Shown in pieces: positions 1 to 64,000 of a stretch of DNA of 64,000 nt. Each line of letters begins with the position of its first letter. Positions within the stretch are counted from its first letter, which is position 1. A model generated the notes under the pieces. That model did not search any database and was not told the origin of the DNA. It saw nothing but the letters and a program-made list of their open reading frames with translations. Both the position numbers and the translations under genes were made by a program. This DNA comes from Desulfovibrio sp. TomC (GTDB lineage: Bacteria > Desulfobacterota > Desulfovibrionia > Desulfovibrionales > Desulfovibrionaceae). The DNA lies in assembly GCF_000801335.2 (NCBI RefSeq), contig NZ_JSEH01000003.1, positions 186,001-250,000 of the forward strand, written 5' to 3'.

Positions 1-1410
1 TGGCTCATGCGGTCCTGCGACGCGCCCCTGTACGGCTCGAAATTCACCCTGGCCCTGGCCGGCAAGAAGCTCGAAGAGCACAGTCTGCGGGAATTCACCC
101 GGTTTGAGCCGGTGGCTGCCGGCGACGTGGTCACTCTGGGCGATTTTCGCGTCACCTTTTTCCCGGTCTGCCATTCCATTGTCCATGGCTTTGGCCTGGG
201 CATCGAAACCCCGGCCGGGCGCATCGTCCACACCGGCGATTTCAAGATCGACCGCAATCCGCTCGACGGCCACGCCACCGATCTGGAGGCCATCAAGCGC
301 TTTGCCAAGCCGGGCGTGACCCTGCTTCTCTCCGACTCCACCAATGCCGAACGCGAGGGGTTTGCCCTCACGGAACGCGAGATCAAGGCCGCCCTGGGCG
401 ACATCTTCACCGATGCCGCCGGCCGCATTGTGGTGACGCTTTTTTCCAGCCACATCCAGCGGATGCAGGAAGTCTTCGATCTGGCCCACGCCACCGGCCG
501 CAAGGTGGCTGTGTCGGGCAAGAGCCTTTTCACCAACATCGAGATCGCCCGGGAACTGGGCCATCTGCGCATTCCGCCCGGGACCGAGGCCAGCCTGGAC
601 GAGCTGCCGGGCCTGCCCGACCATCAGGTGGTGCTGCTGGTCACCGGCTCCCAGGGGGAACCGCTCTCGGCCCTGTCGCGTCTGGCCTACGGCGAACACC
701 GGCAGGTGAAAATCCAGCGGGGCGATACGGTCCTTTTGTCTTCGCGCTTTATCCCCGGCAACATCCGGGCCATCACGAGGCTTATAAACCGCCTCTACAA
801 GCTCGGGGCCGAGGTCCTCTACGAGCGTGTCCAGGCCATCCACGCCTCGGGACACGCCCATGCCGAGGAACTGCGGCTCATGCTGCGCACGGTTTCGCCC
901 AAGTTTTTCATCCCCATCCACGGCGAGTATCGCCATCTGGTCAAGCACGCCCGCATTGCGGTGTCCTGCGGCGTGGCCCCGGAACGGGCCCTGGTGATCG
1001 AGGACGGCCAGCCCGTGACCTTTGGCGGGGGGCTTATCCGCATGGAAGACGCCATCCCGGTCGAGCATATCTACGTTGACGGCAAAGGGGTCGGCGACGT
1101 CGGGGCCACCGTGCTCAAGGAACGCCAGCTGCTGGCCGGCGAGGGCTTGGTCATCGTGGTCATGGTGGTGGACGAGAAATCCGGCGAACTGACCTTTGGT
1201 CCGAACATCCTCTCCAAGGGCTTTGTTTTCGAGCAGCACTACAGCCACGTGCTGGAAGACGCCAAATGCATCGTGCTCGACATCTACGAAAACGTGCCCC
1301 CGGGCCAGTCCGATCTGCTCAAGGAGCGCATTCGCTCCGCCTTGCGGCGGTTTTTTCGCAAGATCCTCGAACGCGACCCGGTGGTGGTGCCGCTGGTCAT
1401 CACCCTGTAA
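1..1410 (+). CDS. rnj: Ribonuclease J (5'-truncated by window edge)
   Basis: Ribonuclease J is a metallo-beta-lactamase/beta-CASP enzyme that degrades and matures RNA in the cytoplasm. The reading frame is already open at base 1, so the N-terminal metal motif (HxHxDH) lies outside the window. What remains fits the family in order: the beta-lactamase portion with HTGDFK, the LLLSDSTNAE block typical of RNase J, the beta-CASP part with TGSQGEP and SSRFIPGN, the HASGHA and FIPIHGEY blocks near the active site, and a C-terminal domain of about 100 residues. Family members are about 550 aa, so roughly 80 residues are missing. The ATG at base 7 is internal and not the start. An FAA-hydrolase gene follows after 13 bp, probably in the same transcript. 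The family assignment is secure. Confidence 0.93.
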   Translation, partial: WLMRSCDAPLYGSKFTLALAGKKLEEHSLREFTRFEPVAAGDVVTLGDFRVTFFPVCHSIVHGFGLGIETPAGRIVHTGDFKIDRNPLDGHATDLEAIKRFAKPGVTLLLSDSTNAEREGFALTEREIKAALGDIFTDAAGRIVVTLFSSHIQRMQEVFDLAHATGRKVAVSGKSLFTNIEIARELGHLRIPPGTEASLDELPGLPDHQVVLLVTGSQGEPLSALSRLAYGEHRQVKIQRGDTVLLSSRFIPGNIRAITRLINRLYKLGAEVLYERVQAIHASGHAHAEELRLMLRTVSPKFFIPIHGEYRHLVKHARIAVSCGVAPERALVIEDGQPVTFGGGLIRMEDAIPVEHIYVDGKGVGDVGATVLKERQLLAGEGLVIVVMVVDEKSGELTFGPNILSKGFVFEQHYSHVLEDAKCIVLDIYENVPPGQSDLLKERIRSALRRFFRKILERDPVVVPLVITL

Positions 1411-1423
1411 GGGAGAACGCGCA

Positions 1424-2197
1424 ATGAAGGTCCTTCGGGTGCGCCACGGCGACGCCGCATTTTACGCCCAGCTTGTGGTCGAAAACAGTACCGTTGTCTG
1501 TCTCGACCGCGCCTTGGGCCTGCCCGATCCCATCCCGCTGGCCGAGGTGGCCGTGCTGCCGCCGGTGACGCCGTCGAAGATCATCTGCGCCGCCGGCAAC
1601 TTCCGCAGCCGCCTGCGCGAGATGGGACGGGAGGCTGCCGATGCGCCCATGCTGTTTTTAAAGCCGCCCTCGGCCGTCATCGGTTCCGGGCAGGCCATCG
1701 TGCTGCCCCAGGCCTCGGCCCGGGTGGATGCCGAGGGCGAACTGGCCCTGGTCATCGGCCGGGCCTGTCGCAACCTGGCCGCAGCCGACGTGGCCAAATA
1801 CCTGTTCGGCTATGCCTGTGCGGGCGACGTGACCGCCGTGGACCTGCGCGCCCTCGACGAAACCCTGGGGCGGGCCAAGGGCTTTGACACCTTTGCCCCC
1901 ATCGGCCCGTGGATCGAAACCGAGGTGGACAACCCGACGGCGCTGGGCCTGCGGATGTTTGTCAACGGACAGCTCGTCCAGGAAGGAAACACCAGCGACA
2001 TGGTGGTTTCGCCCTTTGCCCTGGTCAGCTTTGTCTCCTCGATCATGACGCTGCTGCCGGGCGACGTGATCCTCTCCGGTTCGCCGGCCGGTCCGAGCCC
2101 CATCACCCCGGGCGACGAGGTGCGCGTGGAGATCGACGGCGTGGGCGTGCTCATCAATCCTGTCCGGGCCGAACCCGAAGCCACGCCCCTGCAATAA
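1424..2197 (+). CDS. Fumarylacetoacetate hydrolase family protein
   Basis: This 257-residue protein belongs to the FAH superfamily, metal-dependent enzymes that hydrolyse or isomerise acylpyruvates and hydroxymuconic-type diacids. A short N-terminal region (about 1-50) leads into the FAH core beginning near the PSKIICAAGNF block. The acidic metal ligands appear in the DAEGELALVIG stretch and in the GDVTAVDLR segment, and the conserved late loop LLPGDVILSGSPAG is present. The ATG at 1424 was chosen because the preceding GGGAGAAC is a usable ribosome-binding site and because an upstream extension would run deep into the RNase J gene. It probably shares a transcript with RNase J. Exact substrate cannot be told from sequence; many members act in aromatic degradation or oxaloacetate/fumarylpyruvate clean-up. 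Confidence 0.88.
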   Translation: MKVLRVRHGDAAFYAQLVVENSTVVCLDRALGLPDPIPLAEVAVLPPVTPSKIICAAGNFRSRLREMGREAADAPMLFLKPPSAVIGSGQAIVLPQASARVDAEGELALVIGRACRNLAAADVAKYLFGYACAGDVTAVDLRALDETLGRAKGFDTFAPIGPWIETEVDNPTALGLRMFVNGQLVQEGNTSDMVVSPFALVSFVSSIMTLLPGDVILSGSPAGPSPITPGDEVRVEIDGVGVLINPVRAEPEATPLQ

Positions 2198-2212
2198 GCG
2201 CCGAATGGACGC

Positions 2213-2241
2213 TTGCTTTTTTTAAAAAAGCGGCCTACAAG
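2213..2241 (+). promoter_or_regulatory. Candidate sigma-70 promoter of rpsB-tsf
   Basis: TTGCTT (2213-2218) and TACAAG (2236-2241) are separated by 17 bp, upstream of rpsB. The -10 box overlaps a perfect hairpin, AGCGGC-CTACAA-GCCGCT (2229-2246). A palindrome GCTTTTTTTAAAAAAGC lies across the spacer. Each hexamer matches consensus at 4 of 6 positions, so this is only a candidate. Confidence 0.4.
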
Positions 2242-2338
2242 CCGCTGTTCATCAAACACGCACGCCCTGCCTGTTGATCCTGGGTGCCGGACGGTCCGGT
2301 TGCTCTGGCGGGGTGGAGGGAAAACCCAAGGAGTTCCC

Positions 2339-3133
2339 ATGCCTTACGTTTCAATGAAACAGCTGTTGGAGACCGGCGTCCACTTCGGACACCAGACGCG
2401 CCGTTGGAACCCCAAGATGCGTCCGTTCATTTTCGGGGCCAGAAACGGCATCCATATCATCGATCTGCAGCAGACCGTCAAACTCTACCAGAAGGCCCAC
2501 GACTTCATCTCCGACGTGGTGACCGGCGGCGGCCGCGTCATTTTCATCGGGACCAAGCGTCAGGCCCAGGAGTCCGTGCGCAAGGAAGCTGACCGCGTCG
2601 GCCAGTACTCCGTGACCAACCGGTGGATGGGCGGCATGCTCACCAACTTTCAGACCATCAAGAAGAGCATCGATCGCTTAAAGCTCCTGGAGCGCATGTT
2701 CGAAGACGGCACCATCAAGCGTTTCCCCAAAAAGGAAATCGTCATGATGGGCCGCGAAGTGACCAAGCTGACCGCCAACCTCGGCGGCATCAAGAACATG
2801 GATCGTCTGCCCCAGGCGGCCTTTATCATCGACCCCAAGCGCGAGGAAATCGCCGTCCAGGAATGCCGCAAGCTCGGCATCCCCATCGTGGCCGTGGTTG
2901 ACACCAACTGCGATCCCGACGTCATCGACTACGTGATCCCCGGCAACGACGACGCCATCCGGGCCATCAAGCTGTTTGCCACCAGCATTGCCGAAGCCTG
3001 CCTCGAAGGCGCGGCCCAGAACAAGGACGTCGATATTGAAGCGGCCATGGACAAGGACGAAGCGCCCGAGTCCGTCGCCCCGGCGGCTCCTGAAGCCGCT
3101 CCCGAAACCGCTCCCGAAACCACCGTCGAGTAG
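2339..3133 (+). CDS. rpsB: 30S ribosomal protein S2
   Basis: S2 binds the head/body junction of the 30S subunit and recruits S1. The 264-aa product starts with the S2 signature [18 protein letters not shown] and carries the family blocks [32 protein letters not shown] and VVDTNCDPD, in the usual spacing. The last 35 residues are an acidic Pro/Glu/Ala-rich tail (repeats of APETAPE type) that is variable in the family. The ATG at 2339 follows AAGGAGTTCCC, a strong ribosome-binding site; longer in-frame openings lack support. tsf follows 12 bp after the stop, the nearly universal rpsB-tsf operon. Confidence 0.98.
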
Positions 3134-3145
3134 GAGGATTCCCCA

Positions 3146-3748
3146 ATGTCGGCCATTTCCGCTGCTAACGTGAAGGCCCTGCGCGATAAAACCGGCGCGG
3201 GCATGATGGATTGCAAGAAGGCCCTTGGCGAGTGCAACTGCGACGAAGAAAAAGCCATCGCCTGGTTGCGCGAAAAGGGACTGTCCAAGGCCCAGAAACG
3301 GGCCGGCCGCGACACCTCCGAGGGCGTCATCGGCTCCTATATCCACTCCACCGGCAAGCTTGGCGTCATCGTCGAGATCAAGTGCGAGACGGACTTCGTG
3401 GCCCGTTCCGAGCGCTTCGTCGAGTTCGCCAAGAACGTGGCCATGCAGATTGCTGCGGCCAACCCGGTGTGTCTGGCTCCCGAGGACGTGCCGGCCGAGC
3501 TGCTGGCCAAGGAAAAAGAGATCTTCAAGCACCAGGCCATGGAAGAGGGCAAGCCCGAAGCCATTGCCGAGAAGATCGTCGAAGGCCGGGTCAAGAAGTT
3601 CTACAAAGAAATCTGCCTGCTGGAACAGCCGTTTATCAAGGACGACAAGGTCACCATCAAGGACCTGCTCAACGAGCTGATCGGCGTCCTGGGTGAAAAC
3701 GTCCAGATCGGGCGGTATACCCGCATGGCCCTGGGCGAGACCGCCTAG
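3146..3748 (+). CDS. tsf: Elongation factor Ts
   Basis: EF-Ts is the guanine-nucleotide exchange factor of EF-Tu. The 200-aa product has the N-terminal UBA-like domain with [19 protein letters not shown], then the core with [21 protein letters not shown], in which TDFVA contacts EF-Tu, and the C-terminal [12 protein letters not shown]. At 200 aa it is the short form (compare about 196 aa in Thermus, 283 in E. coli), lacking part of the second core subdomain and the coiled coil. The start follows GTAGGAGGATTCCCC, a strong ribosome-binding site overlapping the rpsB stop. A terminator follows. Confidence 0.97.
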
Positions 3749-3768
3749 GCAACCACGCACCGATTGTC

Positions 3769-3795
3769 AAACGGGCCGCAAGGCCCGTTTTTTTT
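3769..3795 (+). terminator. Rho-independent terminator after tsf
   Basis: A perfect 9-bp stem, AAACGGGCC / GGCCCGTTT, with a GCAA-type loop runs into a T tract (3788-3795). It lies 20 bp after the tsf stop and separates rpsB-tsf from pyrH. Confidence 0.93.
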
Positions 3796-4062
3796 GGAGT
3801 CGCCGGAGGCGGCGATACCCTTTGCATTCTCGCCCGACCCGGGCATGATGGCCGGGATCGTCTGCCCGGGCGCAGGCGGTCCCGCATCCAGGCCGGAAGG
3901 CGGCGTCAACGGTCTGTTCCGGGAGGGGGCAGATACGGGGCTGGCGCAGGCTCCCGGGGCAAGCGGCCAAGCCCCGGAGCAAAGGACCATCCGCCGGCCT
4001 GCGGCGGCCCGGCAACGGCCCGCCGGCAGACTGATACCCCTCTCATTATCACGAGGTGCCCC
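3796..4062. other. Non-coding interval between tsf terminator and pyrH
   Basis: About 270 bp of GC-rich DNA with no convincing gene on either strand; the minus-strand openings here look like shadows. It must contain the pyrH promoter, but no clear -35/-10 pair could be picked. A small palindrome CCGCCGGCCTGCGGCGG lies near 3992-4008. Confidence 0.5.
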
Positions 4063-4785
4063 ATGTCGAATTTGCGGTTTTCCCAGGTTTTGCTTAAGAT
4101 CAGCGGCGAGGCATTGGCCGGTGGTCGGCCCTTTGGCATCGACAACCAGACCATCACCAATTTTTGCCGGGAGATCGTGGACGCCACTGCCCTTGGAGCC
4201 AGGATTTCCCTGGTTATCGGCGGCGGCAATATCTTTCGCGGCGTCTCCGAACAGGCCGCCGGCATGGACCGGTCTTCGGCCGACTACATGGGGATGCTGG
4301 CCACGGTCTTAAACGCTCTGGCCGTCCAGGAAGGCCTCGAGAAGCAGGGCCTGTCCACCCGCGTCATGTCGGCCATCACCATGCGCGAGGTGTGCGAGCC
4401 CTATATCCGTCGTCGCGCCCTGCACCATCTGGACAAGGGCCGGGTGGTTATTTGCGCTGCCGGAACCGGCAATCCGTATTTCACCACGGACACGGCCGCA
4501 GCGCTTCGGGCCATGGAGCTGAAAAGCGAGGCCATTCTCAAGGGAACCAAGGTCGACGGCGTGTACGACAAGGACCCGGCCAAACACGCCGACGCCGTCA
4601 AATTCGATGAACTGACCTATATGGACGTGCTGGAAAAGCGGCTGCGGGTCATGGATACCACCGCCATCAGCTTGGCCATGGACAATCATATGCCCATCGT
4701 GGTCTTTAACATGTTTACCGCAGGAAACCTGAGCCGGGTGCTCACGGGCGAGCCCGTCGGCACCGTTGTCAGAGGAGGCGAATAA
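4063..4785 (+). CDS. pyrH: UMP kinase
   Basis: UMP kinase phosphorylates UMP to UDP with ATP in the cytoplasm, feeding pyrimidine nucleotide synthesis. The 240-aa protein has the amino-acid-kinase fold: LLKISGEAL near the N-terminus (phosphate-binding Lys and Gly), [10 protein letters not shown] (bacterial UMPK signature), [19 protein letters not shown] in the middle, then the VDGVYDKDP loop. Length matches the family. The start ATG follows CACGAGGTGCCCC, a moderate ribosome-binding site. frr begins 1 bp after the stop, so the two are translationally coupled. Confidence 0.98.
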
Positions 4786-4786
4786 C

Positions 4787-5341
4787 ATGCAGGCAGTGCT
4801 CAAGGACGCCGAAGACAGGATGAAAAAGGTGCTGGCCACCCTGGAGAAGGAATTCTCCCGGCTGCGCACCGGCCGGGCCTCAAGCGCCCTGCTCGAAGGC
4901 GTGCGCGTGGACTATTACGGCACCCCCACCCAGCTCGACCAGCTGGCCTCGGTGGCCACGCCCGACAGCCGCACCATCACCATCCAGCCCTGGGACCGCA
5001 AAGCCTTTGCCGACATCGAAAAGGCCATCATGAAGTCCGGCCTGGGCCTCACGCCGGTCAACGACGGCAAGGTCATCCGTATCTCCATTCCGCCCCTGAC
5101 CGAAGATCGCCGCAAAGAGTTGGTCAAGATGGGCAAGAAGCACACCGAGGAAGCCAAGGTGGCCGTGCGCAACATCCGCCGCGACGCCAACGAGGCCCTC
5201 AAGAAAAAGAAAAGCGACAAGAAGATCAACGAAGACGACCAGCACAAGGGCCAGGAAGACGTGCAAAAGCTCACCGACAACTATATTGTCAAAACCGATG
5301 AGGCCTTTTCCAAGAAGGAAAAGGAAATCATGGAGATCTAG
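4787..5341 (+). CDS. frr: Ribosome recycling factor
   Basis: RRF splits post-termination ribosomes together with EF-G. The 184-aa product has the standard length and blocks: [10 protein letters not shown], then DYYGTPTPL-like [39 protein letters not shown], and [10 protein letters not shown] near the C-terminus in the three-helix bundle domain. The ATG at 4787 is preceded by AGAGGAGGCGAATAAC, a strong ribosome-binding site inside the end of pyrH; an upstream TTG at 4766 in the same frame is a poorer start. It lies between pyrH and uppS, as in many bacteria. Confidence 0.97.
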
Positions 5342-5343
5342 CC

Positions 5344-6063
5344 CTGGACAGCCATACGCTTCCGCTGCCGCGCCACGTGGCCGTCATCATGGACGGCAAC
5401 GGGCGCTGGGCCACCATGCGCGGGCTGCCCCGCAGCGAGGGACACCGGGCCGGCACCGAGTCGGCCCGGGCCATTCTCACCCGTTGCCGGGAGCTCGGCA
5501 TCGGCCATCTGACCCTGTACACCTTTTCCAAGGAGAACTGGGGCCGGCCGGCTGAGGAGGTCAAGTTCCTGTTTGATCTGCTCGTGCGGTTTCTGACCCG
5601 CGAGCTCGATACCCTGCTCACCCAATCCATTCGCTTCAAGGTGCTTGGCGAGATCGACGAACTGCCGCTGGCCACCCGCAAGGTGCTGGGCCACGTCATT
5701 GCCAAGACTGCCCAGTGCACGGCCATGACGCTCAATCTGGCGCTCAATTATTCCGGACGCGAAGAGATCCTGCGGGCCTGCCGCCGGCTTGCGGCCAAGG
5801 GGACGCCGCCGGACGGGATCACCGAAGAGGCCCTGGCCGCGGAACTCTACACCGCCGGCCAGCCCGATCCCGATCTCATCATCCGCACCAGCGGCGAGAT
5901 GCGCCTGTCCGGCTACCTCCTGTGGCAATCGGCCTACAGCGAGTTCGCCTTCCCGGACACGCTTTGGCCGGATTTTTCCCCGGCCCATCTCGACGCCGTT
6001 TTAAGCGACTACCAGAACCGCACCCGCCGCTTCGGCCTGACCGGCGAGCAGCTCCAGACCTAG
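5344..6063 (+). CDS. uppS: Undecaprenyl diphosphate synthase (possible CTG start)
   Basis: UppS condenses eight isopentenyl units onto farnesyl diphosphate in cis, giving the C55 carrier lipid for cell-wall synthesis. The signature VAVIMDGNGRWA (catalytic Asp, phosphate loop), then TLYTFSKENWGRP, ALNYSGREEI and PDLIIRTSGEMRLSGYLLWQ are all present. The frame has no ATG before the signature. GTG at 5377 would begin right inside it and lacks a ribosome-binding site. CTG at 5344 adds MDSHTLPLPRH, restoring the usual P-x-H before the signature, and has GGAG 8 bp upstream. I therefore prefer the CTG; standard callers will report 5377. cdsA and dxr, the usual next genes, are absent here. Confidence 0.93.
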   Translation: MDSHTLPLPRHVAVIMDGNGRWATMRGLPRSEGHRAGTESARAILTRCRELGIGHLTLYTFSKENWGRPAEEVKFLFDLLVRFLTRELDTLLTQSIRFKVLGEIDELPLATRKVLGHVIAKTAQCTAMTLNLALNYSGREEILRACRRLAAKGTPPDGITEEALAAELYTAGQPDPDLIIRTSGEMRLSGYLLWQSAYSEFAFPDTLWPDFSPAHLDAVLSDYQNRTRRFGLTGEQLQT

Positions 6064-6113
6064 GGGAGCGCCCTCGGACTCTGTCCGGCCCGGCGTCGGC
6101 GGCAAGCCACGGA

Positions 6114-6425
6114 TTACGGCGCAAGCGGCGGGTTCTTTTCAATTCCTTCCGTCAGAAAGACTCGATAGTCGCTGCCCAGATGCCTGTGTTTGCAGGCCGC
6201 CTGGTAGGCCGGGCTGCCGTAAAAGGCTTTTGCTTCTTCGGCGCAGGCGAATTCAAGCACGACAACGCCTTGGGCCTCGGCTCCCTCCAGCGTCTGGCAG
6301 GGGCCGTAAATGACGTGCGGCGTGATGTCGTGGCCCAGCATGGCGGCGGGAGCCTGTTGTTTATAGAGGGCGTATTCGGCTTCGTCGCGCATCTTCTCGC
6401 GAATGAAAATCAGATAGGCAGCCAT
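6114..6425 (-). CDS. DUF1330 family protein
   Basis: A 103-aa cytoplasmic protein of the DUF1330 family, small ferredoxin-like (dimeric alpha/beta-barrel) proteins of unknown biochemical role. The start MAAYLIFIREKMRD, the central IYGPCQTLEG, the VVVLEFACAEEAKAFY block and the YRVFLTEGI end all fit the family pattern, in which the AxxFYxSxxYQ helix is conserved. The minus ATG at 6425 gives the typical length; a longer opening runs upstream in the same frame but reads through the intergenic DNA. It lies just downstream of an SDR gene on the same strand (124 bp apart), so the two may be co-transcribed and could belong to one small-molecule detoxification unit. Confidence 0.82.
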   Translation of the reverse strand: MAAYLIFIREKMRDEAEYALYKQQAPAAMLGHDITPHVIYGPCQTLEGAEAQGVVVLEFACAEEAKAFYGSPAYQAACKHRHLGSDYRVFLTEGIEKNPPLAP

Positions 6426-6549
6426 GGGGGCGCTCCTTGTCGGCTGGTTCGTTGGGAGGGACTGGGTGTGCGCCCGGGCCTGCGGGCACAGGCAGAACAC
6501 CGGGGCACAGGGCCGTATGGACCTGGCGGTTCCTGGCGGGACTACCCGG

Positions 6550-7329
6550 CTAGGCCACCGGGATCGTGCCGCCGTCGATGACATACTCCGTGCCGGTGAT
6601 GGCCGCTGCCCGGGGCGAGGCCAGAAACGCGATGAGATTTGCCACCTCAAGGGGTTTTGCCGGGCGGCCAAGGGGAATGCCGCCCAGGGCATCCATGATG
6701 ATCCGCTGGCCGCCTGCATAGTCGCTGCCGGCCTTCGCGGCCAGCCTTTCGGCCAGGGCCACGGCCGCTTCCGTTTCGACCCAGCCGGGTGAGACGCGCA
6801 CGACCCGGATGCCTTTGGGGGAAACCTCCTTGGACAGGCTTTTGCTGTACGTTGACAGCGCCGCCTTGGCCGCTGCATAGGCCGTCGTGGAGTCCGGGAG
6901 CGGGAGACGATCCTGAATCGAGGTGACGTGGATGACGACGCCGGAACCCTGGGCCAGCATCCCGGGCAGCAGGGCGCGATCCAGGCGCACGGCGGGAAAC
7001 AGGTTGAGGGACAGTTCCCTGTGCCAGGCCGCCTCGTCCAGGGCGGCAAAACCGCCGGCCGGGGCGCTGGACCCGCCCAACACGTGAATGATGCTGTCCA
7101 CGCCGCCAAGCCGGTTGCCAACCGCCCGGGCAACCGCGGCACAGCCGTCAAGGGTGGTCAGGTCTGCGGCCACAAAGGCGTCATCCGGCAGATCTTCCGG
7201 TTGTGTGCGGGCCACAGCCAGCACGCGGGCTCCGTAGTGGCGAAAGAGCCCGGCCACAGCGCCGCCAATACCCTTGGTCCCGGCCGTCACCAGGACGCGC
7301 TGGCCCGCAAGTTCAAGATTCATGGACAT
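6550..7329 (-). CDS. Short-chain dehydrogenase/reductase
   Basis: A 259-aa NAD(P)-dependent oxidoreductase of the classical SDR family. The nucleotide-binding motif appears as VTAGTKGIG (TGxxxGxG variant) near residue 14, the structural NAG-like strand as HVLGGSSAP, the catalytic Ser in HVTSIQD, and the catalytic Tyr/Lys in [11 protein letters not shown] (YxxxK). The C-terminal [16 protein letters not shown] is the usual SDR end. ATG at 7329 follows GGAGATCAAGCC. It is divergent from an HxlR regulator with 106 bp between the starts, the arrangement expected when the regulator controls the enzyme. Substrate unknown. Confidence 0.92.
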
Positions 7330-7435
7330 GGCTTGATCTCCAATCGGGTACCTTCTTTGTTGAAAACGACTGGCGGCCAAACTATGCCCAGGCTCGCAAC
7401 CCTGCAAGAACGCACCGAAAAGTGAGGGACTTCCC
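7330..7435. promoter_or_regulatory. Divergent control region SDR / HxlR
   Basis: The 106-bp interval must carry both promoters and probably the HxlR operator. A GGTACC palindrome (7348-7353) lies in the middle; this is a weak operator guess. No clear -35/-10 pair could be assigned. Confidence 0.35.
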
Positions 7436-7780
7436 ATGAGGAAAGCCTATACGCCCGAAACAGCGGCGGCGGATGTGGAAAAAACCCTGCAGGTGCTTGA
7501 GGGACGCTGGAAGTTGATTATTCTATTCCACTTGTTTGGTGGAAAAATCCAGCGTTACAGCGAGTTAGAGCGGCTCATTCCAGGTGTTTCCCCCAAGATG
7601 CTGGCCCAGCAATTGCGGCAGTTGGAGGCCGACGGCCTGATCTCCCGAAAACTGTATCCGCAAGTGCCTCCCAAGGTGGAGTACCGCCTGACGGCGTGGG
7701 GGCAGGCCCTGTGCCCGGCCCTGGATGCCCTGTTGCAATGGGCGGAGAAACGGCCTGAGGCCGGTGCCCCTCGGGAATAA
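7436..7780 (+). CDS. HxlR family transcriptional regulator
   Basis: A 114-aa winged-helix DNA-binding protein of the HxlR family. The family core is clear: [16 protein letters not shown] (helix with conserved WxxxIL), [25 protein letters not shown] (recognition helix region) and the wing [20 protein letters not shown], followed by G-x-x-L-x-x-x-L. HxlR proteins bind DNA as dimers and often respond to electrophiles or aldehydes. It has no N-terminal Cys of the redox-sensing type, so the inducer is open. Start follows GTGAGGGACTTCCC. It diverges from the SDR gene it probably regulates. Confidence 0.93.
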
Positions 7781-7851
7781 ACGGGGCTCCCGGGCGGTTG
7801 TCGCAGGCTGCCCTCGCCGGCGACAGCCGCTTAAAAGCCAAGGCCTGTGGC

Positions 7852-7953
7852 GATGCGGAGCCTGGCCGTTGCCCCGACGCCACGCCGCCCTCTGTACGCA
7901 AGAGCCTCTCGCACCGTGTCCGGATGCGGAGCCTGCCCCGACGCCACGCCGCC
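7852..7953. repeat. Short imperfect direct repeat
   Basis: Two copies of about 31-38 bp, starting GATGCGGAGCCTG at 7852 and 7923 and ending CCCCGACGCCACGCCGCC, repeat with a 71-bp period. The second copy lacks 7 bp (GCCGTTG) present in the first. They sit in the 223-bp tail between the HxlR gene and the chemotaxis receptor; no gene is seen here. Confidence 0.6.
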
Positions 7954-8003
7954 TGCCCGGCTGCAGTCCAGACCGGGGGCCGATGGGCCGGCCGGCCCGG
8001 TTC

Positions 8004-9881
8004 CTAGACCAGGGCCTTTGGCTTGCTGCCGCCCCGGCCTTCGGCTTCCAGTTCTTCCATGAGCGCGGCCAGTTCCTGGGATTGCCGGGCCAATTCGGCC
8101 ACGGTCCGGGAGGCCTCGGCCATGGCCCGGGCATTGGATTCGGAGATGGCGCTGACCGCGTCCACAGCCCGGTTGATCTCGTCGCTGGTGGCCGATTGTT
8201 CCTCGGCGGCCGTGGCGATGGAGCGCACCTGATCCGAGGCGTTTTCCACCAACCCCACGATCTGGGCCAGGGCTTCGCCGGCCTGGGCCGCCAGGGCGTT
8301 TGCCCGGGTGACCGCCCCGGCTGCGGCGTCCACGTTGCCCACATTGCGACTGGCCCCGGCCTGGATGCCCCGGATGGCGTCGCCCACTTCCTTGGTGGCG
8401 GTCATGGTTTTTTCGGCCAGCTTTCGCACCTCATCGGCCACGACGGCAAAGCCCCGGCCGGCGTCCCCGGCCCGGGCCGCCTCGATGGCGGCGTTTAAGG
8501 CCAGCAGATTGGTCTGGTCGGCGATGTCGGAAATGACGTTCATGACCGCGCCGATGTCCTGGGCCTGGCGGCCAAGCGTGTCCATGTCCGCCTTGAGTCC
8601 CGTGGCCTGTTCTTGGACCATGCCAATGGCCGTCACCACCTGGGTCACCACTTCGGCCCCTTCCACGGCCTTGGCTTTGGCCGCGTCGGTGGTGCCGGCG
8701 GCGTTGGAAGCGTTTTTGGCCACTTCAAGGACGGTGGCGTTCATCTCTTCCATGGCCGTGGCCGTCTCGGTCATGCGCCGGGACTGATCCTCGGCTCCCT
8801 GGCTCGACTCGGCGATGCGGTCCGACAGTTCCGCCGAGGCCGTTCCCACCACGGCCACCACCCCGCCCAGGCGATCCGCTGCCTGGATCAGGCCTTCGGC
8901 CTTGGCCCGTTCGGCCTTCTGGGTGGCTTCCTCGGCCAGCCGGGTGGCTGCGACAGCGGCCTGGGCCTTGTCTTCGGCCTCGGCTGTCTTGGCCGTAATG
9001 TCGTCCATGTTGGTGCGCAGGGTGGCCACCATGGTATTGAGCGCCGCCTGCATCCGGGCGGCTTCGTCGTTGCCGACGGCGTCCAGGCGCACGGACAGGT
9101 CGCCGGCGGCGCAGAGCATGGCCGCCTCGGTGGTCTGCCGGATGGGGCGGGTCACCGAGACCATGATCACAGCGCAGACCCCGATCAGAACAACCAGTCC
9201 CACGGCCACGCTGCCGACGATGGTGGTCAGGGCCGAGTTGATGCGGGCCTCGTTGTCGGCCCGGATGGCGGCCTTGGCCCGGTCCACGTTGTCGATATAG
9301 ATGCCGGTGCCAATCCACAGGTCCGTGCCCGGAATCATGGCGGCGTAGGCCAGCTTGGGCTGGTCGCCCTGGCCGGGCTTGGGGAAGATATACTCGATAA
9401 AGCCGCCGCCGGCCTTGGCTTTCTGGTGGAGTTCCCGCACGAAGTACACGTTGTTTTTGTCTTTGAGATCTCCCAGGTCCTTGCCCTGGTTGGCCTTGTT
9501 GGGCGGCAGGGCGACGTTGACCGTGTCCTTGTAGACAAAGAAGTAGCCGGATTTGTCGTCTTCAAAGCGGAAGGTGTCCACCATGGCCCGGATGGTTTCC
9601 AGGCGTTTTTCGGCTGACGTCTCGGTTTTGATGGCCGCAGCGATGGCCTCGGCCATGGCATTGGAGGCCACGGCGAGTTTGAGGCGCTCTCCGTCAAGCA
9701 TGAGCGTCTGGGCCGATTGCACCGTATGCTCTTCCAACCGATGCAGTTCCGTGGAAAAGGCCAGGACCATGCCGGCAGCAAACGCCGTGAACAGGACCAA
9801 CAGAAGAACGAAGCGCCAGGACAGGGAAAAACGTCGCAGGAGAGCAAGGACAACGCCGGAACCGGATGCAGTCGCAGTCAC
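8004..9881 (-). CDS. Methyl-accepting chemotaxis protein with Cache domain
   Basis: A 625-aa transmembrane chemoreceptor that passes ligand signals to CheA/CheW. Order: a membrane helix at about 19-41, a periplasmic Cache-type sensor (about 45-205, with the single-Cache block [11 protein letters not shown] and [20 protein letters not shown]), second helix at about 212-235, HAMP, then the cytoplasmic signalling domain with methylation helices and the hairpin tip [21 protein letters not shown]. There is no CheR-docking pentapeptide at the C-terminus. GTG at 9881 follows GGAGGTATCCC. Its ligand is unknown; this Cache type often binds small organic acids. It stands alone, with its own promoter. 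Confidence 0.94.
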
Positions 9882-9936
9882 GGGATACCTCCGCCAACAG
9901 GTTGCAGGCCAGGGGACTTTTGCGGGAATTAACCAA

Positions 9937-9965
9937 ATAGTAAAATATTATCCAAAGGCAATCAA
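9937..9965 (-). promoter_or_regulatory. Sigma-70-type promoter of the chemoreceptor gene
   Basis: On the minus strand TTGATT (9960-9965) and TACTAT (9937-9942) are 17 bp apart, in a locally AT-rich stretch 56 bp upstream of the GTG start. This is one of the best consensus-like promoters in the window. Confidence 0.6.
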
Positions 9966-10035
9966 CAGGGATGCGAAAATACTTGCAGCGTCCGGTGGTT
10001 GGCGTTGAATGTGGTTTGGGCTGTTATGCAGGCCC

Positions 10036-10169
10036 AAAAAGCAGCCCCCGCCGGGGGAGGCGGGGGCTTTTGAAGGAGGGAGGAGAGAATCGGTACTTTG
10101 TCGGCCCCGGATGGTGCTTCCGGGAGCAGACTTGGCGACGGTGGGGCTTGAGGGGAAGCCTCTTCCGTC
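10036..10169 (-). ncRNA. Candidate C-rich small RNA, tandem unit 1
   Basis: Predicted transcript of about 134 nt. From 5' to 3' on the minus strand it has a hairpin GGCTT-CCCCTC-AAGCC (10145-10160), a single-stranded CTCTCCTCCCTCCTT tract (10073-10087), and a terminator with 9-bp stem GCCCCCGCC / GGCGGGGGC (10044-10067) followed by T5 (10036-10040). The C-rich loop and tract are complementary to Shine-Dalgarno sequences. It shares layout, loop sequence and promoter box with two neighbours, while stems differ. No protein gene fits the tract. Start is estimated from the -10-like box at 10176-10181. Confidence 0.55.
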
Positions 10170-10175
10170 ACTGTA

Positions 10176-10204
10176 CAGATAAGACCCGATTATGAAACGG
10201 GCAT
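10176..10204 (-). promoter_or_regulatory. Shared promoter-like box, unit 1
   Basis: Read on the minus strand: ATGCCCG, TTTCA, CGGG, then TATCTG as a -10-like hexamer 11 bp after TTTCA. CCCG and CGGG form an inverted repeat. The same box recurs at 10389-10417 and 10632-10660. There is no TTGACA-like -35, so an activator or alternative sigma factor is implied. Confidence 0.45.
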
Positions 10205-10236
10205 GGATGGCGCATGAACTTTGCGCTGGAGTCGGC

Positions 10237-10382
10237 AAAACAAAATCCCCGCCGGGGAGCGGGGATTTTGTTTTCGAGGAGGGAGGAGAGATTGTCTGGG
10301 CCGCTTGCGGGAGGGGGACCGCTTCGGGCTTTGGGTTATACGTTGCCAAGGGCGGGCGGCTGAGGGGGAACCGCCTTTCGTT
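10237..10382 (-). ncRNA. Candidate C-rich small RNA, tandem unit 2
   Basis: Predicted transcript of about 146 nt. It has two C-loop hairpins, GGCGG / CCGCC around TTCCCCCTCAG (10355-10375) and GCGG / CCGC around TCCCCCTC (10307-10322), then CTCTCCTCCCTCCTC, then a perfect 16-bp terminator stem (10237-10252 with 10259-10274) ending in a TTTTGTTTT tract. The terminator loop is the same TCCCCG as in units 1 and 3, although the stems differ in sequence. Confidence 0.55.
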
Positions 10383-10388
10383 GGGGAG

Positions 10389-10417
10389 AATGTAAAGCCG
10401 GCCCATGAAACGGCGAT
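10389..10417 (-). promoter_or_regulatory. Shared promoter-like box, unit 2
   Basis: Minus strand: ATCGCCG, TTTCA, CCGGC, then TACATT at 10389-10394, with the same 11-bp spacing from TTTCA as in the other units. The inverted repeat is here GCCG / CGGC, a paired change relative to units 1 and 3. Confidence 0.45.
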
Positions 10418-10465
10418 GGCGGCTGCATGAATTCTGGTTAGGAATTGTTTTTTGCGCTGCTCCCT

Positions 10466-10625
10466 AAAAAGGAAGCCCTCGCCGGGGAGCGAGGGCTTCG
10501 TCAAGGAGGGGGAGAGCGTCCTTGGGACCGCCTGGGGATGGGAGGGGCCATCTGATCCGGCGAAACAAGGCAGAGGGTTCGTTTTGTGTGTCTTTTGGTC
10601 CGAACGGGCCGTTGCCTCATTCGTT
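10466..10625 (-). ncRNA. Candidate C-rich small RNA, tandem unit 3
   Basis: Predicted transcript of about 160 nt. It has the hairpin GATGG-CCCCTC-CATC type (10537-10552, loop identical to unit 1), a C-rich tract CTCCCCCTCCTT (10504-10515), and an 11-bp terminator stem GAAGCCCTCGC / GCGAGGGCTTC (10472-10499) followed by T5 (10466-10470). On the plus strand the same hairpin is not followed by T residues, which fixes the likely direction of transcription as minus. Confidence 0.55.
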
Positions 10626-10631
10626 GGTTAC

Positions 10632-10660
10632 TCTATAGGACCCGGAGGTGAAGCGGGAAT
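10632..10660 (-). promoter_or_regulatory. Shared promoter-like box, unit 3
   Basis: Minus strand: ATTCCCG, CTTCA, CCGGG, then TATAGA at 10632-10637, 11 bp after CTTCA. It lies just after the end of the upstream histidine-kinase gene. Confidence 0.45.
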
Positions 10661-10681
10661 GTCCACAAAATGAACGAAAAT

Positions 10682-12061
10682 TTAATTTTTGGCCCGGCCG
10701 GCCGGGAAGGCCAGGGTGACCCGCAGGCCCGGGACATTGTCGGACAGGCGAAGTTCGGCCTGATGCAGTCCGGCCGCCGCCGCCACCAGCGACAGCCCAA
10801 GCCCGCTGCCCGGCGTATTGCGGCTTGATTCCAGGCGGGTGAAGCGTTCCAGCACCAGTTCGCGGTGCTCGGCCGGGATGCCGGGACCGGTGTCGGCCAC
10901 CGAGAGTTCCGCTCCGGTCGGGCTGGCCTTGAGGGTCAGGCTCACCGTGCCGCCGGCCGGGGTATATTTGACGGCGTTGTCGAGGAGATTGGCCAGGGCC
11001 TGGGAGAGCAGATGGCGGTTGCCGGGCACGGTGACCCCGGGGTCCAGGGCCAGGGCGAAGGCCAAGCCCGCTTCCTCGGCCACCGGCTCGTAGAGTTCGC
11101 CGGCGTCGGCGGCCAGCTGGGTCAGGTCGATGTCGGTGAAATCCTGGCGGCGCGCCCCGGATTCGGCCTGGGCGATGGTGAGCAGGGCATTGAAGGTCTG
11201 CAGCAGCCCGTCAATCTCGGCAATGGTGTGTTCCAGGACCTCGCGGTAGCCCTCGGGACTCTGGTTGCCGGTCAAGGACATCTCCAGGCCCGAGCGGATG
11301 CGGTTTAAGGGGCCGCGCAGGTCGTGGGCGATGTTGTTCGATACCTGTTTGACGCCTTCCATAAGCCGGCTGATCTGGTCGAGCATGGCGTTTAAGTTCT
11401 CGGCCAGCCGGTCGAATTCGTCGCCGGCCCCCCGGGTGGGGATGCGCCGGCTTAAGTCGCCGTTCATGATCTCGCGGCTGGCCTTGGTGATGACGTCAAT
11501 GCGCTTGAGCATCCAGCGGCTGGTCAGCACGCCGCCGGCCCCGCTCAGGACAACGGTCAGGAGCAGGCCCCAGAACAGGGAATCGATAATAAGCCGCTCC
11601 ACCTTGACCCGCTCGGACACGTCGCGTCCGACCACCAGATGAAAATTGCCCGGCAACAGGAAATAGCGCATCCGCACCCGGCGCGGCTCGTAATTTTCCG
11701 TATCCTCCAGGGTGGCGTCAAACCAGCCCGAGCCGGTGTCCTTGAATTTGGGCCATTCGGGCAGGTTGCCGGCCAGGGGATTGAATTTCCAGTCGGTGAG
11801 CAGATAGACGCTCGATCCGGCCTTGTCCTTGGCCACCCGCGATTTGATGACCCGGATGAGGCCGGTCAGGCCCAGCTGGCTGTATTGCTCGGCCAGGCCC
11901 TGGATCTCGGCGTTGATCGTCTCGTCGGTCTGGCGTTCCATGAAGCCGGCCGTGGAGGTGTAAATAAACCACAACAGCACCAGCACCGACAGGCCGAAGG
12001 CGGCCATGTGCAGGATGGACAGGCGAAGGGTGGAGGAGCGCAGGAGTTTAGTTGGGATCAC
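10682..12061 (-). CDS. Sensor histidine kinase (OmpR-partner type)
   Basis: A 459-aa membrane sensor kinase. Two membrane helices (about 15-37 and 148-170) flank a periplasmic sensor of about 110 residues that resembles no named domain by eye. HAMP follows, then HisKA with the phospho-His in NNIAHDLRGPLNR, then the HATPase domain with N box LANLLDNAVKY, G1 DTGPGIP and G2 GSGLGLSL. The start overlaps the end of the response-regulator gene by 14 bp, so the pair is translationally coupled and cognate. The trigger is unknown. The tandem small-RNA candidates lie directly downstream. Confidence 0.93.
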   Translation of the reverse strand: MIPTKLLRSSTLRLSILHMAAFGLSVLVLLWFIYTSTAGFMERQTDETINAEIQGLAEQYSQLGLTGLIRVIKSRVAKDKAGSSVYLLTDWKFNPLAGNLPEWPKFKDTGSGWFDATLEDTENYEPRRVRMRYFLLPGNFHLVVGRDVSERVKVERLIIDSLFWGLLLTVVLSGAGGVLTSRWMLKRIDVITKASREIMNGDLSRRIPTRGAGDEFDRLAENLNAMLDQISRLMEGVKQVSNNIAHDLRGPLNRIRSGLEMSLTGNQSPEGYREVLEHTIAEIDGLLQTFNALLTIAQAESGARRQDFTDIDLTQLAADAGELYEPVAEEAGLAFALALDPGVTVPGNRHLLSQALANLLDNAVKYTPAGGTVSLTLKASPTGAELSVADTGPGIPAEHRELVLERFTRLESSRNTPGSGLGLSLVAAAAGLHQAELRLSDNVPGLRVTLAFPAGRAKN

Positions 12062-12725
12062 GCAGACTGTACCCGGCGCCGCGAATGGTGGAGAGCAGGG
12101 GCTTGTCGTGGCCCTTGTCGATCTTGTGCCGCAGGCGGCTTATGTGGACGTCGATGACGTTGGTCTGGGGGTCAAAGGAATAGTCCCAGACGTTTTCGAG
12201 CAACATGGTGCGGGTGACCACATGGCCGGCATGGCGCATGAGGTATTCCAGCAGGGAAAATTCCTTGGGCTTGAGTTCGATGGCCTGGCCGGCCCGGCGC
12301 ACCGAGCGCCCCACCAGGTCCATTTCCAGATCAGCCACCTTGAGGATGGTGTCCGGGGCGTCGGAGCGCCCCCGGCGCAGGAGCGCCTCCAGCCGGGCCA
12401 GCAGTTCGGCAAAGGCGTAGGGCTTGACCAGATAATCGTCGCCCCCGGCCTTGAGGCCCTTGACCCGGTCGTCCACGTCGCCCAGGGCCGAGAGGATGAG
12501 CACCGGGGTCTGGTTGCCGGCCGAGCGCATGGTTTTGACAATGGTCAGGCCGTCAACGCCGGGCAGCATCCGGTCCACCACCACGGCGTCGTAGGTTTCG
12601 GCCGCCACCCGGTACAGGGCCTCGCGTCCGTCGGCCACATGGTCCACCACATAGCCGGATTCCTTGAGGCCTTTGACCATGTAGGCAGCAGCGTCCAGGT
12701 CGTCTTCAACAATGAGCACTCGCAT
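12048..12725 (-). CDS. OmpR/PhoB-type response regulator
   Basis: A 225-aa two-domain regulator. Receiver 1-115: acidic pair in LIVEDD, phospho-acceptor Asp in AVVVDRMLPGVDG, and Lys in LVKPYAFAEL. The winged-helix DNA-binding domain (about 128-222) has LTPKEF-like LKPKEFSLLEYLM, then NVIDVHISRLRHKID and IRGAGYSL. ATG at 12725 follows GGAGTCCGCT; the longer opening upstream lacks support. It is followed with overlap by its cognate kinase and preceded by a hybrid kinase gene 47 bp away on the same strand. Confidence 0.95.
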   Translation of the reverse strand: MRVLIVEDDLDAAAYMVKGLKESGYVVDHVADGREALYRVAAETYDAVVVDRMLPGVDGLTIVKTMRSAGNQTPVLILSALGDVDDRVKGLKAGGDDYLVKPYAFAELLARLEALLRRGRSDAPDTILKVADLEMDLVGRSVRRAGQAIELKPKEFSLLEYLMRHAGHVVTRTMLLENVWDYSFDPQTNVIDVHISRLRHKIDKGHDKPLLSTIRGAGYSLRDPN

Positions 12726-12772
12726 AGCGGACTCCTTGGCGGACAGCGGCCAGGGCCGGTCCGTCGGGCTGG

Positions 12773-15253
12773 TCATCTGGCGGCAATACGCTCCAGGGCC
12801 GCATCGAGTTCGTTCATGTCGATGGGTTTGGGCACATAGTCGTCAAAGCCGGCTTCGAGCATTTGTTCGCGGTAGCCTTTGATGGCATGGGCGGTCAGGG
12901 CGATCACTGCCGTTTGGGCAGCCTCGCCGAAGGTCTCGACATTGCGCAGACGGCGCAACGTTTCCGGGCCGCTTAACCCCGGCATCTCGACATCCATGAG
13001 GACGCAGTGAAAAGGCGTCGTGGACAGCAGATCCAGGGCGGCCTGGCCGGAGTCGACGGCGGTGACCGTATGGCCGCGCCGTTCGAGCAACCGTTTGGCC
13101 ACAAGCTGGTTGATGAGGTTGTCCTCCACCAGCAAAATGGACATCGGCGTCGTCGTTTTCGTGCCCAGCGACTTGGCCGGCGTCTTCTGGGCCGGAGCCG
13201 GCTGGGCGGGGGGAATTTCAAACACAGCGGTAAAAAAGAAGGTGCTGCCCAGGTCGGGTTCGGATTCGACCCAGAGGCGTCCGCCCATGAGGTTGACGAG
13301 ATTGCTGCTGATGGACAGCCCAAGGCCGGTGCCGCCGGCTCCGCGGTTGAGGCTGGCGTCGAGTTGGGTGAAATATTCAAAGATTCGCGCGTGTTTCTCG
13401 CGGGGGATGCCGATGCCGTCGTCGGCTACGGAAAAAAGCAGGGTCATCGACGGGGTTTTGGGGTCGGACACGGGGCAGTGAATGGCCGGAGCCGGTTGGA
13501 CGAGTACCCGCACCGTCCCGTTCTTGGTAAATTTGAGTCCGTTGGAAACAAGGTTGGCTACGATCTGGGCCAGCCGCCCGGGGTCGCCGATAAGGATCTC
13601 GGGGACGTCCGGGGATACGACAACTTCCAGGGTGTTGTCGTGGCGGGCGGCCAGGCCGCTATAGAGCCGCGCGCACACGCCCATGGTGTCGCGCAGGGCA
13701 AATTGGGTGCGTCCAAGCTCCATGCGCCCGGCTTCTATCCGCGAAAAGTCAAGGATGTCATTGATGATTTCCAGCAGGTTGACGGCGGACTGGCGGGCCA
13801 GATCGAGGTAGTCGCGCTGTTCCGGAGTCAGCTCAGTGCTCATGGCCAGTTCGATCATGCCCATGATGCCGTTCATGGGGGTGCGGATTTCGTGGCTCAT
13901 GGTGGCCAGGAACTGGGATTTGGTGCGGTTGGCGGTTTCCGCCGCCTCCATGGCCCGGGTGAGGCGCTCGCGGGTGCGCATAAGCTCGGTCACATCGACC
14001 ATGGCCTCGATGATGCTGGTCGTGCCGGGCAGGCGCCGGGCAGTCTTGTACATGATCCGTTCGCCGTTTAAGGTCTTTATGGCGCATTCCCGTTCGCGCA
14101 CGATGCCTGAGGCGGCGGCCACGACCGGGCAGGAGTCCTTGTTGCAGAGATAGTCCTTGCAGGACGCTCCCCGGGCCTTGGGACCAAAGAGGCGTTCGGC
14201 CGCCGGATTCTGGTATTCGAGGATGCGGTCGCCGTTTTCGGCCAGCCGCACCTTGACGATGGGGATGGGGGCGCTGTCCAGCACCATGTCCAGGTCGCGT
14301 CGGCTCTGGACGCTCTCGGTGACGTCGAGGACCAGTCCCTGGACGGCGGCGACCTGGCCGGCGGCATCGCGGGTGAACTGGATGCGGTTGGTCACGTGGC
14401 GGGTCTGGCCGCTTTGGGTCAGGAGGCGGTAGTCCAGGGCAAAGGCGTCGCGGCCGGAGGCGGCGTATTCGCCCATGGTCGTCTCGACCCGCTGCCGGTC
14501 GTCGGGGTGGATCAGATTCTTGGGGGAAAGAGCTCCGGAGAGCAGGGCCTCGCGGGAAAAGCCGAACCGCGTGATGTTTGACGAGACAAAGGACACCGGT
14601 CCGGGTTCGCCGTCGATGACGGGATAGCGGATGAGATAGGCCGGGCTGGCCTCCAGGATGAGGCTGGCCTGACGCATGGCGTCGTCTGCTTCACAGCGGG
14701 TGGTGACGTCGGTAGCCATCATGCGAAGGGTCGTTTCTGTTTGGCCCTGGCCGGGATCGGACCACGGCTCGACCGTCAACTCGGCGCTCAAACGGCTGCC
14801 GTCACGCCGGGTCAGGCGTACTTCCAAGGTCTGGGGCCGGCCGGTTTCCTGGGTACGACGCAAAGCGGTATGAAAGGCCGCCTGATCCGAGCGGGCCACG
14901 CGCACCACAAAGGGTTTGCCAAGCAGCTCGTTTCGGGGAATGCCGAGCATGGTCGAACCCTTGAGGTTGGCCGCGAGGATCACGCCCCGCAGGTCCAGCG
15001 TGAAGTAGCCGGCCGGGGCGAAATCGAAGAGATTGGCATACCGGTCGCGGGTCTCGGCCAGTTCGGCCTGGGTGCGGCGCAATTCGTCGTTTTGCAGTTC
15101 CAGCTCGATCTGGTTGACCCGGAGTTCATGGATGATCCGGGCCAAGTCCGCGACAGACAACTGTCCCAGTTCCTCCTCTGGCGACTGGGCGATCAGGGAT
15201 TCGGCCTTACGGCGCAGGGCGGTGGTCGGCGCATCGGGTGCGGGATCTTTCAT
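12773..15253 (-). CDS. Hybrid PAS histidine kinase with receiver domain
   Basis: An 826-aa soluble hybrid kinase. A helical N-terminus (about 15-75) leads to PAS 1 ([13 protein letters not shown]), PAS 2 (about 200-310) and a third PAS (about 315-430) that contains a cysteine-rich stretch, [11 protein letters not shown]. HisKA follows with [18 protein letters not shown], then HATPase with [12 protein letters not shown] and GTGLGLSIS, and a C-terminal receiver with LVEDNLINQ, Asp in [10 protein letters not shown] and VPKPI. No membrane segments are seen, so it senses internally. ATG at 15253 follows GGAAGTCCGACA; TTG at 15325 is the alternative. It lies upstream of an OmpR-type pair and may feed into it. 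Confidence 0.93.
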
Positions 15254-15449
15254 TGTCGGACTTCCAGGGCCGGACGAGGGCCGGGAACTCCCCGGCGAAC
15301 CATACTTGCCCAGGCTATATGACAACAGGCGCAGCTTGGAAAGGGGGGCGGGCCGGCCCGGGTCGCGGCGGGATCGGATGGAAGGCAGGATGGCGACGCC
15401 GGTCGCGGCGTCAGGACTGGCGGCAGCGAGCGGTTTCTTTTTGGGCGCA

Positions 15450-15479
15450 TTGCGGGTATGGCCGGAAAGCGCGTATGCT
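15450..15479 (+). promoter_or_regulatory. Candidate promoter of the binding-protein gene
   Basis: TTGCGG (15450-15455) and TATGCT (15474-15479) are 18 bp apart, 44 bp before the ATG of the binding-protein gene, within the 269-bp divergent interval 15254-15522. Only moderate consensus match. Confidence 0.4.
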
Positions 15480-15522
15480 GCACACCACGCCCGGCCCGTT
15501 TCGCCGGGACCAAGGAGCCGAT

Positions 15523-16812
15523 ATGGATGGTCATGGGAAGAGTATTTTCAGTCGCGTCGGCGTGTTGTGGTCGGGTGGCTTCGTCCTGGCCGGCTGCCTG
15601 TTCCTGCTTGCCTTGACGGCGGGGACGGCGCTGGCCCAGAAAGCCGGGCCGATGACCTTTGGCGTGTTGTTGCCGGCGACGGGTTCCCTGGCCGAGTCGG
15701 GCAAGACGTCCCGGGCCGCCCTGGATCTGGCCCAGGCCGACATCAATGCCTATCTGGCCGCTTCGGGCCAGAGCGGGCAGGCGACATTTCTTTTTGAGAA
15801 CACAGGCAGCAATCCCGAGCAGGCCCTGGAAAAATTGAAATCCCTGGCCGGGCGGGGCGTGCGGGTGGTCATCGGCCCCTTCTCCGACGACGAGGCCGAG
15901 GCCTGCCTGGAATTTGCCGATAAAAACAATATCCTGCTCATCAGCCAGGGCAGTTCCGGGCCTTTCCTGTCGAAAAAGGGGGACAACCTCTTTCGCCTTT
16001 CGCCGTCGGACACCTATCAGGCCGAGGCGGTCACCGGGCTCATGCGTCAGGAAGGGGCCACGGCCATTGTGCCCTTGTGGCGGGGCGACCGGTTTGGCGA
16101 CGACATGACGGTGCATGTCAAGGCCCGGTTCAAGCAGCTTGGCGGCGAGGCCCTGCCCGGCAGCCGGTATGCGGCCGACCGCAAGGATTTCGCGCCCATC
16201 CTGGATGATCTGGCCAAACAGGTGGCCCAGGCCCAGCACAGCGGCAAATCCCCCAAGGTGGCCATCTATTTTGCTGGCGGCGAAGAGATCGTGCCCATTT
16301 TAAAGGCGGTGGCCAAGCGGCCCGAGCTGGCCGGGCTTTCTTGGTACGGTTCCAGCGCCACGGCCATGCTCGACGTCATTGCCAAGGACCCGGAGAGTGC
16401 GGCGGCGGCCATGAAGACCCGGCTGTCCAGCCCGCGCTACGGCGAGGGCGGGGCCAATGTCTACGGGCAGGTGGAGCGTCGCATCCAGGACAAGACCGAC
16501 ACCTTCCCCGACACCCAGAGCGTTGTGGCTTACGATGCCGCCTGGGCGGCCTTCTTCACGGCCCAGTGGGTCGGCGGGACCACGGATTTCGCCCGGTTCA
16601 AACAGGGGTTCGTTACGACCTGCGAGCGCATGTACGGGGCAACGGGCTGGCTGGCCTTAAACGAGCACGGCGATCGCCGTGAGGACTGGGATTTCGATTT
16701 CTGGGTGCTCAAAAATGACGGCGGCAAGTATTTCTGGGAAAAATCCGCCCGCTACCAGTTCGAGCCGGGCACGGCCAAGGAACTGTTTATCAGCTCCGGC
16801 CAGCCGAAATAG
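15523..16812 (+). CDS. Periplasmic amino-acid-type ABC substrate-binding protein
   Basis: A 429-aa exported protein of the type I periplasmic binding fold (Leu/Ile/Val-binding, ANF-receptor-like). A signal peptide occupies about residues 1-38, with hydrophobic core LAGCLFLLALTAG and an AxA site (TALA-QKAG). The mature part opens with MTFGVLLPATGSLAESGK and shows VRVVIGPFSDDEAEA and ILLISQGSS, typical of the family. ATG at 15523 follows AAGGAGCCGAT. No permease or ATPase genes are beside it. It is convergent with a Cache histidine kinase gene 37 bp away. It may supply a transporter encoded elsewhere or act as a sensory binding protein. Confidence 0.88.
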   Translation: MDGHGKSIFSRVGVLWSGGFVLAGCLFLLALTAGTALAQKAGPMTFGVLLPATGSLAESGKTSRAALDLAQADINAYLAASGQSGQATFLFENTGSNPEQALEKLKSLAGRGVRVVIGPFSDDEAEACLEFADKNNILLISQGSSGPFLSKKGDNLFRLSPSDTYQAEAVTGLMRQEGATAIVPLWRGDRFGDDMTVHVKARFKQLGGEALPGSRYAADRKDFAPILDDLAKQVAQAQHSGKSPKVAIYFAGGEEIVPILKAVAKRPELAGLSWYGSSATAMLDVIAKDPESAAAAMKTRLSSPRYGEGGANVYGQVERRIQDKTDTFPDTQSVVAYDAAWAAFFTAQWVGGTTDFARFKQGFVTTCERMYGATGWLALNEHGDRREDWDFDFWVLKNDGGKYFWEKSARYQFEPGTAKELFISSGQPK

Positions 16813-16849
16813 CCGGCGACACTGTCCCGCCAAATGACGACGGCCTGCT

Positions 16850-19066
16850 TCAGGAGACTGGAGCGGGCCGTCTGACGTGCTCGCTTGCGACGTCCATCTC
16901 CAGGGGCAGGCTTACGTACACGGCTGTGCCCTGGCCCGGACGACTGTCCATGCAGATGGTCCCGCCCATGAGCGCAACCAGCCGGCGGGTGATGGCCAGA
17001 CCGAGGCCCAGGCCGCCGAAGCGGCGGGTGGAGGAGCCGTCCTCCTGGGTGAACGGCTCGAAGATGTACTCCAGTTTGGCGTCGGTCACGCCCATGCCGG
17101 TGTCGACAATAATGGCCAAGAACTGCCAGGTCGTGCCCACCGCCTGACCGCCCAGGTACAGGCTGGCTTCGCCGCCCATGGTGAAGCGCACGGCATTGCC
17201 CAGCAGATTGGTCAGCACCTGGCAAAGGCGCGTCGGATCACCGACCAGGGCGGCCGGCAACAGCGGCGACAGGTCAACGGTCACGGCCACATTCTTGGCC
17301 TGGGCCGTATCGGCAAAGCGGGAGGCCACATCCAGCGCCAAAATTCCCGGGGCAAACGGCTGGCGGCGCAGGATCACCCGTTCGGCCTCCAGGCTGGCGT
17401 AATCGAGCATGGCCGCAATGACCTCAAGCATGGTCTGGCCTGATTTGAGGGCTTGCCCCACGCCGGCCATGGATTTGGGGGGCAGGGGCAGGGCCTGGAC
17501 GTGTTCGAGCATCCCCAGCATGATATTGAGCGGGGTGCGCAGTTCATGGGACAGGACGGCCAGAAATTCGGTTTTGGCCCGGCTGACGGCCTCGGCGGCC
17601 TTGCGCGCCCGGGTGAGGTCCTCGGCCCGTTTGCGTTCGGTGACGTCCATAGCCAGACAGACCACGCCCGCATCGTCCTCGCCCGGACCGCGCAACAGGG
17701 CCAGAGACACGAGCACCGGCACGGTGCGCCCTCCCTTGCCGTACAGGGTCTTTTCCAGGCCCGTCAGGCCGCCGGCCGCCAGCAGATTCTGGATCGGGGC
17801 GGACTCCAGAAACGTCGCCAGGGGATCATCCGGGGCAAACAAGCGCGCCGCCGGCGTCCCCAGAATTTCATGCTCGTCGTAGCCCAGCATGGCGCAGCCG
17901 GCTCGGTTGCACAGGGACACCCGGCCATCCCCGTCCACCACCCACAACGCTTCGTTGACGTTGGAGAAAATTCGCTCCAGGGATTCCTTGGCCCGGGTGA
18001 GGCCTTGGTGCGAGGCGGCCAGTCCCTCGGTCATGGCATTAAAGGCGGCTCCCAGCTCCCGGGTCTCCGACGGTCCGGTGGTCGGAGCGCGGGCCGACAG
18101 GTCGCCGCCCGAGACTGCCCGGGCCGTTGCCGCCAGCCGGGCCAGAGGGCCCGTAATGCCGCGCGTCCACCACAAGGCCCCCAGAACCGCAGTAAAAGCC
18201 GCTATCGCGGCCACGACCATGGCCAGCAGCCGCAACCGGTTCATCTCCGCGTCAATAACCCGTTGACGCGGCAGCACCACCAGGATCGATAGGCCATGCA
18301 GCCCCAGCGGGGCCGCTCCAATAAGGTTCGGTTCGCCGTTAAACAGGTCCTGGCCGCCGGCGTCGCTGCCGTCGGCCAGGGGCTCGGCTCCATGAGACGC
18401 TTCGGCGACCTGGATCTGGCGGCCATCCGGGGAAGCCACCGACAGCACCATGCCGTGCCCATCGACCAGGACGGCATAACCGCCATGTTCCAGGCGTAGT
18501 TCGGTGACCGACCGGGCAATGGCCGCCACGGGCAGGGCGCCCAGGAACACCCCCAGGGGCCGGCCGAAGGAGTCTTCGCGGGTCAGGGCCAACAGCAGCC
18601 AGGCCGGCCGGCCGTCGCCGGTCGGACGCAGGGCGGAAACAACCGTTCCCGGCGCGGCCAGGGCCTGGGTGACCAGGGAATCATCCGGCGCGGCCTTGGC
18701 CGAATCGGTGTAGCCCGCGCCGGTTGCGGCATACTCCCGCACGCCTTGGGCGTTGACGTAGGCCAGGGAAGTAAAGAGTCCCCGGTAGCGGTCGAACAGG
18801 GCTTGCAGGACGTGGTAGTCGTGGGCGTGCTCGAAGCGGTCCAGGCTGGAGCTGCTGGCCATAAGCCGCAGGTGCGTTTCGCCCTCATTGACGGCCAGGG
18901 CGGTTTCCCGCGCCAATCCGGCCGCCAGCAGGCGAACCTTTTCCAGTTCCTTGCGTTCCAGGATGTCGACGGCCAGATGGAACATGCCGCCGCCAAGAGC
19001 CAGGGTTAAAAGGGCCACCAACGTCATTTGGCCCATGAGGAGTTGGGTTTTGATGGAGTGCAGCAT
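16850..19066 (-). CDS. Cache-HAMP-PAS sensor histidine kinase
   Basis: A 738-aa membrane kinase. First helix about 8-32, a large periplasmic double-Cache sensor (about 35-275, with LAYVNAQGVREY and YAVLVDGHGMVLS), second helix about 278-300, HAMP, PAS (about 370-480), HisKA with FLAVLSHELRTPLNIMLGM, and HATPase with LTNLLGNAVRFT and GLGLGLAIT. There is no receiver domain, and no response regulator gene is adjacent. The start codon overlaps the stop of the PstS-like gene (TGATG), so the kinase and that binding protein are made together, which suggests the binding protein presents ligand to the kinase. Confidence 0.94.
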   Translation of the reverse strand: MLHSIKTQLLMGQMTLVALLTLALGGGMFHLAVDILERKELEKVRLLAAGLARETALAVNEGETHLRLMASSSSLDRFEHAHDYHVLQALFDRYRGLFTSLAYVNAQGVREYAATGAGYTDSAKAAPDDSLVTQALAAPGTVVSALRPTGDGRPAWLLLALTREDSFGRPLGVFLGALPVAAIARSVTELRLEHGGYAVLVDGHGMVLSVASPDGRQIQVAEASHGAEPLADGSDAGGQDLFNGEPNLIGAAPLGLHGLSILVVLPRQRVIDAEMNRLRLLAMVVAAIAAFTAVLGALWWTRGITGPLARLAATARAVSGGDLSARAPTTGPSETRELGAAFNAMTEGLAASHQGLTRAKESLERIFSNVNEALWVVDGDGRVSLCNRAGCAMLGYDEHEILGTPAARLFAPDDPLATFLESAPIQNLLAAGGLTGLEKTLYGKGGRTVPVLVSLALLRGPGEDDAGVVCLAMDVTERKRAEDLTRARKAAEAVSRAKTEFLAVLSHELRTPLNIMLGMLEHVQALPLPPKSMAGVGQALKSGQTMLEVIAAMLDYASLEAERVILRRQPFAPGILALDVASRFADTAQAKNVAVTVDLSPLLPAALVGDPTRLCQVLTNLLGNAVRFTMGGEASLYLGGQAVGTTWQFLAIIVDTGMGVTDAKLEYIFEPFTQEDGSSTRRFGGLGLGLAITRRLVALMGGTICMDSRPGQGTAVYVSLPLEMDVASEHVRRPAPVS

Positions 19067-19923
19067 CAGGGCGCAGCAGATTTCCCGAGGACGGGCAGAC
19101 AGCCCAGGCGGGTCATCAGGGACAAGGCGTCCGGGCTGCCCAGGGCCTTGAGAAATCGGGCGGCGGCCGGCGACAGGGGCGGCTTGTAGACCAGGGCGAA
19201 GGGAATTGTCAGGGTGTAGGCTTTGCGGCCGATATTTTCCAGGCTGGGGACCACGCCGTTTAAAGCCAGGGGAACGAGCGGCGTGGCGGCTATGGCCGGC
19301 AAGGAGAAGTAGCCGATGGTCCCGGGATGGCCGGTGGCCAGGTTGACCGCTTCGGGCGTGGTGTAGGCAATGGCCTGATCCTGGCAGCCGGTGGCGTCAA
19401 AACCGGGTAGGGCGGCGTTAATAATGACCCGGGCCGTTTCCGGCGTCTCGCGGCAGACCCGGGCGATGGGCAGGGATGGGCCGCCGAGTGCCGACCAGTC
19501 TTTGGCGTTGCCGGAGAAAACGGCCAGCACCTGGTCCGAGGTCAGGCCTGCAACCTCGGTCACCGAGGGGTGGACGGCAAAGACCACGGGGACGTTGGCA
19601 AAAACGGTTTCGGTCAGGCCCTCGGCGATTTCGTCGGCGCGAAGGGGCCGGGCCGTGCGCGCCAGTTCGGCCTTGCCGGCCAGGACCGAGCGGATGCCGC
19701 CGGTGGTCCCCACGGAATCGGGCACTTCCACCTGGATGTCGGGATTGTCCCGCATGAAGCGTTGGGCCAGGATGCGCAGCAGGTCCTGGCTGTCACCGGT
19801 GCCGGGGATGGACAGCGTGGTCGTTTCGGCGGCGGCCAGGATCGGGGCGGCCAGGGCCGGCAGGCCGAGCAGGGCGGTTGCGATTGCGGCAAGGGCCAGA
19901 CGGGTGAAAAGGCCTGCAGCCAT
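19066..19923 (-). CDS. PstS-like periplasmic substrate-binding protein
   Basis: A 285-aa exported protein of the phosphate-binding (PstS/PBP-like) family. A signal peptide runs about 1-25 (AIATALLGLPALA). The mature protein has LSIPGTGDSQDLLRILA, where phosphate-type proteins have a Gly-Ser ligand loop, VEVPDSVGTTGGIRSVL, and the PstS-like SDQVLAVFSGNAKDWSALGG. The typical PstS arginine/serine motif is only partly kept, so the ligand may not be phosphate. No pstCAB genes are present. Its stop overlaps the start of a Cache kinase gene. A sensory accessory role is inferred. Confidence 0.83.
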   Translation of the reverse strand: MAAGLFTRLALAAIATALLGLPALAAPILAAAETTTLSIPGTGDSQDLLRILAQRFMRDNPDIQVEVPDSVGTTGGIRSVLAGKAELARTARPLRADEIAEGLTETVFANVPVVFAVHPSVTEVAGLTSDQVLAVFSGNAKDWSALGGPSLPIARVCRETPETARVIINAALPGFDATGCQDQAIAYTTPEAVNLATGHPGTIGYFSLPAIAATPLVPLALNGVVPSLENIGRKAYTLTIPFALVYKPPLSPAAARFLKALGSPDALSLMTRLGCLPVLGKSAAP

Positions 19924-19935
19924 GGGTACTCCGGG

Positions 19936-20349
19936 TCAGGGCCGCCCGAAAGGGGGCGGGAGGACGGCGCGTATGGTTGCCAACAGCCACCAGATGGCGG
20001 CTGTGGCGGCCAGGGTGAAGCAAACGATGCGCCAGCGGTCGCCGGTCAGACCGGCCAGGGCCGCATTGTGGCGGGCTTCGATGGCGGCAACGTTGAAACG
20101 CGGTCCGAACCGGGCCGTGAAATCAGCCGCCAGCCGTTGGTAGGGGCCGTCGAGGTCGTCGCCCTCGACGGCAAACGTGGGCAGAAACGTCTTGTCCACG
20201 GCATTGGCCGTCAACAGGGCCATGCGGTAGCGCTGCTCGGCCAGTCGGGTCGCAGTGGGCCAGTCGCAGGCGGCAGCGGCGGCGGCCACGACCAGCCACA
20301 GCAGGCCACAGGCCAGATACAGCCGATTGGTCGGGCGGCGGGTGGTCAT
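19936..20349 (-). CDS. Small two-helix membrane protein of unknown function
   Basis: A 137-aa protein not recognised by family. Helix 1 (about 8-28) is followed by about 75 residues, presumably periplasmic, containing RLAEQRYRMALLTANAVDKTF, and helix 2 (about 107-127). Its ATG overlaps the stop of the rnr gene (ATGA), and the PstS-like gene begins 12 bp after its stop. The position suggests a part of the same envelope sensing module as the binding protein and the kinase. Confidence 0.7.
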   Translation of the reverse strand: MTTRRPTNRLYLACGLLWLVVAAAAAACDWPTATRLAEQRYRMALLTANAVDKTFLPTFAVEGDDLDGPYQRLAADFTARFGPRFNVAAIEARHNAALAGLTGDRWRIVCFTLAATAAIWWLLATIRAVLPPPFGRP

Positions 20350-22568
20350 CGTCTCCGTCTTCTGCTTTTGCGCTTGGCCGGGGCGGCCTCAGCTGACGGG
20401 GCCTGTCCGCCCTCGATCAGGGAGAGGTCCACGGCCAGTCGGCCGAGGTCCACGCCGGAAAGCTCCACGTCCACCGGCTGGCCGAGGCGGAAACGCCGTC
20501 CCGTGCGTTCGCCCAGCAGTTCGTGGCGTTCCGGGATGAACTTGTAGTAGTCGTCGGACAGGCTCGACAGGCGCACCATGCCCTCGGCCATGACCTCTTT
20601 AAGCTCCACCCAGAAGCCGAAGTCGGCAATGGAGCCGATGACGCCGGTAAAGGACCGGCCGACCTTGTCGGACAAAAAGAGCACGGTGACGCGCTTTAGG
20701 ATCTCGCGCTCGGCTTCCATGGCCACCCGTTCGCGGCGGCTGATGTGCTCGGCCACCTTGGGCAGCCTGGCCACAAGCTTTTGCGAGGCCGGTTTGCCGG
20801 CAATGGCCGTCTTCATCGACCGGTGGACCACCAGATCGGCGTAGCGGCGAATGGGCGAGGTGAAGTGGCAGTAGCAGGTGGAGGCCAGCCCGAAGTGGCC
20901 GTCGTTTTTGGGCGAATAGGCCGCCTGCATCATGGTGCGCAGGGCCATCCGGCTGACCAGGAAGTCGATGTCCGAGCCGGCCGCGTCGTGAAGAACGGTG
21001 GCCAGATCGCCCGGGCCGGGGGTGGCCGGCAGCTTCGTGGCCATGTCGGTGGTGCCGAGCAGCTTGAAAAAGGCCTCCAGCTTGGCCGGGTCCGGCTCGG
21101 GGTGGACGCGGTAGAGCACCGGGGCCTCGCGTTCGGTCAGGAAGCGGGCTACGGCCTCGTTGGCCGCGATCATGAATTCCTCGACGATCTGGTGTCCGAA
21201 GTGGCGGGATTTGGGCCGGATGTCCTCGGCCTCGCCCTGGAGGTTAAACAGGATTTCCGGTTCCGGCAGGTCGAAGTCGAGGTTGCCCCGGGCGGCGCGC
21301 ACGGCATTGATGGCCCGGGCCAGTTTTTCGGCCGTCTCCAGCATGGGCAGCACGCTTGCAACGTTGGCGCGTTCGGTCTCGTCGCCAAGCATCAAGGCCC
21401 GGTTGACCTGGGAATAGGTCAGCCGGGCTTTGCTCTCGATGACAGCGGTATAAAAATCCGTGCGCCCGGGGACGCCCTTGGCCGTGAAATCGATCTCGGC
21501 CACCATGGCCAGACGCGGCACATGGGGGTTTAAGCTGCACAGCCCGTTGGAGATGCGTTCGGGCAGCATGGGTTCCACCGACTGCGGGAAATAATACGAA
21601 TTGCCGCGCTCCAGGGCCTCTTTGTCCAGCTCGCTGCCTTCGGGCACGTAGTGGGACACGTCGGCGATGGCCACCCAGAGGGTGAAGGCCGGACCGCGTT
21701 TTTTGACGTATATGGCGTCGTCGAAGTCCCGGGCCTTGACCCCGTCGATGGTGACGAAGTCGAGGTCGCGCAGGTCCTTGCGCTTGGCGAAATCGGCTTC
21801 GGCCGGCTGATCCGGCAAGGCTTCGGCCTCGCGCAGGACCTTGGCGGGGAAGGGACCGGGAATGGAATGGTTGAGTTTAACCAGGCGTTCCTGGACGGCG
21901 ATGTCGCCCTGGGCCCCGAGCAGTTCCAGACCGCGCCCGGAATAGAGCTTGAATTCGAGCTTTTCGTCCACCGCGACGTTTAAGATGTCCTCGGCCTGGG
22001 GGATCGGGTCCTCAGGGGTGGGGGGCAGGTAGTCCACCATGAAGCTCATGGTGTGGCGGGGATCGGTCGGGCGGCACAGGAACAGGTCCGGGGCCATGCG
22101 TTTGATCACCCGGCAGGGCAGGGTGGCGACGCCGCGTTCGATGACGCGGGCCACGCGGCCTTCGTGATTTTTATCCTTGCGTTCCCGGGTGACGGCGGCC
22201 ACGACCCGGTCGCCGTGCCAGGCGTCGCCGATGTCCTTGGGATGGATGAAAATATCTTTACGGCGTTTGTCTTCGGGCAACACATAGCCCACGCCGGAGC
22301 GGCTTATTTCCAAAACGCCCGTGACCAGGCGCATACTTTCGACCAGACCAAATCCCCGCTGGACCCGGATGATCTTCCCGGCTTCCTGCAGGCTCTCAAG
22401 GACGGTGAATACTTCGTGCATCTGGGCGCGCGGTGCGCCAAGCTGGCGCAATATATCCTTTTCGGCCATGGGTTTGCCGCTTTCGCGGAAAACCCGCACC
22501 ACGGCAGCGGCATCAATGCCGGTACCCGGGGCCTTCTTGGGGTTTCCTTTTCTTCTTCTCGGTGTCAT
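20346..22568 (-). CDS. rnr: Exoribonuclease R
   Basis: RNase R is a processive 3'-5' hydrolytic exoribonuclease of the RNB family that can digest structured RNA. The 740-aa protein has an N-terminal winged-helix region (about 25-85), cold-shock/OB domains (about 85-240), and the RNB domain with DFVTIDGVKARDFDDAIY carrying the magnesium-binding Asp cluster. SYYFPQSVEPMLPERISNG and TCYCHFTSPIRRYADLVVHR follow. The S1 domain is at about 640-725, with a basic tail KRKSRRRRR. ATG at 22568 follows GGGAGGACGC; longer openings lack support. It heads a minus-strand gene string ending in the Cache kinase. Confidence 0.96.
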   Translation of the reverse strand: MTPRRRKGNPKKAPGTGIDAAAVVRVFRESGKPMAEKDILRQLGAPRAQMHEVFTVLESLQEAGKIIRVQRGFGLVESMRLVTGVLEISRSGVGYVLPEDKRRKDIFIHPKDIGDAWHGDRVVAAVTRERKDKNHEGRVARVIERGVATLPCRVIKRMAPDLFLCRPTDPRHTMSFMVDYLPPTPEDPIPQAEDILNVAVDEKLEFKLYSGRGLELLGAQGDIAVQERLVKLNHSIPGPFPAKVLREAEALPDQPAEADFAKRKDLRDLDFVTIDGVKARDFDDAIYVKKRGPAFTLWVAIADVSHYVPEGSELDKEALERGNSYYFPQSVEPMLPERISNGLCSLNPHVPRLAMVAEIDFTAKGVPGRTDFYTAVIESKARLTYSQVNRALMLGDETERANVASVLPMLETAEKLARAINAVRAARGNLDFDLPEPEILFNLQGEAEDIRPKSRHFGHQIVEEFMIAANEAVARFLTEREAPVLYRVHPEPDPAKLEAFFKLLGTTDMATKLPATPGPGDLATVLHDAAGSDIDFLVSRMALRTMMQAAYSPKNDGHFGLASTCYCHFTSPIRRYADLVVHRSMKTAIAGKPASQKLVARLPKVAEHISRRERVAMEAEREILKRVTVLFLSDKVGRSFTGVIGSIADFGFWVELKEVMAEGMVRLSSLSDDYYKFIPERHELLGERTGRRFRLGQPVDVELSGVDLGRLAVDLSLIEGGQAPSAEAAPAKRKSRRRRR

Positions 22569-22691
22569 GCGTCCTCCCGCGTTGCGCGCTCCCATTACTG
22601 TATCCCCCTGCCGTCCGTCGCACAAGCCCGATGGCCGTTGCAGCCGCTTTTGGGGCATGATACCCGGGCACAAAAAGCCAAAGGAGAGGCC

Positions 22692-23060
22692 ATGGATGCG
22701 TTTGCCTGTCGCCTGTTGGGCGAAATTCGCTATCCCGAAGACTATTCGTTTGAGCGTGTGGCTGCGATCGAGTCCGAGGCCGGGTCGGTGTTGGAAGAGG
22801 CCCTTTCGGGACTCGGGGTGACGCGGCTGGAAGTGGTGCCCGGACCGGAGGCGCTCCATTTCGAGGTCTTTTGTGATGCCTGCTCCCCGGAAGAGGGCGC
22901 GGCCGTGTGCGAGGCGCTCATGCCGCTTGCCGCCGACGGCCCGCTTGGCCGGATCGTGGTGCTGCGTCTGGCCGACGAGCCGATGACCGTCTTTTATTTT
23001 TGCGGCGAAAATCTGGATGAGGTGACGGTGGAGCGGCCAGGCTGCGGCCTCGCCGACTGA
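22692..23060 (+). CDS. Conserved hypothetical protein, 122 aa
   Basis: A small acidic cytoplasmic protein I do not recognise. It begins MDAFACRLLGEIRYPEDY and contains ALHFEVFCDACSPEEGAAVCEAL and MTVFYFCGENLDEV. It has five cysteines but no CxxC pair, no signal peptide and no membrane helix. ATG follows AAGGAGAGGCC, a strong ribosome-binding site, and codon use matches the neighbours, so it is very likely real. It diverges from rnr and ends 4 bp before the convergent YgjP gene. Confidence 0.75.
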   Translation: MDAFACRLLGEIRYPEDYSFERVAAIESEAGSVLEEALSGLGVTRLEVVPGPEALHFEVFCDACSPEEGAAVCEALMPLAADGPLGRIVVLRLADEPMTVFYFCGENLDEVTVERPGCGLAD

Positions 23061-23064
23061 CGGG

Positions 23065-23910
23065 TCAGCCCGTAGCCGCCGCAGCCAGCCAGCCCGGCAG
23101 GTGATGGCGGGCGGCGGACAACTGGGCGTCAAGGGCCCGGCAGCCCGGGATGTGCGACTCCAGAAGATCCCAGAACCGCTTGGAATGGTTGAGCTCAACG
23201 GTGTGGCACAGCTCGTGGTAGAGGACCAGCCGGCACAGTTCCCAGGGCAGAAAGGCCAGGGTGAAATTGAGGCTGATGCGGCCTTTTATCGTGCAACTGC
23301 CCCAGCGGGTGCGCTGGGCTCGGACGGTCAGCCCGGTATAGGTCAGCCCCGACTCCCGGCTGACCTCGGCCAGGGCGGCACGCAGCAAGGCTGCGGCCCG
23401 GTCGCGGCAAAAGGCGGCCAACACCCCGGCCACGGCCGCCGGATCATCCACGGCGCCGCTGACCGCCACCTGCCCCGGCCCCCGGGCCAAAAGCGTGCAG
23501 CCCGTAGCGCGATCCCGGGCCGCGTAGGACACGCCCCATTCCCGGCCAAAGGCCGTCAGCACCAAGCGGCTTGGGCGCTGGAAAGCGGCGGCCGGTCCCA
23601 CGGCGATGCCCTCGGCGGCCAAACGGTCGAAGGCGGCGGCGATCCATTCCCGCCGGGCGTCAACCGCCTGCACCAGCAAATGGGCCTCGACCCCGGCCGG
23701 AGCCACCACTTCCAGGCCCCGGCCCGGAAGCAGCCGCAACACTACATTTTTGGCCCGCGCGCTGACCCGAACCGCCACCGGCAGGGGCCGGGGCAGGCGC
23801 TGGGCCAGCCGGGCGGCCGCGGCAACGACGTCGAGGACCGGTTTTTGCCGGGCTGCCGCAATTTTACCCCATCCCGGACCCCGGGTGGGGCTTGTTTTCG
23901 CCTGCGTCAA
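23065..23910 (-). CDS. YgjP-like (DUF45) metallopeptidase domain protein
   Basis: A 281-aa soluble protein of the DUF45/YgjP family of predicted zinc peptidases (M48-like). The family diagnostic runs through RTRWGSCTIKGRISLN, then LYHELCHTVELNHSKRFW, which contains HExxH (HELCH) and the third His downstream. The first 110 residues are Ala/Arg-rich and more variable. Biological substrate is unknown; homologues are often found near restriction or stress genes. No operon partners here. Confidence 0.88.
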   Translation of the reverse strand: MTQAKTSPTRGPGWGKIAAARQKPVLDVVAAAARLAQRLPRPLPVAVRVSARAKNVVLRLLPGRGLEVVAPAGVEAHLLVQAVDARREWIAAAFDRLAAEGIAVGPAAAFQRPSRLVLTAFGREWGVSYAARDRATGCTLLARGPGQVAVSGAVDDPAAVAGVLAAFCRDRAAALLRAALAEVSRESGLTYTGLTVRAQRTRWGSCTIKGRISLNFTLAFLPWELCRLVLYHELCHTVELNHSKRFWDLLESHIPGCRALDAQLSAARHHLPGWLAAAATG

Positions 23911-23981
23911 CGTCTACCCTCCGCAAGGCCGGTTAATCGGCCGCCGCACCGGACGTCAAGCCGGTCAAGGGAGCCTTTGCC

Positions 23982-25355
23982 ATGCGTGTTTTATTAAAGC
24001 GCCTGCCCGCCTACGCCGTATTGCTGGTCCTGGCTTTATTGCTGGGCTGCGCCAAACCGCCCGTCGCCCCGCCGCTTGTTCCGTCAGGGACGCCCAAAGG
24101 CCCGGGCGAAGTCGAAGACATTCGCGTCCTGCCCCAGGATTTAACCGCCTATCTGGACCCGGCCACCGCTGACCGGCCGCTTTTTTCCAAGGAACAGACG
24201 GCGCTGCGCATGGAAGGGTTTCTTCAGGCCTGGCTTAAGCCCTGGTACCTGACCAAGCCCAGCCCCCAGCGGCGCGATGTGGAAAAAATTTTCCAGGCCT
24301 ATGAGAAACATCCCGGCTTCGGGACGCAGGGCGTGCCCCACGATCCCGGGTCGGCCGCCAGTCTGCTGGCCGGGGCCGATCTGCGCGCCTTTCCCAACAA
24401 CGTGCGCAAGGCCATTACCGTCAAAAACACCAGCCAACGCGGGATGCCCACCAACGAACCGCGCTTTCTCGATCCCAGCCTGCCCGGCGAAGGCTATCCT
24501 TTCGACTATCTCCAGCACACCTCGCTGCCGCCGGCCACGCCCATCCTGGTTATCCACGCCAGCCGCGACGGCTCGTGGCTCTATACCGAATCGGCCCTGA
24601 CCCATGGCTGGATGCCGGCTGCAGATGTGGTCTATGTCGATGAAAATGTCATGCGCGAGTTTTCCTCGCCGCGACTGGCCGCGGTTGTCCGCGACAATGT
24701 CCAGGTGGCGGAAATCGGCCAGGGCGTCGATATCGGAGCCATCTTCCCCTTGGCCGGGCCGGTGGATTCCGGCGGGGCGACGGTCTCTGTGCCGGTTCGC
24801 GGGGCGACGGGCCTGGCCGAGCTGCGTCGGGTACGGCTCCCGGCCGGCGCGGCCGTGGCCATGCCCATGGTCATGACGCCGCGAAACGTGGCCGCCGTCG
24901 GCAACCAGATGATGCGCCAGCCTTACGGCTGGGGCGGGCTGGATGATCGGCGCGATTGTTCGGCCCTCACCCACGACCTGTTCGCGCCTTTTGGCATCTA
25001 TCTGCCCCGCAACTCGGCCAGCCAGGCGGCCTACGGCGGTTCCATACCCCTTGGCGACATGCCCGGGGAGCAGAAGGAGGCCACCATCGTCAGCCAGGGG
25101 ATCCCCTTTGCCTCCCTGGTCTGGATGCAGGGGCACATCATGGTCTATGTCGGCCAGTATAAAGGCCGGCCGGTGCTCTTCCACAACATGTGGGGATTTC
25201 ATACATTCAGCAACAGCGGGCGTGACGGCCGCCTGGTCATTGGCCGGGCCGTGGTGACGACGCTTCGGGCCGGCGAGGAAGTGCCGGCGGTGGGGCCGAG
25301 TCATATTTTGCTTAACCGGGTACGCTCCATTTCCATCCTGAGCCGACCCTACTGA
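23982..25355 (+). CDS. SH3-domain NlpC/P60 lipoprotein peptidase
   Basis: A 457-aa predicted outer-membrane or periplasmic lipoprotein acting on peptidoglycan stem peptides. Signal peptide with lipobox LLLGC at about 21-25, an N-terminal helical region (NlpC_N-like, about 60-180), SH3-like domains (about 190-300), and a C-terminal NlpC/P60 domain. The catalytic Cys lies in RRDCSALTHDLF and His in WMQGHIMVYVGQ, with a further polar residue in FHNMWGFHT. The architecture matches the YkfC / DUF1323-type gamma-D-glutamyl-diamino acid endopeptidases. ATG stands just after GGGAGCCTTTGCC. It probably takes part in cell-wall turnover. Confidence 0.9.
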   Translation: MRVLLKRLPAYAVLLVLALLLGCAKPPVAPPLVPSGTPKGPGEVEDIRVLPQDLTAYLDPATADRPLFSKEQTALRMEGFLQAWLKPWYLTKPSPQRRDVEKIFQAYEKHPGFGTQGVPHDPGSAASLLAGADLRAFPNNVRKAITVKNTSQRGMPTNEPRFLDPSLPGEGYPFDYLQHTSLPPATPILVIHASRDGSWLYTESALTHGWMPAADVVYVDENVMREFSSPRLAAVVRDNVQVAEIGQGVDIGAIFPLAGPVDSGGATVSVPVRGATGLAELRRVRLPAGAAVAMPMVMTPRNVAAVGNQMMRQPYGWGGLDDRRDCSALTHDLFAPFGIYLPRNSASQAAYGGSIPLGDMPGEQKEATIVSQGIPFASLVWMQGHIMVYVGQYKGRPVLFHNMWGFHTFSNSGRDGRLVIGRAVVTTLRAGEEVPAVGPSHILLNRVRSISILSRPY

Positions 25356-25394
25356 CCCTGACGCGGCCGTACGCGGCCTTCTGCGGAGGACGAG

Positions 25395-25832
25395 ATGCGC
25401 AACATTTTCGCCTGGGCCAGCATTTGTGCAACCGGCGGCCTGTTTGGCGCGCTGGCCAACAGCGTGTTTGTGTGGATGGCCGGAGCGTATGGCTGGACAG
25501 CGGCCATCGGCGTGACCCTTGCCCCGGAGTGGACCAAGCCCTGGCTGTACCAGCGCCTGGTCTGGGGCGCCATCTGGGGATTGGCCTTCGTGCCCCGTTT
25601 CATGGTCAATTCGTTCTTCTGGCGCGGGCTGGCGGTGAGCCTGGGACCGACCCTGGTGCAGCTGTTCGTTGTTTTCCCCAATCAGCTTGGCAAGGGCTAC
25701 ATGGGGCTTGATCTCGGCAATCTGACGCCGCTTGTGGTGGTGCTGGTCAACGCCGTCTGGGGCTGGGCCGCTGCCATCTGGCTGCTGATGGCCGACGACG
25801 AGCGGAGCCTGTCCAGCCGCCGGCTGCGCTAG
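25395..25832 (+). CDS. Four-helix membrane protein of unknown function
   Basis: A 145-aa hydrophobic protein with about four membrane helices (about 7-30, 53-72, 77-95, 108-128). It is rich in Trp and Gly and carries short loops. The C-terminal ADDERSLSSRRLR is cytoplasmic by the positive-inside rule. It follows the NlpC/P60 gene by 39 bp with GGAGGACGAG before ATG, so it is probably co-transcribed. I do not recognise the family with confidence. Confidence 0.75.
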   Translation: MRNIFAWASICATGGLFGALANSVFVWMAGAYGWTAAIGVTLAPEWTKPWLYQRLVWGAIWGLAFVPRFMVNSFFWRGLAVSLGPTLVQLFVVFPNQLGKGYMGLDLGNLTPLVVVLVNAVWGWAAAIWLLMADDERSLSSRRLR

Positions 25833-25990
25833 GGAGGCCGGCCGGCCGGCGGTGCGGGAGGGCTGTTGGGGCCTGAAGCCCCGTCGGCTGGGGCGTGCAG
25901 GAAGCAGGACCCGCGTTGCCCCTGCGGGCAGAGGGCCTGGAACCGTGAGCCGTCTTGTTGTCCGGCTTGGAGCGACGACCAGAATCCGTC

Positions 25991-27217
25991 ATGACGTACT
26001 CGATGGACACCAGAACGATCATCTTGCTGTTGGCTATTGGTTCGTTCCTCTTTTTTTTATTGCTGCTGCTTGACCAGTTTCGCAAAGAACCCTCGCAACG
26101 CATTCCCTACTGGGCCGGCGCGAAATTTCTCCAGGCTGTCGGCTCCCTCATCCTCTTTGAGCGGGGACCGACGCCCGAGTTTGCAACCATTGCCAGCGCC
26201 AATACCCTGCTGCTGCTCGGCTGCGCCTACGAAGCCTGGGCCGTCTGCTATCTGGTCGGCCACCGGGTTGGGCGGCAGGTCCATGCGCCTGTTGCCCTGG
26301 CCATCGTTGCCGTGTGTCTGGCGACCTTCTGGCTGCCGCCGCCGAACCGGGCCGCAGTGGTGTTTGCCGTCCATACCGTTTTTTACGCCCTGCCGGCCGT
26401 GGTCCTGCTGCGGCACAACCGGGCCGGCTCCCTGCTGCGCTGGGTATTGGGGGCGAGCTATCTGCTGGTGACCCTGCTGTTTCTGGCCCACGTCCTGTGG
26501 CTGGCCGTTGACGTGGCCCAGAGCTTCCAACCCTTCGGCGCGATCATCTACGCCGTCATGGTGCCCTCGATTTACGGCATTATGATCGTCAGCGGTTTTA
26601 GCATGCTGCTTCTGGCCAAGGACAAAAGCGACAGTGAGCTGGAGGCGGCCCAGGCGTCGTTGCGCAGCAAGGACGAGCAGTACCGCCGCAAGCTGGAACG
26701 GCTCAACAAGACCGATGCGCTGACCGGCATTGCCAACAGACGGCATTTCGACGCGGTGCTGACCCGGGAATATGCCCGCCATACCCGGTCCGGCGAGAAG
26801 CTGTCGCTGATTCTCGCCGATGTCGACCATTTCAAGGCCTTCAACGACTGTTACGGCCACGTGGCCGGGGACGACTGCCTGCGCCGCATCGGCGGCATCC
26901 TGGCCGCCAACGCCTCCCGGGCCACGGATCTGGCGGCCCGCTACGGCGGCGAGGAATTCGCCTGCATCCTGCCCATGACCGACCTTGACGGGGCCTGCGC
27001 CATAGCGGAACAGATCCGCCGGGCTCTCGAGGACCTGGCCATTCCCCATCAGGGATCGAGCACGGCAGGCGTCGTCACCGCGAGCTTTGGCGTCGCCACG
27101 ATGCGCTGCACCACGGACCGGACCTTTTCTGAAGTGGTGGCTGTGGCGGACAAACTCTTGTATGCAGCCAAATCCTCCGGCCGCAATTGCGTGCAGTGCC
27201 TGGCGGTCAAGGACTGA
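25991..27217 (+). CDS. Diguanylate cyclase (GGDEF) with membrane sensor
   Basis: A 408-aa enzyme predicted to make cyclic di-GMP. About seven hydrophobic helices (residues 8-215) form a membrane input domain resembling MASE-type sensors. A coiled coil (about 220-245) joins them to a C-terminal GGDEF domain. The active loop reads YGGEEF, an active version, and RATD stands five residues before it, the allosteric inhibitory site (RxxD), so product inhibition is expected. ATG at 25991 is the best guess; ATG at 26003 and a TTG at 25955 are alternatives, and no strong ribosome-binding site decides. Confidence 0.93.
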   Translation: MTYSMDTRTIILLLAIGSFLFFLLLLLDQFRKEPSQRIPYWAGAKFLQAVGSLILFERGPTPEFATIASANTLLLLGCAYEAWAVCYLVGHRVGRQVHAPVALAIVAVCLATFWLPPPNRAAVVFAVHTVFYALPAVVLLRHNRAGSLLRWVLGASYLLVTLLFLAHVLWLAVDVAQSFQPFGAIIYAVMVPSIYGIMIVSGFSMLLLAKDKSDSELEAAQASLRSKDEQYRRKLERLNKTDALTGIANRRHFDAVLTREYARHTRSGEKLSLILADVDHFKAFNDCYGHVAGDDCLRRIGGILAANASRATDLAARYGGEEFACILPMTDLDGACAIAEQIRRALEDLAIPHQGSSTAGVVTASFGVATMRCTTDRTFSEVVAVADKLLYAAKSSGRNCVQCLAVKD

Positions 27218-27293
27218 CGCCAGGGCAGGGAAGCGTGGCCGGGTTGGCCGGGCGTGTCCGGCCAAGAGTCAAGATTTGTTGCGGTCTTTCCCC

Positions 27294-28691
27294 TTACCCC
27301 TTGCCTTTAAGAATCGCCTTGGCCGGAATCAGCCCCGTGGCCGCTGCCGACACGATGTTGCCGGCCACGCCCGGGCCGTCGCCGGCCACGTACATGCCGC
27401 CAATGGCCGTCTCCAGCTCGGAGGTGGTGTCGATCTGGGTGGCGAAAAACTTGATCTCCGGCGCATAGAGCAGGGTTTCGTCGTTGGCCACGCCCGGCAC
27501 CACGGCGTTTAACTGCTCCAGGCCGTCGACCAGATTGGCCACGATGCGCTCGGGCAGGGCCATGGCGATGTCGCCGCAGGTGACCGACGTCAGGGTCGGC
27601 TCGACGCTGCCCCGGCGGATGCGGCTCCAGGTGCTCCGGCGGCCGCGCTTGAGGTCGCCAAAGCGTTGCAGGATGGGGCTGCCGCCGCCGATCATGGTGG
27701 CCAGCCGGCCGATGGCCTCGCCGTAGGCCTGATTGTCCGACACCGGGTCGTTTAAGACCACCTTGGACAGAAAGGCGAAGTTTGAACTGTCGGATTTGCG
27801 GTCCATATAGGCGTGCCCGTTGACGCACACGAAATCCTGGTAGTTCTCCAGGGCCACGTACCCGCCCTGGTTGGTGCAAAACGTCCGGGTCTGGTCGTCG
27901 TATTTGCGGGTGCGCACGAAAAAGGTCGGGTCGTAGATGATGTCGGTGAGATCGGAAAGAATCTCGTTGTGGACCTCGACGCGCACCCCCACCTCGATGC
28001 CGCGCTGGTAAAAAGGCAGTTCGTGGCGGCGGGCCAGTTGGCCCATCCATTCCGCGCCGACGCGCCCCGGAGCCAGGATCACGGCCGGGGCCTCGTAGTT
28101 GCCGTGGTTGGTCACAACCCCGGCCACGCGACCGTTGACCACGACGACGTCGCGCACGGTTTCATTGGTGCGGATGGTGACTCCGCGGGCGGCAAGGCCC
28201 TGGGCCATGGCCGCGATGTGGTCGGGCAGATGGTCGCTGCCCAGATGCTTCTGGCGGATGAGGAGCAGTTCGATGCCGAGCTTGCGGGCTTCCTTGCGGA
28301 TGGCCCGGGCCTTGTCCATGTCGGTCGGATACACAGGGCCGTCCATGCCAAGGCCGGTGAAGATGGCTTCGGTCTCCTCGATAAGGGCCGTGGCCTGGGA
28401 CAGGGGCATGAACTGGGTCAGGTCGGTCTTGCCGAGCTTGGGAATAAAATTGAGCTTGCCGTCGGAAAAGAGTCCGGCCCCGCCGATGCCCGAGAGGATG
28501 TTGCAGGGCGAACACTTGATGCAGTCGGTGTGCCCCTTGATGGGACAACGGCGTTTGCCCGGGGCCTTGCCTTTTTCCAGCAGCAGCACGGACAGCTCCG
28601 AGTGCAGGCTCAGGTAATAGGCGGCAAAAAGGCCGGCCGGACCGCCGCCGACCACGATGACGTCGAAACTGGTACGCGCTTGCTCGCCCAC
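27294..28691 (-). CDS. FAD-dependent oxidoreductase (COG2509-like)
   Basis: A 465-aa flavoprotein with the dinucleotide fold at the N-terminus (VIVVGGGPAGLFAAYYLS). Next is a cysteine cluster, CPIKGHTDCIKCSPC, followed by GIGGAGLFSDGKLNF, the hallmark of this NAD/FAD-utilising dehydrogenase family. The C-terminal MYVAGDGPGVAGNIVSAAA closes the FAD site. GTG at 28691 follows GGAGGTTTTCT. Substrate and partner are unknown; members are common in anaerobes. The clustered cysteines could hold a metal or disulfide, which is speculation. Confidence 0.9.
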   Translation of the reverse strand: MGEQARTSFDVIVVGGGPAGLFAAYYLSLHSELSVLLLEKGKAPGKRRCPIKGHTDCIKCSPCNILSGIGGAGLFSDGKLNFIPKLGKTDLTQFMPLSQATALIEETEAIFTGLGMDGPVYPTDMDKARAIRKEARKLGIELLLIRQKHLGSDHLPDHIAAMAQGLAARGVTIRTNETVRDVVVVNGRVAGVVTNHGNYEAPAVILAPGRVGAEWMGQLARRHELPFYQRGIEVGVRVEVHNEILSDLTDIIYDPTFFVRTRKYDDQTRTFCTNQGGYVALENYQDFVCVNGHAYMDRKSDSSNFAFLSKVVLNDPVSDNQAYGEAIGRLATMIGGGSPILQRFGDLKRGRRSTWSRIRRGSVEPTLTSVTCGDIAMALPERIVANLVDGLEQLNAVVPGVANDETLLYAPEIKFFATQIDTTSELETAIGGMYVAGDGPGVAGNIVSAAATGLIPAKAILKGKG

Positions 28692-28880
28692 AGAAAACCT
28701 CCGCAGAAAACCCCGCGCGCGGCGGGAGATGCTCGGACACTACAGGGCGCGGCAGGCCTCTGGCAAGCGTTCCCCGGCCTGGGCTGCGGCGGCGGGCAGC
28801 CCAGGCCGGACAGGCAGAAGAGGCAGCACGGGCAGGACAAACAGACGAGTCAGGACAGGCAGCGCGGGCAGGACAGGCGG

Positions 28881-28916
28881 GGCGGGATGGGGCCGGGCGG
28901 GATGGGGCCGGGCGGG
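28881..28916. repeat. 15-bp tandem repeat
   Basis: GGCGGGATGGGGCCG is repeated exactly at 28881 and 28896, with a partial third unit. It ends a 249-bp interval (28692-28940) of strongly G/A-rich, repetitive DNA (recurring CAGGACAGGCAG motifs on the plus strand) without a gene. Confidence 0.75.
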
Positions 28917-28940
28917 GAAGACAGCCGCTCCGGGCCGGGG

Positions 28941-30044
28941 CTACTGCAGCAACAGCGGTCCCAGGGCCGGGAGGGAGGCCGGCAGGGCCGGATAGGTGAG
29001 ATAGGCCACGGAGCAGGACACCTTGGCGGCGTCGTAGGCGATGCGCATGTAGCCGGCCTCGCCCCAGCCTGTGCCCCAGGAGTTGCGTAAAATCCAGTGG
29101 CCGGGTGTTGTCTGGTCGCCGTCGTTCCAGCCGACCAGGGCGATGGCGTGGTCGGTTGGGGTGTAGTCGCAGGTGTAATCCGCGCCTTCCTCAAGGCAGG
29201 AGGTCTGGCCGTCCTCGAAGACGCCGCCGGTGTAGTCGTCAAAGGCCGCGGTGGTGAGCACGGCCGCATCCACCGGGCCGTAAGTCAGGATGGCGTTTTT
29301 GATGGAGGCGATGTCCTGACATTCGGCCCTCCCCCAGCCGGAGAACACGACTTTGGGCAGGCCGGTCCGGCTGCAATCCTGGTCGTCGTCGCCGACGTAG
29401 GGCATGGCGGTCTCGGTGGTGATGCCTTCCACGGTCAGGGCAAGCAGTTCCGTGTAGGAATAGTCCGCGCCGAAACAGCCGTCGAAAGAGTTACTGTAAG
29501 GACCGTGGGTTCCCAGGCAGAAGGCCAGGTATTGCTCGGAGAAATCGGCGACAGCGGCATTGGTGCGCCGGGTGGCCACGTTGTAGGTCCCCTCGGCGGC
29601 AGCGGCGGCGGCAAAGGCGTAGCAGGAGCCGCAGGAACCCTGGTTGCGGATGGGGCCGATAGCGCTTTTGCCGTTGACGTCCCGCCAGTCAAAGGCGGCA
29701 GGCAGGCTGGCCCGAGGGGGCAGATCGGGCGCGACGGCAAGGCTTCGCAGGGCAGAGGCTTTGCCCGGGATGCGTCCGCGCGATCGCATGGCCTCGCGCT
29801 GCTCCTTGGGCAAGGCCGAAACCCAGGTGTCGCCCACGGTAAACTGGTAGCCGTTCTGGGCGATTTTTTCGCGGATGGTTTCCAGACTGTCGTCCGGCCC
29901 GAAGACGGCTTCGGCCGCAGCCGGGATCGCGCCCCAAAGGACCAGGAGCAGCGGCAGGACGGCAAGCAACAGCGCCAGGGCCAGAGCGTTGCGGGCCGGC
30001 GAAGGAAGCCCTGCCTGGGCGGGTGTCGGGCCGGCTTCGATCAT
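28941..30044 (-). CDS. Papain-family (C1A) cysteine protease, membrane-anchored or secreted
   Basis: A 367-aa protein. A hydrophobic segment (about 19-43, ALALALLLAVLPLLLVLWGA) is a signal or anchor. A pro-like region follows (about 50-105) including KIAQNGYQFTVGDTWV. The mature papain fold begins LPAAFDWRDVNG. Catalytic Cys is in RNQGSCGSCYAF, His in TDHAIALVGWND, Asn in LRNSWGTGWGEAGYMRI; the oxyanion Gln is in RNQG. All residues needed for activity are present. Bacterial C1A proteases are uncommon. ATG at 30044 follows GGGAGCAAC. Target proteins unknown; it stands divergent from a receiver-HDOD gene. Confidence 0.93.
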   Translation of the reverse strand: MIEAGPTPAQAGLPSPARNALALALLLAVLPLLLVLWGAIPAAAEAVFGPDDSLETIREKIAQNGYQFTVGDTWVSALPKEQREAMRSRGRIPGKASALRSLAVAPDLPPRASLPAAFDWRDVNGKSAIGPIRNQGSCGSCYAFAAAAAAEGTYNVATRRTNAAVADFSEQYLAFCLGTHGPYSNSFDGCFGADYSYTELLALTVEGITTETAMPYVGDDDQDCSRTGLPKVVFSGWGRAECQDIASIKNAILTYGPVDAAVLTTAAFDDYTGGVFEDGQTSCLEEGADYTCDYTPTDHAIALVGWNDGDQTTPGHWILRNSWGTGWGEAGYMRIAYDAAKVSCSVAYLTYPALPASLPALGPLLLQ

Positions 30045-30253
30045 GTTGCTCCCGGGGGGCGCGGGGCCGCCCTTTCCCGCACAAATAGGGCATGGCTCCC
30101 TTCCCGGCAAGTCCGATTGAACAAGTGTTGCCCGTGTCTTTCCCCGGGCGGGTTCTTTTTCTTTGCGTCGGGGTGGTGTAGTCTGGAGGCAAGCCGTCCA
30201 AGAACTGCCACACCCGTGGGTTGGGATGGCGGGCGCGGCGGCGGGGAGGCCCT

Positions 30254-31477
30254 GTGGCACAGCAGCGAATATTATTCGTAGACGACGAACCGCAACTGCT
30301 CGGCGGTCTGCGACGCATGTTGTGGGACCGGCGCGGGGTGTGGGAGATGCACTTTGCCGAAGGCGGGGCTGCGGCCCTGGCCCTTTTGGAACAGACGCCC
30401 ATGGATCTGGTGGTGTCCGACGTGCGGATGCCGGGCATGGACGGGCCGGAATTCCTGGAAGCGGTGCGCCGGCGTTGGCCGGGCACGGTGCGCATGATCC
30501 TTTCGGGCCATTCCGACCGCGAATTTGTCTACCGTTCCATCAAACCCGCCCATCAGTATCTGTCCAAACCCTGTACCCCCCAGGAACTCAAGGCCACCAT
30601 CGACCGGGTGCTTGGCCTGCGCGAGATATTTACCGACGAGCGGCTGCGCGAGACCGTGGCCCGCATCGACTCCCTGCCGGTGCTGCCGGCGGTGTTTGCC
30701 GAACTGACCGAGGAACTGCGCTCGCCAAACACCTCGTTTAAGACGCTGGGCCTGATCCTGGACAAGGACATCGGACTGGCGGCCGGGCTGCTCAAACTCG
30801 TCAATTCCTCGTTTTTCGGCCTGCCCCGGCGCGTGGCCTCCACGGAGCAGGCCGTGACCTTGCTTGGCCTTGAAACCGTGCGGACACTGGTCTTGTCCCA
30901 CAGCCTCTTTTCCCGGTTTGACAGCCGGCGCTATCCCAATTTCGGCCTGTCCGGTCTCTGGGAACACAGCCTGGGCGTGGCCCGGCTGGCCAAAAATCTG
31001 GCCGTTCTGGAAGGAGCCGGCAAGCCTGTGGAGGACGTCTGTTTCATGGCCGGTCTGGTCCATGACGCAGGCAAGCTCATTTTGGCCGATCTGTTTGAGG
31101 CGGAGTACTCCCGGGTGCTGGAAACGGCCCGGACCCGCAACATAACGACCTGGCAGGCGGAGATGGAGATCCTCGGCGTGTCCCATGCCGAGATCGGGGC
31201 TTACCTGCTCGGGTTGTGGGGCTTCGAAGAGTCCGTGGTCCTGGGCGTCGCCCGCCACCATCAGCCCGGTCTGACCGTGCCGGGCGCACCCCTGGCCGTG
31301 CCGGCCGTTCACGCCGCCAATGCCCTGGAGCACGCCCTGGTGGTGATACACCTCCAATATGCCGAACATCCCCTGGACACCGACGCTCTGACGGCCCTGG
31401 GACTTGGGCCGCGCCTGGAGGCCTGGCGCGAGGCCGGGCGCAGCCTGTTTAGCCAAGGAGACGGCCTTGCTCAATAA
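30254..31477 (+). CDS. Receiver-HDOD response regulator
   Basis: A 407-aa regulator: receiver domain (about 1-120; acidic pair in FVDDEPQ, phospho-Asp in LVVSDVRMPGMDG, Lys in LSKPC) and an HDOD domain (about 140-340; SLPVLPAVFAELTEEL, LVNSSFFGL, FMAGLVHDAGKLIL). HDOD proteins couple phosphorelay to cyclic-nucleotide or stress control without a defined enzyme activity. GTG at 30254 follows GGGGAGGCCCT; an ATG at 30221 in frame gives 11 more residues and is less likely. Its end overlaps the next receiver gene by 11 bp. Confidence 0.93.
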   Translation: MAQQRILFVDDEPQLLGGLRRMLWDRRGVWEMHFAEGGAAALALLEQTPMDLVVSDVRMPGMDGPEFLEAVRRRWPGTVRMILSGHSDREFVYRSIKPAHQYLSKPCTPQELKATIDRVLGLREIFTDERLRETVARIDSLPVLPAVFAELTEELRSPNTSFKTLGLILDKDIGLAAGLLKLVNSSFFGLPRRVASTEQAVTLLGLETVRTLVLSHSLFSRFDSRRYPNFGLSGLWEHSLGVARLAKNLAVLEGAGKPVEDVCFMAGLVHDAGKLILADLFEAEYSRVLETARTRNITTWQAEMEILGVSHAEIGAYLLGLWGFEESVVLGVARHHQPGLTVPGAPLAVPAVHAANALEHALVVIHLQYAEHPLDTDALTALGLGPRLEAWREAGRSLFSQGDGLAQ

Positions 31478-32624
31478 CCGGGTGCTTTTTATCGACGACG
31501 ACGAGCGGATCCTGGCCGGATTCCGGCGCAATCTCCACGGCCATTTCGAGGTGGACACGGCTGTGGGACCCGAGGCCGGGCTGGACAAGGTCCGGGACAA
31601 TCCGCCGTATGCCGTGGTGGTCTCGGATCTGCGGATGCCGGGTATGGACGGCATTACGGTGCTGGCCAAGGTGCGCGACCTGCGTCCGGATACGGTGCGC
31701 GTCATGCTGACCGGCTTTGCCGAGTTGGAGGCCGCCATCGCTGCGGTCAACGAGGGCAACATTTTCCGCTTCCTGACCAAGCCCTGCGAGACCGGCTATC
31801 TGATGGGCGCGTTGACCGCTGCCGTGGAGCAGTACCGGCTGGTGCTGGCCGAACGGGAGCTGCTGGAAGGCACCTTGCGCGGCAGCCTCAAGATGCTCTC
31901 GGAAGTGCTTTCGCTGCTTCGCCCGGAAATTTACGGCCGCCTTTCCCGCATCGCCCCCTATGTCCGCCCCCTGTCGCGGCTGTGTGGCGACCCCTCGCCC
32001 TGGCAGACGGAAGTGGCGGCCATGCTGTGTCTGCTGGGCTATATCATTCTGCCTGAAGGCGTGATCTCCCGGGTGGAACGGGGACGCGCCCTTTCGGCCG
32101 AGGATGCCGCCGTCTATCGCCAGCACGCCGAGGTGGCGGCCCGGCTGGTGGCCAATATCCCCCGCATGGGCATTGTGGCCAAGTCCATTGCCTACCAGGA
32201 GAAGAATTTCGACGGCAGCGGCTTTCCCGAAAACGCCCCGCGCGGCAAGGAACTCCCCGTGGGGGCGCGCATCCTGCGCGTGCTGCTTGATTTCGACCGC
32301 CTGGTCACCGCCGGACAGGCCAAGGCCGAGGCCTACAAGACGCTCAAGCAGACGGCGGGAGCCTACGATCCCGACGTCTTGACCGCTTTTGGCGAGGTGC
32401 TCGGCGAGGAAGGCAAGTACGTCATCGTCAAGATCGCAGTCAAAAACCTGCGCGAGAAAATGATCCTGGCCGAGGATATTTTCGTTGTGCGCGGCGGGCA
32501 GAACACCAAGGTCCTGCCCAAAGGCTATGAATTGTCCTCGGTGTCCCTGGAGCACATTGCCAAACTGGCCCGCTATGACAGCATCACCGATCCCATCCGG
32601 GTCATCATTCCGGCCGATCTCTAG
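31467..32624 (+). CDS. Receiver protein with degenerate HD-GYP-like domain
   Basis: A 385-aa protein: receiver (about 1-120; LFIDDDER, Asp in VVVSDLRMPGMDG, Lys in LTKPC) followed by an HD-GYP-like domain. The region normally reading LHDxGK reads LCLLGYIILPE, so the HD metal dyad and Lys are lost. Later KNFDGSGFP keeps the DGxGxP turn. Cyclic di-GMP hydrolysis is therefore unlikely; it may bind nucleotides or partners. TTG at 31467 follows AAGGAGACGGCC inside the preceding gene, giving an 11-bp overlap. The two receivers are presumably driven by the same kinase. Confidence 0.88.
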   Translation: MLNNRVLFIDDDERILAGFRRNLHGHFEVDTAVGPEAGLDKVRDNPPYAVVVSDLRMPGMDGITVLAKVRDLRPDTVRVMLTGFAELEAAIAAVNEGNIFRFLTKPCETGYLMGALTAAVEQYRLVLAERELLEGTLRGSLKMLSEVLSLLRPEIYGRLSRIAPYVRPLSRLCGDPSPWQTEVAAMLCLLGYIILPEGVISRVERGRALSAEDAAVYRQHAEVAARLVANIPRMGIVAKSIAYQEKNFDGSGFPENAPRGKELPVGARILRVLLDFDRLVTAGQAKAEAYKTLKQTAGAYDPDVLTAFGEVLGEEGKYVIVKIAVKNLREKMILAEDIFVVRGGQNTKVLPKGYELSSVSLEHIAKLARYDSITDPIRVIIPADL

Positions 32625-32642
32625 ACGCAACGCGGGCTGGAT

Positions 32643-33077
32643 TCAATTTTTTGTGGAGACGCCGCCCGGGCCAGGCCGTCGCATGGGATACAGCGGGCCG
32701 GCGCTCCGGGGCAGGTCCGGGGTAAAGGGCCTGGCTGTGCTGCGCAGCGCCGGGATGATGCCGCCGTGTTCGGCCCGCAAGAGCAGCAGACAGGGCAGCA
32801 GAAACAGCGGCGGCAGGATCAAGAGCCAGGTGAGGACGTCGCAGCCAAGCAGAAAGGCCCAGACGCGGTCCAGCAGCTCGCCCGGGGGCAGGCCGGCCGC
32901 ACCCGGCAGCCAGCCCTCCGGCACGATGCCGTAGAGGAGGGTATTGGGCCAGGCCCCCAGGACCAGATGGTAGACGAGTTTGTAGACGGCGGTCAAAAAT
33001 GAGCCGCAGGTCCAGATGACGACCAGGCCGGCTGCGGTGAAGGCGATACATTTACGGAAGCGGTCGGATTGTCTCAT
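32643..33077 (-). CDS. Membrane protein of unknown function, 144 aa
   Basis: Two or three membrane helices (about 10-32, 70-105) with an intervening loop holding GIVPEGWLPGAAGLPPGELLD. The C-terminal 35 residues are basic and Pro-rich, hence cytoplasmic. No family recognised. It faces the receiver pair with 18 bp between stops and lies downstream of a PAS kinase gene on the same strand. Confidence 0.7.
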   Translation of the reverse strand: MRQSDRFRKCIAFTAAGLVVIWTCGSFLTAVYKLVYHLVLGAWPNTLLYGIVPEGWLPGAAGLPPGELLDRVWAFLLGCDVLTWLLILPPLFLLPCLLLLRAEHGGIIPALRSTARPFTPDLPRSAGPLYPMRRPGPGGVSTKN

Positions 33078-33082
33078 ACCCC

Positions 33083-33114
33083 ATCCCCGACCACGTGTCA
33101 GCGTGGTCGGGGAT
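33083..33114. terminator. Perfect 13-bp hairpin
   Basis: ATCCCCGACCACG pairs with CGTGGTCGGGGAT around TGTCAG. On the plus strand it runs into TTTT. It lies between the PAS kinase stop and the start of the small membrane gene, so it may separate the two minus-strand genes, though the T run favours plus-strand termination. Confidence 0.6.
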
Positions 33115-33152
33115 TTTCGTGCAAGGATAATGCCTGTCGTGTCGTTGCCGGC

Positions 33153-35678
33153 TCAGTCGACGGCGGGTGGGGGAGAAGCCTCGGCTTGGGGCCGGTCCTG
33201 GCCGAAAACGGCGGTGAAGGTGAAAACCGATCCAAGGCCGGGTTCGCTGTCCAGGGTAATGGTCCCCCCCATAAGGCCGATCAACCGGCGACTGATGGTC
33301 AGGCCAAGGCCGGTGCCGCCGAAACGACGGGTGTAGGAGCCGTCCACCTGGGTGAAGGCCTCAAAAATGCGCTGGGCGTCCTTGGGTTGGATGCCGATGC
33401 CGGTGTCGCTGACGCTAAAGACCAGTTCCACGGCCGTCCCGGCGGCGGCGACATCCGCCGGGACGGGGTTGCCGGGCCGCAGGCCGAGGACCACGCCGCC
33501 CCGGGCGGTAAACTTGATGGCGTTGCCGACGAGGTTGACCAGCACCTGGCGCAGCCGGTCGGCGTCGCCGATGACGACCTCGGGAACGTCAGGGGCCACG
33601 TCCACGGACAGCCCCAGGCCTTTTTCCCGGGCCAGGACGCCAAGGCTCGTTTCAATGAGGGCAGACAGGTCGCGCAGGACAAAGGGTTCCCGGGCCAGTT
33701 CCAGGCGGTCGGCCTCGATTTTGGAGAAATCCAGAATGTCGTTGATCAGGCTGAGAAGGGCGGAGGCCGACTGTTCGATGTCGCCCAGGTACCCCTGCTG
33801 GAACTCGTCTAGCGGGGTGTTGCCAAGGACCTGGGCCATGCCCAGGATGCCGTTCATGGGGGTGCGGATTTCGTGGCTCATGGTGGCCAGAAATTCCGAT
33901 TTGGCCTGGCTGGCCGCCTCGGCCGCCTCCTTGGCCACGGCCATGGCTGCTTCGGCCTCCCGGCGTTCGGCCACTTCGCGGATAAGCTCCTGGTTCATGC
34001 GGTTGAGCGTCCTGGTGCGTTCGCGCACCATGTCTTCCAGGCGCTCGTTGAGCCGCTCCCGCTCTGTGCGGGTCCGGACCTGGTCGGTGATGTCCTCGGC
34101 GATGCCGGCCACCCGGTAGACGATGCCGTTTTCGTCAACCACCGGGAAGATGCGGGCCTGGATCCAGCGGATTTCGCCGTCAGGCCGCAGCAGGCGATAT
34201 TCCGGGAAGACGCCGGGGGTGAGCGGTTTGCCGGCCAGACCGGAGATGAAGGCCAGCACCGCGTCGCGGTCCTCGGGATGGACGACGTCGAGCCAGGACA
34301 TGGGGGATTCGTACAGGCTTTTGGTGGTGCGACCCCACAGCCGTTCATAGGCCGGGCTGATATAGAAGATGCGCTTCCAATCCGGGGAACCAAGCCAGAA
34401 CACTTCGCCGATGGCCTCGGCCAGCTGGCGGAATTTTTTTTCGCTTTCGCGCAGGGCCCGCTCGGCCATCTTGCGTTCGGAAATGTCGCGCACCACGGCA
34501 ATAACCCGGCCTGAGCGGCCGGAGTCCATGGCCCGCAGGTTGATCTCCACCCAGAACAGCCGGCCGCCCTTGTCCCGGGCCAGCCATTCGAAAAGCTGGG
34601 GTTGGCCGTGGACGGCCAGTTTGAGCCTGCCCAGGACATCGGACATGGTGTAGGGCGGATAGTCGGGGCTGAGCCGGGCCGCAGGGAGCTGATGCAATTC
34701 GTCCCGGGTATACCCATAGAGGGCGGTGGCCCGGGCATTGGCGTCCAGGATGGCCCCGGTTGCGGCGTCCTGGATGAAGATGGCGTCGCTGGCGGCGTTG
34801 AAGATGGCCCGGTAGTCGGCTTCGGTCTCGCGCAGGTGTCCCCGGGCGGCCTCGATGGCGGAGACGTCGTGGAGGATGCCGGCCAGGTGGGAACCGTTGT
34901 CAGGGTCGCCCATACGGTGAAACGAGGCAGACAGCCAGCGGGTGCGGGCATCGCCGCCGCGCAACTGGAAACGGGCGTCGAACCGCCCGCCGACCGCCAG
35001 GCGTTCCAAGCCCCGGTCCAGCCTGGCCCAGTCCTCGGCGGGCATGTTGCGCCCAAGCAGGCCCGGGTCCTTTAGGAAGGCTTCGGGCGGATGGCCGGTG
35101 ACTGTCTGGGCGCTGGAACCGATGGTCAGGACGCCATAGGGCGGCGCGCCGGCCAGGGTCAGGGGCACAACCGGCGAGTGGTCGAGCAGGGCGGTGAATT
35201 CCGAGCAGACCCAGTCCAGGCCGGCGGCGTCGGGCTGCGTCCGGGAGATGTCCCGGCCACAGCCGAGGACGGCGATGACGGTTCCGTCCGGTCCGGGCAG
35301 GGGGGTGATGTCCCAGCGCACGCGGCGCGGTCCGGCCGCAGCGGTGACGAGGTCGTGATCGGCCAGGGTGCGGTGGGGACCGTCCTGGCCGGCCAAGATT
35401 TCCTGAAAGCCCTCCCGGGCCTGGGGGCGGTCGGCCGGGGCCAGGGCTAGCTCGAAAAAGTCGTGGCCCAGTACCGTCTGCCGCGACCGACCCAGAAAGG
35501 CCAGTCCCTTCTCGCTTATGGTCGTGACCCGGGCGGCAGTGTCCAGAACCACCACGATGTCCCCGGCTGCTTCCAGCAGGGCGTCGGGCAGGCGGGCTGG
35601 TCCGGCGGAGTCGGCCTCGTTTGGCGGGCTTGTTTGGGGCATGGCGCTCGGGGGTTGGCGGTGGAAGGGGCGATTCAT
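33153..35678 (-). CDS. Multi-PAS sensor histidine kinase
   Basis: An 841-aa soluble kinase. At least three, probably four PAS domains occupy residues 25-545: one early (about 28-140), one around 165-275, one starting near DYRAIFNAASDAIFIQDA and one with PAC EYRLLRPDGEIRWIQARIF. A coiled coil (about 550-600) leads to HisKA ([19 protein letters not shown]) and HATPase (LVNLVGNAIKFT, GTGLGLTIS). No membrane helix and no receiver. ATG at 35678 has a poor ribosome-binding site; the ATG at 35642 is the alternative. No regulator gene is adjacent, so its partner is unknown. Confidence 0.93.
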   Translation of the reverse strand: MNRPFHRQPPSAMPQTSPPNEADSAGPARLPDALLEAAGDIVVVLDTAARVTTISEKGLAFLGRSRQTVLGHDFFELALAPADRPQAREGFQEILAGQDGPHRTLADHDLVTAAAGPRRVRWDITPLPGPDGTVIAVLGCGRDISRTQPDAAGLDWVCSEFTALLDHSPVVPLTLAGAPPYGVLTIGSSAQTVTGHPPEAFLKDPGLLGRNMPAEDWARLDRGLERLAVGGRFDARFQLRGGDARTRWLSASFHRMGDPDNGSHLAGILHDVSAIEAARGHLRETEADYRAIFNAASDAIFIQDAATGAILDANARATALYGYTRDELHQLPAARLSPDYPPYTMSDVLGRLKLAVHGQPQLFEWLARDKGGRLFWVEINLRAMDSGRSGRVIAVVRDISERKMAERALRESEKKFRQLAEAIGEVFWLGSPDWKRIFYISPAYERLWGRTTKSLYESPMSWLDVVHPEDRDAVLAFISGLAGKPLTPGVFPEYRLLRPDGEIRWIQARIFPVVDENGIVYRVAGIAEDITDQVRTRTERERLNERLEDMVRERTRTLNRMNQELIREVAERREAEAAMAVAKEAAEAASQAKSEFLATMSHEIRTPMNGILGMAQVLGNTPLDEFQQGYLGDIEQSASALLSLINDILDFSKIEADRLELAREPFVLRDLSALIETSLGVLAREKGLGLSVDVAPDVPEVVIGDADRLRQVLVNLVGNAIKFTARGGVVLGLRPGNPVPADVAAAGTAVELVFSVSDTGIGIQPKDAQRIFEAFTQVDGSYTRRFGGTGLGLTISRRLIGLMGGTITLDSEPGLGSVFTFTAVFGQDRPQAEASPPPAVD

Positions 35679-35838
35679 TCTTATGGTTTATGGACCTTTT
35701 CCATGGCCGGGGCAAGCAGGGAGGGATTGTGGCAGAGCCGGGGCGGGCCGGCTGACTGGCGCTGCCGACGGCAGACTGATGCGATCAGGTTACTACCAAG
35801 TGTTTTTGGGTGGGACACTGACGTGTTAGAGTTGCAAT

Positions 35839-35865
35839 GTCACGAATGATCGTTTTAAGCGTGAC
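35839..35865. promoter_or_regulatory. Inverted repeat in the PAS kinase / DUF169 divergent interval
   Basis: GTCACG and CGTGAC are 15 bp apart in the 372-bp interval 35679-36050, which is AT-richer than average in 35790-35930. A perfect TTGACA (35910-35915) without a good -10 lies 140 bp before the DUF169 start. A regulator-binding role is a guess. Confidence 0.35.
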
Positions 35866-36050
35866 CGTAATGGTGCAATATTCCTTTTGTTTTGTCTGCC
35901 ATCAGTACCTTGACAGCAGGCCAATCCTTCTTCAACCTCCGGCCACAAGAGCTGTCGTAGAGCGGGCAGGAACCGGCCAATCGTGTCTTGCGCCAGTCCT
36001 GGCCGATGTTCCGGCCGGGCCGGGCAGCCGACAGGAACAAAGGAGTCGCC

Positions 36051-36851
36051 ATGGAAACGATGACGTACCAGGAGATGCAGCGCATGTTGATGGACGAGCT
36101 GCGTCTTATGCACTATCCTATTGCCATCAAATACTTTTTTGATCAGTCCGAACTGGATGCCTTCAAGGCCAAGGCGGAATATTACCTGCCGGCCAAGGCC
36201 CTGACCTTTTGCCAGGCTGAACTCGGCGCGCGCATGGAAGGCCTGACCGTGCTCATGGGCCGGGAGCAGCTGGGCTGTTCCAATGCCAAGTGCGTGTTCG
36301 GTTGGAAGGAAATCGACGCCGCCGAGATCAAGGGGCATCTCAAATACGTGCGCGACCTGGAGCAGGCCGAGCGGTTTGTGCGCAGCAAGCCGCGCCTTTC
36401 CGGCGAGCTGTTGGCCGTGGCCGTCTCGCCGCTGGCCGATGCCGTTTTCCCGCCTGACGTGGTCCATTTCTACTGCGACAACATGCAGGCCTACCATCTG
36501 GTCGTGGATTGGATGTCGGCCCGGGACATCCACCCCCTGCGTCCCAACATGACCATCAATTCGGCGGCCTGCGGCGGCAATGTCCAGTGTTTCAACACCG
36601 GCGAAGCCAACGTGTTTCTGGCCTGCAGCGGCAGTTACAACGCGGGCAAGACCGAGCGCGGCGAAATAAACGTGGCCATTCCCGGGGCCGACATCGGCAA
36701 GCTGGCCGGGCGTCTGGCCGAGCGCAAGGCGGCCACCGGCGGCGCGTCGCTGACCCGTTCGGGCCAGCCCTTCCCCGGGGCCGACATCTGCAAGAACTGT
36801 CCGCTGATCGTTTTTAAAAAGGGCAATGCCCCGGCCGATACCGAGGCCTGA
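36051..36851 (+). CDS. DUF169 family protein
   Basis: A 266-aa cytoplasmic protein of DUF169 (COG2043), found mostly in anaerobes including sulfate reducers and methanogens, with no established reaction. It begins with the family block LRLMHYPIAIKYF and conserves cysteines in TFCQAE, LGCSNAKCVFGW, CGGNVQCFN and the C-terminal ICKNCP. It has nine or more Cys, suggesting metal or cofactor binding. ATG follows AAAGGAGTCGCC. A strong terminator follows, so it is a single-gene transcript. Confidence 0.9.
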   Translation: METMTYQEMQRMLMDELRLMHYPIAIKYFFDQSELDAFKAKAEYYLPAKALTFCQAELGARMEGLTVLMGREQLGCSNAKCVFGWKEIDAAEIKGHLKYVRDLEQAERFVRSKPRLSGELLAVAVSPLADAVFPPDVVHFYCDNMQAYHLVVDWMSARDIHPLRPNMTINSAACGGNVQCFNTGEANVFLACSGSYNAGKTERGEINVAIPGADIGKLAGRLAERKAATGGASLTRSGQPFPGADICKNCPLIVFKKGNAPADTEA

Positions 36852-36897
36852 GCCGGTTTGCTTCGGCCTGATCCGGTTTGATCGGACGTCTGGAGAG

Positions 36898-36927
36898 GCG
36901 GTCCCCTGGTGGGGGCCGCTTTTTTTT
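36898..36927 (+). terminator. Rho-independent terminator after the DUF169 gene
   Basis: GCGGTCCCC and GGGGGCCGC pair (one G-T) around TGGT, then T8 (36920-36927), 46 bp after the stop. Confidence 0.9.
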
Positions 36928-37033
36928 GTGGCAACGGCCTGGGGTCGGCCGGCACTGTCGTCACGGCTTTGCGCCGGCACTGCGGCAGGGAATGGAGAGG
37001 GCCGCAGCGTCGGATGGGACCGGAGCAACGCTG

Positions 37034-37160
37034 GTTCCCGTCAAGCGGGGGCTATCCCGGTCCGCAGCCGACCGGTTTGCCAATCCGCCCCCAAAACCTC
37101 TTTATTAGCTTCTCCCATTGCAGGGGTCCGGGGGGATCATCCCCCCGGCCGCCGGAGGCA
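37034..37160 (+). repeat. Dispersed palindromic element, type A copy 1
   Basis: This 127-bp element begins TTCCCGTCAAG, passes through GCAGCCGACCGG, then the palindrome CCGGGGGGATCATCCCCCCGG, and ends GCCGCCGGAGGCA (37148-37160). Copies with the same order lie at 44978-45105 (inverted) and 53764-53912. It falls in a 770-bp intergenic stretch (36852-37639) that otherwise holds a terminator and one small gene. The palindrome could act as a bidirectional terminator. Confidence 0.75.
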
Positions 37161-37179
37161 CTCTTCCGTCTTCTCACGA

Positions 37180-37398
37180 TCAGACGGCGGTGCGGATAAT
37201 GGCCCCAAGGCCGGTGTCGAGGAAATGGGTGGATATGGCGGTTGGCGTCGTGTCCGGGACATTGGACCCCATGTTTGGGGCCTGGCGCTCGGAGGCAAAG
37301 TGGCGGGAAGCCAGAAAAACCACCATGTCGGCGGTTGAGGTCGTGTCGAAGGGGGTGAGCGCCAGGGCGCGCTCCCACATGCGATCGGATATGGCCAT
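37180..37398 (-). CDS. Small protein of unknown function, 72 aa
   Basis: The 72-aa product MAISDRMWERALALTPFDT... has no signal peptide, helix or known motif that I can identify, and ends HFLDTGLGAIIRTAV. A strong ribosome-binding site (GGAGGGCGGCC) precedes ATG at 37398, which is the main evidence that it is real. It is isolated, ending 20 bp from the type A repeat. Confidence 0.5.
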   Translation of the reverse strand: MAISDRMWERALALTPFDTTSTADMVVFLASRHFASERQAPNMGSNVPDTTPTAISTHFLDTGLGAIIRTAV

Positions 37399-37639
37399 GG
37401 CCGCCCTCCAGTCCCATGCTGCGGGATTGCCGTCAGGCTAGCGCGACCCCGGCCGGCCGGCAAGGGTTTTACGGATATTTCGACGAAATGCGCAGCAGCC
37501 GGCATGGGGCGGGGGCGTTGGACATGGTCCGGCCGGCGGCCGGCGCGGCATGCGGCCTGGGGCGGCCTGCGACGCCGTTGGCACGCTTCTGGCTTTGACC
37601 GGCTTGATTCATTGGTTCAACACGGGGAGGTATCTGACT

Positions 37640-37906
37640 ATGCGCCGACTTTGTAGCATTCTGGCCACGCTTTGCCTGCTGGCGGCCCTGGCCGGTCCGG
37701 TCGAGGCTTTCACCGTAGTGACGCCCGGGTTTGCCGTCAGCGTCCCCATCTATGCCGCCCCGCCGCCGCCGGTCTATGCCCCGGCTCCGGTCTATGTGGC
37801 TCCGGCTTATGAAGCGCCGACCGTGTATGTCGGTCCGGCCTATGCGCCGCCGCCGGTCTATGTGGGGCCGGGCTATTATCCGCCGCCGCCCCGCTGGGGC
37901 CGGTAG
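37640..37906 (+). CDS. Small secreted Pro/Tyr/Val-rich repeat protein
   Basis: An 88-aa protein with a signal peptide (about 1-22, SILATLCLLAALAGPVEA) and a mature part made almost only of PVYVAP / PPPVYVGP-type repeats: PPPVYAPAPVYVAPAYEAP and on to YYPPPPRWGR. Such sequences form extended, possibly surface-attached or matrix-associated chains. ATG at 37640 follows GGGGAGGTATCTGACT. A GC-rich hairpin follows. Function unknown; similar small PYV-rich exported proteins are seen in other proteobacteria. Confidence 0.75.
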   Translation: MRRLCSILATLCLLAALAGPVEAFTVVTPGFAVSVPIYAAPPPPVYAPAPVYVAPAYEAPTVYVGPAYAPPPVYVGPGYYPPPPRWGR

Positions 37907-37925
37907 CCGCTCGAAGGCGACAGCG

Positions 37926-37960
37926 CCGGCGCGCCTGCACCATGGGTGCGGGCGCGCCGG
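37926..37960. terminator. Bidirectional hairpin between convergent genes
   Basis: CCGGCGCGCC and GGCGCGCCGG form a perfect 10-bp stem around a 15-nt loop, 19 bp after the PYV protein and 9 bp before the stop of the convergent SGNH gene. Confidence 0.7.
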
Positions 37961-37969
37961 TTGGCGTTT

Positions 37970-39055
37970 TCAGGGAGCAAGCCAGGCGTCGATGAAGGTC
38001 TTGGCGCGCACGGGATCAACCTCGTGGCGGGGTTGGGACAGGCGGGCGGCGTTGGCGGCCAGCATGTCCAGGTAGGGCTGTGTGTTGGTCAGTTCCTGGG
38101 CCAGCCCGGTGGCCCGCAGGTATTCCCGGGCCATAAAGGCCACGCCCCAGGGGCTGGGGTGGATGCCTTCGGGCATGATGGCCTTCCCGCCAAGATCCGT
38201 TTCCAGGGCGGCTTTGAAGGCATTCATGCGCTGGCGCAGATCGAGAAACACCACCTTGCCCTTGCTCTCGGGCCAGGCCGCCAGCTTGGCGGCGGCGTCG
38301 CGCAAGGCCCCATTGTGGCTGCGCTGGCCGCCGGCCGAGGGATAGGGCGCCTCGAAACGGAAGGCCTCGGCCGGAAACCCCATGACCATGCCATCGGGGA
38401 TGGCGTCGAACATATCGCTCATGACCAGGGTGACGTTGGCCCGGGACAGGACGGTCTGGCCAAGGAGCATCCAGTAGCGCTCGTAGGCGTCTGGGTCCTG
38501 GCCGTGGAAACCGGCGTCCTCGAAGATCAGAATGTCGCCGTCGCGGACCAGGCCCTCATTGATGTATCTGGTGATCTGTTCGGCCCTGGCGGCCACGTCC
38601 TTGGGAAAGGGCAGGCCCAGGGAACCGGCATAGGCGGCAACCACCTGGGCGGCGGGGATGGTTGTGCCGCCGTCGGGGGTGTCCAGGCGGCCTGCGGCGG
38701 CAAACAGCGTATTCATGGCCGAGGCCAGGGAATGCATGGGCCATAGGGGATCGGCGGATTTTGCGGCCGGAGCTTCGGTCTTGCGCATGAGATCGGCCAT
38801 GGCCGAAACCATGTATTTCGAATCGTTCGCCTTCTCCTTGAGCGTGGAGAAGTCGATTTCTTCCAGCATGCACAGCATGACCACGGAGTCGCCAAACAGG
38901 AACACCACCCGGCCGTAGGCGTCGCGGTTGGCGGCGATCTGGTCGAAAACAGGGTCCGGGGGGAATTCCTGGGCCCTGGCTGCCATGGCCAGGAGCAGGA
39001 CGGCCAGAAACGCAAGAATGCAGGCCCGGGCCAGGCGGCAGGCTAAATGGTGCAT
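37970..39055 (-). CDS. Periplasmic SGNH-hydrolase-like protein
   Basis: A 361-aa exported protein. Signal peptide about 1-28 (ILAFLAVLLLAMAARA). The SGNH nucleophile block is VVFLFGDSVVM (GDS), and the late block GIHPSPWGVAF carries the catalytic-type His (normally DxxHP; the Asp position is Glu here). The middle region does not match a named family by eye. It lies 9 bp downstream of an acyltransferase-3 gene on the same strand. The pairing of a membrane acyltransferase with a periplasmic SGNH protein is known from O-acetylation systems (OatA, AlgI/AlgJ-like), so transfer of acyl groups to an exported glycan is inferred. Confidence 0.8.
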   Translation of the reverse strand: MHHLACRLARACILAFLAVLLLAMAARAQEFPPDPVFDQIAANRDAYGRVVFLFGDSVVMLCMLEEIDFSTLKEKANDSKYMVSAMADLMRKTEAPAAKSADPLWPMHSLASAMNTLFAAAGRLDTPDGGTTIPAAQVVAAYAGSLGLPFPKDVAARAEQITRYINEGLVRDGDILIFEDAGFHGQDPDAYERYWMLLGQTVLSRANVTLVMSDMFDAIPDGMVMGFPAEAFRFEAPYPSAGGQRSHNGALRDAAAKLAAWPESKGKVVFLDLRQRMNAFKAALETDLGGKAIMPEGIHPSPWGVAFMAREYLRATGLAQELTNTQPYLDMLAANAARLSQPRHEVDPVRAKTFIDAWLAP

Positions 39056-39064
39056 AGCCGGTCC

Positions 39065-40078
39065 TTAGCGTAAGCGGTTTTTAAAGAAGTTATGCAGGGC
39101 CAGGTCGAGCCGACCGAAGAAGTAGCCGCCCACAGCCACCACGCCCAGGGCCATAAAAGCGCGCAGATTGTCCAGTTGCCAGCCCAGCGTGTACACCATG
39201 ATGGAAAAGACCGCCGACAGGATGACGGCGTGGATGAGGTAGTAGGCGTAAGCGTACTCGCCGAAATCGGCCATGGCCATGAGGACCGGATGGCGGAAGC
39301 GGTCTTCGAGCTTGACCACGGCAAAGATGGTGGCCGCCGTACACAGGCTCCAGGGACCGATTTCAGCGATGGACTTGATGACGCCAAGGGGCCGGTTCCA
39401 GCCGGAGGCGACGGTATAGACGGCGCAGGCGACCAGGATCCCGACCGGAGCGATCCAGGGCAGGGCCGGGGTGCGTTTTTGGACGTAATAGACCAGGGCT
39501 CCGGTGATGAAATAGAGGTTGTAGGCGGAAAAGAACACCGTACGCCAAGTGTTGAAGACATAGGCGTCTTGCAGGCCGAAGGCAAAGTAGGCGACCAGCA
39601 CCGCCGCGCCCCAGACCGCGAGAAAGGCCGGGAAATAGCGGCGCAGCCTGGGCGTGGCAAAGGGGGTGATGAGGACGTAGTAGGCGATTTCGTAGATGAG
39701 CGTCCATTCCACCCGAAGCGGCAGATCGACCGGTCCAAGGGGCAGGAGGGAGGCGGCGGCGAAGATGCCCTTGTCGGGCGTCTTTCCCCATAAGAGATAG
39801 CCGACGACAAGGGAAATGGCCACACCGCACAGATACGTGGGATAGGCCCGCAACAACCGCCTGGGAAGAAAGTTCCGGTACCCAATATCAATTAAAAACG
39901 ACATGATGAAGCCCGAGATGCTGAAAAAAGGCAGGGCCACGGCCATGAACGCATCCGGAACCATATTGAAGAAGGTCCCTGTCTGGGCTCCATAGATGAA
40001 GAGATATGCCCGGACATGGAGATACAGAACCATGGACATGAAAAGAATACGAAGAATCTGAATGGAATAGTAACGCAT
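39065..40078 (-). CDS. Acyltransferase-3 family membrane protein
   Basis: A 337-aa integral membrane protein with about ten helices, of the acyltransferase-3 family that moves acyl groups, usually acetyl, from the cytoplasm to exported sugars. Family marks: an N-terminal helix with RILFMSMVLYLHVRAY (conserved Arg and His), ISGFIMSF (SGF), WTLIYEIAYY (WSL-E-like) and a helix with EYAYAYYLIHAVILS (His near the end). It precedes the SGNH gene by 9 bp, so the two likely act together. The start ATG is at 40078; an operator-like palindrome lies upstream. Confidence 0.92.
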   Translation of the reverse strand: MRYYSIQILRILFMSMVLYLHVRAYLFIYGAQTGTFFNMVPDAFMAVALPFFSISGFIMSFLIDIGYRNFLPRRLLRAYPTYLCGVAISLVVGYLLWGKTPDKGIFAAASLLPLGPVDLPLRVEWTLIYEIAYYVLITPFATPRLRRYFPAFLAVWGAAVLVAYFAFGLQDAYVFNTWRTVFFSAYNLYFITGALVYYVQKRTPALPWIAPVGILVACAVYTVASGWNRPLGVIKSIAEIGPWSLCTAATIFAVVKLEDRFRHPVLMAMADFGEYAYAYYLIHAVILSAVFSIMVYTLGWQLDNLRAFMALGVVAVGGYFFGRLDLALHNFFKNRLR

Positions 40079-40166
40079 GAAGATTATGCTCGTCCCGGGT
40101 GCAGTGTGAAGGAAATTGGCGGGACGATTTGCGGCGTTGTCCCGATCCGATGCTTTTCCTAAGGAC

Positions 40167-40191
40167 TTTTTTGTGCAAAGGCCACAAAAAA
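40167..40191. promoter_or_regulatory. AT-rich inverted repeat upstream of the acyltransferase
   Basis: TTTTTTGTG and CACAAAAAA are separated by 7 bp, 89 bp upstream of the ATG. The interval 40079-40282 otherwise holds no gene. A regulator site or promoter UP-like element is possible. Confidence 0.35.
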
Positions 40192-40282
40192 CAGCTGGGC
40201 GGAGCGGGACGGGACCGGCGGCCAGGGTCGGACAGGGGCGGCGGGCGGCCTGATGGGAAGCCGGGCAGGGAGACGGCCGGCG

Positions 40283-42685
40283 TTAGACCCCTTCGGCCCG
40301 GGCGCTGGCCGCGCTGGCCTCGTCGTGGCGGCCCTGGGCGGCCAGCGCCTGGGACAGCTCGACCCAGAATTCCTTGCGCTCCGGACGAAGGGCCACGGCC
40401 TGACGAGCCATGGCTTCGGCTATGGCCGGGTCCTCGCCCTCGGTCAGATAGAGCCGGGCCATGAGCTGGAGGGAAAAGGCGTCTTTGGGGTCCAGGAGCA
40501 AAGCCTGGTGCAGATGCTCCCGGGCCTCGTCCAGGCGGCCCCGGGTCAGGGCCAGACGGGCCAGATGGCGCAGGGTGAGCGCCGGGGCGTTGCCGGTGGC
40601 GGCGGCCCGGCGGTAATATTTCAGGGCCGGGGCCAGACGCCGGGACTCCTCGGCCATCCGTCCCAGGCGCAGCAGGCTTGAGACATGGCCGGGGTTGGCC
40701 CGCAGGCATTTCTGAAAGGCGGTTCGGGCGGCGGCCGGGTCGCCCTGGCGTTGCAGGACGCAGCCGAGATTGTACAGGGCCATGGTGTTTTTGCCGTCGC
40801 GGCTGATGACCTGGGTGAATTCCGCCCGGGCCTGGGGCAGCCGGCCCAGGCGGGCCAGACAGATGCCCAGGGAATTGCGGGCCAGGGCGTTGGTTTCGTC
40901 GGCAAGCAGGGCCTGCTTGTATTCCTCCATGGCGGCATAGATGTCGCCCAGGGCGAAATGGCGGTCGCCGCTGACGGTGAGCGACAGGGTGTCGAACACG
41001 GCCAGACGCGGCTCCTTGGGCAACAGCAGCGCATGGTTAAGGGCCTTGCGGCAGTTCTCGGCCACATCGCCCCGGGCATAGTCCAGGCAGGGGTAGCCGG
41101 CGATGCCGGTCACCGCGGTCAGCCCCAGGTGCTCCTGCAGGGCGGCCATGAGTTTTTCGGCCGCTTCGGCCAGGGCTTCCGGGCTGCGCTCAGGCAGGAA
41201 AAAAACCAGCTTGGAGGCGCTGAAGCGTCCCCCCACGGCCTTGGGTCCGAAAAACTGGCGGCAAAGGCCAGCCGCTTCGGTTATATCGACCTCGGCCGGT
41301 CGGCCGGGGCGGCGTTGGGTGGCCACTTCGGGCAACAGGATCAGGGCCTGGGCAAAGGCCGGGCGTTTTTCCCGGTCGGCGGCGGTGGCCCGGAGAAAAT
41401 CGCGGTGGCCGTAGAGGCCCGAGGCCGGGTCCTTGCGCGGCGGTCCGGCCGGGACGGCGCCTGCCTCGTCGTCGGTTTCCGGGACCAGGGCCAGTCGGTC
41501 GCCCGGTTCCAGGGGCAGGTCGGGGTCAGCCAGATGGAGCGCCTCGGCAAAGGCCATGTCCTCGCCCACTTCCACCAGCACGATTTCGCCCTTGATCGTG
41601 GCCGGGGTGCGGCCGCTTAGGCGCTGGCCGTCGGTCGTGCGCACGTCCACCGTGCGCTCCAGGCGCGGCGACCAGACCAGAAACCGTTGTCCGGCCTCAG
41701 CCTCCACCCAGCGGCCAAGACTGACGGCCAGCCGGGCCATGGGCAGATTTTCCAACACCGTCCCGCCTTCCGGCAAAATCCGGTTGTACGGCATGACCTG
41801 GTTGCGACCAAGATCCTTGGCCACGGCCAGTCCCTTTTTGGCCTTGTGGACGAGCAGTCGGGCCTGTTCGGCCGGCGAGGCGGCAAACTGGCCGCCGCGT
41901 ACGTCCTGGGGATAGGTGACGCAGCCGGCGCTGGCCGACAGGGTCAGGGACTCGCCCATGGACGGGATGGGGAAGGCGGTGCGGGACAGTTCGCCCAGCA
42001 CGGCTTCGGCCGTCTCCCGGCACTTCACTGCCGAGGCCGCCCGTAAAAAAAGGGCAAAGAGGTCGTCGTGGAGCCGGGCCGCCACCCCGCCTTCGGGGCA
42101 CAGCCGGCCAATGACCGCTCCGGCCCGGGCCAGCACATCCTCGGCGGTCACAAAGCCGAACCGTCCGGCCACCCGGCTGAAATGGTCGAGATCCAGGACA
42201 ACCAGCCCGAACCCGCCATGCCAGCCCGACAGCCCGGGATCGACGAGGCTGGCCGCGCCGGGCAGGATGCGGTCCTGGACGCTTTCGATTTCCCGGGTGA
42301 CGGCGGCCAGCAGCGCGCCGCCGGTGGCCAGCCCGGTCAGGCTGTCGGTGGCCGCCGCCAGGGTCAGGCGCAACTGGCCAAGGGCCATGGCGGCGATGCG
42401 CGGCAACAGGGGAAGCAGGGTGCGCGGCGCGCCAAGGCTTGCGCCCCGGGCCACGAACACGCCAAGCAGGCTGCCCTCGGCGCAAAGCGGCACCATGACC
42501 CGGCGTTCGCCGGGCAGCGAAACGGCGGTGGCGAAATCCGGCCCGAATCCGGCGGCTACGGCGTCGTCGGCGGATTTGGGGAAATAGAGGCTGTGGGTTT
42601 TAAAGGCCAGGAAGCGGGAGAAAATGTCGCGTAAAAAATGTTCGTGGGCGATCAGGTCGTGCTGGGTCAAGGCGGCGGCAGGCAT
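40283..42685 (-). CDS. Tandem degenerate GGDEF plus TPR protein
   Basis: An 800-aa soluble protein. An N-terminal GAF-like region (about 10-120) precedes GGDEF-like domain 1 (about 125-300, DSLTGLATG ... LVVLDLDHFSRVAGRFGFV). Its active loop is RLHDDLFALFL instead of RYGGDEF. After about 130 residues comes GGDEF-like domain 2 (about 430-585, DPASGLYGHRDFL, loop GGRFSASKLVFFLPE), also inactive. The C-terminal part (about 600-790) holds five or six TPRs (for example LARNSLGICLARLGRLPQA). Cyclase activity is unlikely; a binding or scaffold role is inferred. ATG at 42685 follows GGGAGAACGCC. Confidence 0.88.
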   Translation of the reverse strand: MPAAALTQHDLIAHEHFLRDIFSRFLAFKTHSLYFPKSADDAVAAGFGPDFATAVSLPGERRVMVPLCAEGSLLGVFVARGASLGAPRTLLPLLPRIAAMALGQLRLTLAAATDSLTGLATGGALLAAVTREIESVQDRILPGAASLVDPGLSGWHGGFGLVVLDLDHFSRVAGRFGFVTAEDVLARAGAVIGRLCPEGGVAARLHDDLFALFLRAASAVKCRETAEAVLGELSRTAFPIPSMGESLTLSASAGCVTYPQDVRGGQFAASPAEQARLLVHKAKKGLAVAKDLGRNQVMPYNRILPEGGTVLENLPMARLAVSLGRWVEAEAGQRFLVWSPRLERTVDVRTTDGQRLSGRTPATIKGEIVLVEVGEDMAFAEALHLADPDLPLEPGDRLALVPETDDEAGAVPAGPPRKDPASGLYGHRDFLRATAADREKRPAFAQALILLPEVATQRRPGRPAEVDITEAAGLCRQFFGPKAVGGRFSASKLVFFLPERSPEALAEAAEKLMAALQEHLGLTAVTGIAGYPCLDYARGDVAENCRKALNHALLLPKEPRLAVFDTLSLTVSGDRHFALGDIYAAMEEYKQALLADETNALARNSLGICLARLGRLPQARAEFTQVISRDGKNTMALYNLGCVLQRQGDPAAARTAFQKCLRANPGHVSSLLRLGRMAEESRRLAPALKYYRRAAATGNAPALTLRHLARLALTRGRLDEAREHLHQALLLDPKDAFSLQLMARLYLTEGEDPAIAEAMARQAVALRPERKEFWVELSQALAAQGRHDEASAASARAEGV

Positions 42686-42873
42686 GGCGTTCTCCCGTTT
42701 CGTATACAGGCCGGGAACGTGTAGCGCCCCCGGGCCGGGAAAACAAGGGCTCCCCCCGGCCTTGACGCCCTGGCGCAAGTCGCGGCAGACCCAGGCAACG
42801 GGAAGACGTGCGCCCCGGACCGGCCCGCGCGGCCCCGACAGGCGCTTCCCGCATCGCCATTGCGGAGGCTTGC

Positions 42874-43500
42874 ATGGATATTGTTTCGTTTCCTCTGGGA
42901 CCGCTTGAGACCAATTGTTACCTGGCTGTTTTTGGCCAAAACGCCCTGGCTGTGGACGTCGGCGGCAATCCCGGCCCGGTGTTGGCCCAGATGCAGTCCC
43001 GCGGCCTGACCCTGGACGCCATCTGCCTGACCCACCTGCACTGCGACCATCTCTACGGCGTGGCCGCCCTGGTCCGCGAGACCGGGGCCAGGGTCCTGGC
43101 CGGGGCCGAAGACGCCATGCTCATGGATACGGAGCTTGGCCGTGGCGGACTCATGGGCCTGCCCCTGGTCGACCCCTTTGACTGGCAGCCGGTGGCCCCG
43201 GGCGAGATGATTCTTGCCGGGCAGCCCTGCCGGGTGCTGGCCACTCCGGGCCATTCCCCGGGCAGCCGGTCGTATTATTTCCCGGAGGCTGCGGCTGTTT
43301 TTGTCGGCGACCTGCTTTTTTACCGGTCCATCGGCCGCACGGATTTTGCCGGCGGCGACTACGATGTGCTGATCGAGGCCGTTGTGTCCCAGATCTTTTC
43401 CCTGCCGGAGAAGACGCTTGTCTACCCCGGCCATGGTCCGGCCACGACGGTCGGCGATGAAAAGCGCCACAATCCGTTTTTCTCGGAATTCGCCAAGTGA
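42874..43500 (+). CDS. MBL-fold metallohydrolase (glyoxalase II-like)
   Basis: A 208-aa cytoplasmic metallo-beta-lactamase-fold hydrolase. The zinc ligands are in THLHCDHLYG (HxHxDH), ATPGHSPGS (His), FVGDLLFYRSIG (Asp) and VYPGHGPATT (His), the layout of the YcbL/glyoxalase II group that hydrolyses thioesters. ATG at 42874 follows GCGGAGGCTTGC. Its TGA overlaps the ATG of the FMN reductase gene. This is the first gene of a three-gene overlapping set with the reductase and ComF. Confidence 0.93.
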   Translation: MDIVSFPLGPLETNCYLAVFGQNALAVDVGGNPGPVLAQMQSRGLTLDAICLTHLHCDHLYGVAALVRETGARVLAGAEDAMLMDTELGRGGLMGLPLVDPFDWQPVAPGEMILAGQPCRVLATPGHSPGSRSYYFPEAAAVFVGDLLFYRSIGRTDFAGGDYDVLIEAVVSQIFSLPEKTLVYPGHGPATTVGDEKRHNPFFSEFAK

Positions 43501-44087
43501 TGCCCGGCCCTCCGGTGGTTTTCCTGTGCAGTCCCCGGGCCGGCGGCAATTCCGACACGGCCGGGCTGGCCTTTGCCGAGGGGCTGGCCCGGGCCGGGGC
43601 CGGGCCGAGGGTGATTGCCCTGCGCGAGCATGCCGTGGCCCCCTGCCGGGGCTGCGGGGCCTGTGCCGGGGCAGGGCATCGCTGTCCGCTCGACCGGGAG
43701 GGCGATGCGGCCCAGGCGCTTTTTGCCGCCCTGGACGCCGCGCCGCTGGCCGCCTTTGCCGCGCCGATCTATTTCTACCACGTGCCGGCCCTGTTCAAAG
43801 CGTTCATCGACCGGGCCCAGCGTCGCTACGAGATCCGGGCGGCGGCCGGGGAAGCGGGCAAGGCCTTGCCGGCCCGGCCGGCCTATCCCCTGCTGGTGGC
43901 CGGCCGGCCCCAGGGGGAGCGGCTTTTTGAGGGGGCGCTTTTGACGCTCAAATATTTCCTGTGGCCCTTCGGCTTTGTGCCTGCCGAGCCGGTGCTGGTG
44001 CGCGGCCTGGACGCTCCGGGCGATCTGGCCGGCCAGGCTGCGGCCTTGGCCGGGTTTGTCGCGGCCGGGCAGGCGGCCGGGCAGTGA
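43500..44087 (+). CDS. NADPH-dependent FMN reductase / iron-sulfur flavoprotein-like
   Basis: A 195-aa flavodoxin-fold protein. FLCSPRAGGNSDTAG is the FMN phosphate loop, CRGCGACAGAGHRCPL holds the four-cysteine motif (CxxCxxC...C) of the ISF family, and APIYFYHVPALFKAFIDRAQ is the second flavin-binding block. Such proteins carry FMN and often a 4Fe-4S cluster and pass electrons between ferredoxin and other acceptors. Start ATG overlaps the stop of the MBL gene (TGATG), and its stop overlaps the ComF start (GTGA). Confidence 0.88.
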   Translation: MPGPPVVFLCSPRAGGNSDTAGLAFAEGLARAGAGPRVIALREHAVAPCRGCGACAGAGHRCPLDREGDAAQALFAALDAAPLAAFAAPIYFYHVPALFKAFIDRAQRRYEIRAAAGEAGKALPARPAYPLLVAGRPQGERLFEGALLTLKYFLWPFGFVPAEPVLVRGLDAPGDLAGQAAALAGFVAAGQAAGQ

Positions 44088-44944
44088 GGCTCGTGCCGGC
44101 CTGTCGGGCTGGTCTGACGGCCGGCCGGGCCTGTCTGGCTGATGTGGCCGCTTTGGCCGGCCGTCTGGGCCGGGTGCTCCTGCCGTTGTGCGATCGCTGC
44201 CAGGTCTGCCGGGGCCTCTTGGCCGGGGCCGGCGGCGGGGAAGGGGCCTGGGCCGAACCCGGGGCCAGGAGCGGGGGGAGAGAAGGGGAAAAAAGTCCGG
44301 TGTGCCCGGCCTGCGCCCCGGGGCTGGCCCCCCGGCTCGGCGGGTATTGCCCGCGCTGCGGCGCCTTTGCGGCCGATGCCGACGCCCTGCCCGGGCTTTG
44401 CCTGGAGTGTCGCCAAAACGGCCGGGTGTGGGACGGGTTTGCCTTCCACGGCCGCTACGAGGGGCTGTTGCGTGAGCTGGTGCTGGGGTTCAAATTCAGC
44501 GGCCGTCTTGGCCAGGGCCGGCTTTTGGCCGGGTTTCTGGCCGAGGCCTGGCTGCGTGCGGCCGGACGAAGCGGCAGCGGGTCCATGGACGCCGGCGCGC
44601 CGGATTGCCTGGTGCCGGTGCCGCTTTATCCCCGCCGCCTGTCCTGGCGGGGCTTTAACCAGAGTCTGGAACTGGCCCGGCTGCTTGGTCGGGAACTTTC
44701 GCGCCCGGTGTGCGCCCAGGGGCTTGTGCGGGTGCGCAACACCATCCCCCAAAGCCAGTTGCCGGGCCGCCAGCGTCTGACCAATCTGGTCGGGGCGTTC
44801 GAGGGGCAGCCCCGGCTGGTGGCCGGACGGCATGTGCTTTTAATCGACGACGTCATGACCACCGGGGCCACGGTGGAGACGGCGGCGCGGGCCTTGCGCC
44901 TGGCCGGGGCGACCCGGGTGGACGTGGCGGTGGTGGCCCGCTAA
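44084..44944 (+). CDS. ComF family phosphoribosyltransferase-like protein
   Basis: A 286-aa ComF-type protein used in DNA uptake/handling. N-terminal zinc-binding cysteines stand in CDRCQVC, CPAC, CPRCG and CLECR; the C-terminal PRTase domain has LVPVPLYPRRLSWRGFNQS and the diphosphate/ribose loop LLIDDVMTTGATVE. The region between residues about 48-72 (GAGGGEG...GREGEK) is a low-complexity insertion. GTG at 44084 overlaps the preceding stop (GTGA), supporting this start. Its natural substrate in bacteria is unclear. Confidence 0.93.
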   Translation: MRLVPACRAGLTAGRACLADVAALAGRLGRVLLPLCDRCQVCRGLLAGAGGGEGAWAEPGARSGGREGEKSPVCPACAPGLAPRLGGYCPRCGAFAADADALPGLCLECRQNGRVWDGFAFHGRYEGLLRELVLGFKFSGRLGQGRLLAGFLAEAWLRAAGRSGSGSMDAGAPDCLVPVPLYPRRLSWRGFNQSLELARLLGRELSRPVCAQGLVRVRNTIPQSQLPGRQRLTNLVGAFEGQPRLVAGRHVLLIDDVMTTGATVETAARALRLAGATRVDVAVVAR

Positions 44945-44977
44945 GGGCGGCCGGGGATGAAGACAGAAGGCGGAAGA

Positions 44978-45105
44978 GGCCTCCGGCGGCCGGGGGGATG
45001 ATCCCCCCGGACCCCTGCAAAGGAAGAAGTTTTATAAGGGGGGCTGGCGTAGACTGGGCATCCGGTCGGCTGCGAGCCAGGGCAGTCCATGCATGCGTTT
45101 GACGC
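44978..45105 (-). repeat. Dispersed palindromic element, type A copy 3 (inverted)
   Basis: Read on the minus strand it matches copy 1: GCGTCAAACGC, then GCAGCCGACCGG, TTTGCAGGGGTCC, the CCGGGGGGATCATCCCCCCGG palindrome, and GCCGCCGGAGGCC (44978-44990). It fills most of the 227-bp gap between the convergent comF and histidine-kinase genes, where it may end both transcripts. Confidence 0.75.
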
Positions 45106-45171
45106 GAACCCCTCGTGCCGATCCCCTGCACTCCGGTCGGGCGGGGGCTCTTTGAGCGCCAAGCGCCGGGA

Positions 45172-46329
45172 TCAGACGTCGCCGTGGCCGCCCGGGTCCA
45201 GGGGCAGGCGGACGCGAAAGACAGTGCCGTGCTCCATGTCGGAGGTGAAGCTCGCCCGGCCGCCAAGGTAGCGTTCGGTGAGCAATTTGATGCTGTAGGT
45301 GCCAAGGCCGCGGCCCACGCCCTTGGTGGAAAACGACCGGCTGAAGATGCGCATCTGCACGCTGCGGGGGATCACCCCGTCATTTTGCACCCACAGTTCC
45401 ACCGCATCCCGATCGACCGAGCAGCCCAGACGCACGGCCCCGCCCGAGGTCGTGGCCTCCAGGGCGTTTTTGACCATATTGCCCACCACCCGCCGCAACA
45501 GCACCGGATCGGAATAAAAAATGACGTCGTGACAGTTGTCGCAGCGTTCGATGCGCTTGTCCCGGGCCTGTTCACCGCTTTGGAAGGTGGCTTCCACCAC
45601 GTCGAGGATGTCCTCCGAACGCAGGGGCGTGATGTTGGTTTCCAGTTCATTGGTCTCGGCGGCAAGCAGCTGCTTTTGGTAGCTGATCTCATCGGTGAGC
45701 TGGGAGACGGCCCGGTAAATGAGCCGGGCATCGGCCTGCAACTCCTGTGGGGCTTCCTCCACCATGAATTCCATGAGTCCCTGGATGCCGCCCACGGTAT
45801 TTAACATGTCGTGGAAAAAGAGGCGTTCCAGGGTGCGTCGCCGGTTTTCGTGGCTGACGTCATTTATGGAAAAAATCAGGTATTGCTCGGCGTTGAGATG
45901 AACCAACGTCGAGGACACCCGCAGATCCAGGGCCTCGATGCCGGAGCCGGTATCCCGGTTGATGGCGCATTCCTGGACGTTGTCCTGGCCGGCCAGCCCA
46001 AGCAGGATGGAGCGCACGGCCCCGCAGTGGGCGCAAAATTCGCTGGTGCCGCAGCCGCCGGGATGCTCGGCGGCATGGACGCAGCGAAAGGCTTCGCCAG
46101 GACGTTTGCCAAGGGCCTCGCGGATGTCGCCGATGCCCAGCACATCAATGAATTTTCGGTTGCCGTGGACCACCTGACGGTGGCGGTTGAGCACCATGGC
46201 GATGATGGGAATGGCGTTTAAGACAACCGGGATGGCATGGGTGGAGAGGACCAAGAACTGTCGGTCGATCTCGTCGCTCAGAGCCCGTTCGGACGGGGCA
46301 AAACAGGTCGGGGCGGGCTTGGCGGCCAT
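45172..46329 (-). CDS. PAS histidine kinase with a cysteine cluster
   Basis: A 385-aa soluble kinase. The N-terminal PAS domain (about 30-160) includes CVHAAEHPGGCGTSEFCAHCG, four closely placed cysteines that could hold an Fe-S cluster or act as a redox switch. The kinase core has LERLFFHDMLNTVGGIQG (phospho-His) and the ATPase part VVGNMVKNALEAT, VQNDGVIP and GRGLGTYSIKLL. No receiver domain or adjacent regulator. Its promoter candidate lies just upstream (46368-46395). Confidence 0.9.
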   Translation of the reverse strand: MAAKPAPTCFAPSERALSDEIDRQFLVLSTHAIPVVLNAIPIIAMVLNRHRQVVHGNRKFIDVLGIGDIREALGKRPGEAFRCVHAAEHPGGCGTSEFCAHCGAVRSILLGLAGQDNVQECAINRDTGSGIEALDLRVSSTLVHLNAEQYLIFSINDVSHENRRRTLERLFFHDMLNTVGGIQGLMEFMVEEAPQELQADARLIYRAVSQLTDEISYQKQLLAAETNELETNITPLRSEDILDVVEATFQSGEQARDKRIERCDNCHDVIFYSDPVLLRRVVGNMVKNALEATTSGGAVRLGCSVDRDAVELWVQNDGVIPRSVQMRIFSRSFSTKGVGRGLGTYSIKLLTERYLGGRASFTSDMEHGTVFRVRLPLDPGGHGDV

Positions 46330-46367
46330 GGGACGGCTCCTGGCGTTTGGTCCGTGAGAGATGCCGC

Positions 46368-46395
46368 CTTATATCATTATGAAGACCGCCGGCAA
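46368..46395 (-). promoter_or_regulatory. Candidate promoter of the cysteine PAS kinase
   Basis: Minus strand TTGCCG (46390-46395), 16 bp, TATAAG (46368-46373), 39 bp upstream of the ATG. The -10 matches consensus at 5 of 6 positions. Confidence 0.55.
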
Positions 46396-46415
46396 TGTAA
46401 AGCCCCAAGAAACAG

Positions 46416-46448
46416 CCAGGGCGGAGCGGGCTTCCCGGTCGGCCCTGG
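46416..46448 (-). terminator. Hairpin after the Ala/Ser-rich gene
   Basis: CCAGGGC and GCCCTGG pair around an inner GGGAAGCCC fold, 5 bp after the stop of the minus-strand gene, and are followed by CTGTTTCTT on the minus strand. Moderate as a terminator. Confidence 0.55.
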
Positions 46449-46452
46449 GCCG

Positions 46453-47160
46453 TCAACTGCTGTTGGCTGCCTCGCTGGCGGTCAGGAATCCGATCAGGGC
46501 GGCGTTTAAAATGGTCCCCGGGGTACCGCTCGTCGCAGCCGTGGCCGAGCCGGCGGCAAAGGCCGAGGTGGGTGAGACACTGGCCGTTGGCGTGGTGATG
46601 GTCGAGGCGTCAAGACCCATGGAGGCGAACAGGTTCTTGAGCGAATCGGTCATACTGGTGGCCTGGGAATTGAGGGCGCTGGCGCTGCTTGCAATGGCCG
46701 CATTCCAGGCGGCCGAGGCGTTGGAGGCCATCTTGGCGGCGCTGGCGGCCATGGCTTTGACGCCGGCAGCGGCGTTGGACAGGTTGGTCTTCTGGGCACT
46801 GAGCGTGTCGGTGACCAGGGCGTCCAGGGTGGAAGAGGTCGGCGTTGGCAGGGTGATGCCGCTCAGTTCCGTGAGAAGTCCGTTCATGGCGGCCTGGCGT
46901 TCCTTTTCAGAGGAAGCGCCGGCCAGGGCGGTATTGTAATTGGTATAGGCGTCGAAATATTGGAACTGCACGCTTGACTGGGCCGCAGCAGGCACGAGGC
47001 TTTTCATGGTGGCGTTGAAATCGGCCTGGGCCGTGGCGATGTCCGAGCGTCTGGTGGCCGAAGAGCTGGCAGCGCTCTGGGCTGTCGAGAGCTTCGCGCT
47101 GGCCAGACTGTACTGGTAGGCCCAATTGACGACATCGCTGGTGTTGACTGAGGTGGCCAT
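46453..47160 (-). CDS. Ala/Ser/Thr-rich low-complexity protein, unknown
   Basis: A 235-aa protein of very biased composition (Ala, Ser and Thr dominate). It opens MATSVNTSDVVNWAYQYSLA and has long helical, coiled-coil-like stretches (LVTDTLSAQKTNLSNAAAGV, AAKMASNASAAWNAAI), then a Thr/Ser/Pro-rich linker. No signal peptide; such Ala-rich helices occur in phasin-like and other granule- or filament-associated proteins, but I do not recognise a family. ATG at 47160 follows CGGAGGCGTTT. Its -10 (TATAAA, 47268-47273) lies just beyond a hairpin with a T tract. Confidence 0.7.
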   Translation of the reverse strand: MATSVNTSDVVNWAYQYSLASAKLSTAQSAASSSATRRSDIATAQADFNATMKSLVPAAAQSSVQFQYFDAYTNYNTALAGASSEKERQAAMNGLLTELSGITLPTPTSSTLDALVTDTLSAQKTNLSNAAAGVKAMAASAAKMASNASAAWNAAIASSASALNSQATSMTDSLKNLFASMGLDASTITTPTASVSPTSAFAAGSATAATSGTPGTILNAALIGFLTASEAANSS

Positions 47161-47279
47161 AAACGCCTCCGGGCGGCAAGTTCGGCCCGCCTCCAAAGGG
47201 AGGGGACCGTCTGGCCGCAGAGGTAGCAATAAGCCTGCCACAGTGGTTTTATTTGTAACATACTGATTTTATATGATCT

Positions 47280-47319
47280 AAAAAATAAGGCGGCAGAATT
47301 TGCCGCCAGGGAGGGGGAC
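47280..47319 (-). terminator. C-rich tract and terminator, possible fourth small-RNA end
   Basis: Minus strand: CCGAAGTCCCCCTCCCT directly before GGCGGCA-AATTC-TGCCGCC and TTATTTTTT. The layout (C-rich tract, hairpin, T run) matches the three units at 10.0-10.6 kb. It lies in the 292-bp divergent interval between the Ala/Ser-rich gene and the DksA-like gene; no minus gene lies upstream that it could terminate, so a short RNA starting in 47330-47450 is suspected. Confidence 0.45.
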
Positions 47320-47452
47320 TTCGGCCAGCGTCACGCAGTCTCCACACGGCTGTCACCGCGGTTTCAAATATCCCGGGCAAAAGGCGAACATACAGTTTCT
47401 GTGGGACGGCCCAGGAGAACTGTGTTACAACTGACACCAAGGGAGAAACGCC

Positions 47453-47848
47453 ATGGGACATCTTGACGTTGATCGGTTCAGTGAAGTGCTGCGCGACATG
47501 CTGGAAATATTACAGGGCAAGTCAAGGGAATCGCTGGATGTAATGGCTCGGGAAGAGACAGTCTGTGCCGATCTGGCGGACCGGGCGACTGTGGAATCCG
47601 ACCGCCATATGGCCCTTTTAATGGGTGAGCGCGACCGCCAGCTTATTGGCGAGATCCATGAAGCCCTGGCCCGAGTCAAGGAAGGCGAATACGGCATCTG
47701 CCAGGAGTGCGGCGAAGACATTGGTCTGGCCCGTCTTCGGGCCCAGCCGACAGCCACGTTATGTGTCCACTGCAAATCCTTGCTGGAAGATATGGGTCGC
47801 CCCTACATGCACTCGGCCAAGGGTGATTCCGTTTTTATGGAAGAGTAG
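47453..47848 (+). CDS. DksA/TraR-type C4 zinc-finger protein
   Basis: A 131-aa protein of the DksA/TraR family, which binds the RNA polymerase secondary channel and adjusts transcription with ppGpp. The N-terminal coiled coil (about 5-75) with conserved DLADRATVESDRHMAL is followed by IHEALARVKEGEYGICQECGEDI and LCVHCK, giving the C4 zinc finger CxxC...CxxC. The two Asp at the coil tip (DLAD) are kept. ATG follows AAGGGAGAAACGCC. The last 14 bp overlap the convergent kinase gene. Confidence 0.93.
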   Translation: MGHLDVDRFSEVLRDMLEILQGKSRESLDVMAREETVCADLADRATVESDRHMALLMGERDRQLIGEIHEALARVKEGEYGICQECGEDIGLARLRAQPTATLCVHCKSLLEDMGRPYMHSAKGDSVFMEE

Positions 47849-48980
47849 CCGATGCCGGCGTCATTCGGACGGCGGCAGCCTGCTCCGGTTGGGGCAGGAC
47901 GAGCCGGGCCGCCCCGCCTCCCAAGGCGGAGCGGCCCAGACTGAGGCGCGCGCCCAGGTCCTCGGCCCGGCGTCTGGCAATGGGCAGCCCCATGCCGACC
48001 CCCACGGCCTTGGTGGTGTAAAAGGGGTCGAAGGCATAGGCCAGGGCGGCGTCGTCCGGGCCGGGGCCGTTGTCGGCCACCACCACTGCCACCGCGTCCG
48101 ATGTGCGGGCGAAGGTGATGGAAACGGTTGCCGTCGCCGTGACCTGTCCGTTCGCCCCGGGCTCGGCCTCCAGGGCATTGGCGCACAGTTCCGTCAGAAT
48201 TTCCGTCAAACAGGCCGCATCGGTGCGCACAAGCCCGATGGAGGCGTCCAGGGTGAGGCGGGCCGAAAGACCCGTGCGCAGGGCTGCGGCCTCAAAGGCC
48301 CGGCTGGCTATGTCGGCCGGATCGCACATGGCCGGCGCAAGCTCCCGCCTGCGGGCGTATTCCGATACCGCCCGCACCACAGCCTCCAACCGTTTGGCTC
48401 CATCCAGAATCATGGACAGCGGCGCTGTTTCGGGGTCGTCTGCCGCCTTGCCCCGCAGGAGCCGCCCGGTGAACCCGCCGATGACCATGAGGGGATTTCT
48501 GATCTGATGGGCCACGGCCAGGGAAAACTGTCCCAGGCCTCTGATGCGTTCCTGCTGGGCGGCCTGGATGCCCAGGTGCATGGCCCGCTCCCGTTCGTGC
48601 AGGCGGTAGATTTCCGTGACGTCGGTGATCTCGATGAGAATGCCGAAGATCTTGCCGTTTTCCAGCAGAAGCGACCCGGACAGGCGAAATCGCCGCGTCT
48701 CGCCGTCGGGATGGGCATAGGCCATAGCCAGGGGCTCGGGCTTGCGGCCGTGCTTGAGCGGTGCGGCCAGGAACCGGGCCAGCTGCCTGGGGGCGTCAGC
48801 CCGGGCGATGATGGCCGCCGACAAGGCCGGATCGGCCAGTTGGCGGCCATCGTAGCCAAGCAGGTCCGTGGCGGCGGCATTGGCGGCGTAGACCAGCCCC
48901 CGGATGTTGACGATGATTACCCCGGCGGTAAAACTGTCGAGCAGATCATGAAAGTAGCTGGAATGGGCAAAGGTCAGCAT
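47835..48980 (-). CDS. PAS sensor histidine kinase
   Basis: A 381-aa soluble kinase: PAS domain (about 5-125, with FTAGVIIVNIRGLVYAANAAA), HisKA with QFSLAVAHQIRNPLMVIGGF and HATPase with LTELCANALEAE, DNGPGPD and GVGMGLPIARR, the NtrB-like variant often paired with sigma-54 activators. No membrane helix or receiver. No regulator gene is adjacent. Its 3' end overlaps the DksA-like gene by 14 bp in convergent orientation. Confidence 0.92.
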   Translation of the reverse strand: MLTFAHSSYFHDLLDSFTAGVIIVNIRGLVYAANAAATDLLGYDGRQLADPALSAAIIARADAPRQLARFLAAPLKHGRKPEPLAMAYAHPDGETRRFRLSGSLLLENGKIFGILIEITDVTEIYRLHERERAMHLGIQAAQQERIRGLGQFSLAVAHQIRNPLMVIGGFTGRLLRGKAADDPETAPLSMILDGAKRLEAVVRAVSEYARRRELAPAMCDPADIASRAFEAAALRTGLSARLTLDASIGLVRTDAACLTEILTELCANALEAEPGANGQVTATATVSITFARTSDAVAVVVADNGPGPDDAALAYAFDPFYTTKAVGVGMGLPIARRRAEDLGARLSLGRSALGGGAARLVLPQPEQAAAVRMTPASATLP

Positions 48981-49106
48981 ACGGCCTCACGCAAGGGGTC
49001 GATTGGCAACAAAATATGGGCGGGATGCGTTACGGCCGTATGACGGCGGCGGCCGCCGACGTTTTTGTCGGAACAACCGACGCTTTTGTGCGCATTGGCC
49101 TGCTGC

Positions 49107-49134
49107 TTGTATTGTAACATTCAGAAATTATAGA
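49107..49134 (+). promoter_or_regulatory. Candidate promoter of the 49.2 kb gene
   Basis: TTGTAT (49107-49112), 16 bp, TATAGA (49129-49134), 38 bp before the ATG, in an AT-rich stretch. Confidence 0.5.
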
Positions 49135-49171
49135 CAGAAAAAAGTGGACCAGGATTTGCTTAGACGCAGTC

Positions 49172-50122
49172 ATGGAAACCATCGACACCCGCTACGGTCC
49201 CCTGCCCACTGACGGTCTGGTGGAACGCCACCCCGACGGCAGCCTGATGGCTGCCGCTGTGGCCGCTCCCTGTGCCATGGACACGTCCATCGGCCGGCTC
49301 ACGCCCCAGCACTCCATCGACGATTCCCGGCGGATGTACAAGCCGCCGCTGACCTTCCATCAAAATGGCCAGGCCCGGTCCGTGCCCCTGGAAACCCGCA
49401 CCGTGGTGGAAACCACAGTCGGGCCGCTGCCGGCGGAACTGGTCACCTTCCACGACAACGGGGCCGTGGCCCGGGTGTTTCCCTTAAACGGCAAGCTGTC
49501 GGGCTACTGGACCGAGGCTGACGAGGCCGGGCTGGCCGAGGTGTTGACCGTGGCCACGCCCATCGGGGACATTGCCGGAAAGTTTGTGGCCGTGGCCTTT
49601 GACGAGGCCGGGCGGTTGCGCAGCCTGACGCTGTGGCCCGGCGAGGAGATCGTGGTGCGCGCCCCGTGCGGCAAGGTGCCGGTCCGTCTGGGCCTGAGTT
49701 TTTACCCGGATGGCGGCGTGCGTTCCCTGGAGCCGGCCCGGCCGGTCGAGACGCCAACGCCGGTCGGGCCGGTGTGGGCCTATGATCCCGACGCCGTGGG
49801 CATTGCCGGCGACGACAACTCCCTGACCTTTGACCCGGCCGGGCAGGTGGTGCGGGTGGCCACCGTACGCTCCACCATCATCGCCACCCTGGCCTCCGGC
49901 GCACGCCAGGAGCTGGCCCCGCTGGTGCGCGACAGCATCTGCGGCGACGGCGATCATGAATTGACGCCGCTTTTGCTGGCCTTTTCCGACGACATGCTCA
50001 CGGCCAGCCATGGCCCGGCCAAGCCCTTTGCCGTCATCCCCCGGGCCGGCGTCCAGTTCACGGTGCGCCCCTTTGTCTCTGCCTTCGCCGTCAGCTTCGC
50101 GCCTAAACAATGTTCCATGTAG
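49172..50122 (+). CDS. Uncharacterised protein with MORN-like beta repeats
   Basis: A 316-aa protein I do not recognise by name. It contains repeated short beta-rich units reading PLTFHQNGQARSVPLE, LVTFHDNGAVARVFPLNGKL and LSFYPDGGVRSLEPA, which resemble MORN-like (F-x-x-N/D-G) repeats, and KLSGYWTEADEAGL. No signal peptide or membrane helix. A decent promoter precedes it but the ATG has a weak ribosome-binding site. Codon use is normal for the region, so it is likely real. Confidence 0.7.
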   Translation: METIDTRYGPLPTDGLVERHPDGSLMAAAVAAPCAMDTSIGRLTPQHSIDDSRRMYKPPLTFHQNGQARSVPLETRTVVETTVGPLPAELVTFHDNGAVARVFPLNGKLSGYWTEADEAGLAEVLTVATPIGDIAGKFVAVAFDEAGRLRSLTLWPGEEIVVRAPCGKVPVRLGLSFYPDGGVRSLEPARPVETPTPVGPVWAYDPDAVGIAGDDNSLTFDPAGQVVRVATVRSTIIATLASGARQELAPLVRDSICGDGDHELTPLLLAFSDDMLTASHGPAKPFAVIPRAGVQFTVRPFVSAFAVSFAPKQCSM

Positions 50123-50133
50123 ACCGGTTTCCC

Positions 50134-50337
50134 TTGACTGCTCCCCCTTGGCGACTGATATAAGAGATCATCCGAGACCGAATCCGGCTGCTCCCGTTGT
50201 GTGGGAGCGGCCGTAGCACGGCGAGGCCTCGCTTCCCCGGCAACGTAAACGGCAAATGTCCGTGGCGTTGCCAGGAGTGGCGGCGGCGCAAGAGAGTCCC
50301 GGATGTCTGTATCGTGTCCGTACCAAGGAGGCCTTTC
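50134..50337 (+). promoter_or_regulatory. Promoter and structured leader of the Tim44-like gene
   Basis: TTGACT (50134-50139), 17 bp, GATATA (50157-50162) begin a leader of about 170 nt. It can form GCTCCC / GGGAGC (50190-50208), the perfect palindrome GCGAGGCCTCGC (50221-50232) and GGCAACG / CGTTGCC (50239-50272) with ACGG / CCGT nested inside. No known riboswitch class was recognised. Confidence 0.4.
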
Positions 50338-51246
50338 GTGGGGAGAACCACTTGCGTGTTGCTGGCTGTTTTTCTTTTGCTTTTTGCAAGCGTGGACTAT
50401 GCCGCCGCCAAACGGCTGGGCGGGGGCAGTTCCATTGGCAACCGCCAGTCCTTTAGCTCGTCCACAACCCCCCGGCCGGGCATGGGTGCGCCGTCCGACG
50501 GCTTTGGCGCCCAGCAGGCCCGGCCCAATCCGATTGGGGCCACTCCCGGCGGCGGCTTTTTCTCGCGTCCGGGTATCGGCGGGATGCTCGGCGGCCTGGC
50601 CGTTGGCGGCCTGCTCGGTTCCATGTTGTTTGGCGGCGGCGGGCACGGGGCCGGCGGTCCGGGCCTGCTCGATCTGCTGCTGATCGGCGGCGGCTTGTTT
50701 TTGCTCTTTAAGTTCCTGCGTTCGAGACGCCAGGCCGCGGCCGACGGGCCGGCCATGAGCCGTCCCATGGAGCGCACCTACGAGGCCCAGCCGACTCCAC
50801 AGGCCGCGGCCGCTGCCGGCGGCTGGGCCAATCTCGGGGCCGAGGCCGCGCCGGCCGGGCCGACGGTCCCGCCGGGCTTTGACGCCGAGGAGTTTCTGGC
50901 CGGGGCCAAGACGCTGTTTGCCCGGATGCAACGCTCCTGGAGCCAGCGCAATCTGGCCGACATCGAGGCCTTTTCCACAGCAGCCTTCATGACCGACGTG
51001 CGCCAGCAGGCCGCAGCCGATCCCACGCCGACGCCAACCGACGTGCTGCTCGTGGATGCCAAGCTTCTTGAGGTGCGCAGCCAAAACGGGGTGACCATCG
51101 CCTCGGCCTATTTCGATACCCTGCTTCGTGAGGACCCCAAGGCGGGCCAGGCCGAGCAGGTGCGCGAGGTCTGGCATTTCGTGCGCCGGGAAACCGTCCC
51201 GGGCGACAGCTGGAAACTCGACGCCATCCAGCAGATGGACAGTTAA
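50338..51246 (+). CDS. Tim44-like domain protein, membrane-associated
   Basis: A 302-aa protein. A hydrophobic N-terminus (about 6-22, VLLAVFLLLFASV, then AAA) acts as a signal or anchor. A Gly-rich stretch follows (GIGGMLGGLAVGGLLGSMLFGGGG), then a membrane helix LLDLLLIGGGLFLLFKFL (about 111-128), and a C-terminal Tim44-like domain (about 180-300) with FDAEEFLAGAKTLFARMQRSW and VREVWHFVRRE. Tim44-like domains form a cone-shaped fold that can bind membranes or lipids; the bacterial role is unknown. GTG at 50338 follows AAGGAGGCCTTTC. It is followed by a terminator. Confidence 0.88.
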   Translation: MGRTTCVLLAVFLLLFASVDYAAAKRLGGGSSIGNRQSFSSSTTPRPGMGAPSDGFGAQQARPNPIGATPGGGFFSRPGIGGMLGGLAVGGLLGSMLFGGGGHGAGGPGLLDLLLIGGGLFLLFKFLRSRRQAAADGPAMSRPMERTYEAQPTPQAAAAAGGWANLGAEAAPAGPTVPPGFDAEEFLAGAKTLFARMQRSWSQRNLADIEAFSTAAFMTDVRQQAAADPTPTPTDVLLVDAKLLEVRSQNGVTIASAYFDTLLREDPKAGQAEQVREVWHFVRRETVPGDSWKLDAIQQMDS

Positions 51247-51287
51247 CCGGGCTGCGGCGCAGGCTGCAACCAGACGGGATGGAAAAG

Positions 51288-51324
51288 AACCGGGAGGAGG
51301 CGTGCCCTTCTCCCGGTTTTTTTT
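51288..51324 (+). terminator. Rho-independent terminator after the Tim44-like gene
   Basis: AACCGGGA and TCCCGGTT pair around a 15-nt loop and run into T8 (51317-51324). Confidence 0.88.
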
Positions 51325-51374
51325 GGAGATCCGCTCGCGTTTGATCCGGCTGGCGGGGTTGGTGGGCTGGCCGA

Positions 51375-52763
51375 TCAGCCGACGGCCACCGGCAGCCCGG
51401 CCCGGGTCCAGGCCGTCATGCCGCCGGCCACCGAACGCACCTGGGTGCAGCCCTTGGCGGCCAGGGCGCTGCCGATGATGTTGGAACGGTAGCCCGAACC
51501 GCACACCACGGCCACCGGGCCGGCAAAGCACAGGTCCACGCCGCCGTCCAGGATGTCGGCAAAGCTCTGATGGACGGCCTGGGCAATGTGTCCGGCTTCC
51601 CATTCGGCGTCGGTGCGCACGTCAAGGAGCGTTGGCGGGGTGGCGCTCCCCAGATCCACGGCCAGGTCGGCCACCGACAGTTGCCCCAGAGAAGCCACCC
51701 GCCGGCCGCTTCGGGTCCAGGCGGCCATGCCGCCGGCCAGATGGCCCAGGATGTCGTCGTAGCCGATGCGCAACAGTTCGACGCGCATGGCTCCGGCCCG
51801 CTCCCGGTTCTCGGCCACGAGCAGGATTTTCGAGTCCGGAGCCACGGACATGCCCACCCAGTTGGCGAGCTGCTTCTCAAAGCCGATGTTGAGGCTGCCC
51901 GGAATGTGTGTCCCGCCAAAGGCCGCCGCGTCCCGGGCGTCAATGACCACGGTGTCCTTGCCGGCCATGGCCGCTTCGAAGCGCTCCGGGGACAGCTCCC
52001 GGGCCATGGGGCAACGGTCGAGCAGCGGCGCACCCCGGCGGTTGGTCTCGATGATGTGGGAAAAACTCTTGGGCCGGGCCGGAAACCGGGCCATGACCGC
52101 CGCCTGGAAGCCGGCGAAATCGGCAAACCCCAGCATGGCGTTGGCCCGGCGCTCGTAGCCAAGCGTGGACACGCCCTTGGCGCTCATGCCCCGGCCGCAC
52201 AGCGACCCCTGGCCGTGGGCCGGGTAGACCTCCAGGTCGGCCGGGAGCCGGCCGAGAGTGGTGTAGAGGCTGTGGTACAGGTTCTCGACCTGTTCCTCCA
52301 GGATCTCCGCGCCGGGCAGATCGGGCCGGCCGATGTCGCCGACAAAGAGCACGTCGCCGGTCAGCACCAGGGCCGGTTCGGGCGAGCGGGCCAGATCGCT
52401 GACCACAAGCGACACGGAGTTGGGCGTGTGGCCCGGGGTAAAAAGCACTTCGAGGCGGGCCGTGCCCACGGTGATGCTCTGTCCTTCGGCCAGCGGCTCA
52501 AAGGGGTAGTCCACGCCGGCGGCCGGGTGGATGTGGATGGTCGCGCCGGTTGCCGCCCGCAGTTCCTGGCCGCCGCTTACGTGGTCGGCGTGGAGATGGG
52601 TTTCAATGACGTGCGTGATCCGCATGCCCTCGTCCCGGGCGATTTCCAGATACGGCCCAATATCGCGCCGGGGGTCCACCACCATGGCCTCGCCCACGGC
52701 CGGGCAGCCGACGACATAGGAAAAACAGCCCAGTCCGGGCGTGGTGATCTGCTTGAAATACAT
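51375..52763 (-). CDS. MBL-fold plus two rhodanese domains (persulfide dioxygenase-like)
   Basis: A 462-aa sulfur-metabolism protein. The N-terminal MBL domain (about 1-245) has THLHADHVSGG, FTPGHTPNS, TGDVLFVGDIG and VYPAHGQGS, the ETHE1/persulfide dioxygenase style. Rhodanese domain 1 (about 265-355) lacks the active-site Cys (loop reads LLVAENRERAGAM), so it is probably inactive. Rhodanese domain 2 (about 370-460) has the loop VVCGSGYRSN with a Cys. Oxygen-dependent activity would be odd in a strict anaerobe; sulfane-sulfur handling or oxygen defence is possible. ATG at 52763 follows AAGGAGGCAGAC. Confidence 0.92.
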   Translation of the reverse strand: MYFKQITTPGLGCFSYVVGCPAVGEAMVVDPRRDIGPYLEIARDEGMRITHVIETHLHADHVSGGQELRAATGATIHIHPAAGVDYPFEPLAEGQSITVGTARLEVLFTPGHTPNSVSLVVSDLARSPEPALVLTGDVLFVGDIGRPDLPGAEILEEQVENLYHSLYTTLGRLPADLEVYPAHGQGSLCGRGMSAKGVSTLGYERRANAMLGFADFAGFQAAVMARFPARPKSFSHIIETNRRGAPLLDRCPMARELSPERFEAAMAGKDTVVIDARDAAAFGGTHIPGSLNIGFEKQLANWVGMSVAPDSKILLVAENRERAGAMRVELLRIGYDDILGHLAGGMAAWTRSGRRVASLGQLSVADLAVDLGSATPPTLLDVRTDAEWEAGHIAQAVHQSFADILDGGVDLCFAGPVAVVCGSGYRSNIIGSALAAKGCTQVRSVAGGMTAWTRAGLPVAVG

Positions 52764-52807
52764 GTCTGCCTCCTTGCGTGCGGTCGCGTCTTGGACGGGG
52801 CTGGCCT

Positions 52808-53016
52808 GCCCGCAGCCGGTGGGGAGCAGCCGGCCGCCCGAACGGCGGGCCAGGGCGGCCTCGCCCGTGCCGTGTCCGGTATAGACGGTTTTAACGGCAA
52901 AGGCAGCCAGGGTGCGCTCGATTCGCTGCGAGGCCCCCCAGACCGACCAGCCGTGCTCAAAGGCCAGGGCGGGATCGGCGCTGCGGGTTGCCCGCCAGGA
53001 TGCGCAGGGTGGCCAT
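52808..53016 (-). pseudogene. Internally deleted MBL-fold gene remnant
   Basis: Starting at ATG 53016, MATLRILAGNPQ resembles the start of dihydropterin-type MBL proteins. After a frame change comes DPALAFEHGWSVWG, the next block of that family, then at once QRIERTLAAF, VKTVYTGHGTGEAA and LLPTGCG, which resemble the C-terminal end. The zinc-binding middle (about 180 residues) is absent. No stop closes the remnant before the downstream MBL-rhodanese gene. Confidence 0.5.
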
Positions 53017-53026
53017 GAGGACGTCC

Positions 53027-53392
53027 TTATCCGCCAAGGGTGGTCAGAGTGGCCAGCAGGGTTCTGGCCTCGTTTGGCCCTGGGCCGGGGGACAGGCGCA
53101 TGAGGATGCCCAGGCCCTCGCCGGCCTCGTGGAAGGCCTCGTCGGTGAGCGGCGAGACCACGGCCGAGGTGACGCAGGCATTGATTTCGATCAGGCGGCT
53201 GACCAGGGCCAGGGCCGTCATGTCCGGCAGGTCGCCGTCCACCAGGCACAGGGTGGGCGGTTCATGGCGCACGGCTTCCTGGGCGGCCTTGGCGCTGGGG
53301 GCGAGGTCCACCCGGCAGCCGGCCTCGGCCAGGGCGGCAAGAAACGGGGCCAGGGCCTCGGGCTGGTGGCTGGCAATCAGGATATGGGCCAT
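53027..53392 (-). CDS. Single-domain receiver-like protein
   Basis: A 121-aa stand-alone receiver-like protein (MAHILIASHQPEALAPFL...). The central Asp is kept in TLCLVDGDLPDMTAL, but the N-terminal acidic pair is missing (ASHQ instead of DD-type), so metal-assisted phosphorylation is doubtful. It could be a pseudo-receiver that signals by binding. It lies between the FmdB zinc-ribbon gene and the MBL remnant, all on the minus strand, at the downstream end of the ORP/Mrp cluster. Confidence 0.75.
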   Translation of the reverse strand: MAHILIASHQPEALAPFLAALAEAGCRVDLAPSAKAAQEAVRHEPPTLCLVDGDLPDMTALALVSRLIEINACVTSAVVSPLTDEAFHEAGEGLGILMRLSPGPGPNEARTLLATLTTLGG

Positions 53393-53394
53393 GC

Positions 53395-53649
53395 TCAACC
53401 CGCCTTGCCGCAGCACGAGCCGGGACCGGCGCAACCGGCAGCCTGTCCGGGCCGGGAGCCGCAGCAGCCGTGGTCGGAGGGGCCGGGCCGGCCGCCGGAG
53501 GCCGCCTTGCCGGTGAGCGAACTGGTGGCCGAAAGCAGTTTTCGGGCCGGCGCGCCGCACTGGGGGCAGGCCGGGGCGTCGGCGACGCCAGGACTGAGCA
53601 CTTCGCCGGCAAAGGAGCAGGCGTCGCAGACAATTTCATAAAGCGGCAT
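53395..53649 (-). CDS. FmdB-family zinc-ribbon protein
   Basis: An 84-aa protein. MPLYEIVCDACSFAGE and APACPQCGAPARKLLSA give the FmdB CxxC...CxxC zinc ribbon. The C-terminal tail is Gly/Cys-rich (HGCCGS, CAGPGSCCGKAG), as in many members. These proteins may regulate or assist metal-enzyme genes. ATG at 53649 follows ATGGAGAAAAT. The stop lies 2 bp before the receiver-like gene. Confidence 0.85.
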   Translation of the reverse strand: MPLYEIVCDACSFAGEVLSPGVADAPACPQCGAPARKLLSATSSLTGKAASGGRPGPSDHGCCGSRPGQAAGCAGPGSCCGKAG

Positions 53650-53763
53650 ATTTTCTCCATTTTCGGCCGGAAAGACAACTCCTTCCGACCGTGTGGGCGC
53701 ATGGTGCGCTCGTGCACATCGCTTTCGCAACTCCCCTCTTGGCGGGGGGCCTGGTCAACGGTT

Positions 53764-53912
53764 GTTCCCGTCAAGTGCAGGCTGTCCCGGTCCACAACCG
53801 ACCGGCTTGCCAGCCAACGCCAAGAATCCCTTGAAAACTTCCCCATTTGCGGGGGTCCGGGGGGATCATCCCCCCGGTGGGGTCCGGGGCAAAGCCCCGG
53901 CCGCCGGAGGCA
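53764..53912 (+). repeat. Dispersed palindromic element, type A copy 2
   Basis: 149 bp, beginning TTCCCGTCAAG and ending GCCGCCGGAGGCA (53900-53912). It shares the palindrome CCGGGGGGATCATCCCCCCGG and differs from copy 1 by a 22-bp extra hairpin, GGGGTCCGGGGCAAAGCCCCGG. It fills most of the 282-bp gap between the FmdB and NifX-like genes (53650-53931), in which no gene is seen. Confidence 0.75.
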
Positions 53913-53931
53913 TCTCTTTTTCTCACACGAA

Positions 53932-54312
53932 CTACGCGCAACCGCCGCCGCAGGTCTGGTTGCGGTCAAAGGGAACCAGGGTTCCGGCCAGGAAGGCGTC
54001 CACGGCTTCTTTGACCGAGGCGGCGTCGCCGCCGTGGTAGACCGTGATGCCGACCTGGGCAAAGCCCATGAGCGGGCGCATGCCCATGCCGCCGGCCAGG
54101 AGCACCTGGACGCCGTTTTGGGACAGGTGGTTGACCGGGGCCATGCAGCCGCCGTGGACGTGGGGCATGTTGTCCAGGGTGGCGATGCTGGCTACGCGGC
54201 CGTCGGCCACATCGACCAGGGTGTAGCAGTCGCAGTGGCCAAAATGGGCGCCGACTTCGCTGTCAAGGCCGCCGGGCTGGGTCGAGGGAATAGCGATACG
54301 GATGGTTTCCAT
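53932..54312 (-). CDS. NifX/NifB-like cofactor-binding protein
   Basis: A 126-aa protein of the dinitrogenase iron-molybdenum cofactor-binding (NifX/NafY/VnfX) family. It opens IRIAIPSTQPGGLDSEVGAHFGHC and has MPHVHGGCMAPVNHLS and VLLAGGMGMRPLMGF with a C-terminal TCGGGCA. The His and Cys clusters suggest Fe/Mo cluster binding. It follows the first ferredoxin-MinD gene by 16 bp. The family includes the orange protein and its partners. Confidence 0.88.
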   Translation of the reverse strand: METIRIAIPSTQPGGLDSEVGAHFGHCDCYTLVDVADGRVASIATLDNMPHVHGGCMAPVNHLSQNGVQVLLAGGMGMRPLMGFAQVGITVYHGGDAASVKEAVDAFLAGTLVPFDRNQTCGGGCA

Positions 54313-54328
54313 GGGTGTAATCCTTTTT

Positions 54329-55228
54329 TTAGAGGGGTTGCAGTTGCGGCCGGGATGGGGCGGCAGCCAGGGCGGCGACGGTCTGCCAGAGGTCGGCCAG
54401 GGTGTTGGCCAGGGGGCCGCCGTATTCGGGCAGGGTGACCCGGGCGGTCATGGCCCGGACTACATCGGGGCTGTAGGGCAGCCGTCCGATGACGGGGCGG
54501 CCGGTGTCGGCGCAGAAATCCCCGATCCGGGCCGCTTCGTCGGCATTGAGGTCGGCCTTGTTGAGGATGACGGCGCTTGGCAGCCGGAAATGGTCGCACA
54601 GACTGGCTACCCGGATGAGGTCGTGGGTTCCCGACGGGGTCGGCTCGGTGACCAGCACGGCCAGATTGGCCCCGGACAGGGAACTGACCACCGGGCAGGC
54701 AATGCCGGGCGCGCCGTCGCTGATGATAAAGTCCAGGCCCCGGGCCTTGGCCAGGGCCTTGGCCTTGCTGCGCAACAGCGCCACCAACCGGCCGGAATTT
54801 TCCGCCCCGGGATCGAGTTGGGCATGGACCAGCGGGCCAAAGCGGGTGTCGGACACGGCGCTCAAGCCGCAGGTGCGCGGGGTGAAGTCGATGGCTTGCC
54901 TGGGGCACAGGGCCACGCAGACCTTGCAGCCTTCGCAGTGCGCGGGGTTGACGGCGTAGTGGCCTTCCGGCGTCTGGACCACGGCCCCGAAGCGGCAGCG
55001 TCCGGCGCATTCGCCGCAGCCGTCGCAGGCGTCGGCATGCACCGAAGCCAGATGGCCGGCCACGAAGGCCTCGCGCAGGGTGTTGGTTGGCGCAAGCAGG
55101 ATGTGGAGATCCGGGGCGTCCACGTCGAGGTCGCACAGGACGGCGTTTTGGGCCAGGGCGGCAAAGGCGGCGGTGACCGAGGTTTTGCCGGCTCCGCCCT
55201 TGCCGCTTAAGATCACGATCTCACGCAT
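54329..55228 (-). CDS. Ferredoxin-containing MinD/ParA-type ATPase 1
   Basis: A 299-aa P-loop ATPase. The deviant Walker A is VILSGKGGAGKTS, and between the nucleotide motifs a two-cluster ferredoxin domain is inserted (about 62-112: CDGCGECAGRC, CEGCKVCVALC). Later motifs are FIISDGAPGIACPV (Walker B-like) and VILNKADLN. Matches the DVU2103/2104-type MinD ATPases of the ORP cluster, linked to septum positioning in D. vulgaris. Its start overlaps the second ATPase gene by 8 bp. Confidence 0.92.
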   Translation of the reverse strand: MREIVILSGKGGAGKTSVTAAFAALAQNAVLCDLDVDAPDLHILLAPTNTLREAFVAGHLASVHADACDGCGECAGRCRFGAVVQTPEGHYAVNPAHCEGCKVCVALCPRQAIDFTPRTCGLSAVSDTRFGPLVHAQLDPGAENSGRLVALLRSKAKALAKARGLDFIISDGAPGIACPVVSSLSGANLAVLVTEPTPSGTHDLIRVASLCDHFRLPSAVILNKADLNADEAARIGDFCADTGRPVIGRLPYSPDVVRAMTARVTLPEYGGPLANTLADLWQTVAALAAAPSRPQLQPL

Positions 55229-56099
55229 GGTTGCCCCCCCTGGCAAAGGCCGCAATGGAGCGGGCCAGTTCGTGGCAGATGGCCCGGTAATGCGCCCCGA
55301 CGTCGGGGAGGAGTCCGCCCCGGGCGTAGGTCTCGGCCACGGCCCGGTCGTCGGCAATGGTGGCCAGCACCGGCAGCTTGTGCTCCCGGCACAGGTCCAG
55401 AAGCTGGGGCGTGCCGTCGCTTGAGCGATTGACCACCACGGCCATGGGCTTGCCCAGGGGCGAAAAGGCCTCCACCGCCAGCAGGAAGTCGTGGAGGCCA
55501 AAGGGCGTGGGTTCGGCCACCAGTACGATGGCGTCGGCGGCGGACACGCTGGTCATGGCCGGACAACTCACCCCGGGCGGGGCGTCCAGGAGGACGTCGC
55601 CGGCCGGGTCGGCCACTGCGGCCAGACGGCGCAGCACGGCCCGGATCAGCGGCGGGCTTTGGGACTCGCCAATGCGCAGGCGTCCGGCCAGAAAGTCGGT
55701 CGTGCCGCTGGCCCCTTCCTCGATATGGCCCAGTTCCCGCGTCCCGGCCTTGATGGCTCCGGACGGGCACACGGCCAGACAGCCGCCGCAGCCGTGGCAC
55801 ATCTCCGGGAAGACCAACGGCTTGCCGGCCATGACCGTCACTGCCCCGAACTGGCACAGCTCCCGGCAGGCCCCGCAGTCCGAGCAGGGCGCGGTCGCGT
55901 CCACCACCGGGATTTCCAGGCTGGCCGCACTGGCCCGGCGGATGACCGGGCGCAGGAAGAGGTGCAGGTTGGGTTCTTCCACATCCAGATCAACCACGGT
56001 CAGGGGCCGCATCAAGGCCTCGCTCCACACCGTAGCCAAGGCTGCCGAGATGGTGGTCTTGCCGGTGCCGCCCTTGCCGCTGGCAATGGCAACGAGCAT
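55221..56099 (-). CDS. Ferredoxin-containing MinD/ParA-type ATPase 2
   Basis: A 292-aa paralogue of the preceding ATPase. Walker A is IASGKGGTGKTT; two 4Fe-4S motifs sit at about 70-115 (CSDCGACRELC, CHGCGGCLAVC); DVLLDAPPGVSCP and VLVAEPTPFG follow. It overlaps the other ATPase by 8 bp and starts 1 bp from the orange-protein gene, so all are co-transcribed. Paired MinD ATPases are a mark of the ORP complex. The two probably form a heterodimer. Confidence 0.92.
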   Translation of the reverse strand: MLVAIASGKGGTGKTTISAALATVWSEALMRPLTVVDLDVEEPNLHLFLRPVIRRASAASLEIPVVDATAPCSDCGACRELCQFGAVTVMAGKPLVFPEMCHGCGGCLAVCPSGAIKAGTRELGHIEEGASGTTDFLAGRLRIGESQSPPLIRAVLRRLAAVADPAGDVLLDAPPGVSCPAMTSVSAADAIVLVAEPTPFGLHDFLLAVEAFSPLGKPMAVVVNRSSDGTPQLLDLCREHKLPVLATIADDRAVAETYARGGLLPDVGAHYRAICHELARSIAAFARGGNHA

Positions 56100-56100
56100 G

Positions 56101-56433
56101 TCAGGCGTCCTGGCCGGCCCGGTATCGGGCCACGGCCTGCCCGACGGTCAGCCCTTCCAGGCCCTCGACCACGGCCACGCCGGCCGCAGACAGGGCGCTG
56201 GCCGCCTTGGGGCCGACCACGCCGGAGAGCAGCACCGTGGCTCCGGCCTCGGCGATGCGCCGGGCCGCCTCGATGCCGGCTCCGTGGGCCATGGCCTGGG
56301 AGCCGCCGTTGTCGATGTAGCGGGTGGCTCCGGCCCCATCCACGATGACAAAGCCGGCGGCCCGGCCAAAACGCGGGTCCACGGCGTCGTCCAGGGTAGG
56401 GCCTTCGCTGCTGATGGCTATTGTCTTGCTCAT
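56101..56433 (-). CDS. orp: Orange protein-like NifX family protein
   Basis: A 110-aa protein of the NifX family. ISSEGPTLDDAVDPRFGRA, FVIVD and the block IDNGGSQAMAHGAGIEAA, then VLLSGVVGPKAASAL, fit the orange protein (ORP), which in Desulfovibrio binds a Mo-Cu sulfide cluster non-covalently. It has no cysteine, consistent with that mode. It lies between a MinD ATPase and a NifU-like gene. The symbol is given by similarity recalled from D. vulgaris/D. gigas and needs alignment. Confidence 0.8.
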   Translation of the reverse strand: MSKTIAISSEGPTLDDAVDPRFGRAAGFVIVDGAGATRYIDNGGSQAMAHGAGIEAARRIAEAGATVLLSGVVGPKAASALSAAGVAVVEGLEGLTVGQAVARYRAGQDA

Positions 56434-56466
56434 GTGGGTCTCCGTGCCGTCTGCTCGGGCCTGGGC

Positions 56467-56955
56467 CTAGGCAGAAGGCGATTGTTCGGTGTGTTGCCCG
56501 TCGGCCAGCGCCCCGCTGTGGATCATCCAGTGGTGCACGGCCTCGCGCACGGCTGCGGCAGCCAGATAGGCGCAGTGGCGGTCGTCGTCGGGAAACCGGC
56601 CAACGGCAGCCACAATGGCGGCTTCGTCGATGTCCACGGCCTCGTCGAGCGAGGTGCCGGCGGCCAGTCGGGCGGCGGTGGCGGCGGCGATGAGGCTTGA
56701 GGCGCAGCCGTCGGTATTGAAATCCGTGGCCACAATGCGCTCGCCGGCCACGGCAATGGCAATGGAAATGGTGTCGCCGCAGGAGCCCTTGACCGTGCCG
56801 ACGCTGGTCGGTTCGCTCAGCCGGGCGCGGTCCGGGGCGTCGCGCCAGATGGCGTAGCCGCGCTCGCCGAAGCGGGCCACGAGATCGGCCTGCTGCTCCT
56901 CCTCAAAGACGTCGAGCATCATGTCCAGGGTGTCGGCGTCGGGGCTAGTCGGCAT
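56467..56955 (-). CDS. NifU/IscU-like iron-sulfur scaffold
   Basis: A 162-aa scaffold-type protein. GSCGDTISIAIAV, DFNTDGCASSLIAAATAA and DRHCAYLAAAAVREAVHHW keep the three conserved Cys positions of IscU-fold proteins. An N-terminal region (about 1-45) is helical. ATG at 56955 follows AAAGGAGACGGCCG and overlaps the end of the Mrp gene by 11 bp. It may build clusters for Mrp, the MinD-ferredoxins or ORP. Confidence 0.87.
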   Translation of the reverse strand: MPTSPDADTLDMMLDVFEEEQQADLVARFGERGYAIWRDAPDRARLSEPTSVGTVKGSCGDTISIAIAVAGERIVATDFNTDGCASSLIAAATAARLAAGTSLDEAVDIDEAAIVAAVGRFPDDDRHCAYLAAAAVREAVHHWMIHSGALADGQHTEQSPSA

Positions 56956-57799
56956 CGGCCGTCTCCTTTTTCCCTCCCACGGCCTGAACGGCGGCGGCGA
57001 TGATATCCTTGAAGGCCAGGGCGGCCGGGCTTTTGCCGGCCACAGCCAGATAGACGTCGCCGTCGTCGCCCGAACGGGCCACTTCCGGGTCGATGGGGAT
57101 GCGGCCCAGGAATGGAACCTGGACTTCCTCGGCCAGACGCTCGCCGCCGCCGGTGCTGAAGATGTGGTGCACCGAGCCGCAGTCCGGGCAGGCAAAGCCG
57201 CTTAAATTTTCCACAATGCCGAGGATCGGGTTGCCCATCTGGCGGCAGAAGGTGACCGAGCGGCGCACGTCGTCCACAGCCACGTCCTGGGGCGAAGTGA
57301 CGATGAGGGCCATGGCCTTGGGGCCGAAAATCTGGAGCACGGACAGGGGTTCGTCGCCGGTGCCGGGCGGGCAGTCGACCACCAGCACGTCGCGCTCGCC
57401 CCAGTTCACCTGCTCGGCCAACTGGGCAATGACCCCGGCCTTGGCCGGTCCGCGCCAGATGACGGCATCGTCTTTGCCCGGCAGCAGAAAGCCGATGGAC
57501 ATGACGCCGAGATTCCAATGCCACTCCACGGGCAGCATGCCTTTTTCCGATATTTCCGGGTGATAGCCGGTCAGTTTTAACAGGCGCGGGATGCTCGGAC
57601 CGTGGACATCGACGTCCAGGAGCCCGGTTTTGAGGCCTTCCATGGCCAGTCCGGCGGCCAGATTGGCCGAAACCGTGGATTTGCCCACGCCGCCTTTGCC
57701 GGACAGGACGACGATGACGGCAGCCACCTTGTCGAGTCCGGTGGATTTGGGGGGAGGGGCGATTGCTTCATTCAAGTCGCGAAGGCCTTGCTCATTCAT
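56945..57799 (-). CDS. Mrp/NBP35-type P-loop ATPase
   Basis: A 284-aa cytoplasmic iron-sulfur carrier ATPase. Walker A VLSGKGGVGKSTVSANLA, LLDVDVHGPSIPRLL, and the GFACPDCGSVHHIF loop with the CxxC cluster motif. Mrp proteins bind a labile 4Fe-4S cluster and transfer it to targets. In D. vulgaris the Mrp-like DVU2109 works with ORP. Start ATG at 57799 overlaps the end of the preceding gene (ATGA) and overlaps the NifU-like gene at its own end. Confidence 0.94.
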   Translation of the reverse strand: MNEQGLRDLNEAIAPPPKSTGLDKVAAVIVVLSGKGGVGKSTVSANLAAGLAMEGLKTGLLDVDVHGPSIPRLLKLTGYHPEISEKGMLPVEWHWNLGVMSIGFLLPGKDDAVIWRGPAKAGVIAQLAEQVNWGERDVLVVDCPPGTGDEPLSVLQIFGPKAMALIVTSPQDVAVDDVRRSVTFCRQMGNPILGIVENLSGFACPDCGSVHHIFSTGGGERLAEEVQVPFLGRIPIDPEVARSGDDGDVYLAVAGKSPAALAFKDIIAAAVQAVGGKKETADAD

Positions 57800-58248
57800 G
57801 ATGGTTCGTACTCCGTAGGGATGACCCCGCACCCGGGCCGCCCCGGGAACCGGCCCTGGCGGCCGGGTTGGCGGCGGCCGGGGCTGGCTCCCGGGGCGAG
57901 CAGGGTTTCGAGGCGGTTTTGGGCCAAGGCGGCGATGACCGTGGGCACATCTCCGGCAATCCAGGGGGCTACGGCGATGCCGTACCGGGCAAACGGGGCG
58001 AGGCAGCAGCAGGTGGCCCCGCCGCACACAAGCAGGGCCACGCCGGTCTGGGCCAGCAATGCAGCCAGTCCGGGCAGTCCGTCGGCCGGCATGCCCCAGA
58101 CGGCCTCGGCCGACAGGAGACCAGCCTCAAGACGGTAACAGCGAAAGGCCGAAGCCGTTTCCAGCAGGGAGGCCAATCGCCCGCCATGGCAGGCCAGGCA
58201 GATCCTGTGGCATCGGGGGGGCATTCGGTCATGGGGCGTAGGGGGCAT
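57796..58248 (-). CDS. NifX-like protein, first gene of the ORP/Mrp cluster
   Basis: A 150-aa protein with NifX-like RICLACHGGRLASLLETASAF and a triple-Cys LLVCGGATCCCLAPFARYG, then a low-complexity Gly/Arg/Pro tail. It may bind a metal cluster. ATG at 58248 follows GCGAGGTTTCGCC; an upstream ATG at 58305 lacks a ribosome-binding site and would lie beyond the predicted sigma-54 transcription start, so it is rejected. The gene heads the transcript. Confidence 0.8.
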   Translation of the reverse strand: MPPTPHDRMPPRCHRICLACHGGRLASLLETASAFRCYRLEAGLLSAEAVWGMPADGLPGLAALLAQTGVALLVCGGATCCCLAPFARYGIAVAPWIAGDVPTVIAALAQNRLETLLAPGASPGRRQPGRQGRFPGRPGCGVIPTEYEPS

Positions 58249-58270
58249 GGCGAAACCTCGCCCGATAAGA

Positions 58271-58287
58271 GGCAGGAACCGTGCCAA
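58271..58287 (-). promoter_or_regulatory. Candidate sigma-54 promoter of the ORP/Mrp cluster
   Basis: Minus strand TGGCAC (58281-58286), 5 bp, CTGCC (58271-58275), compared with the consensus TGGCAC-N5-TTGCW. It sits 23 bp before the ATG at 58248. Sigma-54 control of ORP genes is known in D. vulgaris. Confidence 0.6.
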
Positions 58288-58313
58288 CAAGTTATCGTCA
58301 GTCATGGCAGGAT

Positions 58314-58332
58314 GTTGTCATTTAGAGACAAC
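58314..58332. promoter_or_regulatory. Perfect inverted repeat upstream of the sigma-54 promoter
   Basis: GTTGTC and GACAAC with 7 bp between, about 30 bp upstream of the -24 box. It is a candidate activator site, though it is closer than typical enhancers. Confidence 0.5.
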
Positions 58333-58502
58333 CGGAGACGGCTTCTCCGGGCGAATTATTCGCCGAAAACGCCTCGTGGAGGCGTATTTATCGCCCGAAA
58401 AGAACTGTGGTCCGGTCGGAGTGGGCCGGACAATGGCGGTGGGCGGGCCACTGGAGGAGGGGCGTTGGGCTGATAATTCGCCCAAAATGACGGATGCGGG
58501 CG

Positions 58503-58529
58503 AAAAAAAAGCCGGGACAGGGTCCCGGC
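58503..58529 (-). terminator. Rho-independent terminator of the NYN gene
   Basis: Minus strand GCCGGGAC-CCT-GTCCCGGC followed by T8. It lies 27 bp after the NYN stop. The interval 58333-58502 holds no gene. Confidence 0.92.
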
Positions 58530-58556
58530 CGGAAGGCTCAACAGAGGAGGTCCGGG

Positions 58557-59159
58557 CTATGGGGCCACGGGCCTGGGTTCGCGGGCGACTTCCTGGGCAA
58601 AGTCGTCGATCCACCAGATGCGGTCGGCCCGGCACTGGAGATCAGTGGAGACGCCGTTTTTAAAGACGAGCAACTCGAACTGTTTGTTTTTTTCCGTAAT
58701 GTATTCCACGGCGTCCAAAAGATCGCTGTCGCCGGAGGAGAGGATCAAGGTGTCATAGTTCTCAATATGGGTCAGGGCCAGGGTGGCCAGGCCGACGTCC
58801 ACGCCTTTTTGCTGTTCGCGGCTCAGGCGATGGGTCCGGTCATGGGAGCAGGTGATGGGAACCTTGCGACGGCACTGTTCGCAGTAGAGCTCGCCGATTT
58901 CGCTGGTGCGCAGTTCGTAGAGCTTGGTGATGATTTTCGGTCCCTGGGGCGGGGCGGAGCGCATCCAATTGTAGAAAGCAACCTGGGAATCGGGGGTGGG
59001 ATTGGGCACGGAGTTGAGATAATAGGCGCGCCAAATAGGGCTTTCGGCTTCCAATTTGTTGCGCAGTTTGACGTAGTCGATGCTATATTCCCTATTGTAG
59101 TAGGATTGGCCTCTGTACATATACCCGGCATCAATCAGCCACAGTCTTCGATTGGTCAT
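58557..59159 (-). CDS. NYN domain protein (LabA/DUF88-like) with Cys insertion
   Basis: A 200-aa NYN (PIN-like) domain protein, a predicted nuclease. LWLIDAGYMYRG has the first acidic residue, QQKGVDVGLATLAL the second and LSSGDSDLLDAVEYI the third. Between them (about residues 88-112) is ELYCEQCRRKVPITCSHDRTH, a Cys/His-rich insertion that may bind zinc. The ribosome-binding site GAAGGATGTACC precedes ATG at 59159, and the upstream DNA is AT-rich. RNA processing or defence roles have been proposed for the family. Confidence 0.88.
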   Translation of the reverse strand: MTNRRLWLIDAGYMYRGQSYYNREYSIDYVKLRNKLEAESPIWRAYYLNSVPNPTPDSQVAFYNWMRSAPPQGPKIITKLYELRTSEIGELYCEQCRRKVPITCSHDRTHRLSREQQKGVDVGLATLALTHIENYDTLILSSGDSDLLDAVEYITEKNKQFELLVFKNGVSTDLQCRADRIWWIDDFAQEVAREPRPVAP

Positions 59160-59395
59160 TGGTACATCCTTCTATAAAATAATTCATTCTTGGCAATTGC
59201 GGATTTTCACAATTCGCTTCCACGCAGTATACGCGAAGGGACCAAAGATGGAAGGGGGGCGTTCGACAAATATGTCCAATAAAATTAATGGGTAGGATGT
59301 TATGCCAACGTCGGGGGGATTGGGCGTGGAGCATGGCTTCCGATTTTGTTCGCTTCGCCGCTGCCCGTGCCAGCTCCCGGTCCAGCCGAAGTTGG

Positions 59396-59445
59396 GCTTT
59401 CGCCGCCAGCCCGTTCGCCTCCGGCGGCGGGCTGGCGGCGAAAGC
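59396..59445. repeat. Perfect 18-bp inverted repeat
   Basis: GCTTTCGCCGCCAGCCCG pairs with CGGGCTGGCGGCGAAAGC around a 14-nt GC-rich loop. It lies in the 445-bp gap 59160-59604 between divergent NYN and M99 peptidase genes, where no gene is seen. It lacks a T tract on either strand. Confidence 0.7.
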
Positions 59446-59604
59446 GGTTGCCCCGGCGTCCTGTTTCCGCACACCCGACCGCAGGCCGGCTGGCGGCGTT
59501 TGCCCCAATGCGGCACAGACCTGCCCGGGGCGAGATGACTTTTCGAGCCGGTTGGGCTAGACTTGGCACGGTCAAACCATCAAACCCCGCCGCGTCGAGG
59601 TCCC

Positions 59605-60996
59605 ATGCGTTTCATTCTGGCCTTGTTGCTCCTTTTGCTGCCTGCTGCGACCGCACTGTGCGGCAATCTTGATTTCACCCTGCACAAGCTCGATTCCGGC
59701 CGTCCCGGCCCGACCATCCTGGTCATCGGCGGCATCCAGGGCGACGAACCCGGCGGCTTTTCGGCTGCGGCCCTGCTGGTTTCCCACTACAAGATCAAGT
59801 CCGGCTCGGTCTGGGTGGTGCCCAATCTCAATTTTTTAAGCATCATCCGCTGTTCGCGCGGGGTCTACGGCGACATGAACCGCAAGTTCGCCGAGCTTGA
59901 TCCCAAGGACCCGGAATACGAGGCCGTGCAGAAGATCAAGGCCATCATCCGCGATGAGCAGGTGACGGCCGTACTGCATCTGCACGACGGCTGGGGCTAT
60001 TACAGCCCGACCTTTGTCACCGAGTGGCAGTGTCCGCTGCGTTGGGGCCAGTCGGTCATCATCGACCAGGAGTCGGCCGAGACGACCCGGTTCGGCAATC
60101 TGCAGGAGCTGGCCGCGCGGGCCGTGTCCGCCGCCAACGACCATCTGTACGAACCACTGCACGCCTACCACGTCAAAAACACCCACACCAAGACGCTCGA
60201 TGACGAAACCGCCAAGGAAATGTCCAAAACCCTGACCTATTTCGCCATCGGCCAGGGCAAGCCGGCTTTCGGCATCGAAGGCAGCAAGAATCTGCCGCCG
60301 GCCATGCGCTCCTACTACCATCTGCGGGTCATCGAGTCGTTTCTCAAGTCCTTTGGCGTGGAGTATGAGCGCACCTTCGAGCTTGGCGCGCCGCAAGTGG
60401 CCGAGGCGCTGCAGAGCAACGTGGCCGTGTCGTTTTTCGACAACAAGGTCTACCTTGATCTGCGCAATGCCCGGGAACGGCTGCGCTATATTCCGCTGAA
60501 AAAGGACAGCGCCGTGGAATACCAGCCGGCCAGCCCGCTTCTGGCCCTGGTCTCGTCGGACAAGAGCCTCAAGGTCTATTTTGGCAACACCAACGTCACC
60601 GAGCTTGACCCGCAGTTCATGGAGTTCGATTCGTCCCTTGCGTCCGTGCCCATGGAGATTGACGGCGTTCGCCGGGAAGTGCCCTTTGGCAAGGTGGTGG
60701 ATGTGCGTAAAGGGTTTTCTGTCGCGCCGAGCGGAGAGTACCGGGTCAATGTCATCGGTTTTTCCAAGCCGGGCCTGACCGACGAGGCCGGGGTGACGCT
60801 GACCAAGGCCGAACTCAAAAAGGAATTTTCCGTGGACAAGGCCGGCACGGTCTACCGGGTGGAGGTCTACAAGGGCGAGAAATTCTGCGGTATGATCCTG
60901 GCGTCGTTTGCGGGTGATGCGCCGCGCATGGCCAAGTCCGACGACGCGCTGCTGCGAAAACTGAAGAAGAACGGCGAAATCAACCTCGGCCGCTGA
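59605..60996 (+). CDS. M99 family D,L-carboxypeptidase (Csd4/Pgp1-like)
   Basis: A 463-aa exported zinc peptidase of the M99/M14-like family. A signal peptide (about 1-19) is followed by VIGGIQGDEPGGFSAA, with Gln and Glu where Csd4 of Helicobacter uses an unusual Gln as zinc ligand. HLHDGWGYY carries the His ligand and IEGSKNLPP follows. Csd4/Pgp1 trim muramyl tripeptides and are needed for helical shape; vibrioid cells of this group may use it likewise. ATG at 59605 follows TCGAGGTCCC; TTG at 59563 is rejected. Confidence 0.85.
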   Translation: MRFILALLLLLLPAATALCGNLDFTLHKLDSGRPGPTILVIGGIQGDEPGGFSAAALLVSHYKIKSGSVWVVPNLNFLSIIRCSRGVYGDMNRKFAELDPKDPEYEAVQKIKAIIRDEQVTAVLHLHDGWGYYSPTFVTEWQCPLRWGQSVIIDQESAETTRFGNLQELAARAVSAANDHLYEPLHAYHVKNTHTKTLDDETAKEMSKTLTYFAIGQGKPAFGIEGSKNLPPAMRSYYHLRVIESFLKSFGVEYERTFELGAPQVAEALQSNVAVSFFDNKVYLDLRNARERLRYIPLKKDSAVEYQPASPLLALVSSDKSLKVYFGNTNVTELDPQFMEFDSSLASVPMEIDGVRREVPFGKVVDVRKGFSVAPSGEYRVNVIGFSKPGLTDEAGVTLTKAELKKEFSVDKAGTVYRVEVYKGEKFCGMILASFAGDAPRMAKSDDALLRKLKKNGEINLGR

Positions 60997-61052
60997 TCTT
61001 CCACTGCCGCTTCTCTCTTTCGCGGCACGACATCCCCCCTCACCCCCTTTCC

Positions 61053-61098
61053 GGGGGGCCGGGGGTGATCCCCCCGGCGGGGCCGGGGCAGCGCCCCG
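61053..61098 (+). repeat. Partial copy of the dispersed palindromic element
   Basis: GGGGGTGATCCCCCCGG followed by GGGGCCGGGGCAGCGCCCCG corresponds to the hairpin part of copy A2 without its ends. It lies in the 119-bp gap between the convergent M99 and PaaK genes. Confidence 0.55.
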
Positions 61099-61115
61099 AT
61101 TCTCTTCCCTCTTCC

Positions 61116-62438
61116 CTACTTCCCCGACAGCAGCAGCCCGCGCCGGTCGGCGACGCGGATGGTCTTGCCTTCCTCGCTGCGCGTGAGGCTGCCTGGTTCG
61201 ACGAAGCGCACGGCCAAGCCGACGCCGAGTTCCGAGGCCAGCCGGCGTTCGAGTTTTTCGAGCAGGGCCTGGTGTTCGGAAACGCGGTCGAAGAGCAGGC
61301 CTTCGGTCGGCTCCACCTCGACGAGTGCCTGGTCCAGAGCGCCCTGCCGGGTGAGCACGATGCGGTAGTTGGGGGTGACGCCTTCGACTTCGAGCAAAAG
61401 CGCCTCGACCCGGGACGGGAAGACGTTGACGCCCCGGATGATGAGCATGTCGTCGCAACGCCCAAGGATGCGGCTGATGCGGCGCATGGTGCGGCCGCAG
61501 GGGCAGGGCTCGGGGATGATGCGGCTGATGTCGCCGGTGCGAAACCGGATCATGGGAAAGGCTTCCTTGGCCAGGGTGGTGATGACCAGTTCGCCTTCCT
61601 CGCCGTCGGCCAGCGGTTCGCCGGTGGCCGGATCGACGATTTCGATCAGGAAATGGTCTTCGCTGACGTGCATGCCGGCTTTTTCCAGGCATTCGCCGGC
61701 CACGCCCGGGCCCATGATTTCGCTTAGGCCGTAGTTGTCCGTGGCCGTCACCTTGAGCCGGTCTTCGATGGCCGCGCGCATGGCCTCAGTCCAGGTCTCG
61801 GCCCCGAACAGCCCGTAACGAAGGCTCAAGGCATTGACGTTGACGTTCATGGCGTCGAGCGTCTCGGCCAGATACAGGGCGTAGCTCGGGGTGGCCACGA
61901 ACACCGAGGTGCGGTAGTCCTGCATGATGGTGACCTGCCGCCGGGTGCCGCCGCTGGAGGCCGGGATGACGGCTGCGCCGACTGTCTCGGCTCCGTAGTG
62001 AAAGCCCATGCCGCCGGTGAAAAGGCCGTAGCCGAGCGCAATCTGCACCACGTCGTCGCGGGACACGCCGGCCGCCACCATGACCCGGGCCACGAGGCGC
62101 GACCAAGCCTTGATGTCGTTTCGGGTGTAGCCGGCCACCACGGGTTTGCCCGAGGTGCCCGACGAGGCATGCAGGCGCACCACGTCGCGCAGCGGCACGG
62201 CGAAAAGCCCGTACGGATAGGCCTCGCGCAGATCGGCCTTGGTGGTAAAGGGCAGGCGGCGCACATCGGCCAGATCGGAGAAGGTTTCGGGATCGACGCC
62301 AAGCTCGGCAAAGCGCTTGCGATACAACGGCACATTGCGAGCCACGCGGGTGAGCGTCTCCTGCAACCGTTCCAGTTGCAGCTGGGCCAAGTCCCGGCGG
62401 TCCATGGTCTCGAATTTTGGCTCAAAGCATTCGCGCAT
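61116..62438 (-). CDS. paaK: Phenylacetate-CoA ligase family protein
   Basis: A 440-aa adenylate-forming enzyme that activates aryl- or related acids to CoA thioesters. RLHASSGTSGKPVVAGYT is the P-loop; TDNYGLSEIMGPGVAGEC, IRFRTGDISRI and LGRCDDMLIIRGVNVFPS are the AMP-binding family blocks of PaaK. In sulfate reducers PaaK sits with branched-chain amino acid or aryl-pyruvate catabolism genes. ATG at 62438 follows ACGGGAGCCTGACC. livF and livG lie upstream on the same strand, separated by repeats. Confidence 0.94.
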   Translation of the reverse strand: MRECFEPKFETMDRRDLAQLQLERLQETLTRVARNVPLYRKRFAELGVDPETFSDLADVRRLPFTTKADLREAYPYGLFAVPLRDVVRLHASSGTSGKPVVAGYTRNDIKAWSRLVARVMVAAGVSRDDVVQIALGYGLFTGGMGFHYGAETVGAAVIPASSGGTRRQVTIMQDYRTSVFVATPSYALYLAETLDAMNVNVNALSLRYGLFGAETWTEAMRAAIEDRLKVTATDNYGLSEIMGPGVAGECLEKAGMHVSEDHFLIEIVDPATGEPLADGEEGELVITTLAKEAFPMIRFRTGDISRIIPEPCPCGRTMRRISRILGRCDDMLIIRGVNVFPSRVEALLLEVEGVTPNYRIVLTRQGALDQALVEVEPTEGLLFDRVSEHQALLEKLERRLASELGVGLAVRFVEPGSLTRSEEGKTIRVADRRGLLLSGK

Positions 62439-62487
62439 GGTCAGGCTCCCGTGAGAGAAAGAGTGCCTCCGGCGGCTTTTACAAGAG

Positions 62488-62638
62488 TGCCTCCGGCGGC
62501 CAAAGGGGTGACCCCTTTGGAATCCCTCCTGGAAGGCAAGAGGTTTACGGAGGGGCAATACCTGCCGCTGCAACTCCCTGAAAACCCTTCCCATCAAGGG
62601 GGTCCGGGGGGGATTATCCCCCCCGGCCGCCGGAGGCA
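62488..62638 (+). repeat. Dispersed palindromic element, type B copy 1, with terminal inverted repeats
   Basis: 151 bp between TGCCTCCGGCGGC (62488-62500) and GCCGCCGGAGGCA (62626-62638), perfect 13-bp inverted ends. Inside are CAAAGGGG / CCCCTTTG near the left end and GGTCCGGGGGGG / CCCCCCCGG near the right. An extra left end (62464-62476) suggests local duplication. It sits between paaK and livF. Confidence 0.8.
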
Positions 62639-62658
62639 TCTTCTCTCTTCTCTCTGAC

Positions 62659-63378
62659 TTAATTCTCTTTCTCTCGCCCCAAATAGGCACGGCGGACGTC
62701 GTGGTTGGCGAGCAATTCTTCGGACGTGCCGGAGAGGAGCACCCGGCCCGTCTCCAGCACATAGCCCCGGTCGGCCACGGCCAGGGCGCTCTTGGCGTTT
62801 TGCTCGACCAAAAGGACGGTCAGCCCCTTGTCGCGGCGAAGCGTGGCCACGTGGCGGAAGATTTCCTTGCAGATCTGGGGGGCAAGGCCCATGCCGGGTT
62901 CGTCCAGAAGCAGACAGCGCGGCCGGGCCATGAGCGCCCGGCCAATGGCCAGCATCTGCTGCTCGCCGCCGGACAGCGCCGCCGCCTGCTGGCCTTTGCG
63001 GTCGAGCAGCACCGGAAACATGGCGTAAATCTCTTCCAGATCGGCCGCCACCTCGCGGCGGCGAAATTTCGTATAGGCCCCAAGGAGCAGATTGTCCTCC
63101 ACCGACATGGGGCCAAAGACCAAGCGCCGCTCCGGCACATGGGACAGCCCCAGGCGGACGATGCGTTCGGGCTTTTCGCTGGCGATGGAGCGGCCGTCAA
63201 ACTCGATGTCGCCGCCGGAGACGCGCATGACGCCGGAAATGGCCGAGAGCAGCGTGGTCTTGCCCGCGCCGTTGGCCCCGATCAGGGCCACGATCTCGCC
63301 CGGGGCGACATGGAGCGACACCCGGCGCACCGCGTGCACCCGGCCATAGTGTATATCGATGTTACGCAGGGTCAGCAT
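62659..63378 (-). CDS. livF: Branched-chain amino acid ABC transporter ATP-binding protein LivF
   Basis: A 239-aa ATPase subunit of the Liv branched-chain amino acid importer. Walker A ALIGANGAGKTTL, signature LSGGEQQMLAIGRALM, Walker B CLLLDEPGMGLAP, and the LivF-type FPVLLDRKGQQ just before the signature. ATG at 63378 begins MLTLRNIDIHYGRVHAV. It lies between two type B repeats and downstream of livG. It couples ATP hydrolysis to transport through LivHM. Confidence 0.96.
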   Translation of the reverse strand: MLTLRNIDIHYGRVHAVRRVSLHVAPGEIVALIGANGAGKTTLLSAISGVMRVSGGDIEFDGRSIASEKPERIVRLGLSHVPERRLVFGPMSVEDNLLLGAYTKFRRREVAADLEEIYAMFPVLLDRKGQQAAALSGGEQQMLAIGRALMARPRCLLLDEPGMGLAPQICKEIFRHVATLRRDKGLTVLLVEQNAKSALAVADRGYVLETGRVLLSGTSEELLANHDVRRAYLGREKEN

Positions 63379-63404
63379 TGTGGGATGTGCCTAATTTTTT
63401 AGAG

Positions 63405-63563
63405 TGCCTCCGGCGGCCAAAGGGCTGAGCCCTTTGGAATCCCACCTGGGAGGCAAGGGGTTCATACAGGGGCAACATTTGCCACTGCAACGCAGTTCCC
63501 CCTGAATAACTTCTCCCATCAAGGGGGTCCGGGGGGATTACTCTCCCCCCGCCGCCGGAGGCA
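63405..63563 (+). repeat. Dispersed palindromic element, type B copy 2, with terminal inverted repeats
   Basis: 159 bp between TGCCTCCGGCGGC (63405-63417) and GCCGCCGGAGGCA (63551-63563). Internal order matches copy 1 (GAGCCCTTTGGAATCCC, then CCCATCAAGGGGGTCCGGGG). It sits between livF and livG, i.e. inside what should be one transcript. Confidence 0.8.
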
Positions 63564-63576
63564 TCTTCTCTTCTCG

Positions 63577-64000
63577 TCAATCATCCTCACCCAGATATGC
63601 TTTAATCACGTCCGGGTTGGCCTGGATGGCGTCGGGCGTGCCGGCGGCCAGGGGCTGGCCGAAATGGAGCACGGTGATGTGGTCGCTGACAGCCATGACC
63701 AGCTCCATGTCGTGTTCGACCAGTCCGACGGTGACGTGGCGGCGGTCGCACACGGCCCGGATGAGGTCGCCGAGCTGGGCTGTTTCCTTGGAATTGAGCC
63801 CGGCGGCCGGTTCGTCGAGGAGCAGCAGCTTGGGGTCGGCGGCCAAGGCCCGGGCCATTTCCAGGAGGCGCTGCTTGCCGTAGGGCAGATCGCCGGCCGG
63901 GGTATCGGCCTCGTTTGCCAGCCCGACGAACTCCAGGCAATCCAGGGCTGCCTCGCGGCAGGCGCGTTCGGCCCGGCGAAAACCGGGCGTACGCAGCAGG
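63577..64000 (-). CDS. livG: Branched-chain amino acid ABC transporter ATP-binding protein LivG (N-terminus beyond window)
   Basis: The C-terminal 141 residues or so of a LivG-type ATPase; the frame is open to the window edge. Visible are the LPYGKQRLLEMARAL signature region (LivG-type in place of LSGGQ), Walker B LLLLDEPAAGLN, and the H-loop GLVEHDMELVMAVSD. The end is VIKAYLGEDD. The Walker A lies outside. With LivF it forms the ATPase pair of the Liv importer; livH/livM should lie further upstream on the minus strand. Confidence 0.93.
   Translation of the reverse strand, partial: LLRTPGFRRAERACREAALDCLEFVGLANEADTPAGDLPYGKQRLLEMARALAADPKLLLLDEPAAGLNSKETAQLGDLIRAVCDRRHVTVGLVEHDMELVMAVSDHITVLHFGQPLAAGTPDAIQANPDVIKAYLGEDD

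Follow-up and report, generated by a model that had tools for sequence, protein, structure and literature searches.

Three tandem C-rich small RNAs predicted downstream of a two-component system in Solidesulfovibrio, and a proposed change of cargo behind their promoter box

The window analysed here, a stretch of 64,000 nt from Desulfovibrio sp. TomC (contig NZ_JSEH01000003.1, positions 186,001 to 250,000), contains a tandem array that probably represents three sibling small RNA (sRNA) genes, each with its own predicted activator-dependent promoter and terminator, which the neighbouring two-component system would switch on and which would repress translation in the manner of anti-Shine–Dalgarno (anti-SD) RNAs. 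The array is conserved in almost all of the Solidesulfovibrio genomes searched, and its promoter box recurs behind the same sensor kinase gene in other genera, in three of which it precedes degP/htrA. The link to the histidine kinase (HK) and response regulator (RR), together with this exchange of degP and sRNA cargo, are the main points that go beyond a preliminary description of this DNA. The most unusual feature of the system is that the cargo differs while the box in front of it stays conserved.

Organisation of the locus

A gap of approximately 800 bp separates the HK gene (12061–10682, minus strand) from a chemotaxis-receptor gene (9881–8004, minus strand), and is occupied by three minus-strand units. 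Each of these has a box at its 5′ side, followed by a predicted RNA of approximately 135–165 nt that is C-rich, folds into hairpins, contains a pyrimidine tract and closes with an intrinsic terminator. The features of the locus are as follows, with all sRNA 5′ ends being predicted.

12048–12776, minus strand: OmpR/PhoB-family response regulator gene; Pfam receiver (Response_reg) and Trans_reg_C domains
10682–12061, minus strand: sensor histidine kinase gene; HAMP, HisKA and HATPase_c domains; directly upstream of the array
10632–10674, minus strand: promoter box of unit 1; TTCAT-N8-CAT-N8-CA at 11 bp spacing, then TATAGA
10465–10628, minus strand: predicted sRNA 1; loop CCCCUC at 10547–10542, C-rich tract CUCUCCCCCUCCUU at 10516–10503
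10472–10499, minus strand: intrinsic terminator of sRNA 1; stem of 12 pairs, loop CCCC
10389–10431, minus strand: promoter box of unit 2; TTCAT/CAT/CAT repeat, then TACATT
10233–10385, minus strand: predicted sRNA 2; C-rich loops within 10370–10362 and 10318–10309, tract UCUCUCCUCCCUCCUC at 10291–10276
10240–10271, minus strand: intrinsic terminator of sRNA 2; stem of 14 pairs, loop CCCC
10176–10218, minus strand: promoter box of unit 3; TTCAT/CAT/CAT repeat, then TATCTG
10036–10172, minus strand: predicted sRNA 3; loop CCCCUC, tract UUCUCUCCUCCCUCCUUC at 10089–10072
10043–10068, minus strand: intrinsic terminator of sRNA 3; stem of 10 pairs, loop UCCCCC

The preliminary description had proposed three tandem minus-strand units with C-rich hairpin loops, a pyrimidine tract and strong intrinsic terminators, and all of these are present, the RNAs running from approximately 10628 to 10465, 10385 to 10233 and 10172 to 10036. 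Its span of 10036–10660 is too short, as box 1 begins at 10674. Within the family, no element is better conserved than the tract of sRNA 3. Box 1 starts 8 bp past the stop codon of the HK gene, and the units are codirectional with the operon. The chemotaxis receptor (methyl-accepting chemotaxis protein, MCP; 8004–9881, minus strand) has matches to dCache_2/sCache_2; in the stretch fetched for each locus, its gene was found behind the array for only six of the 12 relatives, whilst the array is present in all 12, and it therefore seemingly lies outside the conserved module.

With regard to the two-component system, a domain search of the regulator returned Response_reg and Trans_reg_C alone, and no AAA+ sigma-54 activator domain; its best NCBIfam model is cztR_silR_copR, at a score below the cut-off of that model. 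In a collection of named genomes, an HK search placed the close relatives of the window's genome in Solidesulfovibrio, within which the HK is 83–95 % identical. We propose that the regulator encoded with this HK would be the activator of the three predicted sRNAs. Further upstream (12773–15325, minus strand), an 850-aa ORF, which by eye resembles a hybrid histidine kinase with a PAS domain, overlaps the RR gene at its start. Several relatives display a receiver-like match (31–37 % to the RR) upstream of the regulator gene, so that the operon may comprise three signalling genes. One HK match (G001:C5:42482–43858) contains a single in-frame TGA. Relatives of the HK at 38–39 % over nearly the full length occur in unclassified proteobacterial metagenome-assembled genomes (L047–L049), and the flanks fetched for these, which form part of the null loci for the weight matrix described below, contain no strong box.

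Conservation within Solidesulfovibrio

A DNA search of 59 genomes, comprising the window's own and 58 relatives, located the array in 12 of 13 other genomes of the genus, i.e. in 13 of 14 Solidesulfovibrio genomes when the window's own is counted. The one genome without it (G002) is 69 % complete and lacks an HK match as well. In all 13 array-bearing genomes there are three units and the array is directly behind the HK gene; the flanks have diverged, and boxes, tracts, loops and terminators are retained. The TCTCCTCCCTCCTT of unit 3 is found in 12 of the 13 copies in the genus. The 16-mer TCTCCTCCCTCCTTGA has 13 occurrences in 288 genomes of the family, each at an array or sRNA locus behind the HK gene (once each in 10 of 14 Solidesulfovibrio genomes and in all three genomes of a second genus, g53), compared with one match in one genome for its backward control. 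Unit 3 of the window itself ends in TTCA, and hence is outside these 13 occurrences. A 35 nt match in a different genus (L016; G018:C33:18866–18900; E-value 0.0019) covers sequence surrounding the terminator of unit 2, and may be a terminator that simply looks similar.

Structure of the predicted RNAs

Minimum free energy z-scores for the three RNAs, relative to shuffled sequences, are −3.6, −3.5 and −5.3. At least four T residues are found within 9 nt 3′ of the terminator stem in 31 of 39 units (13 genomes), compared with one of 39 on the opposite strand, which fixes the strand of the units and is in keeping with the strong terminators originally described. For 42 units, these being the 39 of the genus and three of g53, per-sequence ensembles reveal, in every unit, a lower average pairing for the pyrimidine tracts than for C as a whole, with a mean unpaired value of 0.76 for tracts against 0.51 for C in general. 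A few single tracts are, however, mostly paired. The unpaired tract of the preliminary description therefore holds by comparison with C generally, but not for each individual tract.

The motifs themselves are enriched, with CCTCC occurring 105 times in the 42 units (mean 45.9, maximum 62, in 300 first-order shuffles) and CCCCTC 66 times (mean 21.2, maximum 35). The complement of the former, GGAGG, occurs three times versus 6.6 in shuffles, and is thus not enriched. In g53 the terminator loop is less C-rich.

Alignments of 13 sequences per unit were assessed for covariation. Pairs changed on both sides number 5, 6 and 5 in units 1–3, respectively, counts that are reached by 1, 0 and 0 of 500 column shuffles, which ignore kinship among the genomes, and that omit two small RNAalifold helices of four pairs (unit 1) and three pairs (unit 3). 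Covariation scores (0.184, 0.265 and 0.226) exceed those of every slid control. Further pair types show no excess for units 1 and 2, where 353 and 500 of 500 shuffles reach the count, and a small excess for unit 3 (12 of 500). The signal comes mostly from the terminators and the first loop-bearing hairpins, and the alignment of unit 2 is poor in its middle hairpins. Paired stem changes, as claimed at the outset, are consequently borne out by three of the four measures used, for which column shuffles and slid controls served as the reference, and the homologous loci examined keep both their conserved loops and their paired stem changes. A model of the 3′ ends of all 39 units (R2) was left unused: the stems of unit 3 were wrongly aligned by MAFFT, and the terminator stem is missing from the 7 pairs that RNAalifold predicted.

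No start-to-stop frame (ATG, GTG or TTG starts, at least 10 codons) is common to all units. Such frames are found in 8 of 13 copies of unit 1 (five being the same 16-codon ATG frame), in 4 of 13 copies of unit 3, where they are mutually unlike, and in none of the 13 copies of unit 2 or the three g53 units. With no frame conserved across the copies, the units were rejected as coding genes.

The same motifs could in principle serve as a sponge, in which repeated CCCCUC/CCUCC sites titrate a C- or CU-binding protein by the logic of CsrB/RsmZ, although with the opposite motif. Repeated loop motifs on changing stems, in three tandem copies next to a two-component system, do resemble the GacA–Rsm RNAs, an analogy that is also drawn for LhrC (PMC4132741). 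However, the most conserved element of the array is not a loop but a single-stranded tract with full complementarity to sequences of the SD type, and GGA-type motifs are rare on the minus strand, as the three GGAGG in 42 units illustrate. This alternative is therefore considered unlikely, and the titration of a C-binding protein, offered in the preliminary description, has gained no specific evidence and is not supported.

The promoter box

All 39 units of the 13 genomes contain a direct triple repeat at exactly 11 and 22 bp, with no misfit. Its words are TTCAT, followed by CAT (35 units), AAT (3) or AAG (1), and then by CA(T/C); approximately 10 bp past the last repeat, the TA of the −10 element is invariant in 39 of 39 units. 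As boxes were located via TTCAT, with CAT/CA at the expected offsets deciding among several TTCATs, the repeat words were used in finding them, and only the gapless spacing and the TA of the −10 element count as independent evidence. Direct repeats of 11 bp that end approximately 10 bp before the −10 element are the geometry of PhoB-type (OmpR/PhoB) activation. An inverted repeat, CCCG..CGGG, had previously been taken as the promoter signature; it is absent from most relatives, the triple 11 bp direct repeat being conserved instead. A sigma-70 scan found no consensus −35/−10 promoter in 9500–11200, and this absence is consistent with activator-dependent promoters.

A promoter-model search, which scores part of its candidates only, gave three strong matches in each of the 11 genus genomes with matches, and all 33 are within the array. 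For the three genomes of g53 it gave no match, although their boxes are found with a weight matrix. The window's own genome has 13 weak matches to the model (E-values of 0.008–3), the best of which is inside an open frame, as are the weak fourth matches of G008, G005 and G010. Outside the genus, single weak matches (E-values of 1.8e-4 to 5.3e-4) are present at L272 (G247), L273 (G038) and L274 (G036).

Related genera and a proposed change of cargo

Matches to the HK at an E-value ≤ 1e-80 were obtained in 29 of 288 family genomes, representing eight of 44 genera, two of which (g6 and g55) group with paralogues in the tree; an HK search of named genomes returned few orthologues of the family. 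In all three genomes of g53 the HK gene is followed by one box and one predicted sRNA, which ends in TTTTCTCCTCCCTCCTTGA and a terminator. A box followed by degP/htrA is instead found behind the HK gene in five of six HK-matching genomes of g10, in both of g11 and in one of two of g16, the second g16 genome being a contig-edge fragment that was left out. The degP/htrA gene behind the box scores above the cut-off of TIGR02037 in 8 of 8 loci. DegP homologues of the Solidesulfovibrio and g53 genomes tested are located elsewhere and have no box upstream (best weight-matrix score −15.0).

The weight matrix behind these assignments was built from the 39 Solidesulfovibrio boxes only. It scores the g53 boxes at 25.5, 26.9 and 32.0, and those of the degP loci at 9.9, 7.6, 3.9, 3.5, 3.5, −3.0, −3.4 and −11.1, against null maxima of −3.0 among 139 window blocks and 1.0 among 1168 blocks of other loci. 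Accordingly, five of the eight degP boxes exceed every null block, whilst three (−3.0, −3.4 and −11.1) fail to outscore the best of these blocks. When the letters of each region were shuffled, the scores of boxed loci were reached by 0–3 of 300 shuffles, compared with 68–268 of 300 for four boxless loci. In every boxed genus, the box and −10 element are oriented toward the sRNAs or degP.

No box was found behind the HK gene in g17, g6 and g55 (one genome each), or in G206 of g10, where the HK match ends at residue 405. The recognition-helix stretch NVIDVH(I/V)SRLR of the regulator is kept in every box-bearing genus and is different in all four paralogue or outgroup loci compared; it is also retained in boxless g17 (G029). 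The locus of this last genome (L159) has an orthologous HK/RR pair, and no box, sRNA or degP within the first 1000 nt behind the HK gene. That G029 keeps the HK/RR pair and the helix stretch without any of these counts against the explanation favoured herein.

In a FastTree phylogeny of the HK, g10 (degP) is outermost, followed by g17 and then by g11 and g16 (degP), which are sister to g53 and Solidesulfovibrio (sRNA). This suggests that degP may have been the ancestral cargo and was replaced by sRNAs, since on this one tree of six genera the shortest history is an ancestral degP with a single gain of an sRNA that was later tripled. More tentatively, and with the balance falling slightly against it, the box of an envelope-stress two-component system could have been kept through a swap of cargo from the periplasmic protease/chaperone DegP to anti-SD sRNAs (one copy in one genus and three in Solidesulfovibrio), which would shut off the synthesis of exported proteins in a proteobacterium lacking Hfq.

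These loci also bear on who regulates the array. Another protein that binds TTCAT repeats could be the regulator of the sRNAs, with the adjacency of the HK/RR genes being coincidental, and the retention of the RR in G029, with no box behind the HK gene, is what such a reading would have in its favour. Nevertheless, the box tracks the HK gene through five genera and two unrelated cargos, and direct repeats of 11 bp suit an OmpR-type RR, making coincidence quite improbable. The units might alternatively be 3′-UTR or attenuator elements with no function in trans, i.e. tandem terminators and processing hairpins that halt read-through from the HK gene into the MCP gene. The start of box 1 so close to the HK stop codon, and the shared direction of units and operon, are as this would have it; yet every unit has a box of its own, tract and loops are conserved beyond what termination needs, and the array persists in the six of 12 relatives where no MCP gene was found within the fetched stretch, such that we hold this to be very improbable. 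Finally, that the functional RNA is the plus strand, with GGA-rich loops binding CsrA (tract reverse complements read AAGGAGGGAGGAG) and the minus-strand picture as its mirror, is scarcely credible, as T tails mark the minus-type strand in 31 units and the other in one, and in none of the boxed genera do box and −10 element point away from the sRNAs or degP.

Proposed mechanism and a candidate target

The reading preferred here, of sibling sRNAs controlled by their neighbouring two-component system, builds on what was observed directly: the anatomy and conservation of the array, its covariation, tracts that are less paired than C in general, the recurrence of the box in other genera, and an Hfq gene that went undetected. 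From these a sequence of five steps can be envisaged. A signal would first activate the HK; in E. coli, degP is under CpxR control, and as relatives place degP behind the same box, this signal would most probably be stress of the envelope or periplasm. The phosphorylated OmpR-type regulator would then bind the three 11 bp-spaced direct repeats, which would substitute for a −35 element, as motif geometry, synteny and cross-genus conservation suggest. Three RNAs of approximately 135–165 nt would be made, to judge from promoter box and terminator. The single-stranded CUCUCCUCCCUCC-type tract of each, aided by the CCCCUC hairpin loops and the terminator loop, would pair with purine-rich SD sequences and block translation, probably independently of Hfq. 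No Hfq gene was detected in the window's own genome, which is 99.95 % complete, by a search whose control was positive in 5 of 14 known genomes, including E. coli. Lastly, the likely targets would be abundant exported proteins, a class III cytochrome c being the sole conserved candidate found.

This class III (c3-like) cytochrome c gene is at L217:1039–1503 (minus strand; C1:11050–11514 of the window's own genome). Its ribosome-binding site (RBS), AAGGAGGGAG, is kept in all 13 Solidesulfovibrio genomes examined (G002 being left out), and displays perfect complementarity to the unit 3 tract over 10 nt (10 genomes) or 12 nt (three genomes). The corresponding site is CAAGGAGGAG in g53, and AAGGAGGAG in g6 and g43, whose genomes are without the tract, a point against the target reading. 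Computed duplex energies for the three tracts with the cytochrome RBS are −19.8 to −23.7 kcal/mol, compared with −10.3 to −11.8 kcal/mol for the same tracts with an invented generic SD site, and with −13.5 kcal/mol for the cytochrome site and a 16S 3′ end, which is a shorter sequence. The cytochrome was chosen post hoc from a pattern search with 21 matches in four genomes, one of these matches being the array itself, and five for the backward control. Its mRNA is thus a candidate target of the predicted sRNAs; complementarity to SD-like sequences is unspecific, which counts against the target reading.

Comparison with known systems

CiaR is an OmpR-type response regulator, and Rfam includes models of both csRNA and LhrC. 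The csRNAs of Streptococcus are several similar, CiaR-dependent sRNAs with direct repeats (TTTAAG-N5-TTTAAG) and RBS-complementary sequences; two are in tandem in S. sanguinis, and CiaR controls 15 promoters in S. pneumoniae (PMC8186281). Comparable to what is described there, direct repeats of 11 bp period are predicted from sequence at the promoters of the array, where all 39 units have three repeats. There are also clear differences: csRNAs are Gram-positive and no sequence relation to them was found, the Solidesulfovibrio sRNAs adjoin the two-component genes, the box has three repeats, and, at the sensitivity used, it is found only at the three sRNAs, whereas CiaR, by that account, also serves other promoters. 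In Listeria, LhrC1–5 are multicopy, LisRK-dependent and induced by envelope stress, and act on the SD region of lapB with no need for Hfq (PMC4132741). Multiple copies, a two-component system and three seed places are shared with this system as reported. LhrC copies are nearly identical, 111–114 nt in length and carry a UCCC motif (PMC4132741), whereas the array consists of three diverged copies with GC-rich stems and a tract of 14–18 nt. Neither csRNA nor LhrC homology was found, with no Rfam match at cut-off in the window stretch and 15 related loci.

The cuckoo, alpha-r14 NfeR1 and CcsR1–4 RNAs of Alphaproteobacteria form families of hairpins in which anti-SD motifs are conserved although the stems diverge, and the four CcsR RNAs are processed from one precursor, together with a DUF1127 gene, from an RpoHI/HII promoter (PMC10746234, PMC10253847). 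The array likewise keeps anti-SD motifs on differing stems. Unlike the RNAs so described, exact CCUCCUCCC is present in just 2 of 42 units, each of the 39 units has its own predicted box and terminator, and the flanking genes are those of the HK and MCP. The window scores 21.6 bits against the Rfam family ar14 (RF02344; cut-off 58.8) and 23.7 bits against suhB/mmgR (RF00519; cut-off 41). Membership of the cuckoo/alpha-r14/CcsR group was accordingly rejected, as neither CCUCCUCCC identity, nor an Rfam match, nor a layout of one precursor with one promoter is seen. The tandem family of C-rich, anti-SD type that had been suggested is conserved, and would be analogous, not homologous, to the CcsR/cuckoo RNAs.

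Closer to the present organism, the Desulfovibrio vulgaris regulators DVU0679 and DVU0653 target ncRNAs just downstream (Dv_sRNA2), and are listed among sigma-54-dependent regulators with GAFTGA-type motifs (PMC3333781, PMC4641369). Here, too, a Desulfovibrio-type bacterium has a candidate ncRNA target just behind the regulator's own operon genes; the array differs from that system, as those sources present it, in its OmpR-type regulator, its three RNAs, its anti-SD tracts and the alternative degP cargo.

Novelty and biological meaning

An Rfam search of window positions 7000–14000 gave five sub-threshold matches and none at gathering score, and there were no gathering-level matches in 15 related loci; plasmid and phage collections likewise contained no match. 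In the literature collection searched, no publication was found that joins Solidesulfovibrio and small RNAs, nor any title or abstract describing this sRNA family in the literature on Desulfovibrio and sulfate-reducer sRNAs, two-component sRNAs, cuckoo RNAs or degP and envelope stress. As no tested Rfam family matches at cut-off, the predicted sRNAs would be a new family, set apart from Dv_sRNA2 by description, not by sequence comparison. The design as such, with several related sRNAs, a two-component regulator and SD-complementary seeds, is already known from csRNAs and LhrC as these are described.

The best-described sibling sRNAs that are C-rich, block SD sequences and respond to two-component systems are those of Firmicutes. 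A separate, predicted occurrence among sulfate reducers, with the regulator encoded alongside and Hfq undetected, suggests that this design evolves repeatedly. The orthologous loci, furthermore, offer a rare view of how a regulator may exchange a protein-coding target for an RNA one with its binding site kept. If the swap of cargo is real, then the same signal would be answered in Solidesulfovibrio by ceasing to make exported proteins (class III cytochromes, for example), and not by degrading them.
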